From positions 1 through 57,283 of IMG/VR virus record IMGVR_UViG_3300032144_000012: DNA of 57,283 nucleotides; one strand, 5' to 3'. Below the pieces are notes generated by a model that saw only the letters and a program-made list of their open reading frames with translations, was not told the origin of the DNA and did not search any database. Position 1 is the stretch's first letter. Every line of letters starts with the position of its first letter. This DNA is from a virus. Shown in pieces: positions 1 to 57,283 of the stretch. Position numbers and translations under genes: made by a program.

Positions 1-870
1 CCGGACCTCTGCTACCACCACCGTGAGGCGAACCCGGGTCACGACCTGACGAAGCTCGACGAGCGGATCAAGGCGGTCGCGGAGGCTCGGGGTGGTGTCG
101 GCGAGTACGCGCCGGGACAGTTCGAGTCGATCGCGCGCCAGTGGGACCGGCCGAAGGCCGACAAGTCGTACCTGAACCGGGTGTGGCTGAACCAGTGGGT
201 GTCCGCTGAGGCACAGGCGTTCGACGTGAAGCGCTGGGGGGATCTCGCCCGTCCCGGGCGCATCCCGGCCGGCGAGCTCGTCACCGTCGGGTTCGACGGC
301 GCCCGGTTCCGGGACTCCACGGCGTTCGTCATCACCGACGTGGTCACCGGCACCCAAGAGCTCGCGGCGATCTGGCAGCGGCCCCTGGACGTGTCCGATG
401 AGGACGGGTGGGAGATCCCGGAGCGCGAGGTCACGGAGGCGTGGTGCGCGATCAAGGCCCGGTTCCAGGTGTGGAAGCTGTACGGCGACCCGCCGCACTG
501 GACCGAGACGATGGGCACGTGGGCCGGTGAGGACCCGGACGTCGTCGAGGAGTGGTGGACGAACCGCCCCCGCCCGATGGCGAGCGCCGTCCGGGAGTAC
601 CGGGAGGCGATGGGCGCCGGCCAGGTTGGCTGGTCCGAGGACGATCCGCTCGGCGAGGAGTTCGACACCCACGTCGGCAACGCGGGCCGCGCCTACATCA
701 ACGCGTGGGCGGACGACGGCAGCCAGTTGTTCATCCTGCAGAAGATCCACCCGGATCGGAAGTTCGACGCCGCGATGGCGGCGGTGCTCTCGTGGCAGGC
801 CCGGCTGGAGGCCCTCGCGAAGGGGGCGAAGAAGCGCGAGCCACCACAGGCGCCTCGCCGCTGGAGATGA
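1..870 (+). CDS. Terminase large subunit, C-terminal part (5' end outside window)
   Basis: The frame is open from base 1, giving 289 residues to the stop; the N-terminal ATPase half lies outside the window. The visible part is the RNase H-like nuclease domain that cuts concatemeric phage DNA during packaging. Likely metal-binding aspartates are D99 (in GFDGARFRDS), D163 (in LYGDPPHW) and D256 (in RKFDAAMA), spaced as expected for terminase nucleases. It is followed after 16 bases by the portal gene. The matching small subunit is at the other end of the window. Family is clear; the missing half (about 250-300 residues) is inferred from usual family length. Confidence 0.9.
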   Translation, partial: PDLCYHHREANPGHDLTKLDERIKAVAEARGGVGEYAPGQFESIARQWDRPKADKSYLNRVWLNQWVSAEAQAFDVKRWGDLARPGRIPAGELVTVGFDGARFRDSTAFVITDVVTGTQELAAIWQRPLDVSDEDGWEIPEREVTEAWCAIKARFQVWKLYGDPPHWTETMGTWAGEDPDVVEEWWTNRPRPMASAVREYREAMGAGQVGWSEDDPLGEEFDTHVGNAGRAYINAWADDGSQLFILQKIHPDRKFDAAMAAVLSWQARLEALAKGAKKREPPQAPRRWR

Positions 871-886
871 CCTGAGGTGGTGACTC

Positions 887-2347
887 GTGGCGGAAACTGT
901 CGAGGTCGGCGACCGCGGGTCTGACGGATGGCTCCTCGACCAGCTCGGGAGGCAGCTGCTCGCTCAGGGTGGGCAGCAGGATCAGGTGAAGGCCCTGGAC
1001 GCCTACTTCACGGGCAACCCGCCGCTGCCGGGGTCGGCGCCGAAGGCCCGTGACGCGTACCGGCTGTTCCAGAAGGTGTCTCGGCTGAACCTGGCCGAGG
1101 CGATCGTGCTGTCACGGACGAACCGGATGCTCGTGACGGGTTTCCGGACCGGCGCCGACGGCGACGAGGCGGGCGACAAGGCCGCCCGGGACCTGTGGGC
1201 CGCGTCCGACCTCGACGTGGGGGCGGCGGACGTCCACCAGGCGATGCTCGCGCACGGACGGGCCTACGTGATCGTGGCCCCGGACGACGACGCGGGCGGG
1301 GCGCCGGTGGCGACGTTCGAGGACGCCCGGCAGGTCACCACCTTGAACGACCCGCGCCGCCCGGACCGGGTTCGGGCGGGCCTGAAGGTGTTCCGCGACG
1401 AGGCGGAGGGCCTCGACTTCGCGTACCTGTACCTACCTGGCCGTGTCCTGGTGGCGTCGAAGCAGATCCCGGTCGCTGGCGCTGACACGGCGCTGGGTGG
1501 GTTCCGCGCGGCGGACTGGACGTGGGAACCGGACCGGTTCGAGAAGTACGGCGAGGGCCTCGGTGACGTCGTCGGCGTGGTGCGGTTCCTCAACCGGGCC
1601 GCGATGGGCGAGTTCGAGGCGCACACGGACACCCTCGACCGGATCAACACGATGATCCTGCAGCGTGTCGTGACTGCGGTGATGCAGGCGTTCCGGCAGC
1701 GCGCAATCGAGGGGAAGCTCCCAGAGCACGACTCGCGCGGCAACCTGATCGACTACGCCGAGGTGTTCGCGTCCGGCCCCGATGCTCTGTGGGAGCTCGG
1801 GGAGGGCGCGAAGATCTGGGAGTCGGCGGCGCTGGACCTCACCCCCATGTTGTCGTCGGTCAAGGACGACATCATGCAGCTGGCGGCGGCCACGCAGACC
1901 CCCATGCACATGTTCACGCCCGACGCCGCTGCTGGGTCAGCGGAGGGCGCCTCCCTGATGCGCGAAGGCGTCGTGGCCACCACGAAGGACCGGATCAACC
2001 GGGCCACGTCGGGGTGGCGGCGGGTCATGTCGCTGATGTTCCGGATGGCCGGCGACGAGCAGCGCGCGAACCTGGCGGAGTTGGCTCCGATCTGGGCGCC
2101 GCCCGAGCAGTGGTCGATGGCCGAGCGCGCTGACGCGTCGTCGAAGGCGAAGGACGTGCCCTGGCGGTCGCGGATGCTGCACATCTGGGGCTTCCCGTCA
2201 GACCTGGTAGACCGGATGGAGACGGAGCGGGCGACGGACGCGTTCCTTGAGCAGGCGCTCGTCGCTGCCGCTTCACCGCCGCCATCCGCGGCCTCCGCGA
2301 CGACGGCGCCTGCTGCTGAGCCGGTGGGTAGCGGTGGCGGGGCCTGA
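887..2347 (+). CDS. Portal protein
   Basis: A 486-residue protein directly after the terminase, the usual place for the dodecameric portal through which DNA enters and leaves the head. Helix-rich, with the SPP1 gp6-like pattern: an N-terminal YFTGNPPLPG-type segment, a central part with RINTMILQRV, and a C-terminal part containing TPMHMFTPDAAAGSAEGASL, common in actinophage portals. The GTG start at 887 follows a GAGGTGG ribosome site at about 874-880. The tail beyond residue 460 is Ala/Pro-rich and probably disordered. Its 3' end overlaps the next gene. Confidence 0.9.
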   Translation: MAETVEVGDRGSDGWLLDQLGRQLLAQGGQQDQVKALDAYFTGNPPLPGSAPKARDAYRLFQKVSRLNLAEAIVLSRTNRMLVTGFRTGADGDEAGDKAARDLWAASDLDVGAADVHQAMLAHGRAYVIVAPDDDAGGAPVATFEDARQVTTLNDPRRPDRVRAGLKVFRDEAEGLDFAYLYLPGRVLVASKQIPVAGADTALGGFRAADWTWEPDRFEKYGEGLGDVVGVVRFLNRAAMGEFEAHTDTLDRINTMILQRVVTAVMQAFRQRAIEGKLPEHDSRGNLIDYAEVFASGPDALWELGEGAKIWESAALDLTPMLSSVKDDIMQLAAATQTPMHMFTPDAAAGSAEGASLMREGVVATTKDRINRATSGWRRVMSLMFRMAGDEQRANLAELAPIWAPPEQWSMAERADASSKAKDVPWRSRMLHIWGFPSDLVDRMETERATDAFLEQALVAAASPPPSAASATTAPAAEPVGSGGGA

Positions 2348-3131
2348 CCGGCGGCTCATCCTCGCCGCGGTGGACGCTGAGGCGGCGTTGCAGGCGCGGA
2401 TCGGGAAGACGGTCCTTGACCTGCTCGCCGATCTGCTGAGGCGGACGCTGCGCGCGGGCGTCCCGCGGGAGCAGATCGCGCGTGACGCGGCCAGGGTGGT
2501 CACCGTCGGCCGGCGGCAGGCGTTCGGTGGTGCGGACGTGTACATGCGTCGCGCCCTGGACCTGCTCGACGTGCACTCCTCCGGTGGCGCGGGCAGCCCG
2601 ACGCCGACCCCGCGCGGCATCCCTGCGGTCGAGGAGTGGGTGCGGCCGATCGAGGAGTACCGGCACGCGCGGATCACCGGCCTGGACGCGCTTGAGGCGG
2701 AACTGCGGGCGATCACACGGGCTGAGGCGATGGCCGACCTCGACCTGGGGATGGCGCGCCGGGATGCCTACGCGGGGCGTCTCGCGTCTGCGGAGAACGT
2801 GACCGGCTGGCGGCGCATCATCCACCCGGAGCGTTCCGAGTCCGGCACGTGCGGCCTGTGTGTGGCCGCTGCTGACCGCCTGTACGGCAAGGGCGACCTG
2901 CTGCCGCTGCACGCGCGGTGCAAGTGCACCGTCCTGCCTGCCACGGCCGCGCTCGACCCGGGCCAGACGTTGAACGCCGACGAGATCGCCGCCCTGTACG
3001 AGTCGGCCGGGTCTACCGGCCGGCAGTCGCTCGCGAAGGTCCGGTTCGCAGTCCGCGAGCACGGCGAGATCGGCCCCCTGCTGGTGGACGCAGGAGACCG
3101 ATTCACCGGGCCCGAGGACATCGCGGCCTGA
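2334..3131 (+). CDS. MuF-like minor head / head morphogenesis protein
   Basis: 265 residues if started at the GTG at 2334, which overlaps the portal stop by 14 bases; the frame is open further upstream to a TTG at 2247, but that extension lies wholly inside the portal gene. The C-terminal part carries the Cys/His pattern of MuF-type proteins of actinophages (CGLC, then HARCKC, about residues 180-210). Such proteins sit inside the capsid near the portal and in some phages are linked to maturation proteases or ejected effectors. No separate capsid protease is obvious here. Function beyond head morphogenesis is not shown by the sequence. Confidence 0.75.
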   Translation: MAGPDRRLILAAVDAEAALQARIGKTVLDLLADLLRRTLRAGVPREQIARDAARVVTVGRRQAFGGADVYMRRALDLLDVHSSGGAGSPTPTPRGIPAVEEWVRPIEEYRHARITGLDALEAELRAITRAEAMADLDLGMARRDAYAGRLASAENVTGWRRIIHPERSESGTCGLCVAAADRLYGKGDLLPLHARCKCTVLPATAALDPGQTLNADEIAALYESAGSTGRQSLAKVRFAVREHGEIGPLLVDAGDRFTGPEDIAA

Positions 3132-3181
3132 CGCACATCTGAGCCACCCGACCCCGTGAGGGGCGCGGGTACTTCGGCACG

Positions 3182-3302
3182 CCCGGAAGGGGCGGCCGGT
3201 CACCATCCCGGAAGGGGAGTCCCCGCATGTCCCGCATGCTCGCCCGCGTCACCCTGCCCGACCACACCCTCACCTCCGCGAATCCGTGGCTCCCGGAAGG
3301 GG
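3182..3302 (+). repeat. Three direct copies of CCCGGAAGGGG
   Basis: The 11-base sequence occurs at 3182-3192, 3207-3217 and 3292-3302. The first two lie in the 95-base gap before the scaffold gene, the second overlapping its ribosome site region, and the third is inside the scaffold coding sequence. Each unit is itself nearly palindromic (CCC...GGGG). Possibly a control element for scaffold/capsid expression, or chance in a GC-rich leader. Confidence 0.5.
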
Positions 3303-3805
3303 ACGACGGCGCCTCTGGCGGCGGGGGCGGCGACGGACAGCAGGACAACGGCGCCGACCACTGGAAGTCACAGGCGCGCACCTGGGAGTCCCGCGCCAAC
3401 GCCGACAAGGCGGCACGGGAGAAGGCTGAAGCGGAGCTCGCGAAGGTCCGCAAGGCCAACCAGTCCGCCGAGGAGAAGGCGCTGGAAGCGGCGCGCGACG
3501 AGGGGCGAAAGGCCGCTCTCGCGGAGGTCGCCACCGAGCGTGTCGCTACCCGCCTCGAAGCCGTCCTGTCCTCCGACCGGCGCGGTGTCAGCGAGCAGCA
3601 GCGGAAGGCGCTTCTCGCCCGGATCAACGTCACCTCGTTCCTCGACGCCGAAGGGCGTCTCGACGACAAGGCGATCACCGAGTGGGCCAACGAAGTGGCC
3701 CCCGAGCGGACCCGCGACTTCGGTCAGGGCCGCGACCGCGGCGGCAACGCCAAGACCACCGACATGAGCTCCCTCATCCGCGAGCAGGTCGCGAAGCGGC
3801 GGTAG
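3227..3805 (+). CDS. Capsid scaffolding protein
   Basis: 192 residues placed just before the major capsid gene, the classic scaffold position. After a Gly-rich stretch (about residues 28-42) it has a charged, Ala/Lys/Glu-rich helix predicted to form a coiled coil (about 45-105), then a basic C-terminus ending in QVAKRR, the part that usually contacts the capsid protein. The ATG at 3227 follows AAGGGGAG. It would direct procapsid assembly and leave before or during DNA filling. Low sequence conservation in this family makes position and composition the main evidence. Confidence 0.8.
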   Translation: MSRMLARVTLPDHTLTSANPWLPEGDDGASGGGGGDGQQDNGADHWKSQARTWESRANADKAAREKAEAELAKVRKANQSAEEKALEAARDEGRKAALAEVATERVATRLEAVLSSDRRGVSEQQRKALLARINVTSFLDAEGRLDDKAITEWANEVAPERTRDFGQGRDRGGNAKTTDMSSLIREQVAKRR

Positions 3806-3862
3806 CCGCCCACCACTGCGCGCCGGGACTCTCCCCTTACCGATCACAAGGAGTGATCCGCG

Positions 3863-4840
3863 ATGGCGTACGACAGCCTGACCGATCGGACTGACGCCCA
3901 GGCGCTCATCCCCGAAGAGGTCTCCCGCATCATGCTGGGCAAGGCGGTGGAGCAGTCCACCGTCCTCCAGATGTTCCGCCACGTCCCCGTCCGCAGCGCG
4001 CAGGTGCGGTTCCCGATCCTGTCCGCGCTGCCCTACGCCTACTGGGTCAGCGGCGACACCGGTCTCAAGCAGACCACCGACGCGGCCTGGACGAACAAGT
4101 ACCTGAACGTCGAGGAGATCGCGGCGATCCTGCCGATCCCGGACTCGGTCGTGGCCGACACCCAGGAGAACATCTGGGACTCGATCATGCCGCACCTCAC
4201 GGAGGCGTTCGCGCGTGTCCTCGACGAGGCTGTGTTCTTCGGTGTGAACGCGCCGTCGTCGTTCCCCGACGACATCCTCACCGCGGTCATCGCCGCGTCG
4301 AACACGGTCACCGAGGGCTCGCACAACGCCGCGGCCGGCGGGTTCTACGGCGACCTCGACGAGCTGTACGGCCTCGTGGAGGCCGACGGGTTCGAGGTGA
4401 CGGGCTTCGCGGCGGCGACGTCGGCGAAGTCGAAGCTGCGGGCGGCCCGCAACTCGCAGGGTGACCGTCTCGACGGGAACCGGGTGTCCGGTGACCTGCG
4501 GACCCTGGACGGCCTGCCGGTGAGCTACGGCATGAAGGGCCAGTTCCCGGTCGCCACGGTCAGCCAGAGCCCGAGCGACACCGACGGCGTCCGCCTGTTC
4601 GGCGGGGACTTCTCGGAGTTCGTCGTCGGCGTCCGGCAGGACATCACGATGAAGGTGCTCACCGAGGCCGTCATCCAGGACAACACGGGCGCGATCGTCT
4701 ACAACCTCGCCCAGCAGGACATGACGGCAGTGCGGCTCACGTTCCGGGTCGGCTGGCAGGTGTCGAACCGGATCAACTACTCGAACACGAACTCGTCGAC
4801 CCGGTACCCGGTCGGCGCGATCATCGTGACGGGCACCTGA
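3863..4840 (+). CDS. Major capsid protein, HK97 fold
   Basis: 325 residues, about the usual size for an actinophage HK97-like capsid protein without a long N-terminal delta domain, consistent with a separate scaffold gene upstream. Internal features include the PVRSAQVRFPIL strand and WVSGDTGLKQTTDA loop, then the P-domain-like helix LNVEEIAAILPIPDSVVADT, seen in many phage capsid proteins. A strong ribosome site (AAGGAGTG) precedes the ATG, fitting high expression. It forms the icosahedral shell. Confidence 0.9.
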   Translation: MAYDSLTDRTDAQALIPEEVSRIMLGKAVEQSTVLQMFRHVPVRSAQVRFPILSALPYAYWVSGDTGLKQTTDAAWTNKYLNVEEIAAILPIPDSVVADTQENIWDSIMPHLTEAFARVLDEAVFFGVNAPSSFPDDILTAVIAASNTVTEGSHNAAAGGFYGDLDELYGLVEADGFEVTGFAAATSAKSKLRAARNSQGDRLDGNRVSGDLRTLDGLPVSYGMKGQFPVATVSQSPSDTDGVRLFGGDFSEFVVGVRQDITMKVLTEAVIQDNTGAIVYNLAQQDMTAVRLTFRVGWQVSNRINYSNTNSSTRYPVGAIIVTGT

Positions 4841-5133
4841 TGGCCGCGCGGAGGACGGCGGCCCCGAAGCCGCCCGAGGACACCAAGGCCGCTGACGAGG
4901 CCACCGAGTCCGTCGAGGAGGAGTCGGTCGAGGCCCCCGTCGAGGAGGAGGCCGCCGCCGAGGTCGATCAGGCTGAGGAGGCGGACGTCCCGGCATCCAC
5001 CGCGCGGGGCGCCTCCCGGCCCCTGCGGTTCGTCACCCCACAGGGTGTCCCCCTGAACATCCAGAGCAAGGGCGAGCCTGCCCGTCAGGTGCAGTCCGGT
5101 CTCGGCCGGCCGCTGCGATTCGGAGGTAAGTGA
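4840..5133 (+). CDS. Small acidic head-region protein, unknown function
   Basis: 97 residues; the ATG overlaps the capsid stop by one base, so it is probably coupled to capsid translation. The first two thirds are low-complexity, rich in Glu, Ala, Pro and Val (many EEE and VEA runs); the end is basic with two similar RPLRF segments (in ASRPLRFVT and GRPLRFGG). Likely disordered. Position suggests a capsid accessory or head-tail protein, but no family is recognised. Confidence 0.6.
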   Translation: MAARRTAAPKPPEDTKAADEATESVEEESVEAPVEEEAAAEVDQAEEADVPASTARGASRPLRFVTPQGVPLNIQSKGEPARQVQSGLGRPLRFGGK

Positions 5134-5543
5134 TGTCCTCGGCCGCTCCGCTCACGCGGACCTTCCAGTTCGCTGCCCCCGCCGTCGGCACGGCGGGCAA
5201 CGACGACACCGCCCCCGCGTTCATCGCACCGTTCGCGTGCACGGTGACCGCCGTCGAGTTCGTCGCGAAGTCCACCCTGACGGGTGCAGCGACGAACTAC
5301 CGCTCGCACTCCCTGGTGAACAAGGGTGCTGCCGGTGCTGGAACGACCGTCGTCGCCACGCTGGCGTACGACTCGACCGGTGTCGTCGCGACCGCGCTCG
5401 ACGCGAAGGCGCTCACCCTGTCGGCGACCGCTGCGAACCTCGTCCTCGCCGAGGGTGACGTTCTGCAGTGGAAGTCGGACCACACCGCGTCGGGTCTCGC
5501 CGACCCGGGCGGAATCGTCCGCGTCACTGTCAGCCGGTCCTGA
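5133..5543 (+). CDS. Putative head decoration / head fibre protein
   Basis: 136 residues, rich in beta-strand-forming Thr, Val and Ala, with no charged low-complexity regions. The ATG at 5133 is preceded by GGAGGT at 5122; a GTG at 5130 is an alternative. Composition and position directly after the capsid genes match phage decoration or head-fibre proteins that bind the outer shell, but no diagnostic motif is visible, so this is inference from context. Confidence 0.5.
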   Translation: MSSAAPLTRTFQFAAPAVGTAGNDDTAPAFIAPFACTVTAVEFVAKSTLTGAATNYRSHSLVNKGAAGAGTTVVATLAYDSTGVVATALDAKALTLSATAANLVLAEGDVLQWKSDHTASGLADPGGIVRVTVSRS

Positions 5544-5555
5544 TCGGGGCCGCTG

Positions 5556-6008
5556 ATGTCCGCGTGGGCGACCGTCGAAGACGTGCAGGACATGTACGAG
5601 TCGACGGTCCCCGCGCGGACTCAGGCGGTCCTGGACCGGGTGGAGCGGCGGCTCGCCCAGGCGGTCCCGGACATCTCGTCCAGGATCGAGCTCGACCCGG
5701 ACGAGGACGGCTACCTCGACGTGGACGCCGTAAGGGACGTGGTGGTCGACGCCACCATTCGGCTGTTGCAGAACCCGCGCGGGTTCACGTACGAGCGTGA
5801 CGGCGACTATGCGGTCGGATACAGCAAGCAGGGGTCGGGCTGGTTCACCGACGAGGAACTCTCCGTCCTGCGCCCGGTCGCGGCCGGCGGACCGCGGACG
5901 ATCGGTGTATCGCCCGGCCTGACTCCGCCCGCGTCGTGTCCGCCACCTCGGGATTCCACCGCCTGGACGGGTGATCGTCTCGCTGGGTCGCGCGGAGACC
6001 TTCCGTGA
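5556..6008 (+). CDS. Head-tail connector (Gp19/Gp15/Gp42-like)
   Basis: 150 residues. It opens with WATVEDVQDMYESTVP, followed by a helix pattern (LDRVERRLAQAVP) and a conserved-looking RDVVVDATIRLLQNPRGF segment, the layout of the small all-helical adaptor that docks under the portal. The C-terminal 35 residues are Pro/Arg-rich and look unstructured. Its stop overlaps the next start (GTGA), in a run of neck genes ordered adaptor, stopper, HK97 gp10-like, terminator. Confidence 0.75.
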   Translation: MSAWATVEDVQDMYESTVPARTQAVLDRVERRLAQAVPDISSRIELDPDEDGYLDVDAVRDVVVDATIRLLQNPRGFTYERDGDYAVGYSKQGSGWFTDEELSVLRPVAAGGPRTIGVSPGLTPPASCPPPRDSTAWTGDRLAGSRGDLP

Positions 6009-6346
6009 GCCTGCTCGACAACCCGACCGATGTCCTGCAGGTGTACGTGGAGGTCGACGGCACCGACAGCGACGGCAACGTCGTGAAGGTGCCCGGCGGA
6101 ACGCCTGTCGAGGTGAAGGGCCGGGTGCAGCCGTTCCGGCCGAACTCGGAGTCGTCGACGGGTGGTCAGGTCACGACGACGACGTATCAGTACATCGGCC
6201 GGACGTGGCCGTCCGGCGCGTTCGCTGCCGTGCAGTGGGATGGCCGCTGGTGGGACGTGGACGGTGAGCCGATGTGGTCGCGGGGTTCTGAGGCGACCCG
6301 GCACGTGACGGTCCGGTTGAGGGCTCGCGGTCCGCTGGAGGTGTAG
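6005..6346 (+). CDS. Putative head closure / stopper protein
   Basis: 113 residues started at a GTG overlapping the upstream stop. Mostly beta-strand pattern (VQVYVEVDG, VEVKGRVQPF, TYQYIGRTW, AAVQWDGRWWDV), typical of the small beta-barrel stopper that plugs the neck after packaging. Assigned from fold pattern and gene order; sequence motifs are weak. Confidence 0.6.
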   Translation: MSLLDNPTDVLQVYVEVDGTDSDGNVVKVPGGTPVEVKGRVQPFRPNSESSTGGQVTTTTYQYIGRTWPSGAFAAVQWDGRWWDVDGEPMWSRGSEATRHVTVRLRARGPLEV

Positions 6347-6350
6347 TCCG

Positions 6351-6650
6351 GTGGCGTCGGTAACCGAAAAGCTCGAGCTTCTGGTCGCGGGCATGCCTGG
6401 CGTGCGGAATGCGCGTGAGGAGCTCGCGGAGGAGCTGGGCCGGGAGGCGCAGTGGCGTCTCGGGCAGCACCGGGAGACCGGTGACGCGTCGATCGAGGTC
6501 GTGCATGACCGGCTCGACTCGTACGTGGTCCTCGATGATGACGCGTCGCTGTCGATCGAGTTCGGTCGTGGTGAGTTCACCCGCCCGGACGGTGTGAAGG
6601 TCGGCGCGATGGAGGGCCTGCACATCCTCCGTGACACTGCGGGCGGCTGA
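6351..6650 (+). CDS. HK97 gp10-like neck/tail joining protein
   Basis: 99 residues. It begins with a helix (VTEKLELLVAGMPGVRNARE) and then beta strands carrying DASIEV, DSYVVLDDD and SLSIEFG, the arrangement of HK97 gp10-like or DUF5403-type proteins lying between stopper and tail terminator in actinophages. It probably joins the head neck to the tail tube. No catalytic motif. Confidence 0.6.
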   Translation: MASVTEKLELLVAGMPGVRNAREELAEELGREAQWRLGQHRETGDASIEVVHDRLDSYVVLDDDASLSIEFGRGEFTRPDGVKVGAMEGLHILRDTAGG

Positions 6651-6652
6651 CC

Positions 6653-7063
6653 GTGTGGGGTGACGCGCAGGCCGTGTGCCTGGCGTACGCGCGCACGTCG
6701 ATCCCGGAGGCGCCGGGCGGGTGGCGGGTGCAGTCGGAGTTGCCGGCCGACTGGATCGCACGGTCGGCTACGGGCTTGTTCGTGGTGCGCGTGTCGGGGT
6801 CTCCGTCGCCGCTGGACTCCCGCTTCGACTGGCTCGGTCAGGCGATCGATGTGGACGCGTACGTGCCCGCTGACGGTGGCCGCGCCAGCGCGTTGGAGGC
6901 GATCCACGCGTTCAAGACCGCCCTCGTCGAGGGCGCGCACGTCACGGGTGCGGGGCGGACGAACTCGCCGCCGGAGATCGTGACCGTCCCGTTCAAGTTC
7001 CCCACCACCCCGCCGGGCGTGGCCCGGTACGTAGCGGCGTTCCGCGCCGTGTTCACGGCCTGA
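6653..7063 (+). CDS. Tail terminator protein
   Basis: 136 residues, GTG start two bases after the previous stop. The order (after gp10-like, before major tail protein), the size, and the alternating alpha/beta pattern with a long strand (GLFVVRVSG) and late FRAVFTA fit the ring protein that caps the growing tail tube and joins it to the head. No sequence motif is decisive. Confidence 0.65.
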   Translation: MWGDAQAVCLAYARTSIPEAPGGWRVQSELPADWIARSATGLFVVRVSGSPSPLDSRFDWLGQAIDVDAYVPADGGRASALEAIHAFKTALVEGAHVTGAGRTNSPPEIVTVPFKFPTTPPGVARYVAAFRAVFTA

Positions 7064-7145
7064 CCCCCACCTTCTACCCCCTCACCGCCCGGTGCTGGGG
7101 GTCGCCCGCATGCCCCCGTTCACCCCCTCGGTCTGAGGAGTTCTC

Positions 7146-7727
7146 ATGTCGCTCGATTCCACGGCGGTCGTCCTCCCGGGCCGCGGCTACATCTTCATCC
7201 ACAACACGCCCGGTCAGGCGTCCCCGGCGACCACGGTGTCCGCGCTGGACGCGCTGGACCTGGAGGCGGCGACGATCGCGACGACGTGGCGGAACCTGGG
7301 CCACACGTCCCGGGAGAACTCCGTCACCCGGTTCCGGGACGGCGGCGACACCACCACGCTCGGTTCGTGGCAGGCGGACTCGCTGTTCGCGTCCACGGAG
7401 CCGGTGACGCAGGGCCTCACGTTCAACCCGCTCCAGTTCTCCAACGACGTCCTCCTCGCGTACGAGGGCGGCGGCGACATCACCGCGGAAGACCTGTTCG
7501 ACCTGCCGGATTCGCCGATCGCGCAGGAGAAGGCCCTGTTCCTGGTGATGGTGTCCGGTTCGACGCGGGTGGGTCTGTACGTGCCGAAGGTGGCGCTGTC
7601 GGCGGCGGACGGGTCGGAGGCTGACCCGTCAGCGCTGTACGAGTGGCCGCTGCGCGCGACGTTCCTGAAGATGACGTCCCTGCCGCTGGCGCAGTGGGTC
7701 CGGTCCGGGCTCGGTACGCCCGAGTAG
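7146..7727 (+). CDS. Major tail (tube) protein
   Basis: 193 residues with a strong GAGGAG ribosome site. Starts with VVLPGRGYIFIHNTPGQASP, a beta-rich opening seen in actinophage tube proteins, and contains a GGDTTTLGSWQADSL loop typical of the tube fold. It polymerises around the tape measure to form the flexible, non-contractile tail. A 15-bp stem-loop right after the gene would lower readthrough into the chaperone genes, fitting the high demand for tube protein. Confidence 0.85.
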   Translation: MSLDSTAVVLPGRGYIFIHNTPGQASPATTVSALDALDLEAATIATTWRNLGHTSRENSVTRFRDGGDTTTLGSWQADSLFASTEPVTQGLTFNPLQFSNDVLLAYEGGGDITAEDLFDLPDSPIAQEKALFLVMVSGSTRVGLYVPKVALSAADGSEADPSALYEWPLRATFLKMTSLPLAQWVRSGLGTPE

Positions 7728-7734
7728 TCCTCGC

Positions 7735-7774
7735 CACCCTCGGCCCGTCTCGTGCGGGCGACGGGCCGAGGGTG
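7735..7774 (+). terminator. Strong stem-loop after major tail gene
   Basis: A perfect 15-bp stem: CACCCTCGGCCCGTC at 7735-7749 pairs with GACGGGCCGAGGGTG at 7760-7774, loop of 10. There is no T-run, so it is probably a partial terminator or mRNA-protecting structure separating head/tube genes from the low-abundance tail chaperone and tape measure genes. Confidence 0.75.
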
Positions 7775-7807
7775 CCCGCACCAGCCCGCAGAAGGTGAGG
7801 GGTCCGC

Positions 7808-8200
7808 ATGCCCCCGAAGCAGAGCAAGGTCATCACGCAGGACGGCGAGCCGGTCGAGGCGCCGACCACGACGAAGCGGCAGGCGAAAGAGGTCGGCGCG
7901 GGTGTCGTGAAGCCCGGCGGGTCACCCGAGGTGGTGCCGTGGCGGCTGACCACCCGCCGCCAGAAGGCCGCTTGGGGTCCGGTCGTGGACTTCTTCAAGG
8001 GTGACGACGCGTCCATTACGGGCACGTGGCAGCTGTACTCGGACATCGTGGACGCCATCGTCGCGGTCTCCCTGGTCCCCATCGAGGGGAAGGGGTGGGG
8101 CGAGCAGGCGTCCGACGACGACCTGATGACGTTCGCCGGCTGGTACCTCGAAGGGATCAACGAGGCCGAGGGGGAAGCGACGGCCTCGCCGACTTCTTAG
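7808..8200 (+). CDS. Tail assembly chaperone, short form (gpG-like)
   Basis: 130 residues, between the tube protein and tape measure, the invariable location of the gpG/gpGT chaperones in long-tailed phages. N-terminus is basic (PPKQSKVITQD), the middle holds WGPVVDFFKGDDAS. A GGGGGAA run near its 3' end allows a -1 frameshift into the downstream frame, giving the long form. It binds the tape measure protein during tail assembly and is not in the virion. Confidence 0.85.
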   Translation: MPPKQSKVITQDGEPVEAPTTTKRQAKEVGAGVVKPGGSPEVVPWRLTTRRQKAAWGPVVDFFKGDDASITGTWQLYSDIVDAIVAVSLVPIEGKGWGEQASDDDLMTFAGWYLEGINEAEGEATASPTS

Positions 8201-8592
8201 ACGAGTACGGCGAGGCCATCGAGGCCGACTTCCAGAGGTTCTATCGGGAGGACTCCCGGCACGTCCTTCTCGCCGACGGCGGACCGGGGCGGTTGACGCC
8301 CCGCCGGTTCTGGGTGCTCGTGTCTGGGCTCCCGCTGGACGGGGCGTTCGCCGCGCACCTGCGCGCCGCGGCCCGCACGGAGCAGGACGCGACCGGGCAG
8401 GAGCCGCCGATGTGGCGGGCCTACTTCGGTCGCACCCCGCTGTGGGAGCTCGTCGCGGACCTGTTCGACCTCACCCACCAGATCGCGGCCGGGAAGAAGC
8501 GGATCCAGCCGTACCCACGCGACCCGAAACCGCAGCAGCCGCAACAGCGGGTCCTGCGCATCGACGAGCTCACGGACGACATGTGGGGGTGA
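7808..8592 (+). CDS. Tail assembly chaperone, long form by -1 frameshift (gpGT-like)
   Basis: Predicted join of 7808..8176 and 8176..8592, about 261 residues. The downstream frame has no good start of its own at the junction and continues the protein smoothly with SDGLADFLDEYGEAIEADF. It ends 3 bases before the tape measure start. The C-terminal part (MWRAYFGRTPLWELVADLFD) matches the helical T domain pattern of actinophage chaperones. The exact slip point is inferred from the GGGGGAA sequence. Confidence 0.75.
8170..8176 (+). other. Programmed -1 frameshift slippery site GGGGGAA
   Basis: In the upstream frame the ribosome reads GAG GGG GAA; the heptamer G GGG GAA lets the P-site tRNA re-pair one base back on GGG. 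It lies 24 bases before the short-form stop codon (8198-8200), where such sites fall in tail chaperone genes. Confidence 0.7.
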
Positions 8593-8595
8593 GTC

Positions 8596-11500
8596 GTGGC
8601 GGGTCCTGGTGGTGTCGAGGCAGGCAGGGCGCACCTCAAGGTCGCCACCGACACCTCCTCGATCCCCGCGCACGTCCGGAAGGTCGCGGAGGAGATCGAG
8701 CGGAAGGTCAAGATCCGCCTCCCTGTCGGGCTTGACCGGGACTCGGTCCGCGAGGAGATCAACCGCTGGGCAGCGCAGATCAAGGAGCAGGCGCGGAAGA
8801 TCCCGGCCGCGAAGGTTCCGGTCGCGAAGCCGGAGATGGACGAGTGGTCGAAGCGGGTCCGCGCCGACGTCCTGAAGCTGCAGCGATCCATCGACGTCAC
8901 CCTCCCCGTCACCGCCGAGGCCGAGCAGCTGCGGCGGGACGTCGCGTCGAAGGTCCGCGCCGTCGAGGCCGGCCTGAACGTCGGCGTCCCCGTCGAGCTC
9001 GAAGGAGCGGCATCGTTCCGCAGGGAGACCCTCGACATCGTCGCCGAGATCGAGGCGATCGCCAAGGCATCGCACCCGGTCGTGGAGATCGAGACCGACG
9101 TCGACCGGGACTCGGCACGGAAGACGGCGACGGCGATCGGCCGCCAAGTGTCGTCGGTGCGGGACCTGACGACGGTGTCCTCTCAGCTGGCCCTGTCCGC
9201 GGGTAAGGCTGGTGCCGCGCTGGCGACGTTCGGGCCGCCGCTGATCATCGCGGCCGGTGCTGCCGCTGCCATCGCTCCCGCGCTGCTCACCGCTGTCCCC
9301 GCCGTCGCTGGATTGGGTGCGGGGCTGGGCGTGGTCGCTCTGGCGACGCAGGGCATCGGCGACGCGCTGAAGCTGGCGTTCGACCCGGAGAAGACGAAGG
9401 AGTACCAGGCGGCGCTGGAGCGGCTGTCACCGGCAGCCCGGGGTGTCGTGACGGCGGTCGTCGCCCTGAAGAAGCCGTTCAAGGACTTGCAGCAGACGGT
9501 GCAGGAGACCCTGCTGCAGGGGGTTGGCCCGGCGCTGCAGCGCACCGGAAAGCGGATCATCACATCGCTGACCCCGACGCTCACTCAGGTATCGGAGAAG
9601 CTGAACTCGGCCGCGAAGGGCATGCTCCAATTCGTCGGGTCCGGGCGCACATTGAAGCTCGTCGACCAGCTGATCCGCCGATCGACACTGGCCCTGCAAC
9701 CGTTGGGTGGGGCGTTCAAGTCGGTGACGACCGCCCTGCTGCAGATCGGTGTCGCGGCCGGGCCGGCGCTGAAGATTCTCTCTACGGCCCTCGCCGGGGC
9801 GGCGTCCCGTTTCGCGGCGTGGGTCGCGCAGGCGTCGAAGTCCGGGCAGTTGACGAAGCTGATCTCGTCTGCCGCGACCCTGCTCGTCAGGGTCCTCGGG
9901 AGCATGGGCCGGTGGATCGGCCAGGTGGTGGGCCTGCTGATCAGCATCGGCCCCGCGGCCGTGGACGTGTTCACCGCAGTGGTCGACGCGGCAGCCGGTC
10001 TCCTCGGCTGGTTCCGCAAGCTCGGACCCGTCATCTCGAAGAACAAGGCCATCTTCGCCGCCGCCGGGATCGCCCTGCTCACGCTGGTGTCCCCGGCCTA
10101 CGCCGTCGTCGCGGCGGTGATCGCGACCATCGTCGCGTTCCAGAAGTTCGGGCCGCAGATCATGGCCGCGATCGAGCCGTTCGTTGCGGGGTTCTCCCAG
10201 GCGTGGACGGTCCTCGTGGGCGCGTTCCAGACGGCCCTGCCGATCGTGCAGCAGGCCATCACCTACGTGGTGACGTCGCTGCAGTCCCTCGCCCCGCAGG
10301 TGCAGGCCGTCGCGGGCGCGTTCATCAACTTCTTCCGGTCGATGGCGCCGATCGTGCAGCAGATCGTGGCCGTGTTCGTGGAGAAGTGGCCGGAGATCCA
10401 GGCCACCGTGAAGTCCGTCTTCGACTCGGTGGTGTCGATCGTCCGGTCGTCCCTGTCGATCGCGGCTACGTACATCCGGACGGTGACGACGGCGATCACG
10501 ACCCTGTGGAACTCGGGGTTCGGCAAGGTGATCATCGGGATCACGAAGGGCGCCCTGACCCTGGTCCTCGGCGTCATTCGGGGCGCGTTCCAGGTCATCG
10601 CTGGCCTGTTCCAGACCGTCGCGTCCGTGCTGAAGGGCGACTGGAAGGGCGCCTGGGACGGGATCAAGCGGATCGTGTCCGGCGCGAAGACCGCGATCGT
10701 CGCCGTCGTCAAGGGCATGTGGGAGGGGATCAAGGGGGTCTTCGCGGGCGCGAAGGACTTCCTCTACAACATCGGCCGCGACATCGTCGCTGGCCTCAAG
10801 AACGGGATCATCGCCGAGAAGGACCGGGCCGTGCAGGCCGCCAAGGACGTGGCGGCCGGGGTCAAGGACGCCGTCGCCGGGTTCTTGCTGATCAAGTCCC
10901 CGTCGAAGGTGATGGTGAAGCTGGGCAAGTGGATCGTCGTTGGTCTCGCGCAGGGCATCACGAAGTCCCGCTCGTCGCTGCAGTCGGCGCTGAAGCAGAT
11001 CACGAACCTCGTGCTGAAGTCCGGGGACAAGGCCGCGATCCACGCCGTCCGCGCCGTGGACGACGCGCTGCTGCGGCGGGCGAAGGTCCGTGACGCGCTC
11101 GTCGGTCGGCTGGAGAGAGCGCAGAAGAAGCTGACCGACCTGCAGAAGCAGGCCCGGGACTACGCCGCGCAGACCAAGGCGAACGTCGTCGAGGGCGCCA
11201 ACATCACCACCCTCAAGGACGTCTTCGGGCAGACCAGCCTCAAGTCGATCACGGGCGGGCTGCAGGCGGCGGTGTCGAAGGCCCGCACGTTCGCGTCCGT
11301 CATCACCCGGCTGAAGACCCTCGGGTTGAAGGGGACGGCGCTGGACCAGCTGATCCAGGCCGGCCCGGAGAACGGGCTCGCGGCGGCGCAGGCGATCCTC
11401 GCCGGCGGCCGTGCGGCGATCGCGCAGGTGAACCGGCTGCAGAAGCAGCTGGCGGACGCCGGCGGGCTGGTCGGGAAGATCGGCGCGAAAACCCTGTACG

Positions 11501-11913
11501 GGTCCGGCATCGAGGCAGCCAAGGGCCTCGTGGACGGCATCAAGGACCGCATCGGCGACATCACCGACGTGATGCGGCGGATCGCCCGGGAGATGGTCCG
11601 CACCATCCGCCGCGAGCTCAAGATCAAGTCGCCGTCACGGGTGATGCGCGAGCAGGGCCGCTGGGTGCCACAGGGCCTCGCCCTGGGCATCCGTGACGAC
11701 GCCGGGTTCGTGACGTCGGCGATGTCCGGGCTGGTGCCTCGGCAGGTCCGTGCCCCCCGGTTCTCTGGGTCTGGCGGCGGCGGGGGCGTGGCTGCGGGCG
11801 GGGTGAACCTGTTCCCCGGCGCGACGATCGTCGCGGCGGACCCGAACGAGGCCGCGGACGTGTTCGGCCGGCGCCTGTCGTCGCTCACGTCGGCCGTGAA
11901 TCTCGCCGTCTGA
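8596..11913 (+). CDS. Tail tape measure protein
   Basis: 1105 residues, the longest gene in the window. N-terminal third is charged helix/coiled coil (up to about residue 195), followed by a hydrophobic Ala/Gly-rich block (about 205-260) and a further series of hydrophobic helices to about 680, as in tape measure proteins that line the tail tube and help DNA cross the membrane. Two similar IKSPSK/RVM segments occur (KSPSKVMVKLGKW and KSPSRVMREQGRW), a known tape measure signature. At about 0.15 nm per residue it predicts a tail near 165 nm. GTG start three bases after the chaperone stop. Confidence 0.95.
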   Translation: MAGPGGVEAGRAHLKVATDTSSIPAHVRKVAEEIERKVKIRLPVGLDRDSVREEINRWAAQIKEQARKIPAAKVPVAKPEMDEWSKRVRADVLKLQRSIDVTLPVTAEAEQLRRDVASKVRAVEAGLNVGVPVELEGAASFRRETLDIVAEIEAIAKASHPVVEIETDVDRDSARKTATAIGRQVSSVRDLTTVSSQLALSAGKAGAALATFGPPLIIAAGAAAAIAPALLTAVPAVAGLGAGLGVVALATQGIGDALKLAFDPEKTKEYQAALERLSPAARGVVTAVVALKKPFKDLQQTVQETLLQGVGPALQRTGKRIITSLTPTLTQVSEKLNSAAKGMLQFVGSGRTLKLVDQLIRRSTLALQPLGGAFKSVTTALLQIGVAAGPALKILSTALAGAASRFAAWVAQASKSGQLTKLISSAATLLVRVLGSMGRWIGQVVGLLISIGPAAVDVFTAVVDAAAGLLGWFRKLGPVISKNKAIFAAAGIALLTLVSPAYAVVAAVIATIVAFQKFGPQIMAAIEPFVAGFSQAWTVLVGAFQTALPIVQQAITYVVTSLQSLAPQVQAVAGAFINFFRSMAPIVQQIVAVFVEKWPEIQATVKSVFDSVVSIVRSSLSIAATYIRTVTTAITTLWNSGFGKVIIGITKGALTLVLGVIRGAFQVIAGLFQTVASVLKGDWKGAWDGIKRIVSGAKTAIVAVVKGMWEGIKGVFAGAKDFLYNIGRDIVAGLKNGIIAEKDRAVQAAKDVAAGVKDAVAGFLLIKSPSKVMVKLGKWIVVGLAQGITKSRSSLQSALKQITNLVLKSGDKAAIHAVRAVDDALLRRAKVRDALVGRLERAQKKLTDLQKQARDYAAQTKANVVEGANITTLKDVFGQTSLKSITGGLQAAVSKARTFASVITRLKTLGLKGTALDQLIQAGPENGLAAAQAILAGGRAAIAQVNRLQKQLADAGGLVGKIGAKTLYGSGIEAAKGLVDGIKDRIGDITDVMRRIAREMVRTIRRELKIKSPSRVMREQGRWVPQGLALGIRDDAGFVTSAMSGLVPRQVRAPRFSGSGGGGGVAAGGVNLFPGATIVAADPNEAADVFGRRLSSLTSAVNLAV

Positions 11914-11928
11914 CCCGGGAGGCGTCGC

Positions 11929-12897
11929 ATGCCCATCCGGTTGCAGCTCGGCGACCTCGCGCCGACCCTCCCGTCGCCGGATTCCTGGCCCGGCACTGGG
12001 ATGGTGTGGGTGGGGGCGGACGGGTCTCGGTGGGACCTGCTGGACCCGGCGACGGGCGTCGTCCTGCGCGGGCAGGGCGGCGGGCTGGAGAAGCCCCGCC
12101 ATGACCGGTGGACGTCCACCGCGCCGGGCCTGCACGGCTCGCAGCATCGCGGGTCGCGGGTCCGGGAGCGGGATGACGTGACGTGGCAGGTGCACGTCGT
12201 GAACCGTGGCGGGGCGGCGGCGTTCGACGGGACGCAGCGGGCATGGCTGCGATCGATGCACCGCGACGTCGAGGGCGTGTGGGAGGTCACCGTCCTGGGC
12301 CGGAAGCGGCGGCTGCGGCTGCGGCACGCCGAGGACGAGCCGGACTTCGCCCGCGACCCACTGTCCCGTGCGGGTGCGGGGTATGTGCCGTACCTGCACC
12401 GGTTCACGGCGTCTCAGCCGTTCTGGGAGGGCGACGTCGTCTCGCGGGTGTTCAAGGCGGCCGACCCGCACGAGTTCTTCATGCTCGACGAGCAGACCGA
12501 CGACGGCGTGTTCACCGGCGGCCTGTTCTGGATCGGCGAGTCCGCCACCGTCGACACCGCCTCCCTCACGAACCCTGGTGAGGAGGAGGCGTGGCCGGTG
12601 TGGCGGATCAACGGCCCGTGCCTGACCGCCGAGGTGGGCGTGGACGGCCGCGTGGTCGAGGTGCCGTTCGAGCTCGAGGACGGCGAGTGGTTGGAGATCG
12701 ACACCCGCAAGGACCGGCAGACCGTTCTGGATCAGGACGGCGTGGACCGGATCGCGGACCTCGGTGAGGTGAACTTCACCCCGATCCCGGCAGGTGGGCG
12801 GGTCACGTTGGACGTGTCGGTGTCCGGCACCGAGCCTGGCACCGACTTCTACGTGTCGTGCTCGATCACGCCCCTGTACGGGAGCGCGTGGTCGTGA
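11929..12897 (+). CDS. Distal tail protein (Dit-like minor tail protein)
   Basis: 322 residues directly after the tape measure. The N-terminal part has the GSRWDLLDPATGVVL and GLHGSQHRGSRVRERDDVTWQV segments common in actinophage first minor tail proteins, which form the Dit ring joining the tube to the tip. The C-terminal half is beta-rich (WRINGPCLTAEVGVDGRV), probably an outward galectin-like domain. The next gene overlaps its end by a GTGA. Confidence 0.75.
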   Translation: MPIRLQLGDLAPTLPSPDSWPGTGMVWVGADGSRWDLLDPATGVVLRGQGGGLEKPRHDRWTSTAPGLHGSQHRGSRVRERDDVTWQVHVVNRGGAAAFDGTQRAWLRSMHRDVEGVWEVTVLGRKRRLRLRHAEDEPDFARDPLSRAGAGYVPYLHRFTASQPFWEGDVVSRVFKAADPHEFFMLDEQTDDGVFTGGLFWIGESATVDTASLTNPGEEEAWPVWRINGPCLTAEVGVDGRVVEVPFELEDGEWLEIDTRKDRQTVLDQDGVDRIADLGEVNFTPIPAGGRVTLDVSVSGTEPGTDFYVSCSITPLYGSAWS

Positions 12898-14039
12898 GGG
12901 TCGACGTCACGCTGTTCGACCACGAGTTCACGAAGATCGGCTTCGGTGACGGGTTCGAGCAGTTGGAGGTCACGGACCGGCTGAACGCAGTCGGCGAGTG
13001 CGTGATCGCATTGCCGACGACGAATCCCGACGGCGACGCGAACGAGCATGCGGCGAAGCTCCTGACCCCGGGGACGCGGGTCGTGGTGGACGTCACCCCG
13101 GATGGCGCGTCGAAGTTCCAGCTGTTCTCGGGGCCCGTGCAACGCATCGCCGCGTCGGGTCCGGCGGCGACCGCTGCCGTGCAGGCGACTTGCCGGTCGG
13201 ACTGGGCCCTGTTCGAGCGGGTCCTCGGCTGGTCAGTCCCCGCGTCGGCGATCACCGCACAGTCGGGCGCCGAGTTCTGGACGGCCACCGGCCCGGCGGA
13301 GACCGTGATCAAGGATCTCGTGGCGGCGAACGTCGTGGACCGGCTCGGGCTGCCCGTGAACGTCGCTACCGACCTGGGTCGCGGCTCGACGGTGACGGCG
13401 TCGATCCGATTCACACCCCTGGCCGACACGATCGCCGAGCTCGCCGCGCAAGGCGGCATCGGAGTCACGGTCACCCAAGGCGTGGGCGGGCTCGTCGTGG
13501 ACGTGTTCGAGGGCGTCGACCGGACGGCGCGCCTGTTCGACGAGTCCAACGGCGTCGTCACCTCCTGGGCGTGGTCCACGGTCGGACCAGCGGCGACCCG
13601 GCTTGTCGCTGGCGGTCCGGGTGAGGGCACGGCGCGGGAGTTCCGCACGGCCGTCAACGCCGGCCGGGAGACGACCGAGCGGGACGTGATCGAGACGTTC
13701 GTCGACATCACCGACGCGACGTCCGGATCGGACCTCGCGTCGAAGGGCGCTGCGGCGCTGGTCGGGATGGGCCGCACGTCGAGCCTGACTGTCGATCTCG
13801 GCGAGACCGCAGCGTCCCGGTATGGCAAGTCGTTCAAGGTCGGCGATCTCCTGCGGCTGGGCTACCTCGGCGCCGAGGTGACCGACGTGCTCCGCGAAGC
13901 GAAGCTCACGTTCACCGCCGCCGACGGCCCGGTGATCACCCCCACGGTCGGCGACCCCCTCACCGGAACCCCAGAGAAGGCCCTCGTCAAGCAGCTCGCG
14001 GCGATGGCCGCGAACGTCCGCAAGCTGAAAGCGAGGTGA
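12894..14039 (+). CDS. Minor tail protein, tail-hub (Tal/gp27-like)
   Basis: 381 residues from the GTG at 12894 that overlaps the previous stop; GTGs at 12888 and further upstream are possible but less likely. Contains FDHEFTKIGFGDGFEQLEVTDR and later TARLFDESNGVVTSWAW and GKSFKVGDLLRLGY, the beta-barrel pattern of the siphovirus hub protein (ReqiPepy6_gp37-like family). It would form the trimeric hub closing the tail below Dit. No lytic domain is attached. Confidence 0.7.
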   Translation: MRVDVTLFDHEFTKIGFGDGFEQLEVTDRLNAVGECVIALPTTNPDGDANEHAAKLLTPGTRVVVDVTPDGASKFQLFSGPVQRIAASGPAATAAVQATCRSDWALFERVLGWSVPASAITAQSGAEFWTATGPAETVIKDLVAANVVDRLGLPVNVATDLGRGSTVTASIRFTPLADTIAELAAQGGIGVTVTQGVGGLVVDVFEGVDRTARLFDESNGVVTSWAWSTVGPAATRLVAGGPGEGTAREFRTAVNAGRETTERDVIETFVDITDATSGSDLASKGAAALVGMGRTSSLTVDLGETAASRYGKSFKVGDLLRLGYLGAEVTDVLREAKLTFTAADGPVITPTVGDPLTGTPEKALVKQLAAMAANVRKLKAR

Positions 14040-14043
14040 TCCG

Positions 14044-15042
14044 GTGGCCGAGTCCAGCTTTCCGTGGGTCGGTGGCGGTGTCGTTGACGCGGGCGGGTGG
14101 CGTGGCCGCGCCGGGACCGTCGGCGACGGCACGATGGGCGACGCCACCGGTACCGCGTTCAACCCGACCTGCACGGGCTCGGACAAGGTCGTCACCGTAG
14201 CTCCCGGCATCGCGAACGTGCAGCACGCCACATACGTGTCGACCGCGGCGGTCAACCACAACATCGGAGCTGTCGGGTCCGCACCGTCGTCCGGTCAGTA
14301 CCGGTGGGACTACATCGTCATCCGGTACGACGCCACCGAGCTTCTGGTCGCGGACCGCGTCCAGCAGGTCATCAAGCCCGGCACGCCGTCCACCACGCCC
14401 GCCTTCCCGGCGCTCACGCAGGACCCCGACGGGGTGTGGGAGCACCCGCTCATCTCGGTGAAGCGGGGCCCGGGGGACGTGTCCGTGACGTCGGCGATGA
14501 TCGCGAAGGTCGGGCCGTGGGTCGCGCAGACCGTCTACGTGCCCGGCGCAGGTGAACTCCCCGACGGCCTGTACGACGCCGGGATCGCCGCCACCTACAA
14601 CAACCTGTACCACCGCGGCCCGGACGGCTACACCAGCATCCTCGACCCGGCATGGACGGCACTGACGCCGGCGGCGGGGATCTCGCAGTACGGGCCTGCG
14701 ATGCAGTGGCGGATCCAGGCCGGGCAGATCCACGTCGTGGGCACGTTCCGGCTGACCGCGGCTGCGTTCACCGCGAACGCGTGGACGGCGGTCGCGAACC
14801 TTCCGGCGGCCTGGTACACGGCTGGTCTGCGGACCGGTGTCGGTGGGTTCCCGCCGATCAAGCCGATCACGCTGACCGAGGACTTCGCCAGCGGGCAGCT
14901 GCCGGTGGCGATCCAGGCGGACCTGATGTTCATGCTCAACTCCGGCGGCGGCGTCATGTACGTGCGCCCGCGGGCGACCGGCGGCCGTCACGGCTACGTC
15001 GACTGGTGGCTGGGTCCAATCGCTGACCCGCGCCTGGCCTGA
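14044..15042 (+). CDS. Minor tail / baseplate protein
   Basis: 332 residues, GTG start with a short spacer. Beta-rich and Gly/Thr-rich, with a repeated strand-turn pattern (FNPTCTGSDKVVTVAPGIANV) and a Trp-rich C-terminal domain (GRHGYVDWWLGPI). The N-terminal half resembles upper baseplate or fibre-base proteins of actinophages; the C-terminal part (about 190-332) could be receptor-binding. Assigned by position and composition. Confidence 0.6.
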   Translation: MAESSFPWVGGGVVDAGGWRGRAGTVGDGTMGDATGTAFNPTCTGSDKVVTVAPGIANVQHATYVSTAAVNHNIGAVGSAPSSGQYRWDYIVIRYDATELLVADRVQQVIKPGTPSTTPAFPALTQDPDGVWEHPLISVKRGPGDVSVTSAMIAKVGPWVAQTVYVPGAGELPDGLYDAGIAATYNNLYHRGPDGYTSILDPAWTALTPAAGISQYGPAMQWRIQAGQIHVVGTFRLTAAAFTANAWTAVANLPAAWYTAGLRTGVGGFPPIKPITLTEDFASGQLPVAIQADLMFMLNSGGGVMYVRPRATGGRHGYVDWWLGPIADPRLA

Positions 15043-15108
15043 CCTCTCCTCTCACCCCCTTCACCCCGCCCCGGTGGGGCGATTCCCGCGCGCCCGTGGA
15101 GGTCCCCC

Positions 15109-15681
15109 ATGCCTCAGTTCGGCACCGACATCACCCCCGGATTCATCGTGGAGGTCCCCGACCCGTCGGAGTCTGTCGACGGGGAAGGCAACACGCGGAC
15201 CCTGCGCCCGCCCGCCGGTACCGAGGTGCCCGTCAAGGACTACGCCACGGGCGACCCGCTCGACCCGATCGTTCTCGACGAGGACGGGCACTGGACGTAC
15301 GAGACGACGTCGGCGACACAGATCCTCGCCAACATCACCCCGGCCGGGCCGGGCGAGAAGTGGGTCGGGCCGATCTGGTCGAAGCAGGCGAAGGACAACT
15401 CGGCCGGCGCGGGTGTGAACGCGTCGGCGGCGCTCAACGCCGCGAACGAGGCCCGGCAGGTCGCCGACGCCGCCGCGGCGGCGGTCGCGTCCGGCGGTGG
15501 GGGTGGCGGCGGGTCCGGCGCGCAGATCATCAAGGAGGTCGTCGGGTCGCCCGGTGTCTACCCGGCACCCACGTCGTCCGGCCCGCGCTGGTTCTACGGC
15601 CAGTACGAGCCGACCCTGGCGCAGGGGTTCCGTGACATCGCCTACGGGGACATGTGGTGGCCCGTGGTGGTGTCACCGTAG
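15109..15681 (+). CDS. Minor tail protein with Gly-rich linker
   Basis: 190 residues, GTGGAGGT ribosome site before the ATG. N-terminal beta domain ending in HWTYETTSATQILANI, a coiled stretch of Ala (about 105-125), a poly-Gly hinge (about 127-134) and a short aromatic C-terminus (RWFYGQYEPTLAQGF). The layout of anchor, coiled coil, hinge and tip fits a short tail fibre or spike base. Its stop overlaps the start of the next gene (TAGTG). Confidence 0.55.
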   Translation: MPQFGTDITPGFIVEVPDPSESVDGEGNTRTLRPPAGTEVPVKDYATGDPLDPIVLDEDGHWTYETTSATQILANITPAGPGEKWVGPIWSKQAKDNSAGAGVNASAALNAANEARQVADAAAAAVASGGGGGGGSGAQIIKEVVGSPGVYPAPTSSGPRWFYGQYEPTLAQGFRDIAYGDMWWPVVVSP

Positions 15682-17354
15682 TGGCCCGCACCGTCGAGTC
15701 CCCCTGGTTCCGCATGGGGGACAAGCTGCGCCGCAACGGGTCCTCGCCGCGTGACCCGTACACACCCCCGTCGGCGCCGGTGAACTCCACGCCGTGGCTG
15801 CCGTTCGACCTGAACGTCTACCTCGCCGACATGCGCGCCAGCGCGTACAAGGCGTACCTGCACGGCTTCCTCACCTTCCCCCTTGGCGGCGACGGGTGGC
15901 CGTTCCCGAACAGCCCGACGTGGGACCTGGACCGGCTCCCCACTGGCACGGTGAAGCTGGCGAACGGGGACTCGCTGCTCCGCGACGTCCTATACGACCC
16001 GTACCGGTCGCAGCGGCCCATCCCCTCCCAAGGCGGCGTGCCGCCCGAGGTCATCGGCCGCGTCTGGGACTGCCAGCAGGCATCCAGGGCTGGGTGGGAC
16101 GGCGAGTTCCCCGACGTCCTGAACCTCAGCATCGACGCTGAAGGCAACCGTGACGACCGGTGGGGGCAACTGCTCGACCTCGTCTGGGCCGCCAACCTCG
16201 CCACCAACGGTGGTGACCCGTACGACATCCTCCCCATGCTCGACGGGAACACGTCCGTCTCTCGGCTGACGAACCGCGCCCAGCTGATCACGCGCCTCGG
16301 GAACCTCTGGTCCGACCCCCGGATCTACAAGGAGGGTGGCGCCGCTCAGATCGGCGTCTACATGCCCGAGGCCGGTGGGCCGGCCAGCAAGACCGGCACC
16401 GTCGCAGAAGTCGTCGACCAGTGGGCCGGCCTGCAGTCCGGGATGGCCTCGATCGGCAAGCCCATCGAGTTCACGATGTGCCCGCAGCGAGGCAACCAGG
16501 ACTCGGCCACCCCGAGCGTCCCCGGCTGGGCGGGCACGACCCTCGTCGGACAGCAGGGGTACGGGGCGGCCCTCGCGCCGTTCGCGAAGCGCATGTCCCG
16601 GTGGGGGTCCCGCAACCCGGTCGAGACGCTGAACACGAACGCGCAGAACGCGGGCGCCGCCGCCTACTCGCGCAACGTCCTCGGCCGGCCGTGGATGGCG
16701 CCGGTCAGCGTCCGGGACTCCCGGCCCAACCAGTCGAAGTACGAGGAGTGCCGAGGCTGGGACCAGCTGCGGGCGTCGTTCAAGGTCGCCACCGACAACG
16801 GGGCGGTGTGGATTCAGGCGCCGACTCGGTCCGACATGGCCGAGCACGCGCACATGGCGCCGTCCCGCAACCACGGGTGGACGTCGTACGACATCTCGTC
16901 CTACTACCTCGTGCAGTACAAGCTGCGGGTCTGGCCGACGATCCTGACCGACACCGTCTACATCACGCACCGGGTGCACCGCACCAGCGGCGTCACCATC
17001 ACCACATCGGGCCTGACGATGCCCACCAAGCAGGGCTCGACCGGCGCGGCGGACATCGTCGAGGCGTTCGTGTTCCTCACCGACCCGACCGACGTCACCG
17101 TCGAGATCACCTCCGGCGGCGTCACCCGAACCTTCATCCCCGAGGACCGGTACCGGGTGTACGGCGGTGAGGGCGTGTACGCCTTCACGGTCGACCTGAA
17201 CCCGGGCCCGGCACCGTCGGCGCGGATCCTGCGCGACGGCCGCCTGATCGCGTCCGTCGTGTCCCAGTTCCCCGTCGTCACGTCGACCATCGCGCCCGAC
17301 ATGGACTACAGGTCCGCGTCGTCGGGGCGCCAAGTGCAGGGAGCCCCGGCATGA
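15681..17354 (+). CDS. Minor tail protein, possibly glycosidase-like
   Basis: 557 residues from the GTG at 15681. Many aromatic residues and an alternating strand/helix pattern over residues 40-390 suggest a TIM-barrel-like enzyme (LNVYLADMRASAYKAYLHGF, PDVLNLSIDAEGN, KPIEFTMCPQRGN), loosely like glycoside hydrolases of the GH71 type found in some actinophage tails; the last 150 residues form beta domains. Such proteins could degrade capsule or wall polysaccharide. The enzyme call is tentative because catalytic residues cannot be assigned. Confidence 0.4.
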   Translation: MARTVESPWFRMGDKLRRNGSSPRDPYTPPSAPVNSTPWLPFDLNVYLADMRASAYKAYLHGFLTFPLGGDGWPFPNSPTWDLDRLPTGTVKLANGDSLLRDVLYDPYRSQRPIPSQGGVPPEVIGRVWDCQQASRAGWDGEFPDVLNLSIDAEGNRDDRWGQLLDLVWAANLATNGGDPYDILPMLDGNTSVSRLTNRAQLITRLGNLWSDPRIYKEGGAAQIGVYMPEAGGPASKTGTVAEVVDQWAGLQSGMASIGKPIEFTMCPQRGNQDSATPSVPGWAGTTLVGQQGYGAALAPFAKRMSRWGSRNPVETLNTNAQNAGAAAYSRNVLGRPWMAPVSVRDSRPNQSKYEECRGWDQLRASFKVATDNGAVWIQAPTRSDMAEHAHMAPSRNHGWTSYDISSYYLVQYKLRVWPTILTDTVYITHRVHRTSGVTITTSGLTMPTKQGSTGAADIVEAFVFLTDPTDVTVEITSGGVTRTFIPEDRYRVYGGEGVYAFTVDLNPGPAPSARILRDGRLIASVVSQFPVVTSTIAPDMDYRSASSGRQVQGAPA

Positions 17355-18721
17355 GCATCACGACGCCCGTCACTCCCACCGAGGTCAACCAGGGGTCCTC
17401 GAACACGTCGCGGGTCATCAACATGCCCGCGTCGTTGGCCGACGGCGACGGCGCCGTCCTGGCCGTGATGACCGCCACCAACGTGGTCCCCACCCTCACC
17501 GCGGCGGGCCTGTCCCGCACCTGGACTCTCGAGGCCAGCGTCGCCGTGTCCGGCAAGGCGCTGCACGTGTGGTCCGTCACGGACCTGGAGGTGGCGGACT
17601 CCAGCGAGCCCGTCACGATCGCCACCGGGTCCACGTCGTGCAAGGTGTCCGCGATCGTCGAACCGATCCGTGGGTGCAGCCTCGTAGACATCATCGGTGC
17701 CGTCGCCACCAAGAACGGCACCCCGTCCGCGCTGAACCCGACGACACCGCTGCTGACCACCACCTACCCCGACAGTGGCATCCTCTACATCGTCGGCATG
17801 CGGGACAACGACACCGGCAGTGGCGGCACCCCGATCACGTCGATCAGCCCCGCGACCGGGCAGGGCATCACCGAGGACGCCGACGCCTACACCACCGGCA
17901 CCGCGTCCCTGTCCGGGCTGTGCGTCGCCCGAGACTGGACCCCGCGCGCCAGCGGCTACAACGTGCCCGCCGCGACGTTCGACGCCGACCACGCCGCCGT
18001 GTACTGCGCCGTCACCATCGAGATCCGCCCCGGCAACTCCGCGCCCGTCGCGTACGCCGGCCCCGACGTCGAGGTCGACGCCGGTGACATCGCCTACATC
18101 ACGGGCGCTACCGCCACCGACTCCGACGGCACCGTCGAGGACATTGAGTGGACGGTCCTGTCGTCGCCGTCCGGGTCCGGTGTGGACACCAGCGACCTGG
18201 TGAACCCCACCATCATCTCCCCGTCGCTGGACACCACCCTGCCGGGCGCGTACGTCCTGCAGGTGGAGGTCACCGACGACCTCGGCGCGGTCCACACGGA
18301 CACCATGACGATCTGGGCGGTCACCGAAACGCCCCGGATCCGGAACGTCACCGCGGCCGGCGGGTGGACAGCGGTCGGCGCCGCGTCGATCGTCGCCGCC
18401 CTCGCTGACGACAACCCCGCCACGTATGCGCAGTCGAGCGGGAACCCCGTCAACGACATCCTCGTCGGCGAGCTCGACCCGATCCCCGCCGGGGCCAAGT
18501 CGTTCACCACCACCCTCGTGAACGACGTCGATACGCCCCTGCTCGACGCGACGCTGGAACTGCTCAACCGGGACACGGGGACCCTGGTCGCGACCCAAGA
18601 CGTCGAAGGCATCGACACTACGGAAGTCGAAGTCGAGTGGGTCCTCGACGCCCCCGAGAACGGGGCTGTCCTGGACTCGCACAAGCTGAACGTCCGGATC
18701 ACCGCGAACACGGCGGCGTGA
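17351..18721 (+). CDS. Minor tail protein with PKD-like domain
   Basis: 456 residues, ATGA overlap with the previous gene. Residues about 1-230 form a beta-sandwich-like domain (INMPASLADGDGAVLAVM ... ITSISPATGQGITED) similar in layout to the N-terminus of the protein at 19360. Residues about 233-325 are a PKD-type Ig-like domain (VAYAGPDVEVDAGD ... TDSDGTVEDIEWTV ... VTDDLGAVHTDTM). A C-terminal beta domain follows. Such domains bind carbohydrates or extend fibres. Confidence 0.65.
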   Translation: MSITTPVTPTEVNQGSSNTSRVINMPASLADGDGAVLAVMTATNVVPTLTAAGLSRTWTLEASVAVSGKALHVWSVTDLEVADSSEPVTIATGSTSCKVSAIVEPIRGCSLVDIIGAVATKNGTPSALNPTTPLLTTTYPDSGILYIVGMRDNDTGSGGTPITSISPATGQGITEDADAYTTGTASLSGLCVARDWTPRASGYNVPAATFDADHAAVYCAVTIEIRPGNSAPVAYAGPDVEVDAGDIAYITGATATDSDGTVEDIEWTVLSSPSGSGVDTSDLVNPTIISPSLDTTLPGAYVLQVEVTDDLGAVHTDTMTIWAVTETPRIRNVTAAGGWTAVGAASIVAALADDNPATYAQSSGNPVNDILVGELDPIPAGAKSFTTTLVNDVDTPLLDATLELLNRDTGTLVATQDVEGIDTTEVEVEWVLDAPENGAVLDSHKLNVRITANTAA

Positions 18722-18722
18722 C

Positions 18723-19229
18723 GTGGTCGCACACCTGAGGGTCCTCGACTTCGCCGGGGCCACCCCGTCGGTCGCGCACCTGCGGATCCTGGACTTCGTG
18801 GGCGCTGTCGCCCCACGAGCTCACCTGCGGATCCTGGACTTCGTCGGCGACGTCGTCATCACCCTCGCCGCGAACGCCGGCGCGGACGTCACCGTCCCCG
18901 CGCTGTCCACGGTCCGGCTCAACGGATCCGCGTCGTCCGGGCGCCCCGACCGGTTCCACTGGGTGCAGACCGGCGGCACCGGGCCCATCGTGGCGCTACA
19001 GCCGTCCGCGGACGCCATGATCGTGTCGTTCACGGCCCCCGCCCTCCCGTTCGGCTGCACCCTCGAGTTCACGCTGTACGTGGCGGAGGAGTCCGGGGAG
19101 TTCGTCGCGTCCCCGGACGTGGTGACGGTGACGGTCGTCGGCCACCCGGTGTTCGTGAAGTTCGGCGGGCAGCTGCGGGCGCTGTCGCTGGACGCGATGC
19201 CGCGCCTGCTCGGGCTGGACGCGGCATGA
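18723..19229 (+). CDS. Small tail protein with three 15-residue tandem repeats
   Basis: 168 residues, GTG start one base after the previous stop. The N-terminus has three consecutive units beginning AHLRVLDFAG, AHLRILDFVG, AHLRILDFVG. The remaining part is an Ig/PKD-like beta domain (ANAGADVTVPALSTVRLNGS ... VTVTVVG). It probably belongs to the tail tip complex; the repeats may form a beta-solenoid or oligomerisation stalk. Not recognised as a known family. Confidence 0.55.
   Translation: MVAHLRVLDFAGATPSVAHLRILDFVGAVAPRAHLRILDFVGDVVITLAANAGADVTVPALSTVRLNGSASSGRPDRFHWVQTGGTGPIVALQPSADAMIVSFTAPALPFGCTLEFTLYVAEESGEFVASPDVVTVTVVGHPVFVKFGGQLRALSLDAMPRLLGLDAA
18729..18857 (+). repeat. Three tandem 45-base coding repeats
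   Basis: Units start at 18729, 18774 and 18819. Each encodes Ala-His-Leu-Arg-(Val/Ile)-Leu-Asp-Phe-(Ala/Val)-Gly plus five variable residues (four seen in the last unit before it diverges). Units 2 and 3 share CACCTGCGGATCCTGGACTT and more; unit 1 has drifted at third positions. Confidence 0.85.
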
Positions 19230-19363
19230 GCCCGATGAGCGTGCGCCCCGCGGCGCCGTCGTGGTGGCTGCGGCTGCGGATGCAGCTGCGGCCCGAGACC
19301 CGCCGCCAGATCCTCGCCGAACTCGCCGAGCATGGTGTCGACGTCAAGGGGTGGCCGAAGTGA
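19226..19363 (+). CDS. Very small protein between tail genes
   Basis: 45 residues, linked to both neighbours by overlapping stop/start codons (ATGA at its start, GTGA at its end), which supports real translation. Basic and Trp/Arg-rich (PSWWLRLRMQLRPETRR) with a helix ending in LAELAEHGVDVKGWPK. Similar tiny genes occur among minor tail genes of actinophages; function unknown. Confidence 0.55.
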   Translation: MSPMSVRPAAPSWWLRLRMQLRPETRRQILAELAEHGVDVKGWPK

Positions 19364-20916
19364 CCGCACCCGTAGCGCACTACGCCGCGGGTGACCTGAC
19401 GTCGGCGTTCTCCCAGACGGCGGTCGCGAACATCACCGTCAACAAGCCTGCGAACCTCGCGAACGGTGACCTGCTCGTCGTCGTGGTCGGGTTCCAGTCG
19501 AACTCGGCCGCGGCGACACCCGGCGCGCCGGCTGGGTTCACGCGCCGGGGGCCCGTCTACAACACGTCTGGGGACGTGAACCGGCGGCCGTGCGGGATCT
19601 ACACGAGGCCGATCACGAACCTCGCCTCCGAGGCCGCCACGTACCAGTTCACCACCAGCAACACCACGGGCCGCGCGGCGATCGTGGCTTTCCGGGTCAC
19701 AGGAGCAGACCTGGCCGACCCTGTGGACGTGGCGTCCTCGGCTTGGTTCGCCACGTCGAACTCCGCAGCGCAGGCCCGAACGCTGGCGGGGATCGTCGCG
19801 ACCGCTGAGGCGCTGCTGCTGGCATTCGTGTGGTGGCAGACGAACTCCGCGACGGCCCTGTCGACGACGTGGACGGCTCCCGCCATCGAGGTCGCGGACA
19901 TCGCCACGAACACGGGAGCGGCGACCACACACAGCGTCCTGACGGTCGCCGAGGACACCGTCGCGGCAGGTGCGACCGGGGACCGGACGGCGACCCTGTC
20001 CGGCGCGTCCACCGTGGCGAACGGCAACGGGTACCTCGTGGCGCTCGCCCCCGCACCAGCGCCCGCCGCGTCGGACATGCGGTGCATCGCGCACCGCGGG
20101 ATCTCCTCCAGCCAGGACGAAACCGATGAGGAATCGGTCGCCGGCCTCACGGACCTGATGGCCGCCTATCCGTGGGTGAACGGTGTCGAGGTCGACGCCC
20201 GCCTGTCTCTCGACGGGACGCCGTGGCTCATGCATGACGAGACGTTCGAGCGGGTGTTCCCGTCGGCGCCGAACGCCGCCACCGAGGGCGTCGAGGACTG
20301 CACCGACGCCGAGCTTGAGTCGATCGGCGTCACCCGGCTGGACGACTTCCTTGAGGCGTGCCTGCCGTACCACTTCGACACGGTGATGGTGCAGCACTAC
20401 ACCGCGGCCAGTGAGGCTGCGCTGACCGCGATCGTCGCGGCCTGCCAGGCGTCCGGCATGGCAGACCGCATCATGATCATGACGTCCACCAGCACCACGC
20501 CGAGCACGGCGATGGCGTCCCTGCGTGCTCTCGGGTGGACGGGGGACGACCGGCGGATCGGCATGTTCGGTGCCACCGCCGGGACGTGGTCAACGTACTC
20601 CGCCGCGGCTGCCACGAACGAGCTTCATGTCGCGTTCGCGCCGCCCACCGCGTACGACTCCAACCGGACCCTCGCCGCGACTCTCGCCGCCGCCACGCCG
20701 CCGGTCGAGTGCGGCGCGTCGACCGAGAGCGACATCTTCACCCTGCAGCACGCCGAGACCGACGGGTGCCTGTACGCCCTCACCGACGACCCCGGCAACT
20801 ACGCCTATTCGTTCGTGGCGCCCACCAACGAGCCGCTTCCGGCCGCCGCCACGACGACAACGCGAAGGAACTTCGCGGACTCCGCGTTCACCATCGCCCC
20901 CGACTTCGCGATCTGA
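19360..20916 (+). CDS. Minor tail protein with glycerophosphodiester phosphodiesterase domain
   Basis: 518 residues from the GTG at 19360. Residues about 1-235 form a beta domain like that of the 17351 protein. Residues about 240-490 match the GDPD family: HRG motif with H245, metal-binding pair E277 and D279 (VEVDARLSLDG) and H292 in WLMHDETFERV. GDPD enzymes split glycerophosphodiesters; in a phage tail the likely substrate is glycerol-phosphate polymer of wall teichoic acid or surface glycolipid, so this may be a depolymerase for adsorption. Substrate is inferred. Confidence 0.8.
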   Translation: MTAPVAHYAAGDLTSAFSQTAVANITVNKPANLANGDLLVVVVGFQSNSAAATPGAPAGFTRRGPVYNTSGDVNRRPCGIYTRPITNLASEAATYQFTTSNTTGRAAIVAFRVTGADLADPVDVASSAWFATSNSAAQARTLAGIVATAEALLLAFVWWQTNSATALSTTWTAPAIEVADIATNTGAATTHSVLTVAEDTVAAGATGDRTATLSGASTVANGNGYLVALAPAPAPAASDMRCIAHRGISSSQDETDEESVAGLTDLMAAYPWVNGVEVDARLSLDGTPWLMHDETFERVFPSAPNAATEGVEDCTDAELESIGVTRLDDFLEACLPYHFDTVMVQHYTAASEAALTAIVAACQASGMADRIMIMTSTSTTPSTAMASLRALGWTGDDRRIGMFGATAGTWSTYSAAAATNELHVAFAPPTAYDSNRTLAATLAAATPPVECGASTESDIFTLQHAETDGCLYALTDDPGNYAYSFVAPTNEPLPAAATTTTRRNFADSAFTIAPDFAI

Positions 20917-20926
20917 GGAGACCACC

Positions 20927-21208
20927 GTGCCTAACCACACCGAGGTCGTCACCGTCACCGACGAGGTGACCATCGTGACCGGGGACCGGGTTACCGACGG
21001 CTACGAGCAGTCGGTCAGTGTCGAGTGGCTGTCCGGGGACGACGTGTTCGTCGGTGGGGAGGACGTCGCGGCGACCGGCACCGAGCACCTCGGCCGCAAG
21101 CTGAACGCCGACCGCACCGAGTTCCAGGTGAAGACCGACGGCCAGCTTGGCGTGATCTGCGCGGACGGTGAGACGGCGAGCGTGCACATTTTCCGCACCC
21201 ACAACTGA
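20927..21208 (+). CDS. Small beta-rich tail-region protein
   Basis: 93 residues from the GTG at 20927, preceded by GAGGAGACC. Thr/Val-rich opening (NHTEVVTVTDEVTIVTGDR) and all-beta pattern suggest a structural or fibre-associated protein at the end of the tail operon. No family recognised. Confidence 0.5.
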   Translation: MPNHTEVVTVTDEVTIVTGDRVTDGYEQSVSVEWLSGDDVFVGGEDVAATGTEHLGRKLNADRTEFQVKTDGQLGVICADGETASVHIFRTHN

Positions 21209-21209
21209 C

Positions 21210-22142
21210 GTGACCCTCTACCTCCCGCGGTCGGCGTGGACGACGGTCCCGAAGCCGGACGCCCTCACCTCGCTCGACCCGGACGACGTCGAAGGGCTCG
21301 CGGTCCACTGGCCGGGCACGACCACCAGCGTCATCGGTGAGCGGACCCGGGAGGGGATTGCGAACCTCCTGGAGGGATACCGGCGGTTCCACGTGTCCGG
21401 CCGTGGCTGGACGGACATCGCCTACCAGGTCGCGATCGACCAGGCCGGGCGGGTGTGGGACCTCCGCGGCATCGAGCACCGTTCCGCGGCGAACGGCGAC
21501 ACCGGCCCCAACCAGCGCTGGGGGGCGCTGCTCCTGCTCCTGGGCGCCGACGAGCGACCCTCCGCTGCCATGGTCGCCGCGGTCCGGGCCTGGCGCGACG
21601 AGAAGTGGCTCAACCGCTACCCCAAGGCGACGCGCGTCGTCCGACACAAGGACGTCCGACCCGATGGCACCGACTGCCCCGGCCCGCACGCCGGCGCGCT
21701 CGTGCTGAACGGCACCTTCACGAAGCAGGAGGACGACGACGTGGACTGGAACCAGAAGGTCAAGCTCGACCAACTCCAGGCGGACACGCTGAACCTGACC
21801 CGGCCGACGGACAAGCACTTCGCGGCGGGCGACGAGGTTGAGGTCGGCTGGCTGATCACGTGGGGCGGGGCCCGCGGCGCGCAGATCTACGACGCCGTGA
21901 AGGACCTCAAGGCGTCGGCCGCCGCGGCGCAGGAGAACACGGCCGGAGCCAGGACAGCGGCGCAGTCCGCCGCCGCCGCCGCGCAGGCCGCCGCCGCTGC
22001 TGCCGGGCGGGCGGAGGCCGCCATCAAGGGCTCCGGTCCGCTGAGCGTCAGCGACGCGCAGCTGGCCACCCTCGCGGGCCTGCTCGCGCCGGCCGTGGCC
22101 GCGGCCCTCGGCGAGGACTTCGCCCGCAGGCTCCAGAGCTGA
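21210..22142 (+). CDS. Endolysin, N-acetylmuramoyl-L-alanine amidase (Amidase_2)
   Basis: 310 residues from the GTG at 21210. The N-terminal catalytic domain (about 25-170) carries the zinc ligands of Amidase_2 enzymes: H33 (AVHWPG), H146 (VVRHKDV) and C156 (DGTDCPGP), plus WTDIAYQVAID and GRVWDLRG. It would cut the amide bond between muramic acid and the stem peptide at lysis. The C-terminal part is an Ala-rich helix (AAQSAAAAAQAAAAAAG) with a small helical end, in place of a recognised cell-wall-binding domain. Confidence 0.9.
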   Translation: MTLYLPRSAWTTVPKPDALTSLDPDDVEGLAVHWPGTTTSVIGERTREGIANLLEGYRRFHVSGRGWTDIAYQVAIDQAGRVWDLRGIEHRSAANGDTGPNQRWGALLLLLGADERPSAAMVAAVRAWRDEKWLNRYPKATRVVRHKDVRPDGTDCPGPHAGALVLNGTFTKQEDDDVDWNQKVKLDQLQADTLNLTRPTDKHFAAGDEVEVGWLITWGGARGAQIYDAVKDLKASAAAAQENTAGARTAAQSAAAAAQAAAAAAGRAEAAIKGSGPLSVSDAQLATLAGLLAPAVAAALGEDFARRLQS

Positions 22143-22145
22143 CCG

Positions 22146-22490
22146 ATGCTCGTCTGGCTGCCGCTGCTGGCTGCCGACCCGATCACGGACGGTGCGTCGA
22201 CGATCGTCGAGCAGGGCCCGTGGGCGGCGGCCGTCGTCATCGTGTCCTTGGTCGCGGGGCGCCTCGTCTGGAAGGTCATCGAGCGCGGGTGGGCGCAGCA
22301 TGACGCCGCGATCGAGCAGCTCAGGGAGACGATCCGGCTCACTCGCGAGGACCGGGACCGGGAGTCGGCCCGCGCCGACGCCGCGGAGGCGCGGCGGGCG
22401 GAGCTTGAGCGTGACTACCGGGAGAAGGTTGTCCCGGTCCTCACCGACGTCTACCGGGTCCTCGCGGACCTGGCCCGAAGGCAGGGGTAG
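22146..22490 (+). CDS. Small membrane protein of lysis cassette (holin-like)
   Basis: 114 residues, three bases after the endolysin. One membrane helix (about 24-45, GPWAAAVVIVSLVAGRLVW) followed by a long charged coiled coil (about 50-100). Position beside the amidase suggests a holin or lysis regulator; the single helix makes it a class III-like or accessory protein. Confidence 0.55.
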   Translation: MLVWLPLLAADPITDGASTIVEQGPWAAAVVIVSLVAGRLVWKVIERGWAQHDAAIEQLRETIRLTREDRDRESARADAAEARRAELERDYREKVVPVLTDVYRVLADLARRQG

Positions 22491-22494
22491 CGCC

Positions 22495-22638
22495 ATGCCG
22501 CACGGCGACGACCGCGGCCGGGACGTGCTGGAGGAGGTCGCCTCTCTGGTGACGCGGATCGAGGCACTCGTGAGTGAGCTACGCCGGGTCCTCGACGCGG
22601 AGCCACCGACTGATGAGGAGGGGGTGCCGGGTGAGTGA
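22495..22638 (+). CDS. Short coiled-coil protein in lysis cassette
   Basis: 47 residues, ATG four bases after the upstream stop, and its end overlaps the next start by eight bases. Acidic, one predicted helix (LEEVASLVTRIEALVSELRRVL). Unknown function; supported mainly by tight packing. Confidence 0.45.
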   Translation: MPHGDDRGRDVLEEVASLVTRIEALVSELRRVLDAEPPTDEEGVPGE

Positions 22639-23095
22639 CGACACCGAGCAGCACGTGATCGACTCGATCCGGACGCTTTCCACGGAGACGGGTGAGTTGC
22701 GGGCGGACCTGCGGGCGTACAACGCCGCGCAGGAGGCTCGCGCACAGGCTCAGGCGAGGGCTCAGCGGCGGCGGGACCGGATCGGTATCGCCGCGATTGT
22801 CGTGGGCTTGTTCCTGATCGGTGGTCTCGCGCAGGCCGCGTTCGACGCTCGCGCGACGAGCGAGCGGTTCCAGCAGGTGACCGCGCAGAACCAGGCCGAC
22901 ATCGCCGCTTCTCAGCGGAAGTGGTGCCCGGTGTTGGGTGCGCTCACGTCTGGCCCGTCGTCGGGCACTGCGCGCGGGGAGTGGCTGCGTGACGTGTTCT
23001 CGCACCTGTTCGTCGACTACGGGTGCACCCCGGCTGACATCCAGTCCATCCCGGACGTGCCGACGCCGTCGCCGTCCCCGACGCAGACCCCCTGA
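22631..23095 (+). CDS. Membrane protein of lysis cassette
   Basis: 154 residues from the GTG at 22631. A helical charged N-terminus (about 1-45), one membrane segment (RIGIAAIVVGLFLIGGLAQA, about 51-70), then an outer domain with two cysteines (KWCPVL and YGCTP) and a Pro/Thr/Ser-rich tail. Topology resembles an inside-N, outside-C accessory protein such as a spanin substitute or holin regulator. Unassigned family. Confidence 0.5.
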   Translation: MSDDTEQHVIDSIRTLSTETGELRADLRAYNAAQEARAQAQARAQRRRDRIGIAAIVVGLFLIGGLAQAAFDARATSERFQQVTAQNQADIAASQRKWCPVLGALTSGPSSGTARGEWLRDVFSHLFVDYGCTPADIQSIPDVPTPSPSPTQTP

Positions 23096-23152
23096 CTCCC
23101 GACGCCACCCGGCGGCCGGGCGACACCGCACGCCCCCTCAAGGAGACAGCCG

Positions 23153-23812
23153 ATGACGAGTCCCGGCAACGACGGCTGGATCCGCACCACCTGGCCGGAG
23201 GGCTTCCTTGACCCGGCCAGCGGATGGGAGCTGCGCGACATCCCCGGCAGCTCAAGCGGCTGGGTCCGCGCCGAGTGGCCGGAGGACTTCGATCCGGCGC
23301 TGCCGTTCGAACTGCGACCCCTGACGCCCGCCGACGTCCCCACCCAGCGCATCACCCACTCCGACTACTCCGAAACCCGCGCATCGAAGGAGAACCCCGT
23401 GTCCAAGCTCGCCGACGGCTCGTTCTGGGCCGACACCCTGTCCCGCGCCGGACGTCAGGCGCTGCAGGCCGCGATCCCCACCCTGCTGATCGTCGCGGGC
23501 GGTTCGGTGAACGGCCTGAACGTGGCGGATGCGCTGACCGCGGTCGGTGTGGCCGCCGCCGTCACGGTCCTCAAGGCGCTCGCCGGGTGGACGTCGAGCT
23601 CGGGCGCATCACTGAAGACTCAGGCGTTCGAGCGGGCCGTGTCCGCCGCCGCTGGTACCGGGCTGGGCATGCTGGCCGTGACGACATGGTCGGACGTGGT
23701 CGCGACGGACTGGGCCGCGGTGGGCATCGCGGCTCTGGGTGCCGCCGCGCTGTCGGTGACACAGCTTTTCGTGGACCCGCCGAAGGCTTCGAGTTTCGCT
23801 CTCGCCGCCTGA
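23153..23812 (+). CDS. Holin, r1t-like, with extra N-terminal domain
   Basis: 219 residues after an AAGGAG ribosome site. The C-terminal half (about 88-210) has the small two-plus-helix holin pattern FWADTLSRAGRQALQAAIP followed by ADALTAVGVAAAVTVL, as in r1t-type holins, then further hydrophobic helices. The N-terminal 80 residues are soluble and contain two similar units (WIRTTWPEGFLDPASGWELR and WVRAEWPEDFDPALPFELR), an unusual extension. Last gene of the late operon, followed by a strong terminator. Confidence 0.7.
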   Translation: MTSPGNDGWIRTTWPEGFLDPASGWELRDIPGSSSGWVRAEWPEDFDPALPFELRPLTPADVPTQRITHSDYSETRASKENPVSKLADGSFWADTLSRAGRQALQAAIPTLLIVAGGSVNGLNVADALTAVGVAAAVTVLKALAGWTSSSGASLKTQAFERAVSAAAGTGLGMLAVTTWSDVVATDWAAVGIAALGAAALSVTQLFVDPPKASSFALAA

Positions 23813-23826
23813 CACGTCCCGGCCCG

Positions 23827-23873
23827 GCCGCCCTCACTCCTCGTCAGAGGGGTGGGGGCGGCTTTCGTCGTTT
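23827..23873 (+). terminator. Terminator between convergent operons
   Basis: Left arm 23827-23842, loop GTCA, right arm 23847-23862; the 16-bp stem is interrupted by two G-T/A-type mismatches and followed by TTTCGTCGTTT. It closes the forward structural/lysis operon and contains the stop of the reverse gene, so it may act in both directions. Confidence 0.85.
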
Positions 23874-24082
23874 GCGCGCGTCCGCCAGTGCACTTCCCCG
23901 TCCACGTCCTCACGCACGAGCAGGGCGTCCCGCAGTTCGTCCTCCCATGGCAGTGGCGCACCCCACCTAGCGTCAGGGCACGCCCCGGCCAGCTCGGCGG
24001 CGGGGAGCCCGCAGAACCGGCAGAAGCGGCCCGCCGCGCGCGCGACCGGGACGTGAGGTCTGGGGCGGGGCGACTGGTCCAC
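23834..24082 (-). CDS. Small zinc-motif protein next to GntR regulator
   Basis: 82 residues, GTG start, about 30 bases downstream of the GntR gene on the same strand and probably co-transcribed with it. It contains FCRFCGLP followed by ACPDARWG, a possible zinc site of three or four ligands, and a helix (WEDELRDALLV). Function unknown. Confidence 0.5.
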   Translation of the reverse strand: MDQSPRPRPHVPVARAAGRFCRFCGLPAAELAGACPDARWGAPLPWEDELRDALLVREDVDGEVHWRTRANDESRPHPSDEE

Positions 24083-24112
24083 CCCGCCAGGATGACGGGA
24101 GGGGGTGACAGT

Positions 24113-24466
24113 TCAGGCGGGGTCGGGTTTGGCCCGGTACTGAGCTTCGAGGGCAGCGATCCGGCGCTCATGGTCGGCGACCTGAGCCGGGAGGCTTGCG
24201 GCATCCCCGCCCGCGATGAAGTGCCCGATGTCCGGCACCTTCACGATCCACCCCTCACCAGTGAGCTCGTCCAGGACGCGGCGGGCCGTGGTAGTGGACA
24301 CGTCCTCGGCGGCCATCAACCCGCGTACTGAGGGCGCCGGCTTTCCGGGCGAGTAGTCGCCGTCGGCGCGGTCCGCATCGACACGGATGCGGTCGATGAT
24401 CCGGTCCGCGATCTCGCGCCACTTCGCCACGCGCTCAGTGTGCCAGCCCGGCAGTCCGATTCTCAT
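24113..24466 (-). CDS. GntR-family transcriptional regulator (KorSA-like context)
   Basis: 117 residues from the ATG at 24466; a GTG at 24430 is an alternative start. Residues about 15-85 form a GntR winged helix: KWREIADRIIDRIRVD, then PAPSVRGLMAAEDVSTTTARRVLDEL and EGWIVKVPDIGHFI. A short coiled coil (about 90-110, ADHERRIAALEAQYR) takes the place of a ligand domain. It is divergent from the DUF2637/FtsK-like operon; on actinobacterial plasmids and integrative elements small GntR proteins of this type (KorSA of pSAM2) repress transfer genes. By analogy it likely represses both divergent promoters. Confidence 0.8.
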   Translation of the reverse strand: MRIGLPGWHTERVAKWREIADRIIDRIRVDADRADGDYSPGKPAPSVRGLMAAEDVSTTTARRVLDELTGEGWIVKVPDIGHFIAGGDAASLPAQVADHERRIAALEAQYRAKPDPA

Positions 24467-24475
24467 CACGGCACG

Positions 24476-24481
24476 AGTGTA
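24476..24481 (-). promoter_or_regulatory. Candidate -10 box for GntR gene
   Basis: Reverse-strand TACACT at 24481-24476. A start point 6-7 bases on would fall within a few bases of the ATG at 24466, giving a leaderless or nearly leaderless message, which fits the lack of a ribosome site. No convincing -35. Confidence 0.45.
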
Positions 24482-24507
24482 GTGGACCCGTGCGCGCACG
24501 GTGTGTG

Positions 24508-24513
24508 TATGCT
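24508..24513 (+). promoter_or_regulatory. Candidate -10 box for DUF2637/FtsK-like operon
   Basis: TATGCT at 24508-24513, seven bases before the GTG at 24521, so transcription would begin at or near the start codon (leaderless). No good -35 is visible. The first TGAGGGA copy overlaps the end of this box. Confidence 0.5.
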
Positions 24514-25229
24514 GAGGGACGTGACGAATCACCCGACCCACGTTGAGGGAGTCCCTCAGATGAGGGCGCTCCCATGGCCGGTCTGGCTGGGCATCGGTGT
24601 CTCCCTCATCGCCGCCGCGGTCGGGTCATGGGCGGGCCTCCAGTTCCTCGCGTCCGCCACCGGCTGGCTCTGGTGGTCCTCCCACCTGCTCCCCGCATCC
24701 GTGGACATCGGCGGCGTCTCCGCTGGCTGGGTGTGGTTGCGGGGCGTCGTCACCCCTCACGCCCGGCAGTACGCCCGGCGTCTCACGTTCTTCGCGGCGA
24801 CCCTCAGCCTCGGCGGGAACGCCGTCAGCCACCTGGTTGCTGAGGGGGTCCTCGACGGTGGCGCGTGGCCCCTCATCGTCGCCGTCGGTGCCATCCCCGC
24901 CGTGATGCTCGTGGCCCTCGTCCACCTCGCCGCGCTCGTCACCGAAATCCCTCACCGGCCGGAGTCGACAGCCGTGGAACCGACCGCTCCCGCCCCTCAG
25001 GTGAGGGCGCTGGCGTCGACGCCCACACCCTCGGCCGCTCCGGCGGTGAAGCCCTCACCCGCCGCCCGGGCGAATCGGCAAGGAGGGACCCGCCAGGCGA
25101 TCGTCCTCGACATCCTCACCCGGGCGAGTGCACCCGATGAGGTCCCTCAGCCCGCACAGATCCGTTCCGACTGGAACGTCTCCCAGGCCACCGCCGAGAG
25201 GGTCCGGGCCGAAGTGCTCGCTGCCCTCA
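24513..25229. repeat. Cluster of 15 CCCTCA/TGAGGG hexamers
   Basis: Counted by eye on both strands, first bases at 24513, 24544, 24553, 24561, 24603, 24754, 24801, 24841, 24870, 24949, 24994, 25002, 25052, 25144 and 25224. Six copies extend to TCCCTCA. Two pairs form perfect palindromes: TGAGGGA-G-TCCCTCA at 24544-24558 and CCCTCA-GG-TGAGGG at 24994-25007. The cluster spans the promoter and whole coding region of the DUF2637-like gene; elsewhere nearby the hexamer appears about once per kb. Confidence 0.7.
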
Positions 25230-25258
25230 ACACCACCCCCACCACCCAGGAGGCATGA
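24521..25258 (+). CDS. DUF2637-like membrane protein with C-terminal HTH-like segment
   Basis: 245 residues from the GTG at 24521; an ATG at 24560 after GAGGGAG is an alternative. Four membrane helices (about 20-44, 50-75, 86-107, 117-140) in the pattern of DUF2637 proteins, which on actinobacterial plasmids, integrative elements and some phages lie beside FtsK-like transfer genes and are thought to be Spd-like membrane partners. After a Pro/Ala-rich linker, residues about 185-238 (RQAIVLDILTRA ... WNVSQATAERVRAEVLAAL) look like a helix-turn-helix. The gene itself carries the CCCTCA cluster. Confidence 0.7.
   Translation: MTNHPTHVEGVPQMRALPWPVWLGIGVSLIAAAVGSWAGLQFLASATGWLWWSSHLLPASVDIGGVSAGWVWLRGVVTPHARQYARRLTFFAATLSLGGNAVSHLVAEGVLDGGAWPLIVAVGAIPAVMLVALVHLAALVTEIPHRPESTAVEPTAPAPQVRALASTPTPSAAPAVKPSPAARANRQGGTRQAIVLDILTRASAPDEVPQPAQIRSDWNVSQATAERVRAEVLAALNTTPTTQEA
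24544..24558. promoter_or_regulatory. Palindromic operator candidate
   Basis: Perfect 7-bp inverted repeat TGAGGGA-G-TCCCTCA just inside the start of the DUF2637-like gene, about 25 bases downstream of the predicted transcription start. Placed well for repression by the divergent GntR protein, but it belongs to the wider hexamer cluster and may serve another binder. Confidence 0.5.
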
Positions 25259-25377
25259 CCGTGACCGACCCCACCCCCACCCGCACGGAGCCGACCGGCT
25301 TCGACAAGGCGCTCACCCTGATCGCCGCCGTGCTGATCGGCGCCGCCATTGGTGTCGTGATCGGCAACCTCTGGTGA
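25255..25377 (+). CDS. Tiny single-pass membrane protein
   Basis: 40 residues; the ATG overlaps the upstream stop (ATGA) after an AGGAGG ribosome site; GTG 25261 is an alternative. Polar N-terminus, then one membrane helix (LTLIAAVLIGAAIGVVIGNL). Its end overlaps the next start. Small membrane proteins of this kind accompany spread genes on actinobacterial plasmids; role unknown. Confidence 0.5.
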   Translation: MTVTDPTPTRTEPTGFDKALTLIAAVLIGAAIGVVIGNLW

Positions 25378-25565
25378 ACGAGTTCCAGATCTTCAACGGC
25401 GACACCCCGGTCGAGAAGTTCGAACACACGACCGACCCGTACAACGCCAAACAGTGCGTTGACCTGCTGAAACGCTACGCCGACGCCAACGGCATCGACC
25501 GAGCCAAGGCCAAGGTCGTCACCTACCAGAACGGGCGGAAAGCCCGCACCTTCCGCGCCATGTGA
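25374..25565 (+). CDS. Small soluble protein, unknown
   Basis: 63 residues, GTGA overlap with the previous gene. Contains DPYNAKQCVDLLKRYADANG and ends in a basic stretch (VVTYQNGRKARTFRAM). No family recognised; probably co-translated with the two upstream genes. Confidence 0.5.
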   Translation: MNEFQIFNGDTPVEKFEHTTDPYNAKQCVDLLKRYADANGIDRAKAKVVTYQNGRKARTFRAM

Positions 25566-25570
25566 GCCAG

Positions 25571-25646
25571 GTGGGCACTGGGCACTGGGCACTCGGGAAC
25601 GGTGCCCTACGCGCGCAGGCGCGCGCGCGAGACCCGCAGTGCCCAC
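25571..25646. repeat. Intergenic GGGCACT tandem repeat and 10-bp inverted repeat
   Basis: In the 131-base gap between 25565 and 25697 there are three adjacent GGGCACT units (25573-25593), and GTGGGCACTG (25571-25580) is exactly matched by CAGTGCCCAC (25637-25646). An alternating CG tract separates the arms. It could be an operator, attenuator or small RNA fold within the transfer-like operon; no T-run follows. Confidence 0.6.
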
Positions 25647-25696
25647 AAACGCACCGTCCAGCACCACCCGTCAACACCAGAAGGGGAGTGGTCACC

Positions 25697-26158
25697 GTGG
25701 CATCGGGGGCGCTCTGGTTCGTGCTGTTCCTCCTCGGCTGCGGCCTGCTCGCCGCGACGCCGCGTCTCGGTTGGGCGACCGGCCGGGCGATCTCCCTGCG
25801 CCTCGCCATGCTCGTGTTCGTCGCCGCCGGAACCGTCGGCCTGTCCGGGCTCCTCGGCGACTTCCTCGACTGGGCGGTCACCTCGATCACGACGTGGGGG
25901 AACAACGCCGCTGTCGCCACGGTCGGCGCCGCCGTCATGTGGGTGGTGTGGCTGTCGCTGTGCGTGGTCTGGGCCGCCGGGTTCCTCCCGACGAAGGTCA
26001 TCCGGTTCGACCCGAACGACCTGCTGGCAGCGACCGGCCTGATCCTGCCCGCGGTCGCGGAGGCGATCCCCGGCGCGGCGGGGGACTTCTTCACCAACCT
26101 GTTCGACGCGATCGGCGAGTTCTTCGTCGACCTCGTCACCAGCTGGTTCGGGGGCTGA
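25697..26158 (+). CDS. Multi-pass membrane protein of FtsK-like operon
   Basis: 153 residues from the GTG at 25697, eight bases after AAGGGGAG; GTG 25688 is an alternative. Three or four membrane helices (about 2-20, 30-50, 68-95, with a further amphipathic part near 110-150) and a C-terminal DAIGEFFVDLVTSWFGG. No family recognised. Membrane proteins between the DUF2637 and FtsK-like genes suggest a membrane complex. Confidence 0.55.
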   Translation: MASGALWFVLFLLGCGLLAATPRLGWATGRAISLRLAMLVFVAAGTVGLSGLLGDFLDWAVTSITTWGNNAAVATVGAAVMWVVWLSLCVVWAAGFLPTKVIRFDPNDLLAATGLILPAVAEAIPGAAGDFFTNLFDAIGEFFVDLVTSWFGG

Positions 26159-26160
26159 CC

Positions 26161-27012
26161 GTGGACCTCGTCATCGCCACCATCGTCGTCCTGTACCTCA
26201 CTGGCGGGTTCGACAGGTACACCCTGCGCGCGACCCGCGGCGCGGCCGGGTTCGTCTCGGCTGGCGCGAAGGGCGCCGCCCGGCACGTGAAGGCCGAACG
26301 CGCGAAGACCGCGAAGCAGCGCGCCCGGGAACGCGACAGGCGACACGCCCGCATGTGGGCGTCCGGGTTCTGGGGCCGCGTCGGCGTCTGCGCCGAGAAG
26401 GGTGCGTGGATCGCGGGCCGCTGGACCGCGAACGGCGTCCGCACCGCGTGGGCCGGGGCGACCGCGGCACCCGAGGGCTACACGAAGGCCGCAGACGCCG
26501 CCGTCCAGCGCAAGGCCGAGCGGAAGGCCAAGCGCGCCGAAGCGAAGAAGCGCCGGCGCGAATCAGCGGACGCCCGGTTCCTGATGGGCGACGCCGAGCC
26601 ATTCATCCCTGACACCTCCGCCGCGACCGCGGCCGAGGACGCCACCCCGGAGGAGAACCCCGTGACCGACACCACCGACATCCGCGTGAGCGAACTGACG
26701 AACGTCGGCGACCTCATCGCCTGCACCCAGCGGCTCATCTCCCACGTCGAGGCGCTGAGCGACGACACCTACCAATACATCATGGCCGCCAGCGGTCTGC
26801 CTGAGGCGCTCAGCGAGGCCGGCTTCTCGACGCGGCTCATCGCGGGCGCTGTGGAGAGCGTGCAGGAGGCGCTCCTCGACATGCGCCCACTGCTGGCCGC
26901 CCAGGAAGCCCTCAGCTCGCTGCTGGCTGCCGCGAAGGCCGCGGCTGACATCGGTGACGCCGTGGAGGCGCAGGCCGCGTCGGGCGACGCCCAGAGGTTC
27001 GTGACGGCCTGA
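26161..27012 (+). CDS. Membrane-anchored basic/coiled protein of FtsK-like operon
   Basis: 283 residues, GTG start two bases after the previous stop. A short N-terminal membrane segment (LVIATIVVLYLTG) is followed by a strongly basic helical region (about 40-140, with KAERKAKRAEAKKRRRES) that could bind nucleic acid, then an acidic and helical C-terminal domain. Direct neighbour of the FtsK-like ATPase, with one base between them. Family not recognised; possible partner or DNA-binding adaptor of the translocase (inference). Confidence 0.55.
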   Translation: MDLVIATIVVLYLTGGFDRYTLRATRGAAGFVSAGAKGAARHVKAERAKTAKQRARERDRRHARMWASGFWGRVGVCAEKGAWIAGRWTANGVRTAWAGATAAPEGYTKAADAAVQRKAERKAKRAEAKKRRRESADARFLMGDAEPFIPDTSAATAAEDATPEENPVTDTTDIRVSELTNVGDLIACTQRLISHVEALSDDTYQYIMAASGLPEALSEAGFSTRLIAGAVESVQEALLDMRPLLAAQEALSSLLAAAKAAADIGDAVEAQAASGDAQRFVTA

Positions 27013-27013
27013 C

Positions 27014-28837
27014 ATGACACAGACGACCGCCGCCCCTAGGCAGGCCGAGGTTCGGGAGCCTTCCGCGTTCGCGATGCTCCCGGCGACCGTGGCCGCGCTG
27101 GCGTGGCGCACCCGCTGGCACACCGCACCTGTCACCGCCGGTGCCGTGGTGTGGGTGGCCGGATGCGCCACGCCAGAGGTCGCGGCGCTCGTCATGTCGG
27201 TGGTGTCCGGGCTCGCGTACCGCGCGGCCCGGCACCCCCGCCCCCGGAAGCGGAAGTACCTGTCCGAGCGGGAGCGGTACACCCTCGCCCTGTGGGGGAC
27301 CGCCTGCACGGCGTGGGCGGTCGCCGTCTCCGCCTTGGCACCGGAGCCGCTCTGGTCCGCTGCCGCCCTGGCCGCCCTGACCGCCTTCCCCGCGGTCAGG
27401 TGGGTCACGTCCCGTCGGGTCCGCGCCCGGAAGGTCAGCCGGGACGCCGCTAGGTACGTGACGGCGTGGGACAAGGTCGTCGCCGTCATCGGACACCTGG
27501 AGGTCCGCGCATCCCACGTCCTGCGCGACACCATCGTCGTGCCCGGTGACGGTGCCGTCAGCTTCGTCGTCCAACTCCGCACGCACGCCGAGAACGTCGC
27601 GACAGCCGAAGTGCGCAAGGCCATCGAATTGCTCTTGGACCTCCCGCACGGGGCGCTCACCCTCGCGATCGTCGGCGACAGCGTGAAGCTGCTGCGGGTC
27701 ACGATCAGCCCGAAGCACCACCTCGCCGCCGCGCCTGTGCCCTACTCCGGGCCCAAGGTCCAGCCGGACGGGCGCATCCTCATCGCCCGCACCCCCGACG
27801 GCCGGCGGGTCGGCCCGCGCGTGTTCGACAAGGACGGCGTGAAGCACATGTGGATCAACGGGGGGACGGGGACGGGGAAGTCCACTACCGCTGCGATCAC
27901 GCTCATGGCCCCCGTCATCGACGGCCACGAGTTGCTGATCTACCTCGACGGGAACGGTGGAACCTCTCTGTCCCCGGAACTCGAGCCGCTCATGACCGTG
28001 ATCGCCGAAACGCCGGAGGAGTGGCGCGCGGCGATCGATGCGTTCGGCGCCCTGCTCGACTACCGAGCGGCGACCCGGAGGCGGATCACGAGTTGGCGCG
28101 GCAAGGGCAACGAGCCGTACCTCGCCGTCCGGCTGGTCATCGAGGAGGCCCCGGAGGTCTCCCCGCAGGTCTCAGGCCGCCACCACCAGACCGTCGCACG
28201 CGCCGGACGGGTCGGCCGCAAGCTCGGCCTCGGCACCACTCAGATCAGCCAGGGCACGAACGCCGACCAGCTCGTCGGCGGCACCGCGTGGCGAATGAAC
28301 GCCACACAGACGATCATCCACCGGCCCGGCGACAGCCAGAACGCGAACAAGGCAGCAGCCAGCGCGAACACCGGCCACCTCCGCGGCGTGGACCCGATGC
28401 GCTTACCCCCCGAGGAGGGCTGGGTCGCGCTGATCGACAACGGCGTAGTAGTTCACCAGGCGCGCGTCGAGTACGCAGAGCCCCAGGAGCGAGCCGCATA
28501 CACGGCCGGGTTCACCACGCCGCAGTTCACGGACGGCGAGCGGGCCGTGGTCGAGACGATCCTCAACGCCGAGCCGGAACCCAGCGAGGAGTCGGTGGCC
28601 GAGCAGAAGACGACCCGGGAACGTCTCGTGGACGTCCTGCGCGCGCACAAGCGCATCACCCTCGGCGGGATCGCCGGGCCGGGCGGCAGCGAACGCCCTC
28701 ACGCCGAGTGCGACGCGGACGGCTGCCCCGGCTGGAACGTGTCCCGCACCCAGACATCTAGGCACCTGATCGCCCTCCAGTCCGAGGGCGTCGTCTCACA
28801 GGAGGACAAGCAATGGTTCGTCGTCTCGCCGTCGTAG
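27014..28837 (+). CDS. FtsK/SpoIIIE-family DNA translocase (TraB/TraSA-like)
   Basis: 607 residues. N-terminal hydrophobic segments (about 38-70 and 90-130) would anchor it in the membrane; the motor has Walker A GGTGTGKS (283-290), Walker B RLVIEEAPEV (373-382) and a sensor-like LGLGTTQISQGTNADQL. The C-terminal 75 residues resemble a winged helix, the place of the DNA-recognising gamma domain in FtsK and TraB. In actinobacterial conjugation a single such hexameric pump moves double-stranded DNA between cells. Typical phages lack it, so it may move episomal or chromosomal DNA from lysogens, or aid segregation. Transfer function is inferred from family and neighbours. Confidence 0.85.
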   Translation: MTQTTAAPRQAEVREPSAFAMLPATVAALAWRTRWHTAPVTAGAVVWVAGCATPEVAALVMSVVSGLAYRAARHPRPRKRKYLSERERYTLALWGTACTAWAVAVSALAPEPLWSAAALAALTAFPAVRWVTSRRVRARKVSRDAARYVTAWDKVVAVIGHLEVRASHVLRDTIVVPGDGAVSFVVQLRTHAENVATAEVRKAIELLLDLPHGALTLAIVGDSVKLLRVTISPKHHLAAAPVPYSGPKVQPDGRILIARTPDGRRVGPRVFDKDGVKHMWINGGTGTGKSTTAAITLMAPVIDGHELLIYLDGNGGTSLSPELEPLMTVIAETPEEWRAAIDAFGALLDYRAATRRRITSWRGKGNEPYLAVRLVIEEAPEVSPQVSGRHHQTVARAGRVGRKLGLGTTQISQGTNADQLVGGTAWRMNATQTIIHRPGDSQNANKAAASANTGHLRGVDPMRLPPEEGWVALIDNGVVVHQARVEYAEPQERAAYTAGFTTPQFTDGERAVVETILNAEPEPSEESVAEQKTTRERLVDVLRAHKRITLGGIAGPGGSERPHAECDADGCPGWNVSRTQTSRHLIALQSEGVVSQEDKQWFVVSPS

Positions 28838-29052
28838 GCGCATCCCTCATCGCAGCGGTCGCGGCGTGGCCGGTGGTGTGGTCCCTGGCTGGGGTGACCC
28901 TCGCGTCGGGCGCCGGCCCGGCCGGGCAGATCCCCGCGACCATCGGGATCCTCGGCGGCATCGCCCTCCTCGCGGGGTTCATCGCCGGACTGGTCGTGCC
29001 GTACTGCGTGACCAAGCGCCCGGTGCCCGACGTGGCGGAGATCGGCTCGTGA
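28813..29052 (+). CDS. Small two-helix membrane protein
   Basis: 79 residues; the ATG lies 25 bases inside the translocase gene behind GGAGGACAAG. Two membrane helices (about 5-28 and 40-66) with a short polar end. Translationally linked to the FtsK-like gene; function unknown. Confidence 0.55.
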   Translation: MVRRLAVVGASLIAAVAAWPVVWSLAGVTLASGAGPAGQIPATIGILGGIALLAGFIAGLVVPYCVTKRPVPDVAEIGS

Positions 29053-29294
29053 ACGACGGCCGCGCCTTCTACGTGGAACGTCCGACGTGCGCCTGGTGCG
29101 AGCGCGAGGGCGTGGAGCAGTGCGCGCACGGCGACTGGTGCTGCCCTGACCACGTCCATGACCACGACGCGCAGGTCGACGAGGTCATCGCCCGAGGCAT
29201 GCGCTCGGAACAGTTCGTCGACCGGGTCATCCTCGTCGCCGCGATCGGCGTCGTCGTGCTCCTGGCGTTCGCGTTGAAGGCGGTGCTCGAGTGA
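29049..29294 (+). CDS. Zinc-motif protein with C-terminal membrane helix
   Basis: 81 residues, GTGA overlap. The N-terminal part has closely spaced Cys/His residues (CAWCEREG, QCAHGDWCCPDHVHDHD), a likely zinc site, and the end is a membrane helix (VILVAAIGVVVLLAFAL). A tail-anchored zinc protein of unknown role. Confidence 0.55.
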   Translation: MNDGRAFYVERPTCAWCEREGVEQCAHGDWCCPDHVHDHDAQVDEVIARGMRSEQFVDRVILVAAIGVVVLLAFALKAVLE

Positions 29295-29440
29295 GCGAGC
29301 CCCTGGACGCTGTCGCGGTCGCGTACGAGGCGGTGCGCGCCGCTGAGCCCACCGAGTACGTGACGGACCCGGTCGAGGTGGCCGCCCTGATCGCCGCGTC
29401 ACCCTTTGCTCCCCGCCGGCGCCCGTGGTGGCGTAGGTGA
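29291..29440 (+). CDS. Very small protein
   Basis: 49 residues, GTGA overlaps on both sides. Acidic helix (DAVAVAYEAVRAAEP) with a basic, Trp-containing end (RRRPWWRR). Supported by overlap with neighbours; function unknown. Confidence 0.45.
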   Translation: MSEPLDAVAVAYEAVRAAEPTEYVTDPVEVAALIAASPFAPRRRPWWRR

Positions 29441-30003
29441 ACGGGAAGGGCCACTACGCCCTCGGCGCGTCCGCCGGCCTGGTGTACGCGCAGCTGGCGC
29501 CGGTGACGTGGTGGCAGGGCATCCTGGCCGTCCCGGTCGCGGCGGGAGTGTCGTACGCCGCCGTGTCCCCGGACATCGACCAGTCGAAGCTCTGGCGCTG
29601 GCTGGACAAGCCCGTACCGGACGAGGCCCTCGGCAACGGCGGCCCCATGCAGCACCGGGGGGTTTCGCACTGGTGGGGGATCTTCGCTGCCCTGACGTGG
29701 GTGTGGTGGACGGCGACACCCCGCGACCTGTGGTTCGGGCTGCTGTTCGCCGTCCTCGGCGCCGTCATGGCGGGCTGGTGGTCGCACCTGGCCGCCGATG
29801 CCGTCGTCGGGCGTGCCGGTCAGGGCCGCCGCGCGGGGGTTCCGCTGCTGCCGTGGTGGGCGCACATCGGGCTCGGGTTCAAGTGCGGCGGGCCCGTCGA
29901 GCGAGCCCTCACCTACGTCGTGCCGGTAGCCGTCCTGGCCTGGTCGATCTGGCACGCCCCAATCGCCCACGACGCGTGGGCATTCACCACAGGAGGAATC
30001 TGA
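29437..30003 (+). CDS. YdjM-like membrane-bound metal-dependent hydrolase (DUF457)
   Basis: 188 residues. Several membrane helices plus the conserved histidine/aspartate pattern of the YdjM/DUF457 family: an N-terminal GHYALGASAGL, SPDIDQSK, and HRGVSHWW, with a later GWWSHLAADAV. Relatives are predicted phospholipase-C-like, membrane-bound metal hydrolases that often occur in phages, prophages and SOS regulons. Substrate unknown. It follows the translocase module and is coupled to its neighbours by overlapping codons. Confidence 0.75.
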   Translation: MNGKGHYALGASAGLVYAQLAPVTWWQGILAVPVAAGVSYAAVSPDIDQSKLWRWLDKPVPDEALGNGGPMQHRGVSHWWGIFAALTWVWWTATPRDLWFGLLFAVLGAVMAGWWSHLAADAVVGRAGQGRRAGVPLLPWWAHIGLGFKCGGPVERALTYVVPVAVLAWSIWHAPIAHDAWAFTTGGI

Positions 30004-30149
30004 TGGGTCCGAGCAAGCGCAAGCAGCAGTCCAAGGCCGCGGAGAAGTGGATGCTGAACACGTTCCTCACGACCGACGAGGCGAAGGCCGGCGGGGTGGT
30101 GCGCCGCGCGAAGCGGTCGAAGCTCAAGCCCTCGCGCGGCAAGCGGTAG
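30003..30149 (+). CDS. Short basic protein
   Basis: 48 residues, ATG overlapping the previous stop. Very rich in Lys/Arg (SKRKQQSKAAEKW, RRAKRSKLKPSRGKR), probably nucleic-acid binding. No family recognised. Confidence 0.5.
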   Translation: MGPSKRKQQSKAAEKWMLNTFLTTDEAKAGGVVRRAKRSKLKPSRGKR

Positions 30150-30211
30150 TGACGGCGTGGCGGACCCTGCCGATCGAGCAGGCGTGGACACTGGTCGCAG
30201 GAGGGAACTGA
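30149..30211 (+). CDS. Possible 20-residue leader-like peptide
   Basis: GTG overlapping the upstream TAG, and stop overlapping the next ATG (ATGA), so it would bridge two genes by coupled translation; it ends over a GGAGGG ribosome site. Too short to judge by content (MTAWRTLPIEQAWTLVAGGN). Confidence 0.3.
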   Translation: MTAWRTLPIEQAWTLVAGGN

Positions 30212-30609
30212 TGGCCGAGTACATCGTCAAGCCGAGCCGCGACGAGGACTTCTACGTCAGCTGGTCGACCGAGGTGGACGCCCCGACGGCTTGCGGTCCG
30301 CGCGTCTGGCTGTCTCAGCACCTCGGCGGCAAAGCGGGAGCGGCTGAACGCTTCGACCGAGCTGATCTGCACGGCTCAAGCTGCCGGGTGCGGTCCGAGG
30401 AAACTGGCCACTCCTGGTACGGCTGGGGGGACGATGACTTCCTCGTGATGGAGGTCGAGATCGCCAACCGCAGGTTCGACGGTGCGTACCGGTGCCCTCG
30501 GTCGAATCTCCGTGCGATGTGCGAACGTATGCTTGCCGACGAGGACGCCGACGTGTCGGATCTGCTCGTGTTCGAGGCGTACGAGGACGAGACAGCGGGT
30601 GGCTCCTGA
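30211..30609 (+). CDS. Hypothetical protein
   Basis: 132 residues from the ATG at 30211, directly after GGAGGGA. Acidic, with aromatic-rich strands (FYVSWSTEVDAP, SWYGWGDDDFLVMEVE) and a C-terminal helix. Resembles small phage proteins of unknown role; soluble, no motif recognised. Confidence 0.6.
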   Translation: MAEYIVKPSRDEDFYVSWSTEVDAPTACGPRVWLSQHLGGKAGAAERFDRADLHGSSCRVRSEETGHSWYGWGDDDFLVMEVEIANRRFDGAYRCPRSNLRAMCERMLADEDADVSDLLVFEAYEDETAGGS

Positions 30610-30953
30610 TGGACGGGATGACCGACGAGCGCCTCGCGGAGATCGCCACGCGGCGTGCAGCAGTGAGCGGCACGTGGCACCACGAACACGACAGCGACCA
30701 CCCCGAGCACGGTTGTGTCCATATCGGCAACTACGGCTGGACCGCTGGCTGGATGTCGTGCGGCGCGCAGGCCAGCCCGCACTACGACGAGGACACCGAG
30801 CAGGGCCACGCCGATGCCGAGTTCATCGCTCACGCACCGGAGGACGTGGAGTTGCTGCATGCCGAGGTGCTCCGCCTCCGCGCCGAACTCGCCCGGCGCG
30901 AGAACGCCGAGTGGTGGGACGTCGATGCCTACGGTGGCGGCGGTGACGCCTGA
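30609..30953 (+). CDS. Hypothetical protein with HADAEFIAHAPEDV motif
   Basis: 114 residues, ATG overlapping the previous stop. The segment GHADAEFIAHAPEDVELLHAEVLRL near the end is a recurrent pattern in small actinophage proteins; the front half holds several His residues (WHHEHDSDHPEHGC). Function unknown. Confidence 0.6.
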   Translation: MDGMTDERLAEIATRRAAVSGTWHHEHDSDHPEHGCVHIGNYGWTAGWMSCGAQASPHYDEDTEQGHADAEFIAHAPEDVELLHAEVLRLRAELARRENAEWWDVDAYGGGGDA

Positions 30954-31198
30954 TGCCCGAGCTGACCGGCGAGCCGTTCGCCGAAATGCGCCGCTGGAGG
31001 CGCCTCACGCCAGAGGAGGTGCAGGACTTGCCGACCGGCGCGCCCGTGAGAGTCACGGGCGCAATCAACCTCACGGGCGTCGTCGAGCAGGCCGGTTCGG
31101 TGGTGCGGGTCAGACACGCAGGCGGGGTGTCCAACGTCGCGAACCTCGACGGGCAGGGCCCCCTCGCCCGCGCCTTCTACACCCGGAGGGACGCCTGA
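30953..31198 (+). CDS. Small hypothetical protein
   Basis: 81 residues, ATG overlap on both sides. Beta-rich core (GAPVRVTGAINLTGVVEQAGSV), no recognised motif. Confidence 0.5.
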   Translation: MPELTGEPFAEMRRWRRLTPEEVQDLPTGAPVRVTGAINLTGVVEQAGSVVRVRHAGGVSNVANLDGQGPLARAFYTRRDA

Positions 31199-31482
31199 TG
31201 CCCGCCTACGGCACGCCGCTGCGCGACCTCATCCACTTCGAGCACCAGCCCGACGGCACCAGCCGCGTCGCGCCGGGACCAGAACCGGTGCGGATCCCCG
31301 AGACGCTCCAGCCCGCCCGCGACTATTACCCGTTCCCCGTCTTCATGCCCGGCATGAACGACCTGCCACCGCACGAGGTGCTCGTCGCCGAGCTCGCCCG
31401 CCTCAAGGCCGAGCGTCGTGCCCAGCGTCGTGAGCGCGCCACCCGCCGCCGTCTCCTGCGCCCCGCAAGAGTAACCCCGTGA
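31198..31482 (+). CDS. Small hypothetical protein
   Basis: 94 residues, ATG overlap with the previous stop. N-terminus Pro/His-rich, then a charged helix (EVLVAELARLKAERRAQRRERATRRR) that is strongly basic. Could bind nucleic acid; unproven. Confidence 0.5.
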   Translation: MPAYGTPLRDLIHFEHQPDGTSRVAPGPEPVRIPETLQPARDYYPFPVFMPGMNDLPPHEVLVAELARLKAERRAQRRERATRRRLLRPARVTP

Positions 31483-31805
31483 GTCCGCTCACCTGGCTCC
31501 GTCGCCGTCCCGCGCCCGCGCCTGCTGGCCCGTGGTGGACCCGCATCGGCGAAGACGTCACCCTCACCGAAGCGGAGGCCGCCGCGGCGCCACTCGGAAC
31601 CAGGGTCCAGCTCGCTGCCGCCGACGGGCACGTAATGGCCGTCGTCCGAGACGACCTCCCAGGCTTCTACCCATGGTCGGTGGAGAACTCGCGCTGGTAC
31701 ACCAACTCGCGTGGCGAGGAGGTCCGCGACGCCGCATGCACGGACTACACCCTCAGCGTTGCGCGGCGGGTCACGGTCCTGAGCCCTGTGCGGGTGACAT
31801 GGTGA
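31479..31805 (+). CDS. Small hypothetical protein
   Basis: 108 residues, GTGA overlap. Contains WWTRIGEDVTLTEAEAAAAPLG and a beta-rich end (YTLSVARRVTVLSPVRV). Similar in style to other short proteins here that contain PLGTRVQ- or PIGATV-type strands (compare 34462 and 51661). Unknown function. Confidence 0.5.
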   Translation: MSPLTWLRRRPAPAPAGPWWTRIGEDVTLTEAEAAAAPLGTRVQLAAADGHVMAVVRDDLPGFYPWSVENSRWYTNSRGEEVRDAACTDYTLSVARRVTVLSPVRVTW

Positions 31806-31951
31806 CCGAGATCCGCACCGCCAGCTGCTGCGGCGGCCACCACTACTCGTGCTGCGCGAGCTTCGACGACGGGCCGCCGATCGTGTGCTGCGGCCGATGC
31901 CCATGCGCGCCCAACGAGGACATCCCCGGAACTGTCGGACCCCCCGCGTAG
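31802..31951 (+). CDS. Cysteine-rich mini-protein
   Basis: 49 residues, GTGA overlap. Eight cysteines in about 35 residues (SCCGGHHYSCC, VCCGRCPC), arranged like a small zinc-binding or metallothionein-like peptide. Last gene of the 24.5-32 kb operon, followed by a stem-loop. Confidence 0.5.
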   Translation: MTEIRTASCCGGHHYSCCASFDDGPPIVCCGRCPCAPNEDIPGTVGPPA

Positions 31952-32040
31952 ACTCGGACACCCGGTGGCGGCTTCGCACGGCGGCCTGACGCAGGGGGCC
32001 GCGCCGGACCAGCCGCGGCGGGCATGTGGACCGCTACCGG

Positions 32041-32071
32041 AGCCCCTGCCCGTCGTTACCGGGCGGGGGCT
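32041..32071 (+). terminator. Stem-loop between convergent genes
   Basis: AGCCCCTGCCCG (32041-32052) pairs with CGGGCGGGGGCT (32060-32071), one mismatch, loop TCGTTAC, followed by TCGTG. It lies in the 176-base gap before the reverse membrane gene and closes the forward operon. Nothing else is evident in this gap. Confidence 0.75.
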
Positions 32072-32127
32072 TCGTGCTACTCGAAAGGTCGGCTTTACAG
32101 TCGCGGCGGATGGGTCGACTCGCTCGG

Positions 32128-32442
32128 TCACCGGTAGACGGTGGTCTCCTTGTCCTTCGAGAACCGGTTGATGAGGATCGCAATCGGCCACCCCGTGACC
32201 GCCCAGAGACCGCAGGTGCAGACGCTCGCGATCAGGTGGAACGTGTGGTTCGTCTTCCGCCGCGACTTCGTCACCGCCCTCGACGGCCCCGCCTGCACCA
32301 CCACCTGCTGAGGCACCGAGTCCTCCACCCACAGCGGCCAGCCGTGCGGCGGGTCACCCCACGCCGGGTCCGGCTTCCAGTCCGCCGGCGGCGTCCACCC
32401 CTTCGGCGGCGCGGGCCAGTTCGGTGGCGGGTTGAAACGCAT
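32128..32442 (-). CDS. Small membrane protein with Pro/Trp-rich N-terminus
   Basis: 104 residues. First third has repeated PP-W motifs (NWPAPPKGWTPPADWKPDP), then a segment with TKSRRKTNHTFHLI and a hydrophobic region SVCTCGLWAVTGWPIAILIN of one or two membrane helices. This architecture is frequent in actinobacterial and phage membrane proteins. Its location in the lysogeny block, downstream of the integrase on the same strand, suggests expression from the prophage, possibly in superinfection immunity (inference). Confidence 0.6.
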   Translation of the reverse strand: MRFNPPPNWPAPPKGWTPPADWKPDPAWGDPPHGWPLWVEDSVPQQVVVQAGPSRAVTKSRRKTNHTFHLIASVCTCGLWAVTGWPIAILINRFSKDKETTVYR

Positions 32443-32558
32443 CGCGGCCCCCTGAGACCTCGGGCGCCGTCCTGGCGCCGGCCGGGCACCGGTCTACCTC
32501 ATCCGTGCTTCCGGTGTGACGTGAATGGGGAAGAACGGGGCGAACGGGGGATGTGAGC

Positions 32559-33443
32559 TCAGGCCAGCACCGGGAGGACGGACACGGCCGCGTGCGCCCG
32601 CGCGGGCTGCACGTACACGTACTTCTGCGTCGTCGCGAGCGATGCGTGCCCGAGAAGGACCTGCACCACGCGGATGTCGGCGCCGTTCTCGACCATCGTC
32701 GTCGCGAACCACCTGCGGAGGCTGTGACACGTCCCAGGGACCGCGGCACGGTCCATGGCCCGGCTCAGGCCGATGATGACGCTCTTGACGTTCACGGGGC
32801 GCGCGGTCGCCTGACGCGAGGGGAACCAGTAGCCGCGGTCGGGTGCGGACAGGCGGGCGTACTCGAGGATCAGGTCGTGGACGGGCACGTATCGGGTCTT
32901 GTCGCCCTTGCCGATCACTTCCATGACGCCCGCGTGGTGGTCGATGTCTTCGGCGCGGACCTTCGCGATCTCGTGGGCGCGTAGGCCGGCGTAGGCGCCG
33001 AGCAGGGCCATGCCGCGGGTGCGGGTGCGGATCTGGGAGGTGAGGAGGGCTTGGATGTGCGCGTTGAGGATGGGGCGCATCTGTCCGTTGGGCACCTTGG
33101 GGGACGTGATGCCGTCCATGGGGTTGTCGGCCCTGATGCCTTGCCCGACGAGGTAGGAGTGCCACGCCCGGAGCCCGAAGTAGTAGGTGGACCGGCTGTT
33201 CTTGGACAGGTCGGGGCGGGCGAGGTACATGAGGATGTCGTCTTCGTCGAGGTGGAAGACGTCGAGTCCTTCGACGGTGGCGAGGCGCCGGATCTGTCTG
33301 GGGCGTTCGGTGGCGGTGGTCTCGGCCAGTCCGGCTGCTCGCATGCGTGTGGTCCAGCGGCGGAGCTGTGGTTCGAGGTGGAGGGCCGGGAGCGGCGACG
33401 GTGACGCTGTGTAGACCTCTGCGGTTCTCTGAGTCATCCCCAT
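32559..33443 (-). CDS. int: Tyrosine-family site-specific integrase
   Basis: 294 residues from the ATG at 33443 (ATG 33437 is possible; an upstream TTG is unlikely). The N-terminal core-binding/SAM-like domain (about 10-115) precedes the catalytic domain with R155 (AYAGLRAHEIAKV), K180/K182 (GKGDKTRYVP), H240 and R243 (CHSLRRW), H266 (LLGHASLATT) and nucleophile Y275 (QKYVYV). No long arm-type domain, so it is a compact, XerC-like recombinase. It integrates the phage genome at an attB not visible here. Two genes of the same strand flank it. Confidence 0.9.
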   Translation of the reverse strand: MGMTQRTAEVYTASPSPLPALHLEPQLRRWTTRMRAAGLAETTATERPRQIRRLATVEGLDVFHLDEDDILMYLARPDLSKNSRSTYYFGLRAWHSYLVGQGIRADNPMDGITSPKVPNGQMRPILNAHIQALLTSQIRTRTRGMALLGAYAGLRAHEIAKVRAEDIDHHAGVMEVIGKGDKTRYVPVHDLILEYARLSAPDRGYWFPSRQATARPVNVKSVIIGLSRAMDRAAVPGTCHSLRRWFATTMVENGADIRVVQVLLGHASLATTQKYVYVQPARAHAAVSVLPVLA

Positions 33444-33453
33444 AAGTCGGTGT

Positions 33454-33514
33454 CCCGTAACGGGCGTGATCGACTCAAGTGGTGCACTCGTCAATCATCC
33501 GTTCGGGGGATTGA
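33454..33514. other. Inverted repeats between integrase and repressor
   Basis: The 75-base gap holds CCCGT-A-ACGGG (33454-33464) just upstream of the integrase start and TCAATC (33491-33496) with GATTGA (33509-33514). These could be regulator or recombinase arm sites. No attP core or tRNA-like sequence could be recognised. Confidence 0.35.
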
Positions 33515-33518
33515 TCAA

Positions 33519-33953
33519 CTAGGCCGCACGCCGCGTATGCGTAGATTCACCCAGTGTGCGCAGGTGAACGCGGTTGTAACGGGAGGTAACCGCTCGGTTG
33601 CGGGAGCCGCAAATGGCGTGGACCTTCGGAGTCGTAGGTCTACGTTCCTCAAGCTTACGTCCTCGACGGGGGCGAACCGTCGGCGACTGCGGAGGCTCCG
33701 GGAGCGAAGTAGACCGCAACTCGCCGACCTTCGGCGGCTCCCCGACGAAGACGGCGATACGGACGCCCAGCGCTTGGGCGAGGACGTTGAGCTCGTCCAG
33801 CGCGTAGGGCGTTTCGCCGCTGACCCGTCGGCTCATCGCCTGGGGGGAGATGCCGAGCAGCGTGGCGACGTCGGACTGGCTGAGGCCGCGGAGGTTGACC
33901 CACCGCTTGACCTCGCGAGCGACGCCGGCTGAGAAGTCCTCTGAATCGGTCAT
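33519..33953 (-). CDS. XRE-family repressor (immunity repressor candidate)
   Basis: 144 residues. HTH in the first half (about 24-62: LSQSDVATLLGISPQAMSRRVSGETPYALDELNVLAQALGV), then a basic Arg/Pro-rich tail, without a LexA-like protease domain. Divergent from the Cro-like gene at 34068, with whose HTH region it shares many residues. Its promoter places the start point close to the ATG, so the message looks leaderless. Together with the integrase on the same strand this is the expected lysogeny transcript. Confidence 0.8.
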   Translation of the reverse strand: MTDSEDFSAGVAREVKRWVNLRGLSQSDVATLLGISPQAMSRRVSGETPYALDELNVLAQALGVRIAVFVGEPPKVGELRSTSLPEPPQSPTVRPRRGRKLEERRPTTPKVHAICGSRNRAVTSRYNRVHLRTLGESTHTRRAA

Positions 33954-33959
33954 GTTGAA

Positions 33960-33998
33960 ACCCTAGCCGCCTACTGAGAGTGAGATCAACGTAGGCGG
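33960..33998 (-). promoter_or_regulatory. Repressor promoter with 8-bp inverted repeat
   Basis: Reverse strand: -35 TTGATC (33989-33984), 18-base spacer, -10 TAGGGT (33965-33960), six bases to the ATG. A perfect inverted repeat CCGCCTAC (33967-33974) / GTAGGCGG (33991-33998) overlaps spacer and -35, a probable operator for autoregulation or Cro action. Confidence 0.65.
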
Positions 33999-34030
33999 GA
34001 AAAAATCACGCTAAGCATGCGTCGAACTCC

Positions 34031-34059
34031 TTGACGTAACTCCCGCTAAGCGGGAGGAT
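34031..34059 (+). promoter_or_regulatory. Early (Cro-side) promoter and operator
   Basis: TTGACG at 34031-34036 is a good -35; 17 bases on, GAGGAT is a weak -10 that overlaps the ribosome site. A perfect palindrome TCCCGC-TAA-GCGGGA spans 34041-34055, between the boxes, and a further CGCTAAGC copy is at about 34010. Repressor binding here would shut the early operon. Confidence 0.55.
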
Positions 34060-34067
34060 CTACAGCT

Positions 34068-34310
34068 ATGAGGGAGTCGCACCCCGGTTACCGGGCCAAC
34101 ATCAAGGCCGAGATGGCTCGCCGCGACCTGACGCTCGCTGACATCGCGCAGGTGCTGGGGATCTCGGTCCAGTCGACCAGTCAGCGTCTTCTCGGAAAGA
34201 CGCCGCTCCGGGTGGACGAGCTGCTCACGCTCGCCGCCTACTTCGGGGTCACCGCGTCCGAACTGCTCGGACCCGTCGCCACCGCCGCGCCGGAGCGGGT
34301 GGCCTCGTGA
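34068..34310 (+). CDS. Cro-like XRE regulator
   Basis: 80 residues, good GGGAGGATC ribosome site. HTH with LTLADIAQVLGISVQSTSQRL followed by LLTLAAYFGVTASELL, closely parallel to the repressor on the other strand. First gene of the long early operon, so it probably represses the lysogeny promoter as Cro does. Confidence 0.75.
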   Translation: MRESHPGYRANIKAEMARRDLTLADIAQVLGISVQSTSQRLLGKTPLRVDELLTLAAYFGVTASELLGPVATAAPERVAS

Positions 34311-34465
34311 CCGCCCCGATGCAGACCCAGTTGGCCCCGCAGCCGAGCCTCCCGACGTGGCGCCGGATCGCGATCGCAGCGACCAGCATCGCCGCGAACC
34401 TCGTGTACGCCGTCGTCCTCCTGTCCGCCGGGTACGGCGTCCTCGCGTGGGGGATGACCCGGTGA
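34307..34465 (+). CDS. Small single-pass membrane protein
   Basis: 52 residues, GTGA overlaps at both ends. Pro/Gln-rich start, then membrane helix IAANLVYAVVLLSAGYGVLAW. Unknown role in the early operon. Confidence 0.5.
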   Translation: MTAPMQTQLAPQPSLPTWRRIAIAATSIAANLVYAVVLLSAGYGVLAWGMTR

Positions 34466-34752
34466 CCGCCGTCGTCGTCCCGGCCGTGATCGGCGCCGAC
34501 TTCGACGCGCTGATCGTGAAGGCGATCGGTCGCCCCGAGGGCCACCCGACCCGACACGCCGCCGACAAGGCCGCCGCGCGGATCGCCGGCGAACTCGACC
34601 GCCTCCCGATCGGCGCGACCGTCACCGACCACGAAGGCACCACGTGGACCCGCGCCGGGGTCGTGAACTGGTCGGCCCCCGGCGAGCAGGACCACACCAG
34701 CCAGGCCCTCGCGTGGTCCGCCCCGTTCAGCGTGGCCGGGGGTGCCAAATGA
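34462..34752 (+). CDS. Small hypothetical protein
   Basis: 96 residues, GTGA start overlap, ATGA at its end. Helical first half and a beta part (RLPIGATVTDHEGTTWTRAGVVNWSAP) resembling a small SH3-like module also hinted at in the proteins at 31479 and 51661. Unknown function. Confidence 0.5.
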   Translation: MTAVVVPAVIGADFDALIVKAIGRPEGHPTRHAADKAAARIAGELDRLPIGATVTDHEGTTWTRAGVVNWSAPGEQDHTSQALAWSAPFSVAGGAK

Positions 34753-35033
34753 CCGCCGACGTGGCCGCTGACTACGCGCGACTCGTGGACCTCTCCCAGG
34801 AGCGGGAAGCGGACCGGCTCATCGCCGCGATCGAGAACGCGCCGACGTACGAGCGGTTCGCGGACGCCCTGACGGACGCCCTCACATACGCGATGTCGCT
34901 GTCCGACCGCCGCCACCTGTCGGCCGGCGCGCTGCCCCTGCTGCGGCGCATCGACGCGGCGGCCCGCGCGTGGCAGAGCAACACGCACCGGGAGGCCCTC
35001 GCCGTGCTCGCGGCGGACCTGACCGGCCCCTAG
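34749..35033 (+). CDS. Small helical protein
   Basis: 94 residues, ATGA overlap. All-helical pattern (ADYARLVDLSQEREADRLIAAIENAP ends at about 30). No motif recognised. Confidence 0.5.
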   Translation: MTADVAADYARLVDLSQEREADRLIAAIENAPTYERFADALTDALTYAMSLSDRRHLSAGALPLLRRIDAAARAWQSNTHREALAVLAADLTGP

Positions 35034-35037
35034 GTAA

Positions 35038-35137
35038 CCGGCACCCGACCGTGGCTCTGGAGGGCGGCGGCGGGTGCCGGGATCAAGCCCCAGAAAAGGA
35101 ACAGCCCCGACCGCCTGGCAAGGCGTGTGGTCGGGGC
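35038..35137 (+). terminator. Two stem-loops before the recombination operon
   Basis: The 126-base gap contains CCGGCACCCG (35038-35047) with CGGGTGCCGG (35071-35080), then GCCCCGACC (35104-35112) with GGTCGGGGC (35129-35137). Both stems are perfect. A purine-rich AGAAAAGGAACAG lies between, and the ribosome site of the next gene follows the second. Together they could be a terminator/attenuator with antitermination or an RNA leader; no T-run is seen. Confidence 0.55.
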
Positions 35138-35159
35138 CACCCGAGAGGAAGTGTCTCAG

Positions 35160-35483
35160 ATGGACACCAGCCCCACCACCCAACAGGCCGAGCCGGACTG
35201 GCTCGACCGCGCCGAGGAGACCTGGGCGAAGATCCGCACCCTCGGCGTCGTGAAGGCCCCCGACGTCTTGGCCGTGTCGCTGGCGCGGTCCTCCAGCAGC
35301 ATCCGGATCGTCCTGTCACCCGACGCGGATTCGTCCCTGGCCGCCGTGCGGCTCGGGCTCGGCAACCACCTCGCGACGACCCTGGACAACGGCTCGATCC
35401 ACCACGACTGGTCGCGGGTGATCGACGGCGTCGACGTCCACGTCGTCACCGTGATCCGCGAGCGCGAGGCGGTGGCGTCATGA
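35160..35483 (+). CDS. Hypothetical protein, early operon
   Basis: 107 residues, ATG after GAGAGGAAG. Alpha/beta (SLARSSSSIRIVLSP, VIDGVDVHVVTVIRE). No recognised family; first gene after the stem-loops, followed by three more overlapping small genes leading to the exonuclease. Confidence 0.55.
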   Translation: MDTSPTTQQAEPDWLDRAEETWAKIRTLGVVKAPDVLAVSLARSSSSIRIVLSPDADSSLAAVRLGLGNHLATTLDNGSIHHDWSRVIDGVDVHVVTVIREREAVAS

Positions 35484-35812
35484 CGCTCGCGGGCACCGTC
35501 CACGCGCCGGGCACCAAGAACAGCCCGATCACCGACAGCCAGCTCCTCGCCGACATCCACGTCGAAGCCGCAGGAGTCGCCGACGTCGCCGGGATCCGGT
35601 GGGTCGAGCACGTCCGCGACGTCAAGGCAGGCCGGGTCCACACCCACTCGGTCATCCGAATCGAGGCGAACGGCCCCGAAGGCGCCGACGCCATCGCCGA
35701 GCACCTGTTCGGGCACACCGGCCGCGTCGGGCACTGGCGCCTCCACCACATCGGGATCCCCGACACGGACCTGCGCGACATCACCGTCACCGTCGAGGAC
35801 GGCCCCCGATGA
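35480..35812 (+). CDS. Hypothetical protein, early operon
   Basis: 110 residues, ATGA overlap. Beta-rich with HVRDVKAGRVHTHSVIRIEAN and GHTGRVGHWRLHHIGIPD; His-rich. Unknown function. Confidence 0.55.
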   Translation: MTLAGTVHAPGTKNSPITDSQLLADIHVEAAGVADVAGIRWVEHVRDVKAGRVHTHSVIRIEANGPEGADAIAEHLFGHTGRVGHWRLHHIGIPDTDLRDITVTVEDGPR

Positions 35813-36165
35813 GCGCCGCGACCCTCGCCCGCCTCGCCGCGAAGTACGAGCAGACCCGCGGCGTCACCACCACCATCGTCGGCGACACCCTCACCGTCTA
35901 CCTCGACGACGCCTGCCCCGGCTGCGCCCGAATGATCCTCCGCGACCACCTGCCCACCGCGTCGGTCCTCGACTACATCGGCGCCGGGATGGTCCGCGTC
36001 ACCTGGCCCGTCCTCGTCGACGACGTCCATGTCGAGTTCACCGACACCGACGACCTGAACGAGTGGATGCACCGCGTCAACGACATCCGCAAGCTCCCGG
36101 ACGCCGAACTCGCCGAGTACGCCTACGACGACACCGGCGCCGAGGACTGCGAGGTGCCCGCATGA
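35809..36165 (+). CDS. Hypothetical protein, early operon
   Basis: 118 residues, ATGA overlaps on both sides. A short CPGC motif (DDACPGCARMILRD) and strongly acidic C-terminus. Unknown function. Confidence 0.55.
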   Translation: MSAATLARLAAKYEQTRGVTTTIVGDTLTVYLDDACPGCARMILRDHLPTASVLDYIGAGMVRVTWPVLVDDVHVEFTDTDDLNEWMHRVNDIRKLPDAELAEYAYDDTGAEDCEVPA

Positions 36166-36320
36166 CCTGGGACGAGCCCGACTGGGCCAACGAGCCCGAC
36201 TGGGAGGCCATCGCCGCCGAGCGCGCCGAGAACACCTACCCGCCCGACTACTCGAAGGTCCGAACCCTCTACGGCTACGGCTTCGGCGACGAAGACGCGA
36301 TCTGGGGGCGGGGACTGTGA
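36162..36320 (+). CDS. Very small acidic protein
   Basis: 52 residues, ATGA overlap, stop overlapping the exonuclease start. Repeats EPDWANEPDWEAIAAERAE and ends in a Gly/Tyr-rich part. Could be an adaptor of the recombination pair; speculative. Confidence 0.45.
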   Translation: MTWDEPDWANEPDWEAIAAERAENTYPPDYSKVRTLYGYGFGDEDAIWGRGL

Positions 36321-37120
36321 CCGCCACGAAGCCCGCGATCCGGCGCGTCGACACCGCCCGCGGCCACTACTACATCGACGAGACCGGCGCCCGCGTCCCC
36401 GGCGTCACCACCATCATCGGCGACGGCATCCCCAAGCCCGCCCTCATCAACTGGGCAGCCGAGGCCACCGCCGACTACGCGGTGAACGAGTGGGACGCCC
36501 TGTCCGACATGCCACCGGCGACCCGCGTGAAGACGCTGTACAAGGCCCGGTACGCCGTGAAGGACGCCGCCGCGAACAAGGGCACCGCCGTCCACAGCTT
36601 CGGCGAGGAACTCGCCCACGGCCGGGAAGTCGTCGTCCCCGACGAACTCGCCGGGTACGTCGAGGCGTACGCCCGGTTCCTCGACGAGCACGAGGTCGAG
36701 CCCGTCGCCGTCGAGTTCTCCGTGTTCCACCCCGAGCAGCGCTACGCGGGGACCGCGGACCTGTGCGCGGACCTCACCGTCGAAGGCCGGCGGGTCCGCG
36801 GGCTCCTCGACATCAAGACGAACCGGTCCGGGATCTTCGGCGAGACCGCGCTGCAGATCGCCGCCTACCGGTACGCCCCGAAGTGGGTCCTCGCCGACGG
36901 CAAGGAGATCGACCGCCTCGACGTCGAGTGGACCGGCGCGATCCACGTCCGCGGCGACGGCTACTCCCTGATCCCCGTCACCGCTGGCCCCGACGAGTAC
37001 CGGGCGTTCCTGTACGCCCAGCAGGTCGCGCAGTGGACCAAGACGTCCCGCGACCTCGTCGGCGACCCCGTCATCTCCCCGGAAGCTTCCGCATACCGCC
37101 TCGTCAGGAGCCAGTCGTGA
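36317..37120 (+). CDS. PD-(D/E)XK exonuclease (RecB/Cas4-like, RecT partner)
   Basis: 267 residues. The RecB-type nuclease motifs are present in order: H93 (KGTAVHSF), GTAD with D148, D165 and K167 (LLDIKTNRSG), then Q180 and Y184 (ALQIAAYRY). This family in actinophages provides the 5'-3' resection step beside a RecT-like annealing protein, which is the next gene, overlapping by four bases. Role: phage recombination, end repair or concatemer formation. Confidence 0.85.
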   Translation: MTATKPAIRRVDTARGHYYIDETGARVPGVTTIIGDGIPKPALINWAAEATADYAVNEWDALSDMPPATRVKTLYKARYAVKDAAANKGTAVHSFGEELAHGREVVVPDELAGYVEAYARFLDEHEVEPVAVEFSVFHPEQRYAGTADLCADLTVEGRRVRGLLDIKTNRSGIFGETALQIAAYRYAPKWVLADGKEIDRLDVEWTGAIHVRGDGYSLIPVTAGPDEYRAFLYAQQVAQWTKTSRDLVGDPVISPEASAYRLVRSQS

Positions 37121-38049
37121 CCGTCGCCACTATCCACCAGCACCCGGCCACCGACGTCGCCGTCCACCCCGGCGCCGTGTCGCTCGTCGCGTGGGCGCAG
37201 GAAGCCGACGCCGCATCGCACCTCGCCGACACCCTCTGCCGGTCCATGTTCGTCCCGGCGCAGTTCCGGGGGAAGCCCGTCGAGGCGACCGCCGCCATCC
37301 TCGCCGGGTCCGAGATCGGCCTCTCGCCGATGGCTGCCCTGCAGGCGTTCGACATCATCGACGGGCGCGCCGCCCCCCGCGCCATCACCCACCGGGCCGT
37401 CGCCCAGGCCAACGGCCACGAGATCGTCATGGCCGAGTCCACGGACGAGAAGTGCGTGATGCGCGGACGTCGTCGCGGCAACGAGGAGTGGCAGCAGGTC
37501 ACGTGGACCATGACCCGCGCGCGCAAACTCGGCCTCGCCGACAAGCGCAACTGGAAGAGTCAGCCGCAGGCCATGCTCGTGGCCCGCGCCACCTCCGAGA
37601 TCGCCCGGCTCGTCGCCTCCGACGCCCTCATGGGTATCCCGTACTCCGTCGAGGAACTGCGCGACGACGAGGCCAGCGAAGAGGCTCCCGCACGGCGCTC
37701 AGTGGGCAGTAAGCCCCGCGCGAAGGCGCCCGCCCCGGCCCTGCCCGACGAGACGCCGGCCGACGCCGAAGAGGCGCCCGCGACCGCCACGCCGTCCGAT
37801 CTCCGTCGGCTCGGGTCGGCGATGACCGAGGCCGGGATCACGGCGAAGGATGCCCGCCTCGCCGTTGCCCGCGAGGTCATCGGTCGGGACATCGCCGCCG
37901 CGCAGGAGATGACCGCAGACGAGGTCGACCGCGTCATCGAGGCGCTGGAGCAGCCCGTCGCGGAAGCCGAGATGCTGCCGGTGCAGGACCCGCCCGAGTT
38001 CGACGCGTCCGTCATGGACGGCTTCGGCCAGGGCGGAGGCGAAGCATGA
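37117..38049 (+). CDS. RecT-like single-strand annealing protein
   Basis: 310 residues from the GTG at 37117. The core (about 40-185) follows the actinophage RecT pattern: CRSMFVPAQFRGKPVEATA, EIGLSPMAALQAFDIIDG, then HEIVMAES and KSQPQAMLVARATSEIARL, ending DALMGIPYSVEEL. A disordered Ala/Pro-rich linker (about 195-235) and an acidic C-terminal helical domain follow, perhaps for binding host SSB or the exonuclease. Forms a two-component recombinase with the upstream gene. Confidence 0.85.
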   Translation: MTVATIHQHPATDVAVHPGAVSLVAWAQEADAASHLADTLCRSMFVPAQFRGKPVEATAAILAGSEIGLSPMAALQAFDIIDGRAAPRAITHRAVAQANGHEIVMAESTDEKCVMRGRRRGNEEWQQVTWTMTRARKLGLADKRNWKSQPQAMLVARATSEIARLVASDALMGIPYSVEELRDDEASEEAPARRSVGSKPRAKAPAPALPDETPADAEEAPATATPSDLRRLGSAMTEAGITAKDARLAVAREVIGRDIAAAQEMTADEVDRVIEALEQPVAEAEMLPVQDPPEFDASVMDGFGQGGGEA

Positions 38050-38339
38050 GCACCAAGTGCCGTGAGATCGGCTGCGCGCCGATCAGGGTCGGTCAGCGCG
38101 CCCAGCACTGCACCGGATGGGTCGGACCCGGAAGCACGGGCGACCCGTGCCACCAGACGTTCAGCGGGACCAGCCTCGGCGACGCACACCGCGTCGGAGA
38201 CATCACCGACGGCACCCGGCGGTGCTTGAGCGTCGAGGAGATGGCCGACCGGGGATGGCACCGGAGCGACAACGGCGTGTGGCACTGGCCCGCGCCTGAA
38301 GGCGGGTTCCCCGACGTGGAGCCGTGGGGTGCAGCGTGA
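38046..38339 (+). CDS. FDXHR-type putative zinc-binding protein
   Basis: 97 residues, ATGA overlap. Cys/His pattern with CTGW, DPCHQTFSGTSLGDAHRVGD, and RRCLSVEEMADRGW followed by GVWHW, the recurrent layout of a small zinc-binding family in actinophages (often annotated FDXHR). The usual FD is LGD here. Molecular role unknown. Confidence 0.65.
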   Translation: MSTKCREIGCAPIRVGQRAQHCTGWVGPGSTGDPCHQTFSGTSLGDAHRVGDITDGTRRCLSVEEMADRGWHRSDNGVWHWPAPEGGFPDVEPWGAA

Positions 38340-38773
38340 CCCCCATCAAGGTCGGCGACTACACCGTCGAGGAAACCTACGACGGCGGCTTCTACGCCGT
38401 CCTCGACTCACACGGAGACCGAATCAGCAAGGTCGTCCACGTCGCCGACGGCGAGAACCCCATGTGGGTCGCGACGGCCTTCTGCTTCGCCACCATCCCC
38501 ATGGCGCTCCGGGTCGCCGCTGAGGCAGCCGGGATCGAACGGCAGCGGGTCGAGGCGACTCTGATGACGACGGAGCACATGGGCTTCGACGGCCGCCCCG
38601 GCGAGGCGTACGACGTCCTCCAGTTCGTCACCACGGATAGCGCCGGATACCTCGCGTTCCACGACGCCCTGCCGTCCGCGCTCACCCACGCTACGGACGT
38701 CGCCCGCGCCCGGTACGCCGACGACGAGCGGATCAGCACCGGGCAGGCCGCGACCGTCGGAGGTGCAGCGTGA
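38336..38773 (+). CDS. Hypothetical protein
   Basis: 145 residues, GTGA overlap. Beta-rich start (VGDYTVEETYDGGFYAVLDSHG), then helix-rich with many Ala. Ends in GGAA through a GGAGGTGCAGCGTGA junction that supplies the next ribosome site. Unknown function. Confidence 0.55.
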   Translation: MTPIKVGDYTVEETYDGGFYAVLDSHGDRISKVVHVADGENPMWVATAFCFATIPMALRVAAEAAGIERQRVEATLMTTEHMGFDGRPGEAYDVLQFVTTDSAGYLAFHDALPSALTHATDVARARYADDERISTGQAATVGGAA

Positions 38774-39309
38774 GCCTCGTCACCGTCACCCTCGACATCA
38801 ACGGCGAGCAGGTCACCGCCGAGGACGCCTCCTGGTACCTCGTCGCCCCATGCGGCTGCACCCGCGGTGCCTGCGTCGTCGCCATGCCCTACGGCGGCGA
38901 ACACGTCCTCACCGAGGACGCCGCGTTCACCGAGCTCTACGGCAACGCGGAATTGCGCCGTCGCGACGTGGCCGCCGGATATAAGGCCGTCCTCGGCAAG
39001 CGCAGCGAGGCCGTTGAACGGCTCACCAGCGAGTGCCCGCACGATCCGCACTACGGCGTCCCCGCAGTCCCCATCCCCGACGGGTACGCGTGGGCCGAGC
39101 GCTACGGCTCCAACCGGGTCCATCTCGTCCCCGCCGACTACGTGGACGCCCTCCGCGTGGAGGGGGGACGCAGGGACCCCGTCGCGTCCCTCTGCTTCAC
39201 GGGCGAACCCACCCCAGGCGACAAGCACTTCTGGCGCAAGCCCTACGAGCGGGTCACCTGCCGGCGCTGCGAGAAGGTCGCCGTCAAGCTCGCCGGAGGT
39301 GCGGCGTGA
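38770..39309 (+). CDS. Hypothetical protein with Cys pairs at both ends
   Basis: 179 residues, GTGA overlap. N-terminal PCGCTRGAC and C-terminal CRRCEKV, with CPHD in the middle, suggest two zinc sites. The C-terminal 35 residues look like a single zinc ribbon half. Ends GGAA at the same junction sequence as its neighbour. Unknown function. Confidence 0.55.
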   Translation: MSLVTVTLDINGEQVTAEDASWYLVAPCGCTRGACVVAMPYGGEHVLTEDAAFTELYGNAELRRRDVAAGYKAVLGKRSEAVERLTSECPHDPHYGVPAVPIPDGYAWAERYGSNRVHLVPADYVDALRVEGGRRDPVASLCFTGEPTPGDKHFWRKPYERVTCRRCEKVAVKLAGGAA

Positions 39310-39632
39310 AGCGCTCCGAACTCATCCGCCAAGCCAGACGGCACCTCCTCGCCAACGGCTGGAACCGGCAGCAGATCGCCGGGATCCTCACCACCCTCGC
39401 GCCCGCCTTCGACGCCTACGACCGCGACCGCGACGTCCACGCACTCACCACCGCCGCCAAGACCTGGCGCACCCGATCCGCCAACCCGCGGACCGACCTC
39501 GTGCGGAGCAGGCGCCTGCGCGTCGCAGCCGACATCGCCGAAGAACGCGCCGCCGACATCGCCACCAAGAACGCCGTCAAGCGCGCAGCGACCACCGCAT
39601 GGAACACCCGGAACGGGGGCAACCAGCCGTGA
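39306..39632 (+). CDS. Basic helical protein
   Basis: 108 residues, GTGA overlap. Helical, rich in Arg/Ala (LIRQARRHLLANGWNRQQIAG), possibly a small DNA-binding protein. No family recognised. Confidence 0.5.
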   Translation: MKRSELIRQARRHLLANGWNRQQIAGILTTLAPAFDAYDRDRDVHALTTAAKTWRTRSANPRTDLVRSRRLRVAADIAEERAADIATKNAVKRAATTAWNTRNGGNQP

Positions 39633-39973
39633 ACTTCACCTGCGACATGCAGCACACCAGCCAGATCCCGGCGCCAACGATCGCCCTCGCCGACCTCGCC
39701 GGCGGATGGCACGCCATCTGGAAGTGCCCCATCTGCTCACGGGTCTGCGCCTCCCCGATCCCCGAGTCGACACGGCTCCACCTCGCCGCCCTGGGCGCGC
39801 ACACCTCAACCGACGCCATCGCATCCGGCGCCGCAAACACCTACGCGGTCGCCCGCCTCGGGAAGCTGACGAGCGCGCAGATCGACCTCTGGGCGGACGT
39901 GCTCGGAAGCGAGGACGCCGACACCCTCATCCGGGCATGGGCGAACAACCCGGGCACGGAGGTGGCCCGATGA
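39629..39973 (+). CDS. Small zinc-motif protein
   Basis: 114 residues, GTGA overlap. CPICSRVC near residue 33 and an N-terminal Cys/His (FTCDMQHTSQ) could bind one zinc ion. Helical C-terminus. Lies directly upstream of the WhiB gene. Unknown role. Confidence 0.5.
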   Translation: MNFTCDMQHTSQIPAPTIALADLAGGWHAIWKCPICSRVCASPIPESTRLHLAALGAHTSTDAIASGAANTYAVARLGKLTSAQIDLWADVLGSEDADTLIRAWANNPGTEVAR

Positions 39974-40242
39974 GAGCGAACGCCATGACCTACCCCGAGT
40001 GGATGGAGTCCGGCTCCTGCGCCAGCAGCGACGGAGACGCCTGGTTCGCCGACAAGGGGCAGGGCGACCTCACCCGGCTCGCGAAACGCATCTGCGCAGA
40101 GTGCCCGGTCAAGCAACTCTGCCTCGCCTACGCCGTCGAGGAACGGATCACCGAAGGCATCTGGGGAGGCGTTTCGCCCCGCCCCCGCCGCCGCATGTGG
40201 GTCACCGCAGGCGAGGTCCACATGGCGGGTGAGGCAGCGTGA
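39970..40242 (+). CDS. WhiB-family iron-sulfur regulator
   Basis: 90 residues, ATGA overlap. Four cysteines in the WhiB order: C17, C42, C45 and C51 (ICAECPVKQLC), followed by GIWGG and a basic tail (RPRRRRMW). WhiB proteins bind a 4Fe-4S cluster and act with the primary sigma factor; phage WhiB proteins can block host WhiB functions such as septation. One of two in this operon. Confidence 0.85.
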   Translation: MRANAMTYPEWMESGSCASSDGDAWFADKGQGDLTRLAKRICAECPVKQLCLAYAVEERITEGIWGGVSPRPRRRMWVTAGEVHMAGEAA

Positions 40243-40622
40243 TCCGCGCCCCCCGCCTCGCCGAGAACCTCGGCATCAGCTACCGGCAGCTGGACCACTG
40301 GCGCCGCAAGGGCTACGTCCCCGCCTCCCACTACGCCAAGGGCGGCGGCATGGTCAGCCCCCGACGCATCACCGGCCGCCAGGACGGCGACGCGTACGGA
40401 TCCGGCTGGCACATGCTGTACGACGACGAAGCGCAGTCCGTCGCCCGCCGGTTCGCCGAGCTGCGGCAGGCGGGGTTCGACGCGTCGACCGCCGACTACA
40501 TCCGCCGCCGCATGGACGGCGAGACCCCAGCCGACCGCCCCAGGGACCTGCGCATCGCCGCCGCGACCGGCGTCGTCCTCGCCGCCATCGAACCCGCCGC
40601 ACGAGAGGCGGTCCCCGCGTGA
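40239..40622 (+). CDS. MerR-like helix-turn-helix protein
   Basis: 127 residues, GTGA overlap. The first 30 residues fit a winged-helix start (RLAENLGISYRQLDHWRRKGYV) as in MerR regulators and phage excisionases. The middle and end are helical without a known effector domain. Set between two WhiB genes, it may be an excisionase or an early regulator. Confidence 0.65.
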   Translation: MIRAPRLAENLGISYRQLDHWRRKGYVPASHYAKGGGMVSPRRITGRQDGDAYGSGWHMLYDDEAQSVARRFAELRQAGFDASTADYIRRRMDGETPADRPRDLRIAAATGVVLAAIEPAAREAVPA

Positions 40623-41098
40623 GCGCCAACCACGACGCCCCCGACGAGACGTGGATGCTCGGCGCCCCCTGCGCCGAGAACTCGGACCTGTTCTTCCCCT
40701 ACGGCTACTCCGGCAAGTACCGGCAGCAGATCGAACAGGCCAAGGACGAGTGCCTCGGGTGCGACCGCCTCACCGCATGCCGTGAGGCGATCCTCCGCCT
40801 CCCCACCTACCAGGACCGGCACGGCATCTACGCCGCCCTCACCCCCGACGAGCGCAAAGCCCTCCGCAAGGACCGCGACACGCAGGCGAGAGACGCGGCT
40901 GCCCCGGAAGGGACGTCGGCCCCCAAGCCGCCAGCGGCCCGCCAGCGCGTCGACGACCGCCCCGAACGGACCTGGGACGACTGCGGCACCCCCGCCGCCA
41001 AGTCCCGCCACGGACGGCGCCTGGAACCCGCCTGCGCCACCTGCGTCGCCGCCGAAACCAGCAAGCGCCGCGCCAAGCGCGAGGAGGCCGCCGCGTGA
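40619..41098 (+). CDS. Second WhiB-family protein with Cys-rich tail
   Basis: 159 residues. WhiB-type cysteines C18, C45, C48 and C54 (DECLGCDRLTAC) with a HGIYAAL turn in place of the usual GVWGG. Unlike standard WhiB it continues with a disordered linker and a C-terminal CGTPAAKSRHGRRLEPACATC segment that may bind zinc. Possibly binds DNA or a host factor in a different way from the first WhiB. Confidence 0.75.
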   Translation: MSANHDAPDETWMLGAPCAENSDLFFPYGYSGKYRQQIEQAKDECLGCDRLTACREAILRLPTYQDRHGIYAALTPDERKALRKDRDTQARDAAAPEGTSAPKPPAARQRVDDRPERTWDDCGTPAAKSRHGRRLEPACATCVAAETSKRRAKREEAAA

Positions 41099-41484
41099 CC
41101 CGCACCCGCAAGACCGCCAAGGACGCCGGCACCCGCATGGAAACCCTCGTCGCCGGCTACCTCGCCGAGCACGTCGACGACCGCATCGAACGGCGCCGCC
41201 TCACCGGCAGCAAAGACCGCGGCGACCTGTCCGGGCTCCGCCACATGGGCGGCCGGCTCGTCGCCCAGGTCAAGGACTACGGCGGCCAGGTCCAGGTCGG
41301 GCCGTGGCTCAACGAGGTCGAGGTCCAGCGCGGCAACGACGATGCGCTGGCCGGCTTCGTGATCGCCAAGCGCCGCGGGACCACCGACCCCGGCGACCAG
41401 ATCGTCCTCATGACCCTGCGGGACCTCGTCGCCCTGCTCACCGGCAGCCGCCCCGACGAGGACGACGCGGAGGTGGCGTCATGA
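41095..41484 (+). CDS. Holliday-junction-resolvase-like PD-(D/E)XK endonuclease
   Basis: 129 residues, GTGA overlap. Pattern of small resolvases (Hjc/MRR-like): E16 (AGTRMETLVAGYL), D43 (KDRGDLSGLR) and a QVKDY strand in place of the usual ExK, a known QxK variant. Would process branched recombination or packaging intermediates. Located with RecT and methyltransferase genes. Confidence 0.65.
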   Translation: MTRTRKTAKDAGTRMETLVAGYLAEHVDDRIERRRLTGSKDRGDLSGLRHMGGRLVAQVKDYGGQVQVGPWLNEVEVQRGNDDALAGFVIAKRRGTTDPGDQIVLMTLRDLVALLTGSRPDEDDAEVAS

Positions 41485-41819
41485 AGTCCTGCCCGCACTG
41501 CGACACCCGCATCCAGGTCACCCCCGAACACGTCGAGGAGTGCTCCCAGAACGCCGCCCGCTGGGCCCGCGTCGAAGCCATGGCCGACACCGCCACCCAG
41601 CACACCCCACACGCACCCGTCACCCCGACGCACACCACCGGGCTCTACGCCACCCTCCGGTCACACCCCCGGTCGCAGTCGGACGACCAGGCCGAGGCCA
41701 CCGTCCAGGCCCTCCTCGACCTCGGCTGGCGGCCCTGCCTCCGCGTCCCCGACACCACACCCGAACCGGCCCTTGTCGGCGCCGTACAGGACGCCCTCGA
41801 CCTCGGAGGCGTGTCGTGA
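41481..41819 (+). CDS. Small zinc-finger protein
   Basis: 112 residues, ATGA overlap. N-terminal CPHCDTRIQVTPEHVEEC is a likely C2HC zinc finger; then a Thr/His/Pro-rich linker and an acidic helical end. Precedes the adenine methyltransferase gene. Unknown role. Confidence 0.55.
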   Translation: MKSCPHCDTRIQVTPEHVEECSQNAARWARVEAMADTATQHTPHAPVTPTHTTGLYATLRSHPRSQSDDQAEATVQALLDLGWRPCLRVPDTTPEPALVGAVQDALDLGGVS

Positions 41820-42640
41820 AGCCCCCGTTCCCGTACTTCGGCGGCAAGATGCGCCTCGCCGACACCCTCATCCGGCTGATGCCCCCGCACCAGCACTACG
41901 TCGAGCCGTTCGCCGGCTCCCTCGCCGTTCTGCTCGCCAAGCCGCCCGTCCCGCACGAGACCGTCAACGACCTCGACGGCGACCTCGTCACCTTCTGGCG
42001 GGTCCTGCGGGAGCAGCCCGACGACCTGGAACGTCTGGGCGCGCTGACCCCACACTCTCGGGCAGAACACGCCGCGTGCGCAGAACCGGGTGCTGCGCCC
42101 ACCGATCTCGAGCGCGCCCGGCGGGTCTGGGTCAGGCTCAGCCAGGGCAGGGGTGGACTCATGTCCTCCGGGTGGAGGCACTACCAGCAGCCCTCAGGGA
42201 CTCTCGGGATGCCCGGATACCTGCACGGGTACGTCGGCCGGATCACACCCGCAGCTGAGCGTCTCGCCCGCGTCACCCTCGAATGCCGCCCCGCTGTCGA
42301 GGTCGTCAACGACTACGGCCGCCACGACGGCGTCCTCCTGTACGTCGACCCGCCGTACCTCGCGTCAACCCGCTCCAGCGGCGTCTACGGCGTCGAGATG
42401 GGCGGCGAAGACCAGCACCGGGAGCTCGCCGCCGCGCTGCGGGAGTGCACCGCCGCAGTCCTGCTGTCCGGCTACCCCTCACCCCTGTACGACGACCTGT
42501 ACGACGGCTGGCACCGCGTCGACATTCCCACCGCCACCGGGCAGGGCGGCGCCTGGGAAGACCGCACCGAGGTCGTCTGGTCCAACCGGCCCATCGGCGA
42601 GCCCGACCTCTTCACCCACCTCGCCGAGGTGACCGCGTGA
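41816..42640 (+). CDS. N6-adenine DNA methyltransferase (D12 class, Dam-like)
   Basis: 274 residues from the GTG at 41816. Motif X/I region PPFPYFGGK and YVEPFAGSLAVLL, and catalytic motif IV DPPY (178-181), typical of D12 class methyltransferases. It would transfer a methyl group from SAM to adenine N6. No restriction gene is adjacent, so it is probably an orphan enzyme for anti-restriction or regulation. Confidence 0.9.
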   Translation: MKPPFPYFGGKMRLADTLIRLMPPHQHYVEPFAGSLAVLLAKPPVPHETVNDLDGDLVTFWRVLREQPDDLERLGALTPHSRAEHAACAEPGAAPTDLERARRVWVRLSQGRGGLMSSGWRHYQQPSGTLGMPGYLHGYVGRITPAAERLARVTLECRPAVEVVNDYGRHDGVLLYVDPPYLASTRSSGVYGVEMGGEDQHRELAAALRECTAAVLLSGYPSPLYDDLYDGWHRVDIPTATGQGGAWEDRTEVVWSNRPIGEPDLFTHLAEVTA

Positions 42641-42795
42641 ACGCCGTCGAGTTCGAAGCGCTCTGCCCCCACAGGCGCCTCGTGGTCTGGCGCGCCACCG
42701 GCGGCGGAGGCGTCACCGCCCACTCCGAACCCCGATGCCCCGCCTGGCACGACGGCAGGGCACGACTCATCGACCTCATCTGGGGGTACCAGTGA
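42637..42795 (+). CDS. Very small protein between methyltransferases
   Basis: 52 residues, GTGA overlaps at both ends. Contains CPHRRLVVWRATGGGGVTAH and RCPAWHDGR, so two Cys and several His. Unknown function. Confidence 0.45.
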   Translation: MNAVEFEALCPHRRLVVWRATGGGGVTAHSEPRCPAWHDGRARLIDLIWGYQ

Positions 42796-44216
42796 CCGCC
42801 CTCCAGCACGTCTCTCTGTTCAGCGGAGTCGGCGGCATCGACCTCGCCATGCACCGCGCCGGGATCCAGACCGTCGCAGCCGTCGAGATCGACCGGGCCG
42901 CCCGCGGAGTCCTCGCCGACCAGTTCCCCCTCGTCAACCTGTTCACCGACGTCAGAGAGGTCACCGGTGACAAGCTCCGCCGTCTCGGACTCAAACCACG
43001 CAACACCATCGTCTCCGCCGGCTTCCCATGCCAAGACCTCTCCGTGGCGGGCCGTCGTCGGGGCATGGGTGAAGGCACACGCTCCGGGCTCTACTGGGAA
43101 GTCGACCGCATCCTGGCCGATTTCGCTCCCGCCTGGGTCGTGCTCGAGAACGTCCCTGGCCTCCTGTCGGCGTCCTGCGCCTGCCCTGGAGACGGCACGT
43201 GCGTGGAGCGAGCCCTCGCTGTTCGATGCGACGGAGAGACCCACGGAGTCCCTGGCGGAGCCTGCTGGGGACAGTGCATCCCCCGCCACGGCGGCGTCAT
43301 GGGTGCCGTCGTTGGGAGCCTGGGAGAACGCGGGTATGGGTTCGCCTACCGAGTGCTGGACGCTCGACACTTCGGAGTGCCCCAGCGGCGCCGCCGCGTC
43401 GTCATTGTCGGACGTCTTGGAGACGACGGGCGAGCACCTGCGCGCGTACTTCTTGAGCCCGAAGGCGTGCGCGGGAATCCTGCGCAGGGCATCACGCCGA
43501 GGACGCTCACTGCCGCCCGCGCTGGAGGCAGCACTGCGTCGAGTCGCGTCACGTCAGCCCTGACCACCAGGTCCACGACAGCCCTCGATGACCAGGGCAT
43601 CGCACAGCTCGTCGTCGGCGTCCTCGGTCAGCACTCGCACGCCCTCACCGCCGAAGGGCACGACGCATCCGAGGACGGCGCCGGTCGGGGCACGCCCATC
43701 GTCACCGTCGCCTTCGACCCGAAAGCGGGCGGAGACCGGACCTCGTCCGGCGCGTTCGAGGTCGGCACCGGCATCACACCGACGCTCAGCGGCGCCCGCT
43801 CACCCGCCGTCCTCTACGCCGCAGACATCGCCAACGCCCTCGACACCGCCCAGGGCGGGCCCGACGACAACAACTCCGCCCAGGGCGGGCACCTCGTCGC
43901 GTTCGCCGAGAACCAGAGAGGCGAACTCGTGGAATCGGCCACGGTCGGCGCACTCGCGCAGGGCGGAGGGAAACCCGGACAGGGGTACCCGGCCGTCCAC
44001 GACGGAACCATCGTCCGCCGGCTCACCCCGCTCGAATGCGAGCGCCTCCAGGGCTTCCCCGACGGCCACACCGACACCAGCTGGGGACGACCCCAGGCCG
44101 ACTCGCCCCGAGGCAAGCAGATGGGCAACGCCGTCGCCGTCCCCGTCTTCGAGTGGGTCGCGCGTCGAATCGACGCCGTCCACCGCCACCTGCTCACCGC
44201 GAAGGACGTGGCCTGA
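42792..44216 (+). CDS. C5-cytosine DNA methyltransferase with large insertion
   Basis: 474 residues from the GTG at 42792. Motif I LFSGVGGIDLA, motif IV FPCQ with nucleophile C80, motif VI ENVPG, motif VIII QRRRRV, motif IX/X RRLTPLECERLQGFP and GNAVAVPV are all present. Between VIII and IX lies a stretch of about 185 residues (about 220-405) that is Gly/Thr/Ala-rich, longer than a usual target recognition domain. A Cys-rich piece (CACPGDGTC, CWGQC) is inserted after ENVPG. Makes 5-methylcytosine; cognate nuclease absent. Confidence 0.9.
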   Translation: MTALQHVSLFSGVGGIDLAMHRAGIQTVAAVEIDRAARGVLADQFPLVNLFTDVREVTGDKLRRLGLKPRNTIVSAGFPCQDLSVAGRRRGMGEGTRSGLYWEVDRILADFAPAWVVLENVPGLLSASCACPGDGTCVERALAVRCDGETHGVPGGACWGQCIPRHGGVMGAVVGSLGERGYGFAYRVLDARHFGVPQRRRRVVIVGRLGDDGRAPARVLLEPEGVRGNPAQGITPRTLTAARAGGSTASSRVTSALTTRSTTALDDQGIAQLVVGVLGQHSHALTAEGHDASEDGAGRGTPIVTVAFDPKAGGDRTSSGAFEVGTGITPTLSGARSPAVLYAADIANALDTAQGGPDDNNSAQGGHLVAFAENQRGELVESATVGALAQGGGKPGQGYPAVHDGTIVRRLTPLECERLQGFPDGHTDTSWGRPQADSPRGKQMGNAVAVPVFEWVARRIDAVHRHLLTAKDVA

Positions 44217-44689
44217 TGCCTTGGTTCAAGGTCGACGACTCCTTCGGGGACCACCCGAAGGTCCGTCGCATCCCTCGCCGGCAGCGCGCCGCGGCCATCG
44301 GCCTGTGGACACTCGCCGGCTCGTGGGCCGCTCGGTACCTCACTGACGGAGAGATTCCCGACTACATGGTCGAAGAATTCGGGGGCTCTCGCAGGGATGC
44401 TGACGCACTCGTGAAGGTCGGCCTGTGGGAGAAGACAGAGGACGGCTACCAGTTCCACGACTGGACGGCGTGGCAGTACCCCGAGAGACGGAAGATCCCG
44501 AGAGTCGTGCGCGCCGCCGTCTATGCGCGCGACGGATTCGCTTGCCTCCGCTGCGGCTCCGTGGACGACCTGAGTATCGACCACATCTTTCCGTGGTCAC
44601 TCGGTGGATCCGACGAGCCAGACAACCTCCAGACCCTCTGCCTGCGCTGCAACAGGGCGAAGTCGGACCGGATCGAGGACGGCGACTGA
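44216..44689 (+). CDS. Replication-protein-like N-domain fused to HNH endonuclease
   Basis: 157 residues. The first 85 residues (MPWFKVDDSFGDHPKVRRIP ... WQYPERRK) match the N-terminal winged-helix domain of the next gene's replication protein. The remainder is an HNH nuclease: RDGFACLRCGS, then SIDHIFPWSLGGSDEPDNL and LCLRCNRAKS, with two CxxC zinc pairs and the DH dyad. Could be an active nuclease targeted by the N-domain, or the result of HNH gene insertion into a replication gene. Confidence 0.8.
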   Translation: MPWFKVDDSFGDHPKVRRIPRRQRAAAIGLWTLAGSWAARYLTDGEIPDYMVEEFGGSRRDADALVKVGLWEKTEDGYQFHDWTAWQYPERRKIPRVVRAAVYARDGFACLRCGSVDDLSIDHIFPWSLGGSDEPDNLQTLCLRCNRAKSDRIEDGD

Positions 44690-45459
44690 TGACCCCTCGT
44701 GACCCGCGGAACTTCATCCGCGTCCACAACAACCTCCCCGACCACCCGAAGGTCGAGGTGCTCTCCGACGCAGCGTTCCGGCTGCTGATCGAGACGTGGT
44801 GCTGGTGCGACCGCAACCGGACCGACGGCTACGTGCCGGCCGCGTCATGGGCCCGCCGAGGTGCTGCGAAGGCGCGGCGGGAGCTCGTGGCGGTGGGCCT
44901 GGCGCACGAGGTCGAGGGCGGCGTGCAGATGCACGACTACACCGACCATCAGCGCTCACGTGCGGAGATGGAAGCGGTGTCCGCGAAGAACTCCGCGAAC
45001 GGCGCCAAGGGTGGACGTCCCCGCAAGAACCGAACCGATACCGAGGCGAAACCCAGTGGGTTATCGAGTGGCTTGCCAACTGGTATCGCTGACGAAAACC
45101 AAGAGGAAGAAGAAGAGAAAGAGGAAGAAAATACAAACCCCCAACTCGTCGTCGTCTGTCGTCTCACCAACCCCCACGGGTCACCCGACGACGACGAGAA
45201 GCTGATCCGCGGCTGGTCGAGGAAGTACCCCGCCGTCGACCTCGAAACCGAGGCCGACGCGTTCATCGAGCACAACCGATCCAAGGCGCCCGACAACCCG
45301 TCCGGAGCGTGGATCGGCTGGCTGCGCCGCAAGCAGTCCGAAGCCGTGACGTCGCTGACCGTCGTCGGCGAATGCCCGGATCACCCCGGCCACATCGCCA
45401 CCAACTGCGGTGGCTGCCGCGCGGACCGGCTCGCCGGCGAAGGGCGGGAGGCGTCGTGA
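44689..45459 (+). CDS. Phage replication initiator-like protein
   Basis: 256 residues, ATG overlapping the previous stop. N-terminal domain about 1-85 (VHNNLPDHPKVEVLSDAAF ... DYTDHQRSRAEME) with the HPKV motif of phage initiator/helicase-loader proteins; then a basic KNSANGAKGGRPRKNRT segment, an acidic run of Glu (about 138-147), and a C-terminal domain with WIGWLRRK and a Cys cluster (CPDHPGHIATNCGGC). It is the only replication candidate in the window, so it probably loads the host helicase at an origin inside or near the gene. Confidence 0.65.
   Translation: MTPRDPRNFIRVHNNLPDHPKVEVLSDAAFRLLIETWCWCDRNRTDGYVPAASWARRGAAKARRELVAVGLAHEVEGGVQMHDYTDHQRSRAEMEAVSAKNSANGAKGGRPRKNRTDTEAKPSGLSSGLPTGIADENQEEEEEKEEENTNPQLVVVCRLTNPHGSPDDDEKLIRGWSRKYPAVDLETEADAFIEHNRSKAPDNPSGAWIGWLRRKQSEAVTSLTVVGECPDHPGHIATNCGGCRADRLAGEGREAS
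45095..45198. other. Candidate replication origin region
   Basis: Inside the replication gene, an A-rich purine tract (about 45100-45136) stands out in an otherwise very GC-rich genome and is followed by an inverted repeat, CTCGTCGTCGT (45145-45155) with ACGACGACGAG (45188-45198). AT-rich unwinding tracts inside initiator genes are known from lambdoid phages. No clear iterons are seen. Confidence 0.35.
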
Positions 45460-45863
45460 AGCTCCCGATTAACCTCGCCGCGACCCGGCCCACGACGGAC
45501 GCCCTGCGCCTGGTCGAGATGGTCCGCGACGGCAACCACGCCCGGATCGACGAGTTCCTGTGGCACATCGACCGTGACGACCTGGAACTCCTGGCCGTGA
45601 TGCTCGCGGCGATGCTGCCCGGTGATGTGCACCCGCCGACCGCGATGCGGTGGGCGAAGACCCCGGCTTGGGACTGGCCAGTTGAGGTGCTGGTCGCCGA
45701 GTGCCGCCGGTTCGATGACGGCGACCGGGACGCCACGGCGGTCGCGGCGGCACGGCAGGTCGAGGCGCTCGCCGAGCAGTCCGAGGACCGTCACCGGTCC
45801 TGGCTGGAATCACGCCGCGCCGCGGTGACGAACGACCCGAACCGGATGCAGGGGGTGGCGTGA
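45456..45863 (+). CDS. Hypothetical helical protein
   Basis: 135 residues, GTGA overlap. Helical with DLELLAVMLAAMLPGDV and many acidic residues; includes ARQVEALAEQSEDRHRSWLESRR. Follows the replication gene; unknown role. Confidence 0.55.
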   Translation: MKLPINLAATRPTTDALRLVEMVRDGNHARIDEFLWHIDRDDLELLAVMLAAMLPGDVHPPTAMRWAKTPAWDWPVEVLVAECRRFDDGDRDATAVAAARQVEALAEQSEDRHRSWLESRRAAVTNDPNRMQGVA

Positions 45864-46093
45864 TGCAGCGCAGCGTCTCCCCGAACTGTCTCCAGGCCGG
45901 ACCCGTCGTTCCGGGCCGGGATCTGGGTGAGAGCCACGCGTTGTGCACGAGCTGCGGGTGCCCGTGCCACGACACGACGCGGGCGCCGGCGGGGTTCAAG
46001 GCGACGTTCGAGCAGGCGCGGCGTGAGGCGGAGGAGAAGCGCGCGGCGGAACTCGACGCGGTCCGGGCCGAGTGGGGCGGTGAGTCCGCATGA
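45863..46093 (+). CDS. Small zinc-motif protein
   Basis: 76 residues, ATG overlapping the previous stop. CTSCGCPCHD could bind zinc with the preceding His; the rest is a charged helix (FEQARREAEEKRAAELDAVRAE ends at about 70). Unknown. Confidence 0.5.
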   Translation: MQRSVSPNCLQAGPVVPGRDLGESHALCTSCGCPCHDTTRAPAGFKATFEQARREAEEKRAAELDAVRAEWGGESA

Positions 46094-46443
46094 CCGCAAC
46101 CGCCGCCGCCCGGCCCGCCGCGCGGCCCTCAGCGCCGTTCAGGGCCCAGAGCGTGTTTGGGGCTGTCTCCGCCCCGGAGAGGGCCGCAGAATCGCCCACA
46201 GCGCTTGAGGCGATCGAGCACCTCGACTGGGAACCGGCCTGCGAGATCCGGGAGGGATACCCCGAGCAGGAGTGCGGCCGGACGCCCGTGACCCACCGGT
46301 TCGTCCCGGAGCCGTCCTGCGGGCACATGCTCCCGTTCCTGACGTGCAAGCCGCACACCGAGCTGTTGGACGACGGGCGCCCGGTGGAAGCGCAATGCCG
46401 CGAGTGCGGCGCCCTCGTGCAGTTCAAGGCGGTGCCGCTGTGA
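46090..46443 (+). CDS. Small zinc-motif protein ending VPL
   Basis: 117 residues, ATGA overlap. Ala-rich start, then Cys/His-rich part (ACEIREGYPEQECG, CGHMLPFLTC, CRECGALVQF). Ends in VPL at a GGTGCCGCTGTGA junction shared with the next two genes. Confidence 0.5.
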   Translation: MTATAAARPAARPSAPFRAQSVFGAVSAPERAAESPTALEAIEHLDWEPACEIREGYPEQECGRTPVTHRFVPEPSCGHMLPFLTCKPHTELLDDGRPVEAQCRECGALVQFKAVPL

Positions 46444-46670
46444 GCGCGTGCGAGGCGGGCCTGGTGGCTCACTGTCCGGTACCGGCGGTCATGAAGCTGG
46501 AGTTGATCTGCGAGTCGTGCGGGGCGTTCCGCAGCGCGGCGGCCTGCCAGGGTCACGCTGACGCCATCACGAGGTTCGCCGATGCGTGGGCGTTCTACCG
46601 GCCCCGGGAGGCTGGGCTGTTCTGCCCTCAGTGCGATGACCGCACCAAGCTCACGCGGGTGCCGCTGTGA
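46440..46670 (+). CDS. Small zinc-motif protein ending VPL
   Basis: 76 residues, GTGA overlap. Two CxxC pairs (CESCGAF and CPQCDDR) and further Cys. Ends in RVPL via the same junction as its neighbours. Unknown. Confidence 0.5.
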   Translation: MSACEAGLVAHCPVPAVMKLELICESCGAFRSAAACQGHADAITRFADAWAFYRPREAGLFCPQCDDRTKLTRVPL

Positions 46671-46912
46671 CCGGGCTGCGGACGCCGAAGGGGCGGCCGG
46701 TTTTCATCTGCGGTGGTGACGACCGCCCAGGGCCCCGCGACACCTGCCCTGACCCGCTGCACGACTGGCCGCTCCCTGCCGGGTACGTGGACGCCGCGCA
46801 GGCTGCAGCTTCTCGCCTGAGTCGGGGCTGGGCGAACCGCCGATGCGGCAAGTGCGGCCTCTACGGGTGGGCGCCCGGCCGGATCGTTACCGAGAAGCGG
46901 GTGCCGCTATGA
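46667..46912 (+). CDS. Small zinc-motif protein ending VPL
   Basis: 81 residues, GTGA overlap. ICGGDDRPGPRDTC and CGKCGLYGW may form one zinc site. Ends in RVPL. Unknown. Confidence 0.5.
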   Translation: MTGLRTPKGRPVFICGGDDRPGPRDTCPDPLHDWPLPAGYVDAAQAAASRLSRGWANRRCGKCGLYGWAPGRIVTEKRVPL

Positions 46913-47118
46913 GCATCATCCGCCGCCCCCGCCCGTCACCCCCACCGCGGTCACGTGAGGCCGTGGAGGCGGACATCACCGAGGCGCTCGACACGGCACG
47001 GATGTGGGACGCGACCCCCGGGGATGAGGCGCCCGCGTTGGCGGCTGCTGCTCGTGGCCGGATGGACCGCGGCCTGGACGAGTGGCCGCTGGTTCAGGCG
47101 TCGGGGGTGGACCGGTGA
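46909..47118 (+). CDS. Small hypothetical protein at end of early operon
   Basis: 69 residues, ATGA overlap. Pro/Arg-rich start and an acidic helix. Its 3' end overlaps the reverse ribbon-helix-helix gene by 25 bases, so the operons converge here. Confidence 0.45.
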   Translation: MSIIRRPRPSPPPRSREAVEADITEALDTARMWDATPGDEAPALAAAARGRMDRGLDEWPLVQASGVDR

Positions 47119-47345
47119 GCGCGCTTCGCGGCGCGTTCCTCGCGGTCGGCCGCGGCCAGCCACCGCTTCCGCGTCTCGGCGTCCACTCGGGCGGCAGCCA
47201 CGGCGAAGGACCGACCCCAGGCAGACGGGTCGACGCCGTCCTCGCCCGCAGCCTCAAGGACGGCCTCGTGCTCGCCCGCGGTGTACCGGAACCGCGTCTC
47301 GTGGATGCGCGGGTCCTTCGCCTTGGGCCGTCCTCCTGGGCTCAT
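47094..47345 (-). CDS. Ribbon-helix-helix-like regulator, self-controlled
   Basis: 83 residues from the ATG at 47345; only reverse gene in the 34-57 kb part. Pattern RIHETRFRYTAGEHEAVLEAAG then SAWGRSFAVAAARV resembles the beta strand-helix-helix fold of CopG/MobC-like proteins; basic C-terminus. Transcribed from a good TATACT -10 next to its ATG, with operator copies across the divergent promoter. It probably represses itself and the 47.5-56 kb operon. Confidence 0.65.
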   Translation of the reverse strand: MSPGGRPKAKDPRIHETRFRYTAGEHEAVLEAAGEDGVDPSAWGRSFAVAAARVDAETRKRWLAAADREERAAKRAHRSTPDA

Positions 47346-47352
47346 GCGGCCG

Positions 47353-47440
47353 AGTATAGCGTCCACGGGAATCTATCGACACGGGACAGTTGTGCGTCCA
47401 CGAGAACTCGGGTAGCGTTCCGATTGTCAGTCCACGAAAA
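47353..47440. promoter_or_regulatory. Divergent promoters with three GTCCACG operators
   Basis: Reverse -10 TATACT (47358-47353) lies seven bases before the ATG at 47345, so a leaderless message is likely. Forward: -35 TTGTGC (47390-47395), 17-base spacer, -10 TAGCGT (47413-47418). Three copies of GTCCACGRRAA start at 47361, 47396 and 47430, spaced 35 and 34 bases. Copy 1 is next to the reverse -10, copy 2 fills the forward spacer, copy 3 lies near the forward start point. Confidence 0.7.
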
Positions 47441-47501
47441 CCCTCGGCCGGGGTGGAGCTTGGGAAGGCGCCACCCCGGCCCCGACCAGCGGAGGAACCC
47501 C

Positions 47502-47732
47502 GTGGTCACCGAGATGATCCGCACCTCTCGAATCGCGCCAGGGACAGTGCTGGTCGACCCGAGCGGTACGCCGCACGCGGTGGCTCGGATCGAGCCCTAC
47601 GACGGGATGCTTCCCGACCTGATCCTCGGGATCGCGGTGTGTTCCGACGGGTACCGACAGGCCGTCACACGCGAGGGGCACGTTCGGGTGATGAGCCCCC
47701 CGTCCGCCCCCAACCCGGAGGAGTCCCGGTGA
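47502..47732 (+). CDS. Small hypothetical protein, first of 47.5-56 kb operon
   Basis: 76 residues from the GTG at 47502 after GGAGGAA. Beta-rich (APGTVLVDPSGTPHAVARIEP), ends PEESR. The 85 bases between promoter and gene have no other feature. Confidence 0.55.
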   Translation: MVTEMIRTSRIAPGTVLVDPSGTPHAVARIEPYDGMLPDLILGIAVCSDGYRQAVTREGHVRVMSPPSAPNPEESR

Positions 47733-48082
47733 GCCAGCCCACGGGTAGTTCGGTGTTCGTCGATCGGTTCTACGAGATGGACCCCGAGTTCGAGGATCTC
47801 CTCAGCGGTCGTGACCTCAAGGACGGCATGGTCGTCCTGATCGAGGACTACATGCTGCGCGGCGACCCTGAGCATCTGGGCTCGGATAACCGGTACGAGC
47901 AGGCCCGGATCCGCGAGACGAACCGCTGGTGCACCGTCACAAACGTCCGGCTCACGTACGGCCAGTACCCGTGCGTGACGTTCTTCGCGGTCTACGCCGA
48001 CGGGACGAAGCGAAAGCGCATGTACGCCCAGGAGTACGCGTGGATCGTGAAGCTCGACAGCATCCCGGAGGAGTCCCGGTGA
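47729..48082 (+). CDS. Hypothetical protein
   Basis: 117 residues, GTGA overlap. Acidic first half, beta-rich second (TVTNVRLTYGQYPCVTFFAVYAD). Ends PEESR like the previous gene; the 19-base junction is identical. Unknown. Confidence 0.55.
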   Translation: MSQPTGSSVFVDRFYEMDPEFEDLLSGRDLKDGMVVLIEDYMLRGDPEHLGSDNRYEQARIRETNRWCTVTNVRLTYGQYPCVTFFAVYADGTKRKRMYAQEYAWIVKLDSIPEESR

Positions 48083-48327
48083 CCGCCCCGAAGGACCTGA
48101 TCACCACCGTCGAGGACGCGGATGCCGCCGTCATCGGGACCATCGCCCTGAATCGCGATCGGTCGCACGTGTGGCAGAAGACCGGCCGCAAGCACTCGTC
48201 GTGGGAGTCGCTGACGGGTGGCGGCCACACCTTCACGTCGGCGTTCGTCCACCACGAGGGGCCGCTGGTCGTGATCGGCAACATTCGCAACCCGTTCGCT
48301 GCCGAGGCCGACGGGAGCGACTCGTGA
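48079..48327 (+). CDS. Small hypothetical protein
   Basis: 82 residues, GTGA overlap. Beta-rich with SHVWQKTGRKHSSWESLTGG, possibly an SH3-like barrel. Unknown. Confidence 0.5.
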   Translation: MTAPKDLITTVEDADAAVIGTIALNRDRSHVWQKTGRKHSSWESLTGGGHTFTSAFVHHEGPLVVIGNIRNPFAAEADGSDS

Positions 48328-48560
48328 GCGACTTCACCGTAGGCACCTGGGTCATCTACACGTGGGACAACGGCTACCACCTGCGGTCGGTGTATGAGAC
48401 CGCTGAGAAGGCGGTCCGAGCGTGCGACTTCGGCGGGGAGGCGATCGTGTTCCTCCGCTACGGGCAGGACATGGAAGAGGCCGTCCGGTGGCAGCGCGGC
48501 GACAAGGCCGCAACCCCCGTCCCCGCCCCGTCCACCACCGACCAGCAGGGGAGGCCGTGA
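48324..48560 (+). CDS. Small hypothetical protein
   Basis: 78 residues, GTGA overlap. FTVGTWVIYTWDNGYHLRSVYE then EAIVFLRYGQDMEEAV; a small alpha/beta protein with a disordered Pro/Thr tail. Unknown. Confidence 0.5.
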   Translation: MSDFTVGTWVIYTWDNGYHLRSVYETAEKAVRACDFGGEAIVFLRYGQDMEEAVRWQRGDKAATPVPAPSTTDQQGRP

Positions 48561-48883
48561 TGGCCCGCTTCTTGTTGCAGATCACCGAGGCGAACCACGA
48601 CGAGAACGAGTTCTTCACCCTCGGCGGAGCCGGGTTCGACACCGAGGCCGAGCGCGCCGCCAACCTCTCGCGGATCCCGCGGATCGACCCGAGCCATTCC
48701 TGCGAGGACCCCGCCGTGCCCCGGTGCTACATCGTGGACGTCCTGGACCCGGACGGCTTCTCGATCGTCGACAACATCGAGGTGTCCGAGCAGACCGCGC
48801 ACGAACTGCTCGGGGTCGACGACTTCGAGCCGCTCCGCGCTGGCGAGCGGGCGATGTTTGCGGCACTGGCGGCGGTCTCGTGA
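48560..48883 (+). CDS. Hypothetical protein
   Basis: 107 residues, ATG overlapping the previous stop. FLLQITEANHDENEFFTLGG start, acidic, ends in an Ala-rich helix. Unknown. Confidence 0.5.
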   Translation: MARFLLQITEANHDENEFFTLGGAGFDTEAERAANLSRIPRIDPSHSCEDPAVPRCYIVDVLDPDGFSIVDNIEVSEQTAHELLGVDDFEPLRAGERAMFAALAAVS

Positions 48884-49065
48884 TGGCCGGCGCGTACGAC
48901 GAACCGGCGGTCCGGGCGGCGATCATCGCGGAGACGCGCAAGGAAACCTGCCTGGACTGCGACCACCTCGTCGCCGAGTGCGTGTGCATGGTCGAGTGCG
49001 TGGAGTGCGGGACGTTCGTCCCCTCGCGCGGCACCCTCGACTGCGCGTGCTGGGGCGCATCGTGA
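48883..49065 (+). CDS. Cysteine-rich small protein
   Basis: 60 residues, ATG overlap. Cys pairs CLDCDHLVAECVC and CVECGTFV, plus DCACWG: a two-site zinc protein by pattern. Unknown role. Confidence 0.5.
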   Translation: MAGAYDEPAVRAAIIAETRKETCLDCDHLVAECVCMVECVECGTFVPSRGTLDCACWGAS

Positions 49066-49532
49066 GCCGGGTCCGCACCTCGTGCGCGCACTGCGCCGCC
49101 CGCGCCCCCAAGCGCATCTCCTGGGGCGAGGCGATGGACTGGGTCCAGGAGCACGCCAAGCGGAGCCCCGGCCACGAACCGGAGGGAGAGCTGCGCAGGT
49201 GGTTCTCGACGGTCGAGACTTTCCGCAGCTTCACGAGGCCCTCGTTCTCCTTCACGGCGACCGAGCCGGGCGTGTACGTCGCGGACGTCGTTGGTGGTCA
49301 AGTCCAGGGCCCGTCGGGTCCGGTGCCCGTGGAGTGGGACGGCCCGGGGCCGGGTGACGTGGTCGAAGGCGTGGAGGTCTACCCGTTCCACCGCTCTTAC
49401 CCGGGCCTCCCGGACCTGTTCCACGTCAGGTGCGAGGAGCACGGCCCGATCTTCGGGTGCGAGCCGTGGGGCGAGGCACAGGAGCTTCGGGCGAAGCACA
49501 TCCGCGAGACGCACCGGGCGGTGTCCTCGTGA
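49062..49532 (+). CDS. Hypothetical protein with N-terminal Cys pair
   Basis: 156 residues, GTGA overlap. SCAHCAARAPKRISW start, helix to about 50, beta-rich middle (GVYVADVVGGQVQGP), and C-terminal His/Cys residues (FHVRCEEHGPIFGC, HIRETH) like a C2H2-type finger. Unknown. Confidence 0.5.
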   Translation: MSRVRTSCAHCAARAPKRISWGEAMDWVQEHAKRSPGHEPEGELRRWFSTVETFRSFTRPSFSFTATEPGVYVADVVGGQVQGPSGPVPVEWDGPGPGDVVEGVEVYPFHRSYPGLPDLFHVRCEEHGPIFGCEPWGEAQELRAKHIRETHRAVSS

Positions 49533-49780
49533 CCGCCCTGTCCCCGGCTCGTCGTGCCGCGCTGGAGGCCGTCCGGGACGGGCGGGTGGAGTTCCACCGC
49601 CGCATGCAGTGGGCGGGACAGGCGTGGAAGGTCGACGGTCACGTCGTCTCACCGTTGGACCTGCGCGCCCTACTCGACGCAGGGCTGATCGCCATTGACG
49701 ACGACCACGAGTCGCGTCTCAGCAACTCGTGGTTGACCCCTGCGGGGGAGAAGGCCCTCACGGGCGAGGAGGAGAAGTGA
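49529..49780 (+). CDS. Small winged-helix-like protein
   Basis: 83 residues, GTGA overlap. ARRAALEAVRDG, then LDLRALLDAGLI and WLTPAGEKAL resemble the end of a winged-helix domain. Possibly DNA binding. Unassigned family. Confidence 0.5.
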   Translation: MTALSPARRAALEAVRDGRVEFHRRMQWAGQAWKVDGHVVSPLDLRALLDAGLIAIDDDHESRLSNSWLTPAGEKALTGEEEK

Positions 49781-50109
49781 GCAGCAACAGCAAGGGTCCC
49801 GCGATCTACGCCGAGTCGGTGGTCGAGCTGGTCCAGCGAGGCATCGACATCGGCGAGAACGGGACTGCGGCCGACTACACCGCGACCGGCATCGTCGCGG
49901 CCCGCCTGAATGGCCTCGGCCGCCCCCTGAAGTTGGCGACGCCGCTGCCGGACCGTGACGCGCTGGTGGCGTCGATCCTCGCGGCGCGCTTCCCCGGTGA
50001 CCTCGGCGAGCCGCCCGGCCCGGTCCTCGGCCCGACCGACGGCCACTCGACGCGGGTGGCGGGCCTGATCGCCGACCAGATCCTCGCCGACGCGGGGGTG
50101 TCCCGGTGA
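49777..50109 (+). CDS. Hypothetical helical protein
   Basis: 110 residues, GTGA overlap. Helical, acidic/neutral, includes VAARLNGLGRPLKLATPLP. Ends GVSR at the shared GTCCCGGTGA junction. Unknown. Confidence 0.5.
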   Translation: MSSNSKGPAIYAESVVELVQRGIDIGENGTAADYTATGIVAARLNGLGRPLKLATPLPDRDALVASILAARFPGDLGEPPGPVLGPTDGHSTRVAGLIADQILADAGVSR

Positions 50110-50306
50110 CCGCGCACCCGAAGGACCGGTTCTTCGTCGCCCGCTGCTACGGCGTCCTCGGCGTCGCCTACTGGGTGGACGACCTCCACTGCTACCGGTA
50201 CCACCGCACGGAGACCCTGCCGGGCGCGGGGTGGATCCCGGTCTCGCCGTCTCAGATCGAGTACGTGTCCGATCTTCCAGGGAACCCGACGGCGGTGTCC
50301 CGGTGA
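50106..50306 (+). CDS. Small hypothetical protein
   Basis: 66 residues, GTGA overlap. Aromatic-rich (RCYGVLGVAYWVDDLHCYRYH). Ends AVSR at the shared junction. Unknown. Confidence 0.45.
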   Translation: MTAHPKDRFFVARCYGVLGVAYWVDDLHCYRYHRTETLPGAGWIPVSPSQIEYVSDLPGNPTAVSR

Positions 50307-50434
50307 CCCGCCTGGAGATCCGCGCCTGCTGGGTCGAGATGGCTCGACGGCGCCCCCCGGTCGCGACCCGGCGTCCCGATGAGGAGCAGCGGCTTCGCGG
50401 TCTCGCGCTCTGGGTGGCGGGGGTGTCCCGGTGA
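50303..50434 (+). CDS. Very small basic protein
   Basis: 43 residues, GTGA overlaps. Basic, one or two helices (ACWVEMARRRPPVATRRPDE). Ends GVSR at the shared junction just before the HNH gene. Confidence 0.4.
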   Translation: MTRLEIRACWVEMARRRPPVATRRPDEEQRLRGLALWVAGVSR

Positions 50435-51015
50435 CGGCCCCGCTGGGTGCAGAGCGCCTGGAGGCGATCCGGCGCGAGCGTCTCCGTACCCGATTCTGGG
50501 CGCGAGTGGACGCGTCAGGTGAGTGCTGGACCTGGTTGGGCACCATAAGGGATGGGTACGGCTACATCAGTATCGGCACGACCAACCATCGCGCCCACCG
50601 CCTTCTGTGGGAGTCCATTCACGGACCCACTCCGGAGGGGCTGGTCCTGGACCACCTCTGTAGGCGCCGCGACTGTGTACGCCCGGACCACCTTGAACTC
50701 GTGACCAACCACGAGAACGTCCTCCGGGGCGTGGGCATCTCGGCAGAGAACGCCCGCAAAGAGTTCTGCGCGAACGGTCACCCGTTCGATACCGCCAACA
50801 CCCGCATAGAGCTCCGCAACGACGGCCGGAGAAAGCGAAGGTGTCGGGCATGTTCTCGCGATAAGACGGCTCGGTATCGCGCAAGCAAGGCGTCCTGCCC
50901 CGGGTGCGGCATCGAGCTCAGCAAGCGGGCGCTCCCGGATCACCGGAGATCGATGCACCCCGAAAGCCAGGCCGCTGCGCTCGGCCTGGACGTCGAGGCG
51001 GGTGAGCCTCGGTGA
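50431..51015 (+). CDS. HNH endonuclease (HNH_3, homing type)
   Basis: 194 residues, GTGA overlap. ECWTWLGTIRDGYGYISIG, HRLLWE, then LVLDHLCRRRDCVRPDHLELVTNHENV is the HNH_3 beta-beta-alpha metal core with the DH and N residues. The C-terminal part has FCANGHPFDTANT, RCRACSRDKTARYR and CPGCGIELSKRALPDHRRSMH, zinc-finger-like. Probably a homing endonuclease. Similar in plan to the protein at 56233. Confidence 0.85.
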   Translation: MTAPLGAERLEAIRRERLRTRFWARVDASGECWTWLGTIRDGYGYISIGTTNHRAHRLLWESIHGPTPEGLVLDHLCRRRDCVRPDHLELVTNHENVLRGVGISAENARKEFCANGHPFDTANTRIELRNDGRRKRRCRACSRDKTARYRASKASCPGCGIELSKRALPDHRRSMHPESQAAALGLDVEAGEPR

Positions 51016-51395
51016 CGGTCTACGTGGACGACATGTGCGTCCCCGCCGAGGTCCCGAACGGGAAGCGCGTCGTCCGGGGTCGCTGGTCGCACCTGATGGC
51101 CGACACCAGCGAGGAACTCCGAGAGTTCGCCGCCCGCCTCGGGCTGCGACCGGAGTGGATCCAGAAGCCCGGCACCCCGATCGAGCACTTCGATGTCACG
51201 GCAGCGAAGCGTGCCCGCGCCCTCCTGCTCGGCGCGGTCCCGATCGCCTACGGACCGTCCGAGGGCGGCGTGTTGTCGTGGGCGAAGCGTGTGGGTGTCC
51301 CGTTCGATCTGGAGTTGGTCCGTTCCGACCGGGACGCGTTCATGGCGCGCATCTGGGCTGCGGAGGACGCGCGGAAGGCGGGTGAGTCCCGGTGA
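51012..51395 (+). CDS. DUF4031 protein
   Basis: 127 residues, GTGA overlap. Start MTVYVDDMCVPAEVPNG, then RWSHLMADTSEELREFAARL and IEHFDVTAAKRARALLLGAV are the DUF4031 pattern found in actinobacteria and their phages. Biochemical function unknown; the conserved Asp, His and Lys residues suggest an enzyme. Confidence 0.75.
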   Translation: MTVYVDDMCVPAEVPNGKRVVRGRWSHLMADTSEELREFAARLGLRPEWIQKPGTPIEHFDVTAAKRARALLLGAVPIAYGPSEGGVLSWAKRVGVPFDLELVRSDRDAFMARIWAAEDARKAGESR

Positions 51396-51664
51396 CGGAG
51401 AAGCGCGGCGGCTGCCACGTGACCCATGCGAGCGACGGCACCCCGATCCGTGTCCAGGGCTCCATCGATCAGCCAGCGTTGGACGCGCTGGCCGCCGCCG
51501 TGAAGGCCTACCAGGCGTCTCGGTGCAAGCACGAAGGACCACACCAGATGCCGGAGATCGCGCAGAAGATCCACGGGCGTCGCGGTTACGTGTGCGAGCT
51601 CGACGCGGGGCACGAGGGCTTGCACCGGTGGGCCGCTCTGACGTGGGCAGGTGAGTCCGGGTGA
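51392..51664 (+). CDS. Small zinc-motif protein
   Basis: 90 residues, GTGA overlap. Contains RCKHEGPHQM and CELDAGHEGLHRW, a Cys/His pattern seen again in the protein at 53553. Ends GESG at the shared junction. Unknown. Confidence 0.5.
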   Translation: MTEKRGGCHVTHASDGTPIRVQGSIDQPALDALAAAVKAYQASRCKHEGPHQMPEIAQKIHGRRGYVCELDAGHEGLHRWAALTWAGESG

Positions 51665-51873
51665 GCGAGTCGAATATGACGAAGCAACGGATGGTCGCCG
51701 CGGACGCACTGCGCGGGCATCCCGTGGGGACGCAGGTCAGGGATTGCCTCGGGGTGACTTGGACGAAGACCGGCCCCGACCTGTGGGCGGCTCCCGGCGA
51801 GCGTGACCTGAGGTCCGGTTCGCTTTCCTACGGCAGCCCGGTCGTGGTCGAGGTGGTCCCCGATGCTGGCTGA
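51661..51873 (+). CDS. Small hypothetical protein
   Basis: 70 residues, GTGA overlap. HPVGTQVRDCLGVTWTKTGPD and SPVVVEVV form a small beta module like that in the protein at 34462. Unknown. Confidence 0.45.
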   Translation: MSESNMTKQRMVAADALRGHPVGTQVRDCLGVTWTKTGPDLWAAPGERDLRSGSLSYGSPVVVEVVPDAG

Positions 51874-52300
51874 CGACACCGCCGTGCAGGTGCTCACCGT
51901 CCACCGGTCGGCGCGCACCCCCGGCCAGGACGAGTACACGTGCGTGGCTCCCGGCTGCGGGTGGGCGTTCCAACGGGGAGACCAGACCGTCGTCGAGTTC
52001 GTGACGGAGATGCAGGCAGCGTTCGCCCGCCACCTGATCGAGCAGCTGGCCGCGGCCCGGGTGCCCCCGACGTTGGAGCCGCCCCTAGTGGATGAGGGCC
52101 TGCGCAGCCCGCACGTCGTGGCGTGGCTCGCGCAGGACCGCGACCAGCAACGCCGCGCCGAGCGCGAGCGGATCGCCTCAGACATCGACGCGTCCTGGGC
52201 CGACCCGATGGGCCAGTGGGACGCGAACCAGGCACGGGCTGCCTCAGCAGCCAAGGCCCTCGCCGCCCGAATCGCGAGGAAGGAGCCCGACCGTGGCTGA
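51863..52300 (+). CDS. Hypothetical protein with zinc-finger-like start
   Basis: 145 residues, overlaps the previous gene by 11 bases. EYTCVAPGCGWAFQRGD with a later H near 57 fits a C2H-type finger; the rest is helical and charged (RDQQRRAERERIASDI). Unknown. Confidence 0.5.
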   Translation: MLADDTAVQVLTVHRSARTPGQDEYTCVAPGCGWAFQRGDQTVVEFVTEMQAAFARHLIEQLAAARVPPTLEPPLVDEGLRSPHVVAWLAQDRDQQRRAERERIASDIDASWADPMGQWDANQARAASAAKALAARIARKEPDRG

Positions 52301-52817
52301 TGAGGTCACCGAGGAGTGGCTGGCGCAGGTCGACGCCGACGCCACCACCGTCCGGGACGGGTGGGCGCGGGACGTGGTGCCCAAGCTGACCGCCGAGATC
52401 CGCCGGCTGTGGGCCGAGGTGGACATGGTGGCGGACCGAGCGGCTCGCGCCATAGTCCAGATGGGCGCCGCCCAGCGTTCCGAGTTGGTGGAATTCCGCC
52501 CCGTCGGGTGGGCGTCCCTCGTCGCCGAGGACGACGGCAGTTTCACGATGGGCTCGCTGCTGACGGCTGAGGACAAGGAACGACTGTCCGGCGCGCCGTG
52601 GCGGAAGTTCCACGAGGTGTTCGTCCGGGACGTCCCCGAACTCGGTGACGAGGCCGCGCAGGCGCAGCACTACGCGGACACGGTCGCGCGGAACCGGACG
52701 CCTGCTGAGGTGGCAGCTGCTCGTGCCGCGGCCCGGAGGATGTTCGGCCAACCCCTGTTGGAACCCGCCGCCGAACCTCCTACCGAACCCGGCCCCGAGT
52801 TGGAGCGAGAAGCGTGA
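52293..52817 (+). CDS. Hypothetical helical protein
   Basis: 174 residues from the GTG at 52293 after GAAGGAG. Helical (AKLTAEIRRLWAEVDMVADR-type pattern around 30-50), then a DDGSFTMGSLLTAEDKERL part and a Pro/Glu-rich tail. Unknown. Confidence 0.55.
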   Translation: MADEVTEEWLAQVDADATTVRDGWARDVVPKLTAEIRRLWAEVDMVADRAARAIVQMGAAQRSELVEFRPVGWASLVAEDDGSFTMGSLLTAEDKERLSGAPWRKFHEVFVRDVPELGDEAAQAQHYADTVARNRTPAEVAAARAAARRMFGQPLLEPAAEPPTEPGPELEREA

Positions 52818-53119
52818 ACGTCACGAAGGTCGAGCGGACGCACCGCAGCTTCGTCTGCCCCGTTGAGTGGGCCCACGGCCAGCAGGTTTACCCCGGTGAC
52901 CCGTCGGTCGTGGTGACGCTGTTCCCTAACGAGTCGGACGTGGCCCGCGATGCCGGCCACCCGGTGCGGCTGCGGGTGTGCTCGCAGTGCGGCGACCTCA
53001 ACGTGCACGAGTACCGCGAGATCCTGGACGGCGAGGAGGAGCGCCTGCGCTTCCCGCGGCTGCCGTCCACGTCCGACCTGCTCGCCTGGGCCCAGGCCCG
53101 CCGGGACGGTGCCGCGTGA
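52814..53119 (+). CDS. Hypothetical protein with CxxC
   Basis: 101 residues, GTGA overlap. Beta-rich first half, VCSQCGDLNVH in the middle (possible zinc half-site with FVCPVEWAH), helical end. Unknown. Confidence 0.5.
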   Translation: MNVTKVERTHRSFVCPVEWAHGQQVYPGDPSVVVTLFPNESDVARDAGHPVRLRVCSQCGDLNVHEYREILDGEEERLRFPRLPSTSDLLAWAQARRDGAA

Positions 53120-53556
53120 AGGCGATCACCGTGCGGCAGCCGTGGGCGTGGGCGATCGTGGACGGCCACAAGGACGTCGAGAACCGCACCCGGAACATCG
53201 CCGGGAAGTACCGGGGACCGCTGCTGATCCACGCGGGAGCAGCCTGGGACAAGACGGCGTTCGACCACCCGGTGCTCGCGAGGCTCCTGGCGAAGCACCT
53301 GGGCGTTACAGCGAACAACTACGTCGGCTCGTCACTACCCACCCGTTGCTTCGTCGGCCTCGTCACCCTCGAAAGCGTGCACTGGCCGACCGCTGGCTCG
53401 TGCTCGCCGTGGGCGATGCCGGACCACTTCCACCTCGTGCTCGGGGAGGGGCGGGAGTTCCACGGCGACGAGCGGGTGCCTGCCCGGGGCGCGCTCGGGC
53501 TGTGGACGCCGCCCGCCGAGGTGCTCGCCCAACTGCCGTTCGGCGGTGGCTCGTGA
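53116..53556 (+). CDS. ASCH-domain protein
   Basis: 146 residues, GTGA overlap. Begins ITVRQPWAWAIVDGHKDVENRTRN, the classic ASCH opening (RQPWA...K..ENR), and includes GPLLIHAGAAWD. ASCH domains have a PUA-like beta-barrel that binds RNA or modified nucleotides; some members are nucleases. Possible role in handling of host RNA or modified bases (inference). Confidence 0.8.
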   Translation: MKAITVRQPWAWAIVDGHKDVENRTRNIAGKYRGPLLIHAGAAWDKTAFDHPVLARLLAKHLGVTANNYVGSSLPTRCFVGLVTLESVHWPTAGSCSPWAMPDHFHLVLGEGREFHGDERVPARGALGLWTPPAEVLAQLPFGGGS

Positions 53557-53765
53557 AGTGCCCCGCGTCGATCTGGTTCGACGTCGCCCCCTTCATCGAG
53601 GTCCCGTGCGCTCGGGTCGCAGGCCACGACGGTCCGCACGAGGTGATCCGGGACGTCTACAACCAGCCCAGCCAGTACAGCGACGAGAACCCATTCGGCC
53701 GCGGGCGGACCCGGACGCCCGTCGCCTTCACGTGGAGCGATGCACTGGCAGGCGGTAGCGCGTGA
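53553..53765 (+). CDS. Small zinc-motif protein
   Basis: 70 residues, GTGA overlap. CPASIWFDV then CARVAGHDGPHEV gives a Cys/His motif comparable to the CELDAGHEGLH motif at 51392. Unknown. Confidence 0.45.
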   Translation: MKCPASIWFDVAPFIEVPCARVAGHDGPHEVIRDVYNQPSQYSDENPFGRGRTRTPVAFTWSDALAGGSA

Positions 53766-53944
53766 GCGGCCCACCGGAGGACGTGCGCGCCGCGTGGGCA
53801 GCGTCCTACGCCTCCGCCCAGGCCAGCCGTGAGCCCGCTGCGGTCGACAACGACCCGGAGCAGGTCCGACGCCACCAGATCGCCGAGGAACTCGACCGGG
53901 CCGGCATGAACGCCGCTGCCGCGCTCGTGCGGGGTGACGTCTGA
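53762..53944 (+). CDS. Small helical protein
   Basis: 60 residues, GTGA overlap. Ala-rich helices (RAAWAASYASAQASREPAA). Unknown. Confidence 0.45.
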   Translation: MSGPPEDVRAAWAASYASAQASREPAAVDNDPEQVRRHQIAEELDRAGMNAAAALVRGDV

Positions 53945-54285
53945 TGCCGCAGCCGACCAGCATCTACCCGCGCGACATCGCCACCCTGGGCTGCCCAACG
54001 TGCGGTCACCGACCGCACGGGGAGCGGTGGTGCTTCGACGATGTCGAGGCCACCGACGGCTGGCCGATGCGGTGCCCCTGCAGGAACACCACATGGCTCG
54101 GCACCGAGCCCGCGCGGGAACCGTGGCACCCGAAGCCACGCCCCACCGTCCGGATCCGGATCACCTTCGACGCGAGCCAGTTCATCGCCGCAATGCAGAG
54201 GGTCGATGCAGCTGCACAACGCGCAGGCGCGGCGTTCGCCCGGGTGGCGCAGGAGATCGCGGCGAGCATGGAGCGCGAACGGTGA
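53944..54285 (+). CDS. Small zinc-motif protein
   Basis: 113 residues, ATG overlapping the previous stop. LGCPTCGHRPHGERWC and RCPCRN form a likely zinc site; the second half is a long helix (AAMQRVDAAAQRAGAAFARV). Unknown. Confidence 0.5.
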   Translation: MPQPTSIYPRDIATLGCPTCGHRPHGERWCFDDVEATDGWPMRCPCRNTTWLGTEPAREPWHPKPRPTVRIRITFDASQFIAAMQRVDAAAQRAGAAFARVAQEIAASMERER

Positions 54286-54695
54286 CGGCCCCGCCGAAGC
54301 GCTGGACCGAGGCCTCCGGGTACGCCATCGTCGCCCGTCGCTCGGGCGGCCGGTGCGAACCCCGCCTACCTGGCTGCGCCGGCGAACGCGTCCAGACCCA
54401 CCACCGCGTCAACCGGTCCCAGGGCACCAACAACCAGCCCGCGAACCTGATCGGCGTCTGCGTCCACTGCCACCAGTGGATCGGCGCCCACTCCGCCCTG
54501 GCTGGAGCGCTCGGCCTGCACCTCCGCGAAGACCAGGACCCCACGACCGAGCCCGCGTTCCTCCACCCGAACGAGTGGTGGCCGGGCTGGTGGCTCCTCA
54601 CCGACGACGGGCTGTTCGTGCCCGCCGAACGGTGGGCCGACCAGGACGACGCCACGCCCGACTCGACCATCCCTGCACCCCAGATCGGAGCATGA
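54282..54695 (+). CDS. HNH endonuclease
   Basis: 137 residues, GTGA overlap. Contains RSGGRCEPRLPGC, VQTHHRVNRSQGTNNQPANL and CVHCHQWIGAH: HH dyad, N residue and zinc cysteines of an HNH core. A stand-alone nuclease of the McrA/HNH type, distinct from the HNH_3 proteins at 50431 and 56233. Role in phage DNA processing or homing. Confidence 0.8.
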   Translation: MTAPPKRWTEASGYAIVARRSGGRCEPRLPGCAGERVQTHHRVNRSQGTNNQPANLIGVCVHCHQWIGAHSALAGALGLHLREDQDPTTEPAFLHPNEWWPGWWLLTDDGLFVPAERWADQDDATPDSTIPAPQIGA

Positions 54696-54698
54696 CGC

Positions 54699-54947
54699 GT
54701 GACGATCCTCGCCTCCAGCCAGTCCCTGCTCGACGCACTGCGCGAGCTGGCCGAGATGACCCGCGAGCGTGACCGGGCCCGTGAGGTGGCGGTCGCGTTG
54801 GAGCAGGAGAACGAGATTCTGCGGAAGGCGCTGACTGACGCAGTCGAGGCTCTGCGCGAGGACGACGACGACTCGTTCAGCCGAACCGTCCAAGCGATCA
54901 TTCTCGAGAACGCCCTCGACTTCGCCGACGGGGAGGACGCGGCGTGA
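54699..54947 (+). CDS. Small coiled-coil protein
   Basis: 82 residues, GTG three bases after the previous stop. Leucine-rich coiled coil (LDALRELAEMTRERDRAREV) and an acidic end. Unknown. Confidence 0.5.
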   Translation: MTILASSQSLLDALRELAEMTRERDRAREVAVALEQENEILRKALTDAVEALREDDDDSFSRTVQAIILENALDFADGEDAA

Positions 54948-55273
54948 TGGGCGCGGTCACCAGTCGTTCCTCGGTCGACGTCTTGAAGGACGCCCAGCGC
55001 TCGCGAAGGGGATTCGAGCCGGTCGACGCCCTGCTGCTGGTCGTCACCTTCATCATCGTGGTCCTGCTGTCCTTCGCTGCCCGGCCCCGTCAGCCCGACT
55101 ACGACCCGTACGCGACGGAGATGATGCAGCGTCCGGCGACCCGCGAGGAACTCTGCTCACTGCTCTCCGTGCTGCGGGATTGGCCCCGGGCCGTCTCGGA
55201 GCGGGGGAAGGCCGTTCAAGCGCAGGTGGCTGAGGCGTGGCAGACAGCTGAGTGCGCGGAGGTGTCCAAGTGA
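54947..55273 (+). CDS. Small single-pass membrane protein
   Basis: 108 residues, ATG overlapping the previous stop (GTG 54944 possible). Membrane helix DALLLVVTFIIVVLLSFAA near residues 27-45, then a soluble helical part. Unknown. Confidence 0.5.
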   Translation: MGAVTSRSSVDVLKDAQRSRRGFEPVDALLLVVTFIIVVLLSFAARPRQPDYDPYATEMMQRPATREELCSLLSVLRDWPRAVSERGKAVQAQVAEAWQTAECAEVSK

Positions 55274-55383
55274 CCCCGCATCCTGTCGCCGCGACCGTCG
55301 TGGCTGTCGTCGTCCTGGCCGTGTCCGCCGTGGTGGGTGCCCTGCTGGGGCGGGCAGTGATCGAGGCGGCGAGGGGACGGTGA
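55270..55383 (+). CDS. Tiny membrane peptide
   Basis: 37 residues, GTGA overlaps at both ends. Almost entirely one membrane helix (VAATVVAVVVLAVSAVVGAL) with a basic end. Unknown. Confidence 0.45.
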   Translation: MTPHPVAATVVAVVVLAVSAVVGALLGRAVIEAARGR

Positions 55384-55832
55384 GCGTGGACCTGGAGCGG
55401 GTGGCGTCCGTAGCGGCCCGTGAGGTTGAGCGACAGATCAAGGTCGTCGCCGAACGACCAGCCGCGACCGAGTGCCTGCTGATCGCTCACGCCTCGGTGC
55501 TTGAATCCGCTCACCGCCTGCCGACACTCGACGACGTTCGCTGGCTCGGCGCGATGATCGAACCGGACAAGGCGCGCACGTTCCGCGTCGGCCCAGCCGT
55601 GTTCCCGTCCGGGGGGACGGCGAACGACCACGAACTGATCGTGCCGAACCTCACCCGCATGTTCGACCTGCTCGACGCCGACACCGACACCGACCAGTTC
55701 GTGAAGGCGTTCCTCGACGTCCACCCGTTCCGTGACGGCAACGGCCGCACGGCGTGGGTCCTCTACAACTGGCTGCGCGGCACGCTCGGCCAGCCCGATC
55801 CCTTGCCCGACTACTACGGAGGCAACCCGTGA
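55380..55832 (+). CDS. Fic/Doc-family protein with altered active site
   Basis: 150 residues, GTGA overlap. The Fic motif reads HPFRDGNGRTAW; the canonical motif HPFxx(D/E)GNGRxxR has Arg where this has Trp. The rest of the fold is present: helices before the motif (MFDLLDADTDTDQFVKAF) and a flap region GPAVFPSGGTANDHELI. Fic enzymes transfer AMP or phosphate groups to target proteins; phage relatives (Doc) are toxins. The missing Arg, which holds ATP phosphates, suggests changed chemistry or loss of AMPylation. No antitoxin-like partner is recognised. Confidence 0.75.
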   Translation: MSVDLERVASVAAREVERQIKVVAERPAATECLLIAHASVLESAHRLPTLDDVRWLGAMIEPDKARTFRVGPAVFPSGGTANDHELIVPNLTRMFDLLDADTDTDQFVKAFLDVHPFRDGNGRTAWVLYNWLRGTLGQPDPLPDYYGGNP

Positions 55833-56110
55833 CCGCCGCGACGAGACTTCGGTCCATCATGCTGGTCACGGCTACCGGCGATCGCATCCAGATCGACACC
55901 ATCCGCAGCGGGTGCGGAACCCACTGGGCGACGTTCGTCCGCCTCTGGTCAGGCGGCACGACCGGCAAGCCGTACATCCAGCGGTGGCCGGACGAAGACG
56001 CGGCCCTCGATGGTCACTACGACGTCGCTCGCCACGTCCGGGAGCGGATGCAGTCGGGAGAGCCGCTCGACGGGTACATCCCGGGTGACAATAACCCTGT
56101 GACCTCGTAA
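55829..56110 (+). CDS. Hypothetical protein, end of operon
   Basis: 93 residues, GTGA overlap with the Fic gene. Beta-rich start (RLRSIMLVTATGDRIQID) and a helical end. Could be a Fic partner by position only. Unknown. Confidence 0.5.
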   Translation: MTAATRLRSIMLVTATGDRIQIDTIRSGCGTHWATFVRLWSGGTTGKPYIQRWPDEDAALDGHYDVARHVRERMQSGEPLDGYIPGDNNPVTS

Positions 56111-56118
56111 AACACGAA

Positions 56119-56148
56119 CCGCCCCACCCCCGGCCAGGGGAGGGGCGG
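56119..56148 (+). terminator. Stem-loop after the small-gene operon
   Basis: CCGCCCCACCCC (56119-56130) pairs with GGGGAGGGGCGG (56137-56148), one mismatch, loop of six. No T-run. It separates the early genes from the HNH/terminase genes in a 122-base gap in which no clear promoter could be found. Confidence 0.65.
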
Positions 56149-56232
56149 AACGTACAGGAGGGCGGCACCCCGGAGGGTGTGGCAGTCGCGTGGACCGCGA
56201 CCCCACGATAACCGCCGGGACCGGGAGCCACC

Positions 56233-56829
56233 GTGAACGACGCGACACCCATGGACTGCGCCGACGCCTCAAGTAGCCAGTCCGATCCGAGCAGCCCCAT
56301 AAAGGCGCAAGCGCACCCCGGCAGGAAGCGCGGCGCCGACCCGAACCCAATCCACCCCCCAGGCCCCGCGCCGGACGCGCTGCTGAGTCTGGTCGACACC
56401 TGGCCGACACGGTTCACGTCGAAGTTCGAGATCACCCCCGAATGCTGGGTCTGGACCGCATGCAGGGACTCGTACGGCTACGGCAGGTACGGGCGCCCCG
56501 GTGGTCGAGGCACAGGTCTAGCGCACCGCTACGTGTATGAACTGGCATACGGGGAGCCACCGACACCTGGTCTCGTGATGGACCACCTGTGCCGGAACCC
56601 CTCGTGTGTGCGCCCGGACCACCTCGACCTCGTCCCACAGGGCACCAACGTGGAGCGCGGGGCAGTCGGGAACTCCTCGGGCCTCTGTAGGTCCGGACGG
56701 CATCCATGGGTGGCGGAGAACATCGTCGTGGACGGAGCGGCGAGACGCTGTCGGCCCTGCCGCAATGAGTGGTATCGCGACCGGGAACGGCGCCGCCGAG
56801 CCGCTGCGACGGAAGGGCGGGCTGCCTGA
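56233..56829 (+). CDS. HNH endonuclease beside terminase
   Basis: 198 residues, GTG start after GGGAGCC. A disordered Pro/Ser-rich N-terminus (about 1-65) precedes HNH_3 core: ECWVWTACRDSYGYGRYG, HRYVYE, LVMDHLCRNPSCVRPDHLDLVPQ. Then CRSGRHPWV and CRPCRNEWYRDRERRRR, a zinc-like basic tail. HNH proteins next to terminase genes assist DNA packaging in several phages, so a packaging role is plausible; homing is the alternative. Confidence 0.8.
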   Translation: MNDATPMDCADASSSQSDPSSPIKAQAHPGRKRGADPNPIHPPGPAPDALLSLVDTWPTRFTSKFEITPECWVWTACRDSYGYGRYGRPGGRGTGLAHRYVYELAYGEPPTPGLVMDHLCRNPSCVRPDHLDLVPQGTNVERGAVGNSSGLCRSGRHPWVAENIVVDGAARRCRPCRNEWYRDRERRRRAAATEGRAA

Positions 56830-57283
56830 TGGCCCAGCAATGCGCCGCGAACTCCAAGAGCACGGGCAAGCAGTGCGCCCGGAAGGCCATCGAAGGCGGC
56901 TTCACGTGCCGCGTCCACGGGTCCGGCACGAAAGCTGCGAAGGAAGCCGCCGCCCGCCGCCTCCAGCTAGCCGAAGCCGAACGGGCCGTCGTCTCCTTCG
57001 GCGCCCGCACCGACATCACCCCCGCCGAGGCCCTCCTCGAACAGGTCCAGTGGTGCCACGGGCACGTCGTGTGGCTGCGGGGCATGGTTCAGGCCCTCGA
57101 AGCCGAACAGTTGGCCGGCGGGGTCACGAAGCGCGCCGAGAAGGACGCACCCCTCGGCGTCGAGACGACGGAGACGTGGGAGGCCCGCCCCTCGGTGTGG
57201 CACGTCCTGTACGCCGAGTGGTCGGACCGGCTCGTCGCCGTGTGCGCTGCGGCGCTCAAGGCTGGTGTCGAACAGCGGAAGAT
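56829..57283 (+). CDS. Terminase small subunit (3' end outside window)
   Basis: 151 codons visible; ATG overlaps the HNH stop. N-terminal CAANSKSTGKQCARKAI and FTCRVHGSGTKAAKEAA, the Cys/His-containing start of many actinophage small terminases, then helix-rich parts ending EQVQWCHGHVVWLRGM and WHVLYAEWSDRLVAVC. It would recognise packaging sites and recruit the large subunit, whose C-terminal part opens the window. Confidence 0.85.
   Translation, partial: MAQQCAANSKSTGKQCARKAIEGGFTCRVHGSGTKAAKEAAARRLQLAEAERAVVSFGARTDITPAEALLEQVQWCHGHVVWLRGMVQALEAEQLAGGVTKRAEKDAPLGVETTETWEARPSVWHVLYAEWSDRLVAVCAAALKAGVEQRK

Follow-up and report, generated by a model that had tools for sequence, protein, structure and literature searches.

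A repeated DNA word in the gene of a DUF2637-like membrane protein, within a plasmid-type module of a temperate phage

What would a block of genes of the kind that moves plasmid DNA do in a temperate phage, and which of its proteins would recognize the DNA to be moved? This question is raised by a locus at positions 24113-30003 of the window, that is, of the whole stretch of 57,283 nucleotides analysed here.

Gene content of the module and its phage context

The record, a linear IMG/VR virus contig of 57 kb, comes from a temperate siphophage of a soil bacterium. To the left of the module lie the genes for the portal, the major head protein, the tape measure, the tail and the endolysin, and to the right those for a tyrosine integrase (32559..33494, minus strand; PF00589, E 2e-24), a Cro/C1-type repressor, RecT, a WhiB-like protein and a methyltransferase. 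The module is thus flanked by lysis genes on one side and by the integrase on the other, and the integrase adjoins the phage immunity genes. The methyltransferase gene (42735-44216) has an extra stretch that matches the phage primase family phrog_864. The head protein gene shares 73% DNA identity with Arthrobacter phages, and its product is 62-66% identical to head proteins of Streptomyces, Allonocardiopsis and Longimycelium prophages. No AICE Rep (RepSA, RepAM or Prim-Pol) was matched among the proteins scanned, a part of the window's ORFs, and neither a relaxase nor an AICE Rep was identified near the ATPase of the module.

The gene order given in the preliminary description, namely a divergent GntR gene, a DUF2637-like gene, small membrane protein genes, an FtsK/HerA-type ATPase gene and a YdjM gene, was confirmed. 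The small GntR-type regulator said to diverge from the DUF2637-like gene (24113..24466, minus strand, with its ATG at 24466) scored over the cut-off of PF00392 (E 4.8e-9), and the perfect palindrome CCGTGCGCGCACGG between the two divergent genes (24488..24501) is its candidate operator. The further membrane proteins claimed there were found as plus-strand ORFs at 25261..25377 (38 aa), 25694..26158, 26161..27012, 28813..29052 (79 aa) and 29049..29294 (CxxC-type motifs and one membrane helix), and a small soluble protein of 63 aa is encoded at 25374..25565 on the same strand. The product of 25694..26158 is weakly like its counterpart in the actinomycete genome G122 (29% over 97 aa, E 0.04). That of 26161..27012, formed by a membrane helix, a basic stretch and a helical C-terminus, resembles the protein encoded by the gene that precedes ftsK in G122 (31% over 121 aa, E 3e-7). 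After the ATPase gene, the YdjM-type membrane protein (29437..30003, plus strand) was also over its cut-off (PF04307, E 3.6e-11).

The DUF2637-like membrane protein (24560..25258, plus strand, 232 aa) stayed under the cut-off of the DUF2637 profile PF10935, with E 0.022 and 15.1 bits against the 22.8 required, and its hhalign match to DUF2637 was weak but correctly placed (E 0.011, against 0.6 for a neighbouring membrane protein). In its AlphaFold model (mean pLDDT 65) the membrane helices are followed by a disordered linker and then by a C-terminal unit made of helices; the modelled helices span residues 6-34, 44-63, 66-99 and 103-128, and 177-188 and 198-224 in the C-terminal part. Both sequence and model describe this C-terminus as helix-turn-helix-like (HTH; about 25088-25231). 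With moderate confidence, the predicted protein matches a plan of membrane domain, linker and C-terminal HTH. Relatives of this particular protein were not found in viral contigs or phages. DUF2637-type proteins were present in 105 of 297 sampled actinomycete genomes and were named in only one paper of the open-access literature searched.

The CCCTCA array and its counterparts

An array of the word CCCTCA/TGAGGG was absent from the preliminary description, yet it is the most telling feature of the module. Fifteen copies lie within 717 bases (24513..25229), where less than one is expected, a 19-fold enrichment; the whole window has 56. The copies are located at 24513, 24544, 24553, 24561, 24603, 24754, 24801, 24841, 24870, 24949, 24994, 25002, 25052, 25144 and 25224, and further ones occur outside the array at 24252 and 24329. 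The probability of the cluster was about 2e-18 in its 8.7-kb stretch, while the best unrelated word cluster elsewhere in the window reached 3e-7. It is also possible to see two overlapping palindromes, which together cover 24544..24566: TGAGGGAGTCCCTCA (24544-24558), with arms TGAGGGA and TCCCTCA around a central G, and the perfect inverted repeat CCCTCA-GA-TGAGGG (24553-24566), which contains the start codon of the DUF2637-like gene.

Such words might have no function in cis and might derive from repetitive low-complexity linker peptides or from codon bias, considering that many linkers of these proteins are rich in Pro, Ala and Glu and that in L225, L232 and L273 most sites fall in one frame. 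Against this, the copies in the window are distributed over both strands and over each of the three frames, and they outnumber those obtained in synonymous-codon shuffles (12 within the gene, against a mean of 2.5 and a maximum of 7 in 3000 shuffles), and the same holds for the GGCTCA, CGCCTCA, GTCCGGA and other groups. Moreover, the single-base variants of CCCTCA were not enriched. The array of the window is under selection at the DNA level; an origin in peptide repeats or codon usage is already contradicted for it by the frame, strand and shuffle tests, and we regard it as very improbable.

The same kind of array was looked for in other elements. A DUF2637 alignment, used to scan IMG/VR, retrieved 68 loci, of which 60 extend for 700 bp or more past the domain. 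An array (p<1e-7), lying within the gene or next to it, was present in 54 of these 60, compared with 6 of 80 control loci taken from phages sharing the head protein of the window; the eight loci with less than 700 bp after the domain had none. Among chromosomal (AICE-type) DUF2637 loci only 7 of 49 had an array, some of these being CAG-type repeats. The guess that every DUF2637 gene carries an array was therefore rejected, the chromosomal AICE-type genes being mostly devoid of it. One of the few chromosomal arrays, with 14 copies of CGAGACG at a DUF2637 gene (L210:1671), is located in an actinomycete chromosome and possibly belongs to a prophage or an integrated plasmid.

The word differs from element to element. 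The viral classes comprise GGCTCA, CGGCTGC/CGGATGC/CGAGTGC/GGGTGCG, CGCCTCA, CTGGCA, GTCCGGA, GCGAACA, GCGCGCC and others, and CGGCTGC, CGGATGC and CGAGTGC fit CGNNTGC. In the membrane-HTH genes of plasmids and phage-plasmids the words were CCGGACCGG (L002), CCGTACAGG (L005), GCTTCA (L003) and GGCTCA (L014). The genes of L002 (692-3319) and L005 (898-3117) encode coiled-coil membrane proteins of great length, and the linker peptides of these proteins (RTGPDRTG... and RTGT...) look shaped by the DNA word and not by the needs of the protein.

The location varies as well. In VWB-like phages the array starts about at the end of the membrane domain and covers the stretch that encodes the linker. 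The isolated temperate Streptomyces phage VWB also has it, running on into gp25 (28 CGCACCC within about 1 kb, from the 3' half of gp24 into gp25; L222:6736-7900). For the Gilgamesh group, very dense arrays with 40-60 copies of GCGCGCC per kb (L223:8305-9305 and L276-L292) are found downstream of the gene for an AAA ATPase, which adjoins the DUF2637 gene, and a ParB-like gene adjoins the Gilgamesh locus. In the Woodruffvirus phages L217, L220, L221 and L224 (about 6090-6830) and in L216 (near 6137), which are isolated Streptomyces phages, clusters of 5-8 copies of CCGTTCC/CGTTCC sit between the TM-HTH gene and the gene of an FtsK-like translocase. No description of arrays in DUF2637-type or phage genes was found in the open-access papers searched, a collection lying apart from most subscription papers and from all bioRxiv preprints; only SpdA/sps surfaced.

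Taking into account the position of the first sites, the DUF2637-type protein could be a membrane-bound autoregulator that represses its own operon through many operators, with no movement of DNA. Three sites fall in the 93-bp promoter region and the start codon is inside a palindrome, as in pSVH1, where an sps palindrome likewise overlaps the start codon of spdA (PMC4170104). But ten to thirty sites spread over hundreds of coding bases are more than an operator needs, most relatives have their sites away from the promoter, either within the 3' half of the gene or downstream of it, and the GntR protein is already a regulator, so that we consider autoregulation as the sole function to be unlikely.

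The probable reader of the array and the kinship of the ATPase

A key aspect is which protein would bind the word. Across 40 non-redundant genes, the similarity between words tracked the similarity of the last 60 residues of the encoded protein (partial Mantel r 0.93, p 0.0005), whereas its correlation with membrane-domain similarity in the same genes was 0.11 (p 0.10). The correlation with the HTH was 0.89 when the words were taken from the linker DNA alone, with the HTH-coding part excluded, and the HTH signal was weak (0.15) when they came from the membrane-domain DNA alone.

Two domain swaps that occur in nature fit this relationship. L014 has a membrane domain unrelated to DUF2637 and an HTH identical to that of L264 in 45 of 54 positions (83%), and GGCTCA is common to both (17 and 19 copies). 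The membrane domain of pSAM1 is also unrelated to DUF2637, its HTH is identical in 31-32 of 54 positions (57-59%) to those of L231 and L239, and the three have CGCNTCA in common (11, 13 and 12 copies, respectively). Conversely, L231 and L264 share about 70% membrane domain identity with L234, and both HTH and word differ. These comparisons point to the DUF2637-type HTH as the reader of the array. It should be considered that array and HTH are physically linked, and therefore recombination could move both together without binding. The HTH of the window bears just a distant resemblance to the HTHs of the large set (best similarity 0.13) and is too divergent for direct comparison, and therefore its putative link to CCCTCA rests on analogy and on its own array.

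The other candidate reader is the ATPase (27014..28837, plus strand), which has N-terminal membrane helices. The FtsK-type ATPase with Walker A/B and a winged-helix-like end that had been proposed from the letters was recovered here: Walker A is GGTGTGKS (residues 283-290, 27860-27883), LVIEE is the likely Walker B (near 28133-28147) and the structure model gives a winged helix at residues 534-606 (about 28613-28831). The model is confident only in this C-terminal winged helix and is poor for the motor. The match to PF01580 (FtsK/SpoIIIE) was below the Pfam cut-off (E 0.0011), and a profile of the family of this ATPase matched HerA structures in the PDB; the profile evidence places the predicted enzyme in the FtsK-HerA group.

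A search of 395 actinomycete genomes gave one near full-length relative, in G122 (36% identity over residues 7-513, E 2.7e-43), and no close relatives appeared in phages or plasmids at 1e-5 or by exact-pattern scans. L181 was a false relative, being an ArsA-like ATPase. The G122 island adjoins purC and contains, in this order, genes for GntR, a WhiB-like protein, DUF2637 (over the cut-off), a membrane protein, a membrane/coil protein and the ATPase. The label of AICE was dropped for this island, since its contig has no integrase and gave no Rep match, and the label therefore goes too far. In G122, GTACTAGTAC palindromes flank the GntR gene on both sides (L183, reverse complement, 4824, 5649 and 5674) and are likely operators of that regulator; 10 GGTGGCCA-type repeats are also found in L183, at 13442-13570.

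In the tree of motor domains, in which several of the branches are long and were flagged by the tree program, the window ATPase pairs with that of G122 (support 100/98), and both join the ATPases of pSAM1, of an S. janthinus phage-plasmid and of S. anulatus plasmids (96/95). Kinship with housekeeping FtsK, which the preliminary description had named as evidence against a transfer role, was not observed, as housekeeping FtsK forms a separate clade (100/99). As to the expected clustering with TraB/TraSA, the window ATPase groups with plasmid and phage-plasmid ATPases and not with the AICE TraSA-like group: the AICE-type ATPases L311, L314 and L323, two of them beside DUF2637 genes, form a clade apart, and the Woodruffvirus translocases are also placed elsewhere. 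The description of the locus as a plasmid/AICE-style transfer module thus stands as to the resemblance of the block to actinobacterial plasmid and AICE transfer blocks, and has to be narrowed as to the ATPase, which is outside the classical AICE TraSA group. This ATPase looks like a gain of the window phage, because no match was obtained in 36 related phage records (many of them fragments, in a search run without a positive control).

Could the array be a site where the ATPase loads by means of its winged helix, similar to clt or KOPS? TraB reads 8-bp TRS repeats at clt of Streptomyces plasmids in this way (PMC4170104), and clt is also bound by the Tra proteins of AICEs (PMC3218068). In the window the array lies close to the ATPase gene, and the CCGTTCC clusters of Woodruffvirus are located between the TM-HTH gene and ftsK. 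However, the plasmids L002 and L005 (S. anulatus and S. cyaneofuscatus) have ATPases that are 94% identical, including the winged helix with its recognition helix, and their arrays differ and their array genes are largely unrelated. In addition, G122, with the closest ATPase, has no such array, and most array loci have no FtsK in the examined flank. The L002/L005 comparison, together with the covariation of HTH and word, makes the ATPase improbable as the reader, and we give a loading site of this type little credit.

A proposed role for the module and its known counterparts

The comparison across elements suggests that DUF2637-type proteins bind the word of their own gene and tie viral DNA to the membrane. 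For the window, we propose that the module is a plasmid/AICE-type block for DNA movement aboard a temperate phage. The DUF2637-like protein would reside in the membrane, and its C-terminal HTH would bind the about 15 CCCTCA sites distributed over its own promoter and coding sequence. The resulting nucleoprotein complex of many sites would attach the DNA of the phage or prophage to the membrane and, in addition, probably limit the expression of the DUF2637-like gene. Double-stranded DNA anchored in this way would be pumped by the FtsK/HerA-type ATPase through a septum or a contact between hyphae, either to reach an adjacent compartment or cell or to be segregated, and the GntR protein would control the operon. 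Tethering is suggested by the architecture of the protein in the structure model, and pumping by the family of the ATPase and by the knowledge of TraB. Most viral array loci, with the exception of the Gilgamesh group, are without a P-loop ATPase in the examined flank, and array and pump therefore need not cooperate. On balance we lean towards a membrane-anchored protein that binds the array of its own gene and tethers the phage DNA beside an FtsK-type pump.

The same components could form a partition device, in which the array is a centromere and membrane protein and pump place or clear DNA at septa with no transfer from cell to cell. The SpdA2 protein of pIJ101 binds sps palindromes of 12 bp located in the gene that encodes it, and its deletion mildly lowers segregational stability (PMC4170104). 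It is in line with this that arrays are common in phage and plasmid DUF2637 genes and rare in chromosomal ones, and that Gilgamesh has the ParB-like neighbour. On the other hand, both VWB and the window have an integrase gene and would be expected to be passed on with the chromosome, so there is no obvious need for stable extrachromosomal maintenance, and the ATPase groups with those of transfer type. A device for partition only is thus a possibility that we take seriously and consider doubtful.

Beyond the window, we think it probable that there is a widespread class of membrane proteins in actinobacterial phages and plasmids whose gene holds a dense private array of a 6-8 bp word, spread through the coding sequence in all frames and read by the C-terminal HTH, which tethers its own replicon; HTH and word would diversify together, and an FtsK-type pump would sometimes be coupled. 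This offers a testable function for DUF2637-type proteins, and the array words are ready DNA targets. If the proposal is true, a coding sequence doubles as a centromere- or clt-like locus, and phages are linked to the spreading machinery of Streptomyces-type plasmids, a temperate phage possibly gaining a second way of moving DNA.

By comparison with known systems, SpdA2/sps of pIJ101 may be regarded as a small precedent for an array in its own gene, since it is also a DNA-binding protein of a mobile element that is specific for short palindromes in or at its own gene. SpdA differs in its size (117-163 aa), in its N-terminal DNA-binding region and in having, in most plasmids, 1-3 copies of one conserved 12-bp site, whereas the DUF2637-type is a membrane protein with a C-terminal HTH and 10-50 sites whose word varies between elements. 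With TraB/clt, AICE Tra and Spd the module has in common an FtsK/HerA-type ATPase with membrane helices and winged helix, GntR control, small membrane proteins nearby and a repeat locus. It departs from TraB/clt and AICE Tra in that its ATPase does not belong to the classical AICE TraSA group as sampled here, the repeats track the DUF2637 HTH and not the ATPase, and the carrier is a phage. In pSAM1 and related 90-kb Streptomyces phage-plasmids, a GntR gene, a TM-HTH gene, small genes and an FtsK-type ATPase gene are likewise located beside phage genes, but those ATPases have a large extra N-terminal region and about 21-28% identity with that of the window, and the window phage, unlike them, has an integrase. 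Finally, in Woodruffvirus (BayC, YDN12, Xkcd426 and Mischief19), isolated and complete phages, the TM-HTH gene adjoins that of an 'FtsK-like DNA translocase'; their membrane domain and ATPase are of other families, and the repeat cluster is weaker and intergenic.
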